DNA from: an archaeon
Lineage (GTDB): Archaea; B1Sed10-29; JAJSAI01
Reading direction: 5' to 3'
DNA length: 16,894 nucleotides
Assembly (NCBI GenBank): GCA_024274695.1
Contig: JAJSAI010000003.1
Span: 1 to 16,894, forward strand
Positions 1 through 16,894 of the stretch are shown piece after piece. Every line of letters starts with the position of its first letter. Positions within the stretch are counted from its first letter, which is position 1. The notes beneath the pieces are model-generated. The model made no database searches, was not told the origin of the DNA, and saw only the letters and a list, made by a program, of their open reading frames with translations. The translations under genes and the position numbers were made by a program.

Positions 1-30
1 AGATGAGCTTTTAGCATGATTTTTTGAAAG

Positions 31-1011
31 TCATTCTTGAGCCGGGATCACGCTGAACTCTTTTTCTACCGTCGTCCTAGTGCCTTTGTACTCGTACGGT
101 ACCACCACCTTGTACGTTCCAGGTCCTATTTGCCTGACCTCGCACGAGTACTGGCCCGTGAGCACGTAGTACGTGCCGTCCCACACCAGCGTGCTGTTCA
201 CAAGGTGGGGTTCCGTTTGTCTTGGAGGTGTCTTGATGGTCACTCCCCCTTCCTTGCAGACGGTCAGACCCCAGGGAACCAGGAGCGCTTCCCAGGACCC
301 GTTCACCAGCTTGTATATAGTAACTTCAGAAAATTCGGGCGGGAAGTCTATGATGGTCACGGGCTTGTCTGAGTAGTATGCTATGGTTATGTTCTCCCCC
401 TGCTTGTAAGCGTCCTTGTCCAAACGCAGTTTTAGGGGTGGCTCGGTTGCAGGAGTCCGGAGAACGTTGAACTCTTTTGCCACGGTAATTTCTGTGCCTT
501 TGTATTCATAAGACACGGCTACCTTGTACCGCCCGGGTTCTATTAGTCTGGGCTCGCACGACTCGGAACCAGCAAAACCGTAGTACGTGGCGTTCCAGAC
601 CCTTGTCACGTTCACCTGCTCGAGCGGGCAGGAGGGCTTCTGATTAGGCGCTCCGCTTAGGGGAATCGTTCTGACGATCGTCCCGTTGACGCATTTAGTG
701 AGCAGGTCTGGAAGAACGAGCTCCTTCCAGGAATCGTTCTCGAACCTGTAGACCTTGAACTCTGCGGCCCTTGCAATGTACGGCGGCCCGCATCTTTTCA
801 AGGGCGCATCAGAATAGTACGAGATTCTTATATCCTCTCCGTAGAGGTACTCTTCCTTGTCCAGTGATAAGTGCATTATGGGGTACCCGGTTTTATTGCT
901 CGAGACCTGCTCGGCTACAGGAGCAGGTGAGGTAATGTTTCCCGCAAGGTATCCGGTAGCGAATCCTGCTGCTATTGTGAGTAGGATCAAGAGCGCGTGA
1001 ACTGCTTTCAT
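31..1011 (-). CDS. Exported protein with two tandem Ig-like repeats
   Basis: 326 residues, family not recognised. The N-terminus (about residues 4-23) is a hydrophobic segment that is either a signal peptide or an uncleaved membrane anchor. The rest is two homologous units of about 130-140 residues, roughly 46-185 and 193-323. Each opens with an L-x-L-D-K-(E/D) strand, then ISYYSD/IAYYSD, a W-(N/D)-(A/G)-TYY motif, a (S)CE-x-R-x-I-x-PG-x-YKV strand and a closing YEYKGT...(K)EF strand. Two Cys per unit align between the copies (the first in TKC/TVC, the second in SCE), which suggests one conserved disulfide; unit 1 has two further Cys. About nine N-x-S/T sequons suggest an N-glycosylated cell-surface protein. 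A TATA box (1033-1042) lies about 26 bp before the ATG, so the mRNA is probably leaderless. The neighbouring minus-strand gene is also exported. Function is unknown. Confidence 0.85.
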   Translation of the reverse strand: MKAVHALLILLTIAAGFATGYLAGNITSPAPVAEQVSSNKTGYPIMHLSLDKEEYLYGEDIRISYYSDAPLKRCGPPYIARAAEFKVYRFENDSWKELVLPDLLTKCVNGTIVRTIPLSGAPNQKPSCPLEQVNVTRVWNATYYGFAGSESCEPRLIEPGRYKVAVSYEYKGTEITVAKEFNVLRTPATEPPLKLRLDKDAYKQGENITIAYYSDKPVTIIDFPPEFSEVTIYKLVNGSWEALLVPWGLTVCKEGGVTIKTPPRQTEPHLVNSTLVWDGTYYVLTGQYSCEVRQIGPGTYKVVVPYEYKGTRTTVEKEFSVIPAQE

Positions 1012-1032
1012 GCTTTAGCATAGTATTTGGTG

Positions 1033-1042
1033 AATATAAATA
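1033..1042 (-). promoter_or_regulatory. TATA box for the Ig-repeat protein gene
   Basis: On the minus strand this reads TATTTATATT, an archaeal TATA box. Its centre is about 26 bp from the ATG at 1011, the distance expected for leaderless transcription. Confidence 0.65.
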
Positions 1043-1092
1043 CCTTTGGTTTTGTTTTGGTGGCCGGCAAAAAAGCGCTAGCAGACTCTTGT

Positions 1093-1566
1093 TCACATGG
1101 TGTTGGTTGTCTGCTCGTCTGCGGGTTCCAGGGTTATGTAGTATTCCTTGTGCTCCAGGCCCGTGAACTCGTACCTGATCCCGTGCGCGCAGTTGCATGT
1201 TGTTACAGGCCCAGGGGCCCTTGTCCTGAAGTAGAGCTTGAGGTTGTTTCCCTGCAGTGAGTAGTCTCCAGTGATTACTACTCCCCCGCAAAAGGTCTTG
1301 ACAAACCCTTCCACCACGAGCGTGTTTCCTTCCCAGCGGCTGGACAGGATCCCGTACTTGGGCGGAGTGTAAGGATTCATCCCTGCACAGCTGTTCTCGT
1401 CGACCGAAAAGTTCATGGAAACCTTCCCGGCGGCCGCGTTAGCAGGAGAGACGTTTGCGGGAGTGGCGTTCGCGTGAGCGACGTTGCCCTGGCCTTGAAC
1501 GCATCCCTGCAGCGAGACTAACACCGCGAGCGCGAACAAAACCACGAGAGCGTTCCTGACCCTCAT
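1093..1566 (-). CDS. Predicted lipoprotein of unknown function
   Basis: 157 residues. The N-terminus has two Arg, a hydrophobic core, and a lipobox L-Q-G-C at residues 19-22, so Cys22 is the likely lipidated residue. It is followed by an Ala/Asn/Pro-rich linker (about 24-47) with N-x-S/T sequons. The remaining globular part has several Cys (an NSCAG site, a KTFCGG site and a CNC pair) and looks mainly beta. A TATA box on the minus strand at 1588-1597 is about 26 bp before the ATG at 1566. I do not recognise the family; secretion and membrane anchoring are the only supported statements. It lies 81 bp upstream of the other exported minus-strand gene, which has its own TATA box, so the two may be transcribed separately. 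Confidence 0.8.
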   Translation of the reverse strand: MRVRNALVVLFALAVLVSLQGCVQGQGNVAHANATPANVSPANAAAGKVSMNFSVDENSCAGMNPYTPPKYGILSSRWEGNTLVVEGFVKTFCGGVVITGDYSLQGNNLKLYFRTRAPGPVTTCNCAHGIRYEFTGLEHKEYYITLEPADEQTTNTM

Positions 1567-1587
1567 GTGTTCGTGGTATTCAGGAAA

Positions 1588-1597
1588 AAATTATATC
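1588..1597 (-). promoter_or_regulatory. TATA box for the lipoprotein gene
   Basis: Minus-strand GATATAATTT, centred about 26 bp before the ATG at 1566. This matches the leaderless spacing seen at several other genes in the window. Confidence 0.6.
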
Positions 1598-1659
1598 TCT
1601 TTCTGTTTTTTCGGCCGGGCCCCAAAACCTTCTTATTGGTGAGACAGCGTAACAAAAAC

Positions 1660-2406
1660 ATGGGATCTAAGTTCGTTGACGTGTACTCTCTTCCCCCAGT
1701 GCCCAACGTATGCGACCAGATCCTGAGGGAAGTGGTAAGCCTCCCAAAGGTGAGCATGGCACACGTTATCATGGACTCAGGCAACGTTTCCTTGTGGCAC
1801 AAGCACTCCCGGATGACTGAAGTGTACTTCATTCTAGAGGGAGAGGGAATCTTATATCACGGGAGCAGGGCAATGCGGGTCAGGAAAGGCGCGTACCTCG
1901 TGATACTCGCAGGAACTCCTCACAAACTCAAGAACACCGGGAGCACGAGGCTAGAGCACCTTGTTTTCGCAATCCCTCCCTTTGATCCTGAAGACGTGAT
2001 CCTGTTAGACGAGAAGCCTGAAGAGTTCCAAGAGCACGAGTTCAGGCAAGAGAAAGAACCGATAACAGCGCTTGACGGCGCCCTTGTTTACGAGCTCATG
2101 ACCCCAGAAGAGAGAAGAAAGTACGACGTGGCGCTGGCGGTCGGAATCCTGCCAAGGGCGAGAAAGGCTATTCCCCACTATCACAAGAAGAGCGAGGAGC
2201 TGTACTATATCATCTCGGGACAGGGTAAGGTCAGGATAGGAGAAAAAGAGTATCCTGTAAAGAAAGGTAGTCTAGCGCGCATTCCTGTGGGCGTTGTGCA
2301 CGCGCTTGAGAACACGAGCCAGGACAAGGATCTGGAGGTCTTGTGCGTTTCATCCCCGGCGTACACGGATGGGGACTTCATAATCGCGGAAAAATCAAAA
2401 CCCTGA
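1660..2406 (+). CDS. Two-domain cupin (bicupin)
   Basis: 248 residues from the ATG at 1660. An open frame reaches back to 1567, but that stretch (Phe/Leu/Lys-rich) is not cupin-like, and a weak TATA element (TTCTTATT, 1630-1637) lies about 26 bp before 1660, so I chose this start. Cupin 1 spans about residues 35-105: metal ligands H47, H49, E54 and H88, with the G-x-G-x-L strand between. Cupin 2 spans about 160-232: H173, H175, E179 (or E180) and H214. Both sites are complete, so each domain can probably bind a divalent metal. The family covers dioxygenases, isomerases and sugar-binding proteins; no substrate can be inferred. It stands alone, divergent from the lipoprotein gene. Confidence 0.85.
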   Translation: MGSKFVDVYSLPPVPNVCDQILREVVSLPKVSMAHVIMDSGNVSLWHKHSRMTEVYFILEGEGILYHGSRAMRVRKGAYLVILAGTPHKLKNTGSTRLEHLVFAIPPFDPEDVILLDEKPEEFQEHEFRQEKEPITALDGALVYELMTPEERRKYDVALAVGILPRARKAIPHYHKKSEELYYIISGQGKVRIGEKEYPVKKGSLARIPVGVVHALENTSQDKDLEVLCVSSPAYTDGDFIIAEKSKP

Positions 2407-2412
2407 CCGCAG

Positions 2413-2434
2413 AATTTACGGTAAACCGTAAATT
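2413..2434. repeat. Perfect palindrome downstream of the bicupin
   Basis: Two 10-bp arms (AATTTACGGT / ACCGTAAATT) separated by AA, followed by a T-run. It could act as the bicupin terminator, as a regulator site, or both. The same half-sites recur in the repeats on both sides of the ATPase gene. Confidence 0.75.
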
Positions 2435-2500
2435 TTTAGGCCAATTTTTTACACAAAACCGTAAACATTTATAAACAAATGGTTCTTATTCTTGTGTGAT
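2421..2500 (+). repeat. Left copy of direct repeat flanking the ATPase gene
   Basis: This 80-bp stretch aligns with 3714-3790 over its whole length, with a few substitutions and gaps. Shared blocks in order are GTAAACCGTAAA, a T-run then GG-C-A, ATTTTTTAC, CCGTAAA, ATTTATAAA and CTTGTGT. It holds CCGTAAA half-sites and a TATA box (TTTATAAA, 2468-2475) 27 bp before the ATPase ATG, so this copy is also the ATPase promoter. Confidence 0.75.
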
Positions 2501-3707
2501 GGATGGGCTGGACGCATACTACCTTAACCGGTTGAATGTTGCTAGAAGCCTGCTGGAGAAGACAACGCGCTTTAGGAAAAGGCTTGTCTTCCAGGAGTTG
2601 TTGGACAAGGTAAAGAACGAGCCGTCTGTCGGGATAGTTGGACTCAGGGGAGTGGGCAAGACCACGATGATGTTGCAAATGCTTCCCTTGTTCAAGGACG
2701 GTTTCTACTTTTCAGCCGATTCTTTAGTAATACGAGGGTTGGGCCTGTACGAGTTCCTGGAATACTTGCACGCGAGAGGGCACGGGACCGTGTTCGTTGA
2801 CGAGGTCCACTACTATCCCGAATGGAGCAGGGAACTTAAGGCAGCGTACGACGATTTTGGCATGAAACTCGTATTCACTGGCTCGTCCAGGCTTTCGATG
2901 GAGGCAAGGTCAGAGATGCTGCGCAGGGCTGCGGTGCACCATGTTCCCCCTCTGTCGTTTCGGGAGTATCTGCACCTCTACCTAGGAACAGAGTTTGAAA
3001 AGCTTTCTTTGGAGGATATCCTTGACACAGGAACACGGAAAACAGTCTTGGCAAGATTGTCAGGGTACGCTCGCGAGCTGGACAACTTCCTCGCGTACGG
3101 CGGGCTTCCTTTAGGACTGGAATCAAAGGACCCCACAAGATACCTTGGAGTCATCCGCAGAGTAGTTGATGAGGACATCCCTGCTGTCAGGAGAGTGGGA
3201 GCAGAATTCAGGACTGCAGTTTACAAGGTCCTGAGGATTGTTGCTACGTCTCAGCCTGGAGAGATAAGCATTCACACTCTCTCCAAGGCCTCTGGAAAGC
3301 ATCCTGAAACGGTGGAAGACATTCTCCTTCTCCTGGAGTCCGCGGGAATACTAGTCAGGATACCGCCGTCCGGTCAGGGACCCAAAAGTGTGAGGAAGAC
3401 GGTCAAGCTCACGTTGACCGTCCCCTTCAGGTCAGTCCTATGCCACTCTTACGGAACTCATCCTAGCAAGGGGGCCCTGAGGGAAGACTTTTTCGTGCAC
3501 CACCTGCCGGGGGTCTCCTACTATGCTTCTGCAGGAAAACGGGCGCCCGACTACGTTTTTGATAGAATTGTGTTTGAGATAGGAGGAGCTTCCAAAACGC
3601 GGGCGCAGTTCAGGCAAGTTAGAGGGTATAAGAATTACCTCGTGATTGATGGGATGACCCTGGAGGAGCACAAGCTCCCGCTCGTGTTATTCGGTCTCTT
3701 ATGGTAA
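2499..3707 (+). CDS. AAA_14/DUF4143-type ATPase
   Basis: 402 residues from the ATG at 2499; the GTG at 2496 is an in-frame alternative. The P-loop GLRGVGKTT is at residues 48-56, Walker B VFVDEVHYYPEW at about 98-109, and a sensor-like FTGSS at about 126-130. VPPLSFREYL then follows, typical of the archaeal/bacterial ATPases annotated AAA_14 + DUF4143. A winged-helix-like middle part precedes a C-terminal restriction-endonuclease-like region (REDFF, PDYVF, FEIGG). The usual E-x-K of that fold reads E-I-G here, so nuclease activity is doubtful. The cellular role of this family is not settled. The gene is leaderless by its TATA position and is flanked by direct repeats (2421-2500 and 3714-3790), which suggests mobility or a duplicated promoter region. 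Confidence 0.85.
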   Translation: MDGLDAYYLNRLNVARSLLEKTTRFRKRLVFQELLDKVKNEPSVGIVGLRGVGKTTMMLQMLPLFKDGFYFSADSLVIRGLGLYEFLEYLHARGHGTVFVDEVHYYPEWSRELKAAYDDFGMKLVFTGSSRLSMEARSEMLRRAAVHHVPPLSFREYLHLYLGTEFEKLSLEDILDTGTRKTVLARLSGYARELDNFLAYGGLPLGLESKDPTRYLGVIRRVVDEDIPAVRRVGAEFRTAVYKVLRIVATSQPGEISIHTLSKASGKHPETVEDILLLLESAGILVRIPPSGQGPKSVRKTVKLTLTVPFRSVLCHSYGTHPSKGALREDFFVHHLPGVSYYASAGKRAPDYVFDRIVFEIGGASKTRAQFRQVRGYKNYLVIDGMTLEEHKLPLVLFGLLW

Positions 3708-3713
3708 TTTTCA

Positions 3714-3790
3714 GTAAACCGTAAACTTTTGGAACATTTTTTACGGTTTTCCGTAAATATTTATAAATGACTGTCCTTGTCTTGTGTTAT
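3714..3790 (+). repeat. Right copy of direct repeat flanking the ATPase gene
   Basis: Aligns with 2421-2500. It starts 7 bases after the ATPase stop codon and contains a 7-bp inverted repeat (TTTACGG at 3740-3746, CCGTAAA at 3751-3757) and the same TATA element (3759-3767). No credible plus-strand gene follows the expected transcription start near 3790, so this promoter is orphaned. It would fire antisense into the minus-strand gene that ends inside the repeat. Confidence 0.75.
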
Positions 3791-4057
3791 ACCCCTGAGT
3801 GCTTTCCTCATCTTGAACAGGAGACCTCCATCGAATTCAGGGTATGTGAGCTTCTTTTCCTTCTCGAGCCACCACGAACGTATCCTCTTACTTTCAGCGT
3901 GTTGCCCGTTTTTCATGACGATCCTGCAGGAGGCCTCGTACTCGTACCATTCCTCACCGTACGATTTGCGGCTGTTTCCCGTCTTTCTTATTGTGATCAC
4001 CGTCAATTTAACGTCTTTTATATTCTTGTTTATCCTTTTCAGCATCTCCCCGAGCAT
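3761..4057 (-). CDS. Uncharacterised protein, C-terminal part of a probably frameshifted gene
   Basis: 98 residues if the ATG at 4057 is used, but the reading frame stays open for about 50 codons further upstream, with protein-like sequence (RIDLVRRVIRPPELGDE...). No SD site precedes the ATG. This suggests the ATG is internal and that the true N-terminus is the ORF at 4117-4308, one base out of frame. The visible part has a helical start (LGEMLKRINKNIKDVKLTVI), then a strand-rich stretch with EEWYEYEASCRIVMKNG, and a charged end. The family is not recognised. The stop codon lies inside the right ATPase-flanking repeat, so the last residues come from repeat DNA and the original C-terminus may have been altered. 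Confidence 0.55.
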   Translation of the reverse strand: MLGEMLKRINKNIKDVKLTVITIRKTGNSRKSYGEEWYEYEASCRIVMKNGQHAESKRIRSWWLEKEKKLTYPEFDGGLLFKMRKALRGITQDKDSHL

Positions 4058-4116
4058 ACTGGAGTAAGAGGTTATACTGCGCGTGATGCACTCATCGCCC
4101 AGTTCAGGAGGACGTA

Positions 4117-4308
4117 TTACTCTTCTGACAAGATCAATTCTACCGTGGTTATTTTTTTCTCCCGCATTTTCTCGGTCAAGTGTTCCATGACATAATCCCG
4201 CAGGACAGGATCGTAATTCATCAAACTCGTGAAACTGTGGGCTATGTCATGTGCTACTCCAGTCAGCCTGCTCATTTCATCAACCTTTGCTAACCGGTCC
4301 TTTTTCAT
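4117..4308 (-). CDS. Uncharacterised protein, N-terminal part of a probably frameshifted gene
   Basis: 63 residues, helical: SRLTGVAHDIAHSFTSLMNY, then VLRDYVMEHLTEKMREKK. The ATG overlaps the 3' end of the GNAT gene by 29 bases in another frame, as in translationally coupled operons. The frame ends with TAA at 4117-4119, but the -1 frame continues openly to the stop at 3761. A run of seven A (minus strand, 4152-4158) reading A-AAA-AAA lies just before; a -1 slip there, or at the terminal GAG, would give one product of about 160 residues. Whether this is a lost base, a sequence error or programmed slippage cannot be told here. No function is assignable. Confidence 0.55.
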   Translation of the reverse strand: MKKDRLAKVDEMSRLTGVAHDIAHSFTSLMNYDPVLRDYVMEHLTEKMREKKITTVELILSEE

Positions 4309-4840
4309 CGTACTCCTTTTTCAGGATCCCGTACCTGACGAGATCGTGCCACCGGCCGTTTTTGCGGTAGCATTCCCGGTCAACGCCTTCCTTCGTGAAC
4401 CCTGCCTTTTCCAGGACCCTTGCCGAGGCAGTGTTCTCCTTGAACGTCCGGGCGTACACTCTGTGCAGTTTCAGGTTCTTGAACGCGAACCCCAGCACTA
4501 ATTGGACGGCTTCCGTGGCCAGTCCCTTGTTCCAGTAGTCTTTCCTTATCCAGTACCCTACTTCCGCGTTCTTGTTCTCCTTGTCTATCTTGAACAGGCC
4601 AATGCTTCCAGCCAACCTGCCTGTTTCTCTGGAGACTATCGCGAACGAGTATACTCTTCCTTCGCGGAAGTTCCTCTGCTTTTTTCTTATGTTCTTGACC
4701 GCTTCCTCTACTGTCTTCGGGATCCTGAGGCTGGTGGTCCACCTAGTCACGCTCGCGTTGGCCATCTTCACGAGTTCTGGAGCGTCAGAAGCCTTCCAGG
4801 GCCTTAGAATAACCTTTTCCCCAACAAGATCTGTCTTCAT
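4280..4840 (-). CDS. GNAT N-acetyltransferase, RimJ/RimL-like
   Basis: 186 residues. It has the layout of the RimJ/RimL branch of GNATs: an N-terminal LVGEKVILRPW strand, a central AEVGYWIRKDYWNKGLATEAVQ region, in which the acetyl-CoA-binding R/Q-x-x-G-x-G/A loop appears as KDYWNKGLA, and then HRVYARTFKENTASARVLEKAGF, diagnostic for the group. Members transfer acetyl from acetyl-CoA to protein N-termini or small amines; the substrate here is unknown. It is leaderless by promoter geometry (TATA-like centre about 28 bp upstream), divergent from the ASCH gene, and overlaps the next minus-strand ORF. Confidence 0.88.
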   Translation of the reverse strand: MKTDLVGEKVILRPWKASDAPELVKMANASVTRWTTSLRIPKTVEEAVKNIRKKQRNFREGRVYSFAIVSRETGRLAGSIGLFKIDKENKNAEVGYWIRKDYWNKGLATEAVQLVLGFAFKNLKLHRVYARTFKENTASARVLEKAGFTKEGVDRECYRKNGRWHDLVRYGILKKEYDEKGPVSKG

Positions 4841-4853
4841 CCTTTTCTAGTAA

Positions 4854-4894
4854 CAGTCAATCAGGTTTAAATTGTTTCGGAAATTAATTGACTG
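4854..4894. promoter_or_regulatory. Symmetric divergent promoter between GNAT and ASCH genes
   Basis: A single self-complementary TTTAAA (4866-4871) lies about 28-29 bp from both the GNAT ATG (4840, minus) and the ASCH ATG (4898, plus). Outer 8-bp inverted repeat arms CAGTCAAT (4854-4861) and ATTGACTG (4887-4894) surround it. One TATA-like core may serve both leaderless genes, with the arms as a possible operator. This is an inference from spacing and symmetry. Confidence 0.55.
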
Positions 4895-4897
4895 CTG

Positions 4898-5281
4898 ATG
4901 AAAGCCCTTTCAATCAGGCAGCCGTGGGCCGACCTGATCGTGGACGGCAGGAAAACGATAGAGACCCGGAAGTGGAACACGGGCTACCGGGGCTGGTTCT
5001 GGGTCCACGCCAGCAGGAGCGTGGACTGGAACGCGTGCAAGAGGTTAGGGATTACTCCAAGTGCTGCTGGAACTGTTATCGGGAAGGCTTTCCTCGAGAG
5101 CGTGAAAAGGTACGAGACAGAAGAGGAGTGGGATGCCGACAGGAGCAGGCACCTTGCTTTGGGAGGAATGCCCAGGAAGCCCATGTACGGGTTTGTTATC
5201 TCCAGGGCAGAAAGAGTTCCTGCTGTCCCTGCCAGGGGCAAGCTTGGCTTCTGGGAATGGGAAATAGGGAGAGAAAATTAG
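4898..5281 (+). CDS. ASCH domain protein
   Basis: 127 residues, essentially one ASCH domain (PUA-like beta-barrel). The N-terminus SIRQPWADLIVDGRKTIETR is the family signature; K19, E22 and R24 form the conserved K-T-x-E-x-R. A later GFVISRAERVP strand and a closing GFWEWEI strand complete the barrel. ASCH proteins are thought to bind RNA or act on modified nucleosides; some are N4-acetylcytidine amidohydrolases. Which of these applies here is unknown. The gene is leaderless, divergent from the GNAT gene, and ends one base before the stop of the convergent small ORF. Confidence 0.85.
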   Translation: MKALSIRQPWADLIVDGRKTIETRKWNTGYRGWFWVHASRSVDWNACKRLGITPSAAGTVIGKAFLESVKRYETEEEWDADRSRHLALGGMPRKPMYGFVISRAERVPAVPARGKLGFWEWEIGREN

Positions 5282-5282
5282 A

Positions 5283-5480
5283 TTAGAGTAGGCTCTTGTA
5301 CTCTTCCAGCCCTTGCTCTAGTTCAACTTCTTCCTTGGATATTGGTATTATCTCTTTGCCGCCCTTGATCTTGAAGTGCTTGATTGGTTTGTCCTTGTCT
5401 TGCTGCAGGAAAAGAGAATAAAAAAAGTGGAGGATTTTATTTGCCGTCGAACTCGTCCAGGGTGGTTTGCCTTTCGTCAT
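5283..5480 (-). CDS. Small uncertain ORF downstream of nrdG
   Basis: 65 residues if started at 5480. The C-terminal two thirds (KPIKHFKIKGGKEIIPIS, then a Glu-rich helix ending YKSLL) looks protein-like; the N-terminal third does not. A strong SD (AAGGAGGT, minus strand 5501-5494) is better spaced (9 nt) for another ATG at 5484, which opens a different frame of only 15 codons ending at 5437 (MDDERQTTLDEFDGK). So either a 15-residue peptide is made, or the 65-residue ORF, or one gene was broken by an indel. The QTTLDEF stretch faintly resembles a PCNA-interacting motif, which is weak evidence. It lies in the nrdD-nrdG operon, convergent with the ASCH gene. Confidence 0.4.
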   Translation of the reverse strand: MTKGKPPWTSSTANKILHFFYSLFLQQDKDKPIKHFKIKGGKEIIPISKEEVELEQGLEEYKSLL

Positions 5481-5511
5481 CCATTCGAGTCACACCTCCT
5501 TCCAATTTTTT

Positions 5512-6183
5512 TCACGCTCTTATTTCGGTGTCAGCAGCTCCTTTGACAATGGTCTTGAACTCGTACAGGGTGTCTATGGAGTGGGGTTTCGCGTGCTTCA
5601 TCTGGTAGCTTGTCTCGGGCCTGAACTGTTGTATGTAGTACTTTCTGGCTCCTCTCACGAGCTCCCTGATTTTCATGAAGTCCTCTTTCCCTAGCTCTGG
5701 GTAGGCGGTGGTCCTGAACTCGTACGCGATCCCTGACTCTCTGATTATTTTCATGGTCTCGAGTATCTTGCTCGTGTCCACGTGCACTTGGGTTATTTCA
5801 TCATACTTTTCCAGGGGGCCTTTCACGTCCATGGCAATGTAGTCCACGACCCCTTCTTCTATTGCTTTTTTCACGACCTCTGGGTTGGACCCGTTCGTGT
5901 CCAGTTTGATCTTGTATCCTATGCTCTTGAGTTTTTTCATGAACGGGATCAGGTCAGGCTGGAGGGTGGGCTCTCCGCCCGTGATGCACACAGCGGTCGC
6001 GATCTTTTTCCTGTGCTCCAGTTCTTCCAGGAGTTCCTGCTCGTCGTAGGCTTGGTTCAGGTTGAACAGGAATGGGTTGTGGCAGTACTTGCACCTGAAG
6101 TTGCATCCCACGGTCGCGATGGTTATCGCGACTTCTCCGGGATAGTCTATAAGGCTTGTCCACTGCACTCCTCCAATCTTCAT
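5512..6183 (-). CDS. nrdG: Anaerobic ribonucleotide reductase activating enzyme
   Basis: 223 residues, radical SAM. The [4Fe-4S]-binding C-x3-C-x2-C is C27, C31 and C34 (CNFRCKYC), followed by CITGGEPTLQ, the SAM-binding GGEP motif. The opening SLIDYPG is typical of the NrdG2/YjjW-like activating enzymes. It uses SAM to place the glycyl radical on NrdD. The start is supported by an SD (GGAGGATGA) that overlaps the nrdD stop, with ATG at 6183 seven bases downstream of it, so translation is coupled. Being next to nrdD settles the assignment. Confidence 0.93.
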   Translation of the reverse strand: MKIGGVQWTSLIDYPGEVAITIATVGCNFRCKYCHNPFLFNLNQAYDEQELLEELEHRKKIATAVCITGGEPTLQPDLIPFMKKLKSIGYKIKLDTNGSNPEVVKKAIEEGVVDYIAMDVKGPLEKYDEITQVHVDTSKILETMKIIRESGIAYEFRTTAYPELGKEDFMKIRELVRGARKYYIQQFRPETSYQMKHAKPHSIDTLYEFKTIVKGAADTEIRA

Positions 6184-6189
6184 CCTGTA

Positions 6190-8316
6190 TCATCCTCCTT
6201 TGTTCGCGGGAATTTCGAACGCTTTCCTCTGCGCGAATTCAGCCTGTTTCCCGTCGTTCCACTGTTGTACTGGTCTTATGTACCCCACGATCCTGGAGTA
6301 CACTTCTGTCCTGGCCCCGCACTCCGGGCACTTGAAGTGTTCTCCTGCGATGTACCCGTGGCTCGGGCACACGCTGAATGTGGGGCTGATCGTGTAGTAC
6401 GGGAGCCTGTAGTTTTCTGCGATCGTCCTCACGAGCTTTTTGGAGGAATCTGGGTTGGGAAGCCTTTCTCCAACGAACACGTGAAGCACTGTTCCTCCAG
6501 TGTACTTGGTCTGCAGTTCGTCCTGCAGTTCCAGGGCCCTGAACAGGTCGCTGGTGGCGTACACTGGGAGCTGGGATGAGTTCGTGTGGTACGGTTCTGC
6601 GCCTTTCTTCCACTCGTTCTCGTTCGCTACTACCAGTTTGGGATAGTATTTCTTGTTCAGTCTGGCGAGCCTGTAGGATGTTCCTTCTGCAGGGGTTGCC
6701 TCGAGGTTGTACATGTTTCCTGTGGCTTCCTGGTAGTCTGCCAGCCTGTCCCTCATGAAGTCAAGTGTCTTTCCAGCGAGTTTTATTGCTTCTTTGTCGG
6801 TCAGGTCTTTTCCTATGAGGTTTAGCATGGCCTCGTTCATGCCCACGAGCCCGATTGTGCTGAAGTGGTTTGACCAGTACTCTCCTGTGGCCTCCTTTAT
6901 CTTCCTCAGGTAGAATTTCGAGTACGGGTACAGTCCTTTCTCGGTGAACCTTTCTATGACCTTCCGTTTTATTTCCAGGGATTTCATGGCAAGGTCCATC
7001 ATGTCCCCTATCATTTCCAGGAACTCGGTCTCGCTCTCGGCAAGGTACCCGTACCTCGGGAGGTTGAGGGTGACGACCCCGATGGATCCTGTGAGGGGGT
7101 CTGCCCCGAACAGGCCTCCCCCTCTTTTTTTGAGCTCTCTCTTGTCAAGCCTTAGTCTGCAGCACATGCTCCTGGCGTCGTCCGGTCTCATGTCAGAATT
7201 AACGAAGTTGGCGAAGTAGGGGATGCCGTACTTTGCGGTCATTTCCCAGAGCGGGTCAAGGTCAGGGTTGTTCCAGTCAAAGTCTTTTGTTATGTTATAA
7301 GTTGGGATGGGGAAGGTGAACGGCCTGCCCTTGGCGTCCCCTTCTATCATGAGTTCTGCGAACGCCTTGTTTATCATGTTCATTTCTTCCTGGTAGTCCC
7401 CGTACGCGGTGTCCAGGAACTTGCCTCCTAGGATTGCGGGAATGTTCTTCAGGTTCTCAGGAGGCTCCAGGTCCATGGTTATGTTGGTGAAGGGAGTCTG
7501 GAATCCCACTCTTGTGGGCACGTTCACGTTGTACAAGAACTCCTGCAGGGCCTGTTTTACCTGCTTGTAGTTCAGGCCGTCTCCCCTGACGAACGGGGCT
7601 AGGAGCGTGTCAAAATTGCTCACGGCCTGGGCGCCTGCTGCTTCTCCTTGCAGGGTGTAAAAGAAGTTGACCAGCTGGCCGAGGGCGCTTCTCAGGTGCT
7701 TGGCGGGCTTGGTTTCAACCTTGCCGGGGACCCCCTTGAACCCTGTTATCAGGAGGTCCTGCAGGTCCCAGCCCACGCAGTAGGCCCCAAGGATGCTTAG
7801 ATCATGAATGTGGAAGTCCCCGGTCTCATGGGCCTTGGCCATTTCCGGGGAGTAAATCTTGTTCAGCCAGTAGTTTTTCACCACGATCCCGGAAATGTGG
7901 AAGTTGAGCCCCTGCAGGGAGAACGTCATGTTGCTGTTTTCTCTGACCCTCCAGTCGTTCTCGTTAATATAGTCGTCTATTATCTTGACGTCCTTGAATA
8001 TCCCCGCGAATTCTCTGATGTTCTGGTGCTGTTTCCGGTAGAGGATGTACGCTTTGGCTAGTAGGGTGTGCCCTGCCTTGACGAGCACGTCTTCCACCAC
8101 GTCCTGGATTTCTTCCACGTCCACTACCCTGCCGGGCGGGTACTTTTGGTTAAGTTCCAGGATCACCTTGTCTGAGAGGGCTTTCGGGTCCTGGTCCCCA
8201 TTAACTGCCTTGACTGCCGCGGCTATCGCGTTGGTTATCCTGTTCTGGTCAAACTCTACTATCTTCCCATCCCTTTTCCGGACAAAATTAACGTGATTCT
8301 CGATCTTTTCTGCCAC
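6190..8316 (-). CDS. nrdD: Anaerobic (class III) ribonucleoside-triphosphate reductase
   Basis: About 709 residues. An N-terminal ATP-cone (VNFVRKRDGKIVEFDQNRI...) is the allosteric domain; the catalytic barrel follows. Near the C-terminus are the Zn site C-x2-H...C-x2-C (CPSH, CPEC) and the glycyl radical motif RIVGY, with Gly about residue 678, then RPVQQWNDGK. It reduces NTPs to dNTPs without oxygen. Start choice: AGGAGGT (minus 8329-8323) lies 6 nt before GTG 8316; ATG 8322 abuts it. An upstream in-frame ATG at 8367 is 25 bp from a TATA box (8389-8396) and could be a leaderless start that adds 17 residues. Homologues usually begin close to the ATP-cone, which favours 8316, with 8367 marking the transcript start. 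Confidence 0.93.
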   Translation of the reverse strand: MAEKIENHVNFVRKRDGKIVEFDQNRITNAIAAAVKAVNGDQDPKALSDKVILELNQKYPPGRVVDVEEIQDVVEDVLVKAGHTLLAKAYILYRKQHQNIREFAGIFKDVKIIDDYINENDWRVRENSNMTFSLQGLNFHISGIVVKNYWLNKIYSPEMAKAHETGDFHIHDLSILGAYCVGWDLQDLLITGFKGVPGKVETKPAKHLRSALGQLVNFFYTLQGEAAGAQAVSNFDTLLAPFVRGDGLNYKQVKQALQEFLYNVNVPTRVGFQTPFTNITMDLEPPENLKNIPAILGGKFLDTAYGDYQEEMNMINKAFAELMIEGDAKGRPFTFPIPTYNITKDFDWNNPDLDPLWEMTAKYGIPYFANFVNSDMRPDDARSMCCRLRLDKRELKKRGGGLFGADPLTGSIGVVTLNLPRYGYLAESETEFLEMIGDMMDLAMKSLEIKRKVIERFTEKGLYPYSKFYLRKIKEATGEYWSNHFSTIGLVGMNEAMLNLIGKDLTDKEAIKLAGKTLDFMRDRLADYQEATGNMYNLEATPAEGTSYRLARLNKKYYPKLVVANENEWKKGAEPYHTNSSQLPVYATSDLFRALELQDELQTKYTGGTVLHVFVGERLPNPDSSKKLVRTIAENYRLPYYTISPTFSVCPSHGYIAGEHFKCPECGARTEVYSRIVGYIRPVQQWNDGKQAEFAQRKAFEIPANKGG

Positions 8317-8388
8317 GAGCATACCTCCTATCAGTTCTTCTAACCAGTCTGGCCCCGGCAGGGGCATAATAGAAAGAGACCTTTAGTT

Positions 8389-8396
8389 CTTATATT
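8389..8396 (-). promoter_or_regulatory. TATA box for nrdD-nrdG
   Basis: Minus-strand AATATAAG, predicting transcription start near 8366. Transcription starting there would give a leader of about 50 nt before the SD-led GTG at 8316. That leader would contain a GCCCC-TGCC-GGGGC hairpin (8352-8365). Confidence 0.55.
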
Positions 8397-8472
8397 CTTC
8401 GGTTAAAACTCCGAACAAAAAAGATTTTGTTGGTTAGAATGCAATAAGTTTGGCTGATTAAGTTCATCACAC

Positions 8473-8534
8473 GCCCTGCCCGCAGGGCCTGGGAAAGGTT
8501 TATAAACGCTTATGGGAAAAGATTATAAACCTTT
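8473..8534. promoter_or_regulatory. gar1-tfb promoter region with inverted repeats
   Basis: It contains a GC hairpin (GCCCTG-CCCG-CAGGGC, 8473-8488), then a perfect 12-bp inverted repeat with arms AAAGGTTTATAA (8494-8505) and TTATAAACCTTT (8523-8534) and a 17-bp spacer. Each arm holds a TATA box. Transcription from either would start around 8529 or 8552, upstream of gar1. The symmetry could bind a dimeric regulator, possibly one acting on TFB expression. Confidence 0.55.
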
Positions 8535-8591
8535 CGCTGTAAACCCTTGCTTTTCCCTTGAGAGGATAAAAAATAGGGGGTGTGTCATCGC

Positions 8592-8813
8592 ATGGGGAAC
8601 ATGAAGAGGATAGGAAGGGCTGTTTCTATTTCTGACGGCAAGCTCGTGGTCAAGACCGAAAGACTCGTTAAGATAGGGAGCGAGGTCTTCGACGACGCGG
8701 GAAGGCACATAGGGACAGTAGTGGACTACTTCGGTCCGACCATGGGACCCTACGTGCTCGTGAGCCCCAAGAAGGATCCTGCTCCTCTGGTGGGCCAAGA
8801 ACTGTACGGATGA
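8592..8813 (+). CDS. gar1: H/ACA ribonucleoprotein subunit Gar1
   Basis: 73 residues from the ATG at 8592, which has GGTG (8579-8582) as SD; an in-frame GTG at 8580 is the alternative. It is a single small beta-barrel: (MKRIGRAVSIS), KLVV, KIGSEVFDDAGRHIGTVVDYFGPTMGPYVLV, the archaeal Gar1 signature. Gar1 joins Cbf5, Nop10 and L7Ae in H/ACA particles that make pseudouridine in rRNA, and it helps position the enzyme and release product. Next to tfb, a common archaeal arrangement, and co-transcribed with it (10-base gap). Confidence 0.9.
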   Translation: MGNMKRIGRAVSISDGKLVVKTERLVKIGSEVFDDAGRHIGTVVDYFGPTMGPYVLVSPKKDPAPLVGQELYG

Positions 8814-8823
8814 AGGTGATTGC

Positions 8824-9594
8824 TTGCCCCGGAAAAAATCGTCCCCGAAAAGCAAGACGAAAACCGCTGCTAAGACCAGGACAGGAAAGAGAGAAAAAGA
8901 GGCAGAACCTGCTCCTGGAAGGCCCGTGTGTCCTGAGTGCGGGAGCACTAGGATAAGAAGGGACTACACCCGGGGAGAAGTGTACTGCGAAAAGTGCGGT
9001 ACCGTGATCGAGGAGAACATCATAGACTCGGGTCCGGAGTGGAGAGCGTTCGACGCTAGCCAGAGAGAAAAGAGGGTCAGGACCGGCGCACCCATAAGAT
9101 ACACTCTTGCTAACAAGGGGCTCTCGACAGAAATAGACATGTACTACAGGGACTTCAGGGGAGTCAAGATAAGCGCAGAGCAGAGAGCTGCAGTAACCAG
9201 GATGAGGAAGTGGCACAAGAGGACCAGCGTCAGCAGCAGCATGGAAAGGAACCTCACAGTGGCCTTGAACGAGCTGGAAAGGATCTCAAGCCTTCTAGGC
9301 CTATCCCCAAACCTCAGGGAAGCGGCAGCGCTCTTGTACCGGAAGGCCGTCTCCAAGGGGCTGATAAGAGGAAGGCTCATAGAATCAGTAGTGGCGGCGG
9401 TCGTGTACATTATATGCAGGCAGTACAACATCCCAAGGACCCTTGACGAGATCGCGGAAGTAAGCGGGATGTCCAAGAAAGAAATAGGGAGAGTCTACCG
9501 GTTCCTGAAGGCTGACCTGGGAATATCCATGCCCTTGACAAACCCAGTCCACTACGTGCCGAGGTTCGCTTCAGAACTAAAGCTGTCCGGGTAA
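8824..9594 (+). CDS. tfb: Transcription initiation factor TFB, N-terminal 256 residues up to an in-frame TAA
   Basis: TTG start with GGTGAT just upstream. A Lys/Arg-rich leader (1-33) precedes the Zn ribbon C36-x2-C39...C55-x2-C58, which recruits RNA polymerase. The B-reader/linker (about 66-115) follows, then the first cyclin fold (about 140-235), which binds TBP and the BRE. The second cyclin fold begins (NPVHYVPRFASELKLSG), but a TAA at 9592-9594 interrupts it. The next codon starts [12 protein letters not shown]..., the normal continuation of TFB in the same frame. In TFBs this position is usually Glu (SGEVQ), so one G-to-T change of GAA would create the stop. Full length would be 332 codons. 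TFB is essential in archaea unless a paralogue exists; this copy is the usual gar1-linked one. Confidence 0.9.
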   Translation: MPRKKSSPKSKTKTAAKTRTGKREKEAEPAPGRPVCPECGSTRIRRDYTRGEVYCEKCGTVIEENIIDSGPEWRAFDASQREKRVRTGAPIRYTLANKGLSTEIDMYYRDFRGVKISAEQRAAVTRMRKWHKRTSVSSSMERNLTVALNELERISSLLGLSPNLREAAALLYRKAVSKGLIRGRLIESVVAAVVYIICRQYNIPRTLDEIAEVSGMSKKEIGRVYRFLKADLGISMPLTNPVHYVPRFASELKLSG

Positions 9595-9822
9595 GTGCAG
9601 GAAAAGGCAATACAGATCCTGGAAGAGGCCATAAAGAAGGGCCTGATCTCGGGAAGAGGGCCTACGGGCGTCGCGGCAGCCGCAGTATACATCGCAGGAG
9701 TGATGATGGGAGAGAGGAGAACACAGAAGGAAGTGGCGGACGTGGCGGGAGTTACAGAAGTCACTATCAGGAACAGGTACAGGGAGCTCAAGGAAAAGCT
9801 CGGTTTAGACATTCCAGCATAA
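9595..9822 (+). pseudogene. tfb: C-terminal part of TFB after the in-frame TAA
   Basis: In the same frame as the upstream part and starting with GTG directly after the TAA. 75 residues complete the second cyclin repeat: a helix [12 protein letters not shown], then [21 protein letters not shown], then [26 protein letters not shown] (the DNA-contacting helix-turn-helix-like part), ending LGLDIPA as TFBs do. No SD precedes the GTG. It could be made by stop-codon readthrough, by termination-reinitiation at the abutting GTG, or not at all. Conservation looks intact, without further stops or indels, which argues against old decay. The true stop at 9820-9822 is also TAA. Confidence 0.8.
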
Positions 9823-9892
9823 CCCTCCAAACCCCTTTTTAAACCAATCCAAGGAAACCTGTTTTTACCACCAGCCAGGGGTTAAGAGAAAG

Positions 9893-9904
9893 TTTTTTAT
9901 ACTC
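9893..9904 (+). promoter_or_regulatory. Strong TATA box in the tfb-metallopeptidase gap
   Basis: TTTTTTATACTC predicts a transcript starting near 9925, about 130 bases before the next gene, which has its own TATA (TTTTTATT, 10022-10029). It therefore suggests a separate short transcript. Confidence 0.5.
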
Positions 9905-9924
9905 TTCCGGGCCCTACTATTATT

Positions 9925-10026
9925 GCCCGACAGGGGAATGGCTGGACTGCGAGTGTACCTCAATACCTGGGGGCAGGGCACGTCCCTGCCCTTTCTGCTC
10001 ATCTTCTCCTGCTGGAAAACGTTTTT
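9925..10026 (+). ncRNA. Candidate short structured RNA
   Basis: It follows a good TATA box and ends near a T-run (10022-10026). The middle forms an 8-bp perfect hairpin (GGGCAGGG 9971-9978, loop CACGT, CCCTGCCC 9984-9991), extendable by G-U pairs. It is not a tRNA and shows no rRNA, SRP or RNase P features I can recognise. A small protein or a processed leader of the next gene is possible. Identity unknown. Confidence 0.3.
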
Positions 10027-10054
10027 ATTGAGCTCGCCCTTCTTCTATCCTTGA

Positions 10055-10822
10055 ATGGGCTTCAGGATAATGGAGAAAGACAAGGAGAAGATTGTTAACG
10101 CGCTCACGAGCAGGATACTCTCTGATTTTGAGAAAGTTGACAAGAAGGCTGCAGAGTACCTGAGGAACCTGCTCCGAGAGGGTAGGGTGTTCTTCGTGCT
10201 CAACCCCAAAACAGAGGTCCTGAAAAGAGAGATACTCCGGACCAGGTACGGGAACATAGTCTCAGAGACCCACGGGCTCACGACCACGTACTACCTGCCA
10301 GGGTCCAGCACTCCCTTGGTCCACTTTATCGCTCTTCCTGAGGAAAGGCTTTTCGAGAAAAGGAACGGGAAAATAATGCTGAAGGTAAAAGGAGTGAGCA
10401 CTCTCGTGCACGAGCTTTCCCACATCATGTACCCTCCTGAAAAGGCTGACAAGATAGTCTCCAGGGTGCTGGGCAGGGACTGGCTCAAGATAGAAGGGGG
10501 TGCTCGTAAAAAGCTGGCCGCAGAGGCGATCGCTGACGTGATCACAGTAGACTTTCTTCTCAGGTACGGTAGAGAAAAAGAAGCGAGAGCATACCTTTCC
10601 GGGAGAAAGCTTACAAAGGGCCTGAGGAAAAAGCTTGTGGAGAACGCGCTCAAGCAGGCCAGAAAAAAAGAAAAGGAGAAGTACGCGGCAAGATGGAGGG
10701 AGTTCATGGCAAGGGCCAGAGAGCCCAAGGTCAAAAGCCCGCGCTTGCTCCCGGGCGGGAGAAAAGAAGGCGCGAAAAGAAAGGCTAAAGCAGGCCTTCT
10801 GAGAAGACTTCTCAGACGCTGA
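10055..10822 (+). CDS. HExxH zinc-metallopeptidase-like protein
   Basis: 255 residues, soluble, with no signal peptide. It has a helical N-terminus (8-42), a beta region, then VSTLVHELSHIMYP with the Zn-binding, catalytic H119-E-x-x-H123, and E157-x-x-x-D161 (AEAIADV), a fit to the third ligand of gluzincins. This suggests an intact metal site. The last 65 residues are very Lys/Arg-rich with Pro, a disordered basic tail that could bind nucleic acid or membrane. A TATA box at 10022-10029 supports the ATG at 10055, about three bases after the predicted transcript start; the ATG at 10070 is the alternative. It lies upstream of the surface protein gene. Family and substrate are unknown. Confidence 0.75.
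   Translation: MGFRIMEKDKEKIVNALTSRILSDFEKVDKKAAEYLRNLLREGRVFFVLNPKTEVLKREILRTRYGNIVSETHGLTTTYYLPGSSTPLVHFIALPEERLFEKRNGKIMLKVKGVSTLVHELSHIMYPPEKADKIVSRVLGRDWLKIEGGARKKLAAEAIADVITVDFLLRYGREKEARAYLSGRKLTKGLRKKLVENALKQARKKEKEKYAARWREFMARAREPKVKSPRLLPGGRKEGAKRKAKAGLLRRLLRR
10798..10816. repeat. Inverted repeat at the end of the metallopeptidase gene
   Basis: Perfect 9-bp arms TCTGAGAAG and CTTCTCAGA around a single A, within the last codons (LLRRLLRR). It may reflect codon repetition or a 3'-end hairpin. Confidence 0.45.
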
Positions 10823-10829
10823 AAATCCT

Positions 10830-10858
10830 GGGAAGCGCCTTCCCCCCTACTTTTTTAT
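10830..10858 (+). terminator. Hairpin plus T-run after the metallopeptidase gene
   Basis: GGGAAG-CGC-CTTCCC (10830-10844) followed by CCCTAC and TTTTTT. This looks like an intrinsic terminator. The T-run (10851-10860, TTTTTTATTT) is also the likely TATA box of the next gene, 28 bp before its ATG. Confidence 0.5.
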
Positions 10859-10883
10859 TTGCTCTAATCCCTTACTAATACTC

Positions 10884-13073
10884 ATGAACAGCACGCTCAA
10901 ACTCTTCTTGGCGCTTTCGCTGGCCATGGCCAACGCGCTCGCGTTCCAGGAGGATTTCTCAAGCTGGAGTCAGGGCACTCCTGCTGGCTGGAGCAAGCCA
11001 TACTACCAGGAAGGAGACTGGAGCCAGTACAACGAGAGCGGACTGTACTACCTGTGGCTCCTGGACAACAGCACAGCCACAGACTATGCATTGATGCATG
11101 ACTTCCCCTACACTCCCAGCGATTCCTTCGTGATCCAAGCGCGGGCCAGGCATCTGGCAGGGTACAAAGGAATAATCTTCATGCTCCCTGATTTCAAGAT
11201 CTCCCTATCATTCCAGGAAATGGAAAACGCAGGGGTTGACGTGAGCAAGTGGCATGAGTACACTGTCGTGTACAACGGGAGCAGTTACAACGTTTACGTG
11301 GACGGGAGAAAACTGAAGACGAAGAACCTGGAAACGCCAATGACCGGGAACCCGGACTACAATGGGAAGATATGGGTATTGTACTCGACCACCTCCGCGG
11401 AATCAGAGGCCCTGATGGACTACATCCTGTGGGAAAAGGCAGAAGACTGGAACGGCCTGTTCCTCGAGCCAGACTGTTCCGCGCAGCCTGACGAGAACGG
11501 GTACGTGAAACTAAGCGCCCGGACGGGCTGGCTTGCTCCAGACGGGAACGTTTACTGCAACAAGGTCAGGGTGACCGCCGCAGGCCAGGATCTCAAGAAA
11601 ACAAGCCCTGAATGTGTGCTCTCGAGGTACGTTTTCCTTCCTGCGGGAGGAGTTGTTGACTTCACGGCATCCTCTGACTCAGGAGGCGAGAAAACCGTCT
11701 CCTGCTATTATCCTCCCTCGCCCGCGAGCTTTTCAGTGGACATCCTGTCCCCCCAGGACGGGGCAGTGCTCCTCCCAGGCCAGGCGAGCGTGAAGGCGTT
11801 CTTGTACCTATCAGGAGAAAAACTCTACTCCGGAACAGCAGTTGTAACGGTCTACGACTCCCAGGGGAACGCGGTAGAGTCAAAAGAGCTTGACAGGAAA
11901 CTCGGGACATTCATAGGCACAGTATCCCTCTCCGAAGGAGAGTACACCCTCACGGTAACAGGAGAGTACGAGGGGCTCTCTGCGAACGCTAGCGTGAGGG
12001 TCACGGTCTCCAGCACTCAGACCAACGCCACCACGCAGCCTGGCGTCACCGCAGGCAATTGGACCGTGGACGTGATAACCCCAAGGCCAAGGGAAATAAG
12101 GCCAGGTATTGTCCCCGTGCAGGTCAAGCTCACTAACCCTGAAGGCTTTAGGACCACCAAACCAGACCTTGAACTGACCGTTTACAGGGACGGGGAAGTG
12201 CAGGAGCAGAAGAAAATGCAGAAGGGCCCGTACACTTACTTCACGACCATCAACGCCACGCTCCCAGGATCCTATTCCTTCGGGTTCACTGTGGTCTCTG
12301 ATGGGGTCACAGTCCAGATTGGCACAACACCAGAAAAAGCAGTCAACGTTACAGGCCCGAGCCCCTACAACGCGACCCCAGGCAAGCTGAGAATAGACAT
12401 TTTCAGCCCCAGGCCTGACGTGTACGCGCTTAATTCCACCATAATGGTCCGGGCCACGGTCTACTACGAGGACCAGATAACAGGAAACGCGAGGGTGAGG
12501 CTCTATTTCATGGGCCAAGAGCACAACATGTCGTACGAGGAAGGAGACTATGTCTACCCCCTTCCACTGCTCGAGGAAGGAGATTACTCCGTCAAGATCT
12601 TCGCGGACTACAACGGGTACACCGCCACCGAGGGAGTGGACTTCCAGGTAAGCAGCCACTACCTCACGATAGAAATCGTGTCACCAAGGGCCCAAGAGTA
12701 CGTTGACCAGGGAGACAAGATCCCCTTGAAGGTCAACGTGTACGACGAGAAGGGAGACCCTGTCATCGGAGCGTTCGTGACAGCAGACCTTGTGGAGGCC
12801 GACGGCCGGACGCACACCTTCCAGTTGTACCAGTCCGCGGCCACCAAGACATACTCCACAGTGTTCTATCCTAACGTGGAAGGAGTCCAGAGGATAACCT
12901 TCACCGCCTCAAAGCCAGGCTACGTGCCCGCGGCAGAAGACTACAAGTTCGAGGTCATCATGAAAGAAAAAGAAGTCCTGCCCGTGGAAGTGGACATCAG
13001 CACAATATACCTGGTGATAGGAATCGTGGCCCTGCTCATACTGATAGCAGCGCTGGTCAAGCTCGTGCTATAG
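10884..13073 (+). CDS. Large type I membrane surface protein with Ig-like repeats
   Basis: 729 residues. The signal peptide (1-20) ends ANALA. Residues about 22-195 are a lectin/LamG-like jelly-roll: EDFSSW...GTPAGW at the start, then KWHEYTVVYNGSSYNVYVDGRKL, the hallmark strand pair of such domains. A Cys-containing region (about 196-275) follows. Then come four Ig-like domains of about 100 residues, each opening with a (V/I)-(D/E)-(I/V)-x-(S/T)-P-(Q/R) strand (FSVDILSPQ, WTVDVITPR, LRIDIFSPR, LTIEIVSPR). A C-terminal membrane helix (about 707-729, ISTIYLVIGIVALLILIAAL) anchors it with almost no cytoplasmic tail. Many N-x-S/T sequons suggest glycosylation. Likely a cell-surface adhesin or carbohydrate-binding protein; the ligand is unknown. 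Confidence 0.85.
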   Translation: MNSTLKLFLALSLAMANALAFQEDFSSWSQGTPAGWSKPYYQEGDWSQYNESGLYYLWLLDNSTATDYALMHDFPYTPSDSFVIQARARHLAGYKGIIFMLPDFKISLSFQEMENAGVDVSKWHEYTVVYNGSSYNVYVDGRKLKTKNLETPMTGNPDYNGKIWVLYSTTSAESEALMDYILWEKAEDWNGLFLEPDCSAQPDENGYVKLSARTGWLAPDGNVYCNKVRVTAAGQDLKKTSPECVLSRYVFLPAGGVVDFTASSDSGGEKTVSCYYPPSPASFSVDILSPQDGAVLLPGQASVKAFLYLSGEKLYSGTAVVTVYDSQGNAVESKELDRKLGTFIGTVSLSEGEYTLTVTGEYEGLSANASVRVTVSSTQTNATTQPGVTAGNWTVDVITPRPREIRPGIVPVQVKLTNPEGFRTTKPDLELTVYRDGEVQEQKKMQKGPYTYFTTINATLPGSYSFGFTVVSDGVTVQIGTTPEKAVNVTGPSPYNATPGKLRIDIFSPRPDVYALNSTIMVRATVYYEDQITGNARVRLYFMGQEHNMSYEEGDYVYPLPLLEEGDYSVKIFADYNGYTATEGVDFQVSSHYLTIEIVSPRAQEYVDQGDKIPLKVNVYDEKGDPVIGAFVTADLVEADGRTHTFQLYQSAATKTYSTVFYPNVEGVQRITFTASKPGYVPAAEDYKFEVIMKEKEVLPVEVDISTIYLVIGIVALLILIAALVKLVL

Positions 13074-13142
13074 AAACAACCTTTTAGCGGTTTATTCTGG
13101 TTGCAAAACCCTTTCATCTCCCTTTAATATCTAGTTCTTTTC

Positions 13143-14297
13143 ATGAAAGTAACGGATCTAAAGGGATTTAAAAATAAATATCCTATTTTAGGGGAAGAGT
13201 ATGTTTTGCTAAGGGAACCTACAGTTGGAATAATTTATTCCCATAAAAGAGCAGAGAGTGTAGCAGAACTTAATCCCCCCTTATTTTTTATATTAAGCAG
13301 ATGTCAAGGCAAACAAACGTTCGAAGATATTTTTGAAGAGTATATGAAGGTGTTTGGTGTAAAAAACAAAAGAACTGCATTAGAAAAAGTAAGTTTAACT
13401 TTACTTACTCTTTCTGGAGAGGGGATCATTTCTTTTAGAACATGTCCTACAGAAGCTTCTCCAGATCAGTTCAGGATAACTAAAAATTTTAATTTGTATT
13501 CTGTAAACATTGAAATTACCAGAGCGTGCAACCTCCGTTGCAGACACTGCTTTAATAACTCTGGCAATCCCATGCCAGATGAACTTACTACTCGCGAATG
13601 GATAAAAGTGCTGGATATTCTTAAGAAAAAAAGGGTTCTCTCTTTGACATTTACAGGAGAGCCCTTTGCCAGAGAAGACTTTATTGAAATTCTGGCTTAT
13701 GCAGCCTCAAACTTTGATGTATATTTAATGACAAACGGAACAGTTATTGGCGATGATGACTGGTTTAATTCATTAAGTGATAAACAAATAGAAGCATTAA
13801 AAAAAGTAAAAACATTTCAGATATCATTAGATTCGCCAGCTCCCGAGATAAATGATAAGTATAGAGGTAGAGGGTGTTACCAGAAAGTAATCTCTGCGTT
13901 GGAGAGAATAAAGGAATGGGATTCTTTTATTATAATTTCATCAACTATAACCCAAGAAAATAAGCATATGATTCGGGATATGGAAAGATTAGCTGCAAAG
14001 TATAATGCTAGATTAACCTTTGGTGCTTTAGAGTACAGGGGACGGGCAGTTTCACCTGAATTTAAAAACCTTCTTTTAGACGAGACGATAAAAATAGAGG
14101 GGTTAGAAAACAAGCCAGTATATAGTATTCCAAAAGGTGCTACAACGGCATGGTGTAATATGATAAAAGGATATTATACTATAAGACCTAATGGTTACAT
14201 AAAACCTTGTTTAATGCCAGATGATATGTTTGCGGAGTTGGACCCGCGGCTTTATAATTCGGTATCTATCTTTGAACTAGAGAATAAAAGCATTTAA
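13143..14297 (+). CDS. Radical SAM/SPASM peptide maturase with PqqD-like N-terminus, up to an in-frame TAA
   Basis: 384 residues to a TAA at 14295-14297. Residues 15-98 look like a PqqD-type RiPP recognition element (EEYVLLRE strand, LNPPLFFILSRCQGKQTFEDIFEEY, then helices ending GEGIISF). The radical SAM core has C129-x3-C133-x2-C136 (CNLRCRHC) and TGEPF in the GGEP position. A SPASM domain then starts with C338 and C356. The remaining five SPASM Cys lie beyond the TAA, in the same frame (14298-14453). Such enzymes make thioether or carbon-carbon crosslinks in peptides. The next gene is a short Cys-bearing peptide. The gene is A+T-rich, with many TTA, ATA, AAA and AGA codons, unlike its G+C-richer neighbours, which suggests acquisition by transfer. 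Confidence 0.88.
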   Translation: MKVTDLKGFKNKYPILGEEYVLLREPTVGIIYSHKRAESVAELNPPLFFILSRCQGKQTFEDIFEEYMKVFGVKNKRTALEKVSLTLLTLSGEGIISFRTCPTEASPDQFRITKNFNLYSVNIEITRACNLRCRHCFNNSGNPMPDELTTREWIKVLDILKKKRVLSLTFTGEPFAREDFIEILAYAASNFDVYLMTNGTVIGDDDWFNSLSDKQIEALKKVKTFQISLDSPAPEINDKYRGRGCYQKVISALERIKEWDSFIIISSTITQENKHMIRDMERLAAKYNARLTFGALEYRGRAVSPEFKNLLLDETIKIEGLENKPVYSIPKGATTAWCNMIKGYYTIRPNGYIKPCLMPDDMFAELDPRLYNSVSIFELENKSI

Positions 14298-14453
14298 GAA
14301 ACAGAATTTTTTAAGTTGATAAAAGTTCCTTTTCAGTTTATTCCGACAAAAGAGACATGTAAGAAGTGCAAGTATTTGGAAGGCGTCTGTAGAGATTGCG
14401 GACTAGCTCCTTATTATATGAGTTTAAAAAATAAATGTATGAATTGGAGGTGA
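14298..14453 (+). pseudogene. C-terminal SPASM segment of the radical SAM gene after the in-frame TAA
   Basis: Fifty-one codons continue in the same frame and end at TGA 14451-14453. They carry C406-x2-C409-x6-C416-x2-C419...C432, the missing Cys of the SPASM auxiliary cluster site. There is no start codon near the beginning, so it is not an independent gene. Its intact Cys pattern shows that the original protein had 436 residues and that the TAA (codon 385) is either recent, read through, or an error. Without this segment the auxiliary [4Fe-4S] clusters could not form normally. Confidence 0.8.
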
Positions 14454-14460
14454 GGTTTCT

Positions 14461-14613
14461 ATGGATGTGTTTCCGAAGATAATTTGGACCGATGGGAGAA
14501 TTACTGACAGAAATTTGGTAGTAAGGTCAGAATGCGGAAATAAGCCTTGTCATGGTGGTTGCAGTGCCGGAGATTTAGAATTCATCTTCCAAAAAATGGG
14601 TGAAAGGAAATAA
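14461..14613 (+). CDS. 50-residue three-Cys peptide, candidate RiPP precursor
   Basis: An excellent SD (GGAGGTGA, overlapping the radical SAM stop) lies seven bases before the ATG, so it is clearly a gene. The N-terminal half (MDVFPKIIWTDGRITDRNLV) could be a leader. Residues 24-35 (ECGNKPCHGGCS) hold C25-x4-C30-x3-C34 among small and polar residues, a plausible core for thioether crosslinks. The C-terminal 15 residues (DLEFIFQKMGERK end) are longer than usual for a tail. It follows an RRE/SPASM maturase and shares its A+T-rich composition. The stop overlaps the next start as TAATG. An alternative is a small metal-binding accessory protein. I do not recognise the family. Confidence 0.7.
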   Translation: MDVFPKIIWTDGRITDRNLVVRSECGNKPCHGGCSAGDLEFIFQKMGERK

Positions 14614-15635
14614 TGGTAACATTAAAAGGGATCCCGGCTAGTCCGGGAATTTTTGAAGGGGATGCGGTCAAGTTTTCAGGAGAGGAGAGCGCGGAGAAGG
14701 TGGACAAGCGCAAGGTTCTTGTTGGGAAGAAATTCTGGCCGGATCACACGCAGATCTTGACGAAGGCAGGGGCAATCGTGGTTGAAAAGGGAGGGCTGCT
14801 CTCTCACGCGGCGATCATAGCAAGAGAATTCGGGATACCCTGCGTCGTGGGGGTAGAAGGGATTTCACAGCTGGTGAAAGACGGGCAGGTAATCAGGGTC
14901 AATGGAGACGAGGGCACGGTAGAGGTTCCTGGAGGAAGGCAGGTTGAATCTTGGGAGGGTCCAGAGTACATCTACTATAATCTGGAGAACTTAAGGGACG
15001 AGGTGGTTAACAGTACACCCGTGGTTTATGAAGAGTATGATGGAAAAGTATACGTGTATTTTGACTACAAAACCGAGAAGAGTGAACGGGAGAAAGTGCT
15101 CAGAATACTGCGGAAACGCTTTGACGGAAAGCAGGTGGTGGCTGGCAGGGCAAAGCCTCCTGCAATAACCCCTGAAAAATACTACATTTACTTCTTTTTC
15201 AAGCAGGCCATGGAAAACCCTGAGTTCAGGGAGATGTTTTTTGAAGCAAGAAAAGCCGCTGATAATCCTGATCCTCAGGTGATCTCTGCCCTGGCTGAAA
15301 AGGCCTTGAAAAATGCTGTGAAGTACTATCTGAAAGCTGCTGAGATGGGGTCCGAAAAACTGCTTGTTCTTGCAGGAGAGTACGAGTCCACGATTTGCCA
15401 TGAATACTTGGCCAAGAAAGCCTTTAAGAAGCTCCGGGAAACAGTGGGACTGACTAGAATAAGAGAGATAGCGTTGAAGGTAGACAGGGGAGAAGAGTGT
15501 GTGAGCAAGGAGTGCAGACTGTACAAGCTGTTCAAGCGCCTGCTCAATACTCCGGACGAAAAAATAACCTTCTACGGGGTCTCCTTGGCAGAAGCCAAGC
15601 GCAGGGCCAAGGAAAGCGTGGGCAGGCAGTCATGA
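14613..15635 (+). CDS. PEP-utilising (swivel) domain protein with unknown C-terminal region
   Basis: 340 residues. Residues about 1-105 form the phosphohistidine swivel domain of PEP synthase/pyruvate phosphate dikinase: GIPASPGIFEG, KAGAIVVEKGGLLSHAA with the phosphorylatable H65, REFGIPCVVG, and G-x-x-I-x-V-NGDEGTVEV. There is no ATP-grasp domain and no PEP-binding barrel in the gene, so it needs a partner or another role. The remaining 230 residues are mostly helical and unrecognised, with a C-x4-C (ECVSKEC) near the end. The start overlaps the peptide stop (TAATG), which implies translational coupling. Composition returns to that of the rest of the window here. It converges on trm1, with a 6-base overlap. 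Confidence 0.8.
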   Translation: MVTLKGIPASPGIFEGDAVKFSGEESAEKVDKRKVLVGKKFWPDHTQILTKAGAIVVEKGGLLSHAAIIAREFGIPCVVGVEGISQLVKDGQVIRVNGDEGTVEVPGGRQVESWEGPEYIYYNLENLRDEVVNSTPVVYEEYDGKVYVYFDYKTEKSEREKVLRILRKRFDGKQVVAGRAKPPAITPEKYYIYFFFKQAMENPEFREMFFEARKAADNPDPQVISALAEKALKNAVKYYLKAAEMGSEKLLVLAGEYESTICHEYLAKKAFKKLRETVGLTRIREIALKVDRGEECVSKECRLYKLFKRLLNTPDEKITFYGVSLAEAKRRAKESVGRQS

Positions 15636-16679
15636 CAGGCTGAGCACGATCTCCCTGACCTCTTCGAACCCTGCGTTGGTCAGGATCCCCTTCCCGGTGA
15701 AAGGAGATTTCACGGCCCTGAAGCCCTTTTCCCGTAGCGCGCGTATGACCTTCTCCGTTTTGGGAGCGCAGATCTTGTTCTTTTTTGCCAGGTAGTGCAG
15801 GTCAATGTAAGGGTCTTTGAAGTCAAGGTCTTCCCAGAGTTTTCCGAGATAAGTGGGGCCTATTATTTCAAGCCTGCTCCCGCACACGGGGCATTTCTCC
15901 TGCCAGGACAGGCCCGCGTACGGAACGCGTTTCCGGTAGTCGCACTTTTGACAGTACTCGTAGTACCCCACATCCCTTTTCAGGGCCCTGCTCGAGGTCT
16001 TGGCCCAGCCGACGTGCACCGCGAAAACCCTGTAGTAGTGCTGGCGCGCGTACGCGTAAAACGGTAACAGACAAGCGTCTTCTTTCATTCCTTCCCTGAG
16101 GACGGCGTACGCAAGGTTTCTGACGCCAAGTTCTGGGTAGAAGCTGGTCTTGACTCCTCTGACCCCGTACCTCCTGAGCAGGACCTCTGGGAAGGTGGCG
16201 CTCAGGGCTCCCGTGTCAGTGGCAGTGGCAAAGATCATGCTCCCCTTTCCCTTCAGGCTATTTACCGCGGCGGGCAGGAAAGAAATAGGGGAGCCGAAGG
16301 GGTCTATGTCAACCACGTCAAAAGGCCTTTCCTCTAAGAGGAATACTCTCGCGTCCCTGCGGAACACTCTCACGTTAGCATTGTTTATTTCCGCGTTCTT
16401 TTTCATCAGCTCTACCGCCAGGGGGTTGTGATCGTTAGCGTAGACTTCTGCTCCTGCTTCCACAGCGTACCTGACTGCTCTTGCTCCCGTGCCTGACAGG
16501 CAGTCCGCCACCCTGTACTCTCTGCCTTCCCACTTGGCTTTCAGCAGGGACACTGAAATATCCCTGTCTTCCTCCATCACGGGGTTGTAGAAAACGGGGG
16601 CGTCGTACTTGCTGCCGTACTTCTCGGGATCCGGAACGAAAAGGATAACCCTGCCCTCTTTCCTTTTGGTGAGCTTCAT
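15630..16679 (-). CDS. trm1: tRNA (guanine26-N2)-dimethyltransferase
   Basis: 349 residues, typical for archaeal Trm1. The SAM-binding loop is DCLSGTGARA (59-68), followed by VYANDHNP (motif II). The catalytic DIDPFGSP (124-131) is diagnostic for Trm1. The C-terminal domain has a zinc finger C243-x2-C246...C263-x2-C266. The enzyme makes N2,N2-dimethylguanosine at position 26 of tRNA. It is co-transcribed with the upstream L35Ae gene through an ATGA stop-start overlap at 16676-16679. The shared sequence TCATGA at 15630-15635 gives stop codons to both this gene and the convergent swivel-domain gene. Confidence 0.95.
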   Translation of the reverse strand: MKLTKRKEGRVILFVPDPEKYGSKYDAPVFYNPVMEEDRDISVSLLKAKWEGREYRVADCLSGTGARAVRYAVEAGAEVYANDHNPLAVELMKKNAEINNANVRVFRRDARVFLLEERPFDVVDIDPFGSPISFLPAAVNSLKGKGSMIFATATDTGALSATFPEVLLRRYGVRGVKTSFYPELGVRNLAYAVLREGMKEDACLLPFYAYARQHYYRVFAVHVGWAKTSSRALKRDVGYYEYCQKCDYRKRVPYAGLSWQEKCPVCGSRLEIIGPTYLGKLWEDLDFKDPYIDLHYLAKKNKICAPKTEKVIRALREKGFRAVKSPFTGKGILTNAGFEEVREIVLSLS

Positions 16680-16894
16680 TCGATTATCTCCGCAGGGATC
16701 CTTTCCGCGGGCAGGTTCCTGCTGAACTTTGCTCTGACTCTTCCTTTGTTCCCGTGGGCAGCGAGCACTGTGCCAGTGACCCTCTTGTCCTTTCCAACTG
16801 CCGCGACTATCTTCTTTCCAACCAGTTTCAGGGCAGTCTTCCTGTCCTTTACTCCTTCAACCACGACTATGACATGGTTAGGGTTATTAGTGTG
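16676..16894 (-). CDS. rpl35ae: Ribosomal protein L35Ae, N-terminus beyond the window
   Basis: 72 residues are visible; the frame is open to the window edge, so the start lies outside. The GTG at 16864 is internal, since residues before it (HTNNPNHVIV) belong to the conserved part (H-T-x-N-P-N-x-x-I). Further signatures are EGVKDRKTALKLVGKK and HGNKGRVRAKF. L35Ae is a small beta-barrel protein of the large ribosomal subunit in archaea and eukaryotes. The stop overlaps the trm1 start (ATGA), so the two are translated as an operon. Confidence 0.9.
   Translation of the reverse strand, partial: HTNNPNHVIVVVEGVKDRKTALKLVGKKIVAAVGKDKRVTGTVLAAHGNKGRVRAKFSRNLPAERIPAEIIE

Follow-up and report, generated by a model that had tools for sequence, protein, structure and literature searches.

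The gene for the basal transcription factor TFB in this archaeal genome (G000) is interrupted by a single in-frame TAA, and we found that this stop is not isolated within its genome. A census of coding frames recovered eight clean in-frame stops in approximately 142,000 aligned codons, five TAA, three TAG and no TGA, each with homology on both sides. We narrowly favor, at a probability of roughly 0.4, the possibility that TAA and TAG in housekeeping genes of this organism are tolerated by readthrough with insertion of a polar residue; the passage across the stop, the residue and the tRNA are what we infer from sequence patterns. The main competing explanation is that the stops are assembly or population noise, and the evidence bearing on both is set out below. 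Coordinates are collected in Table 1, where the window is the whole 16,894-nucleotide stretch of DNA that was analysed.

Table 1. Features of the tfb locus (positions in the window) and the other seven in-frame stops of the genome (contig:position; C5 = L037, C13 = L045, C14 = L046 and L074-L077, C12 = L044, C9 = L041, C32 = L064 and L094)
Feature	Position	Strand	Details
tfb, full frame including internal TAA	8824..9822	+	TTG start, 332 residues and final stop
In-frame TAA	9592..9594	+	predicted loop between first two helices of cyclin repeat 2
Upstream piece of tfb	8824..9591	+	256 aa; zinc ribbon, linker, cyclin repeat 1, first helix of repeat 2; PF08271 and one PF00382 repeat
Downstream piece of tfb	9595..9822	+	75 aa; starts GTG; repeat-2 positions 26-92, including helix-turn-helix part; PF00382 26-92/92
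gar1-like gene directly upstream of tfb	8580..8813	+	Pfam Gar1 2.4e-6, just under cut-off
GlmS	C5:5185		TAG
Valyl-tRNA synthetase	C13:7274	-	TAA
PolD large subunit (DP2)	C14:70042	-	TAG
UbiA-type prenyltransferase	C12:8363	-	TAG
TIGR00297 family protein	C14:85257		TAA
Aminotransferase	C9:5191	-	TAA
uS13	C32:41355		TAA

An earlier note, made from the sequence alone, had claimed full TFB similarity on both sides of the stop in one frame with no indel, and profile searches confirmed this. The TTG at 8824, the TAA at 9592-9594 and the final TAA at 9820-9822 share a frame with no indel; read across the internal stop, that frame matches NCBIfam PRK00423 (TFIIB) with 452 bits (7e-136), and Pfam finds a zinc ribbon (Zn_Ribbon_TF, 35-76) and two TFIIB repeats in it. 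If the TAA is read through, the product thus has the zinc ribbon and both cyclin repeats of a TFB/TFIIB in one frame, and the TAA is what keeps that frame from being uninterrupted. The gar1-tfb gene order is common to the nearest relative (sequence L032), which indicates an ordinary tfb locus. Between tfb and the next gene, at 9890-10030, there is a TATA-like stretch and, after it, a GC-rich hairpin and a run rich in T, which may mark a small RNA; this interval had no Rfam match and folded no better than shuffled sequences.

The same note had placed the stop in the first helix region of cyclin repeat 2, where TFBs were said usually to have Glu. The repeat was correct, but on our reading of an alignment to solved TFB/TFIIB structures, including 1d3u, the site falls in the loop just after the first helix. 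Nor did a preference for Glu hold up, as the residue is variable among nine TFBs of the order (E, P, Q, Q, K, E, T, E and T) and is K in Pyrococcus and Q in human TFIIB. As to the proposed single-base change from GAA to TAA, the codon is GAA in the nearest relative, the MAG Dive96_bin3.463 (G004), which was the only relative returned by a search of the genome collection; among the viral contigs searched there was no relative with the same stop codon. Between these two genomes 68 of 74 residues (92%) of the downstream half of tfb are identical; of the codons that differ, 36 are synonymous and 6 nonsynonymous. This half has therefore been under purifying selection, at least until very recently, and the gene is no old pseudogene; the relaxed constraint expected of a pseudogene was not seen after the stop, although a very recent event would leave no trace.

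Among the TFBs found in 144 archaeal genomes, this TAA is the only stop within the conserved core, and by that comparison it is more than chance. The other TFB stops belonged to matches that overran the start or the final stop, as judged by query ranges, with three inspected. Internal stops reported in the TFBs of G002, G006 and G007 were rejected on the grounds that they are positioned upstream of those genes' starts.

The codon directly after the TAA is GTG, as the earlier note had observed, and it was suggested that a ribosome might halt, restart there and yield two chains that assemble into a two-piece TFB. The adjacent GTG and the predicted position of the break in a loop would suit such an arrangement, but we consider it highly improbable because: (i) the GTG is not preceded by a Shine-Dalgarno motif, whereas GGAGG and AGGTGA are the motifs found most often ahead of start codons in this genome; (ii) the 75-residue chain would be without helix 1 of the five-helix cyclin fold, the first 25 repeat positions being absent and (iii) a split in the core was seen in none of the TFBs from the 144 archaeal genomes with a match. 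Furthermore, a start codon is absent at the break in most of the other interrupted genes, so that nothing specific supports the split.

Another scenario is a recent, true nonsense mutation that is covered by an intact second tfb. We searched for such a paralogue, which the earlier note had also raised, and found that the interrupted gene is the sole TFB in the assembly (825,026 bases in 32 contigs, 91% complete, with four contigs of less than 3 kb read as N). A second copy could lie in sequence absent from the assembly or in those four contigs, and some relatives, among them G002 and G007 of the same order, have two or more TFBs. However, the interrupted copy sits at the usual locus beside gar1, a single TFB is present in each of the nearest relatives (G001, G003, G004 and G005), and a hidden paralogue would leave the interruptions in PolD, uS13 and ValRS unexplained. 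We therefore view this scenario as improbable.

The census compared all coding frames among three genomes of the order, namely G000, G004 and 678 kb of G005. Each of the eight stops in G000 lies inside a single family match, and the genome holds no second copy of these genes closer than a distant paralogue. The valyl-tRNA synthetase (C13:6048-8477) scores with its counterparts from other orders of the class and not with those from its own order, which points to replacement or loss. In G004 there are about ten stops in approximately 142,000 codons, all TAA or TAG save one doubtful TGA, and the genes affected include those for AMP phosphorylase, RtcB, uS7, ScpB, ThrRS, PheS and Rad50; among these stops, the one in a secretion ATPase (D3) sits at the edge of the family match. 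Internal stops were rarer elsewhere, with one in approximately 108,000 codons of G005, one in aEF-2 across about 155 archaeal genomes, and none outside G000 in RpoB', LeuRS and PolD over the 19 genomes of the phylum. The residues aligned to the internal stops are nearly all E, K, R or D, with one S and one or two gaps, and none is aromatic or aliphatic. G000 and G004 share no stop site, every site being private to one genome, and a conserved internal stop was accordingly rejected.

We compared this pattern with random nonsense by simulating every single substitution to a stop codon across the same aligned codons under six mutation spectra. Random nonsense would be expected to give 15-30% TGA and to place 4-29% of TAA and TAG at aromatic or aliphatic sites, whereas the 8 plus 11 stops that were checked by hand include a single TGA, itself doubtful, and no hydrophobic site. 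Jointly, the probability is 7e-5 to 9e-4 in five of the six spectra and 4e-3 under strand-specific G>T, values that have to be discounted because the test was devised post hoc, after the restriction to TAA and TAG had been seen, and low-scoring borderline cases were removed by hand. Taken alone, the scarcity of TGA is not significant (P 0.1-0.5 per genome). Frameshifts numbered 1 in G000 and 3 in G004, and they were rarer than nonsense also after correction for detection, which we calibrated with simulated mutations (41% of frameshifts recovered vs 63% of nonsense). Random nonsense thus fits the stop pattern poorly, and the scarcity of frameshifts argues against ordinary decay.

It is quite possible, even so, that the stops stem from substitutions introduced in sequencing or assembly, or from nonsense variants carried by a minority of the sampled population, in which case tfb would be intact in living cells and its TAA would be noise in the consensus. 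The genome is a draft of 32 contigs, no internal stop occurs in more than one genome, a single substitution separates most sites from the likely ancestral codon (as at the tfb site, with GAA in the nearest relative), and decoding machinery for UAA and UAG was not found. Weighing against noise, eight nonsense changes would imply about one wrong base per 2 kb (taking a 4.1% nonsense share), which is far too many for the consensus of contigs of 40-90 kb; TGA and hydrophobic sites are scarce, and G005, a draft from the same order, has only one stop.

Under the readthrough that we favor, UAA and UAG, and not UGA, would be decoded often enough inside genes of this organism, most likely by a near-cognate tRNA that inserts a polar residue such as Gln, and decoding past the TAA would yield full-length TFB, so that the stop in tfb would be tolerated. 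Consistent with this idea, some relatives, like human TFIIB, have Q at the tfb site, and the downstream half of the gene is constrained. The earlier note had also listed readthrough, and while the restriction to TAA and TAG across the genome speaks for it, neither a cognate tRNA nor a change in aRF1 was found, and there was no stimulatory RNA structure downstream of the stop (z between -1.6 and 0.8). It also counts against readthrough that uS13 and uS7, ribosomal proteins with high output, would need it to be efficient.

No tRNA with a UUA or CUA anticodon was present among the approximately 40 tRNAs recovered, which form a near-complete set from a genome of which 9% is missing. The searches used ARAGORN, the Rfam tRNA model and custom scans permitting anticodon introns, and as none of them returned a candidate a dedicated suppressor tRNA was rejected. 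In G004 many tRNA genes (e.g. L146, L118, L130, L139 and L105) have a 36-104 nt interruption in the T-loop, and the tRNA-Pro near D1:1799-1911 (L105) seems to be circularly permuted, its 3' half lying shortly before the 5' half. An altered release factor was likewise rejected, aRF1 being canonical with intact NIKS, YRCDSTFF and GGQ motifs. The aRF1 frames of G001, G005, G008, G015, G017 and G055 are 860-984 aa long, with the match split near profile position 174, close to the GGQ region, in an intein-like manner, a split that the window's own aRF1 does not have; the PolD large subunit of G001, G005, G007, G008 and G012 shows a similar intein-like split of the match near profile position 850 in one long frame.

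TAA or TAG is found at 267 of 721 gene ends (approximately 37%), with no excess of back-up stops after them, and both codons therefore still terminate. Over-use of TGA at gene ends was considered as a sign that TAA and TAG are avoided and was dropped, as it mostly reflects overlap of TGA with start codons in operons. Given that no cognate tRNA was found, that aRF1 is canonical, that PylS is below cut-off, that TAA and TAG still terminate and that the sites are private, full reassignment of UAA and UAG is excluded. What is left standing is context-dependent or low-level decoding by near-cognate tRNAs, as against assembly or population noise.

There is precedent for tolerated stops in bacteria, where in-frame stops with signs of readthrough are reported to be widespread (Belinky et al. 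2021, PMC7918605). As in that study, the genes concerned are otherwise conserved, evolve under purifying selection and each carry one in-frame stop, and many such stops are short-lived; there, however, all three stop codons were involved, whereas here, in an archaeon, it is TAA and TAG with almost no TGA, in core information genes. Ciliates and other eukaryotes have nuclear codes in which UAA and UAG specify Gln, as discussed in PMC8629427 and PMC5304391. The resemblance is that both codons occur inside conserved genes at polar sites and UGA does not (18 TAA or TAG and one doubtful TGA in our set). In contrast to those codes, TAA and TAG have not been dropped as terminators here and their internal use is very rare, and neither the UUA/CUA tRNA nor the altered release factor was found. 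Archaeal pyrrolysine decoding also places UAG inside archaeal genes, but here UAA and UAG are equally involved, and that possibility was rejected with PylS below cut-off in all three genomes. Our literature search turned up no account of small-genome archaea that tolerate UAA/UAG, though this does not prove that none exist.

If the stops turn out not to be real, the lesson is that claims of single stops in metagenome-derived genomes should be weighed against a census of the whole genome, a step that is both cheap and informative. If they are real, this archaeon survives although the genes for TFB, its replicative polymerase, ribosomal proteins and tRNA synthetases contain UAA or UAG. Such a state has been postulated in models of code evolution, and we found no archaeal report of it. 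A broader proposal, which we consider rather unlikely, is that a small-genome archaeal lineage, comprising at least this genome and Dive96_bin3.463, gives UAA and UAG an ambiguous meaning, reading them as stops where genes end and as a polar residue within housekeeping genes, and does so without a dedicated suppressor tRNA. Were this true, it would be a natural case, in Archaea, of an ambiguous intermediate in the evolution of the code.
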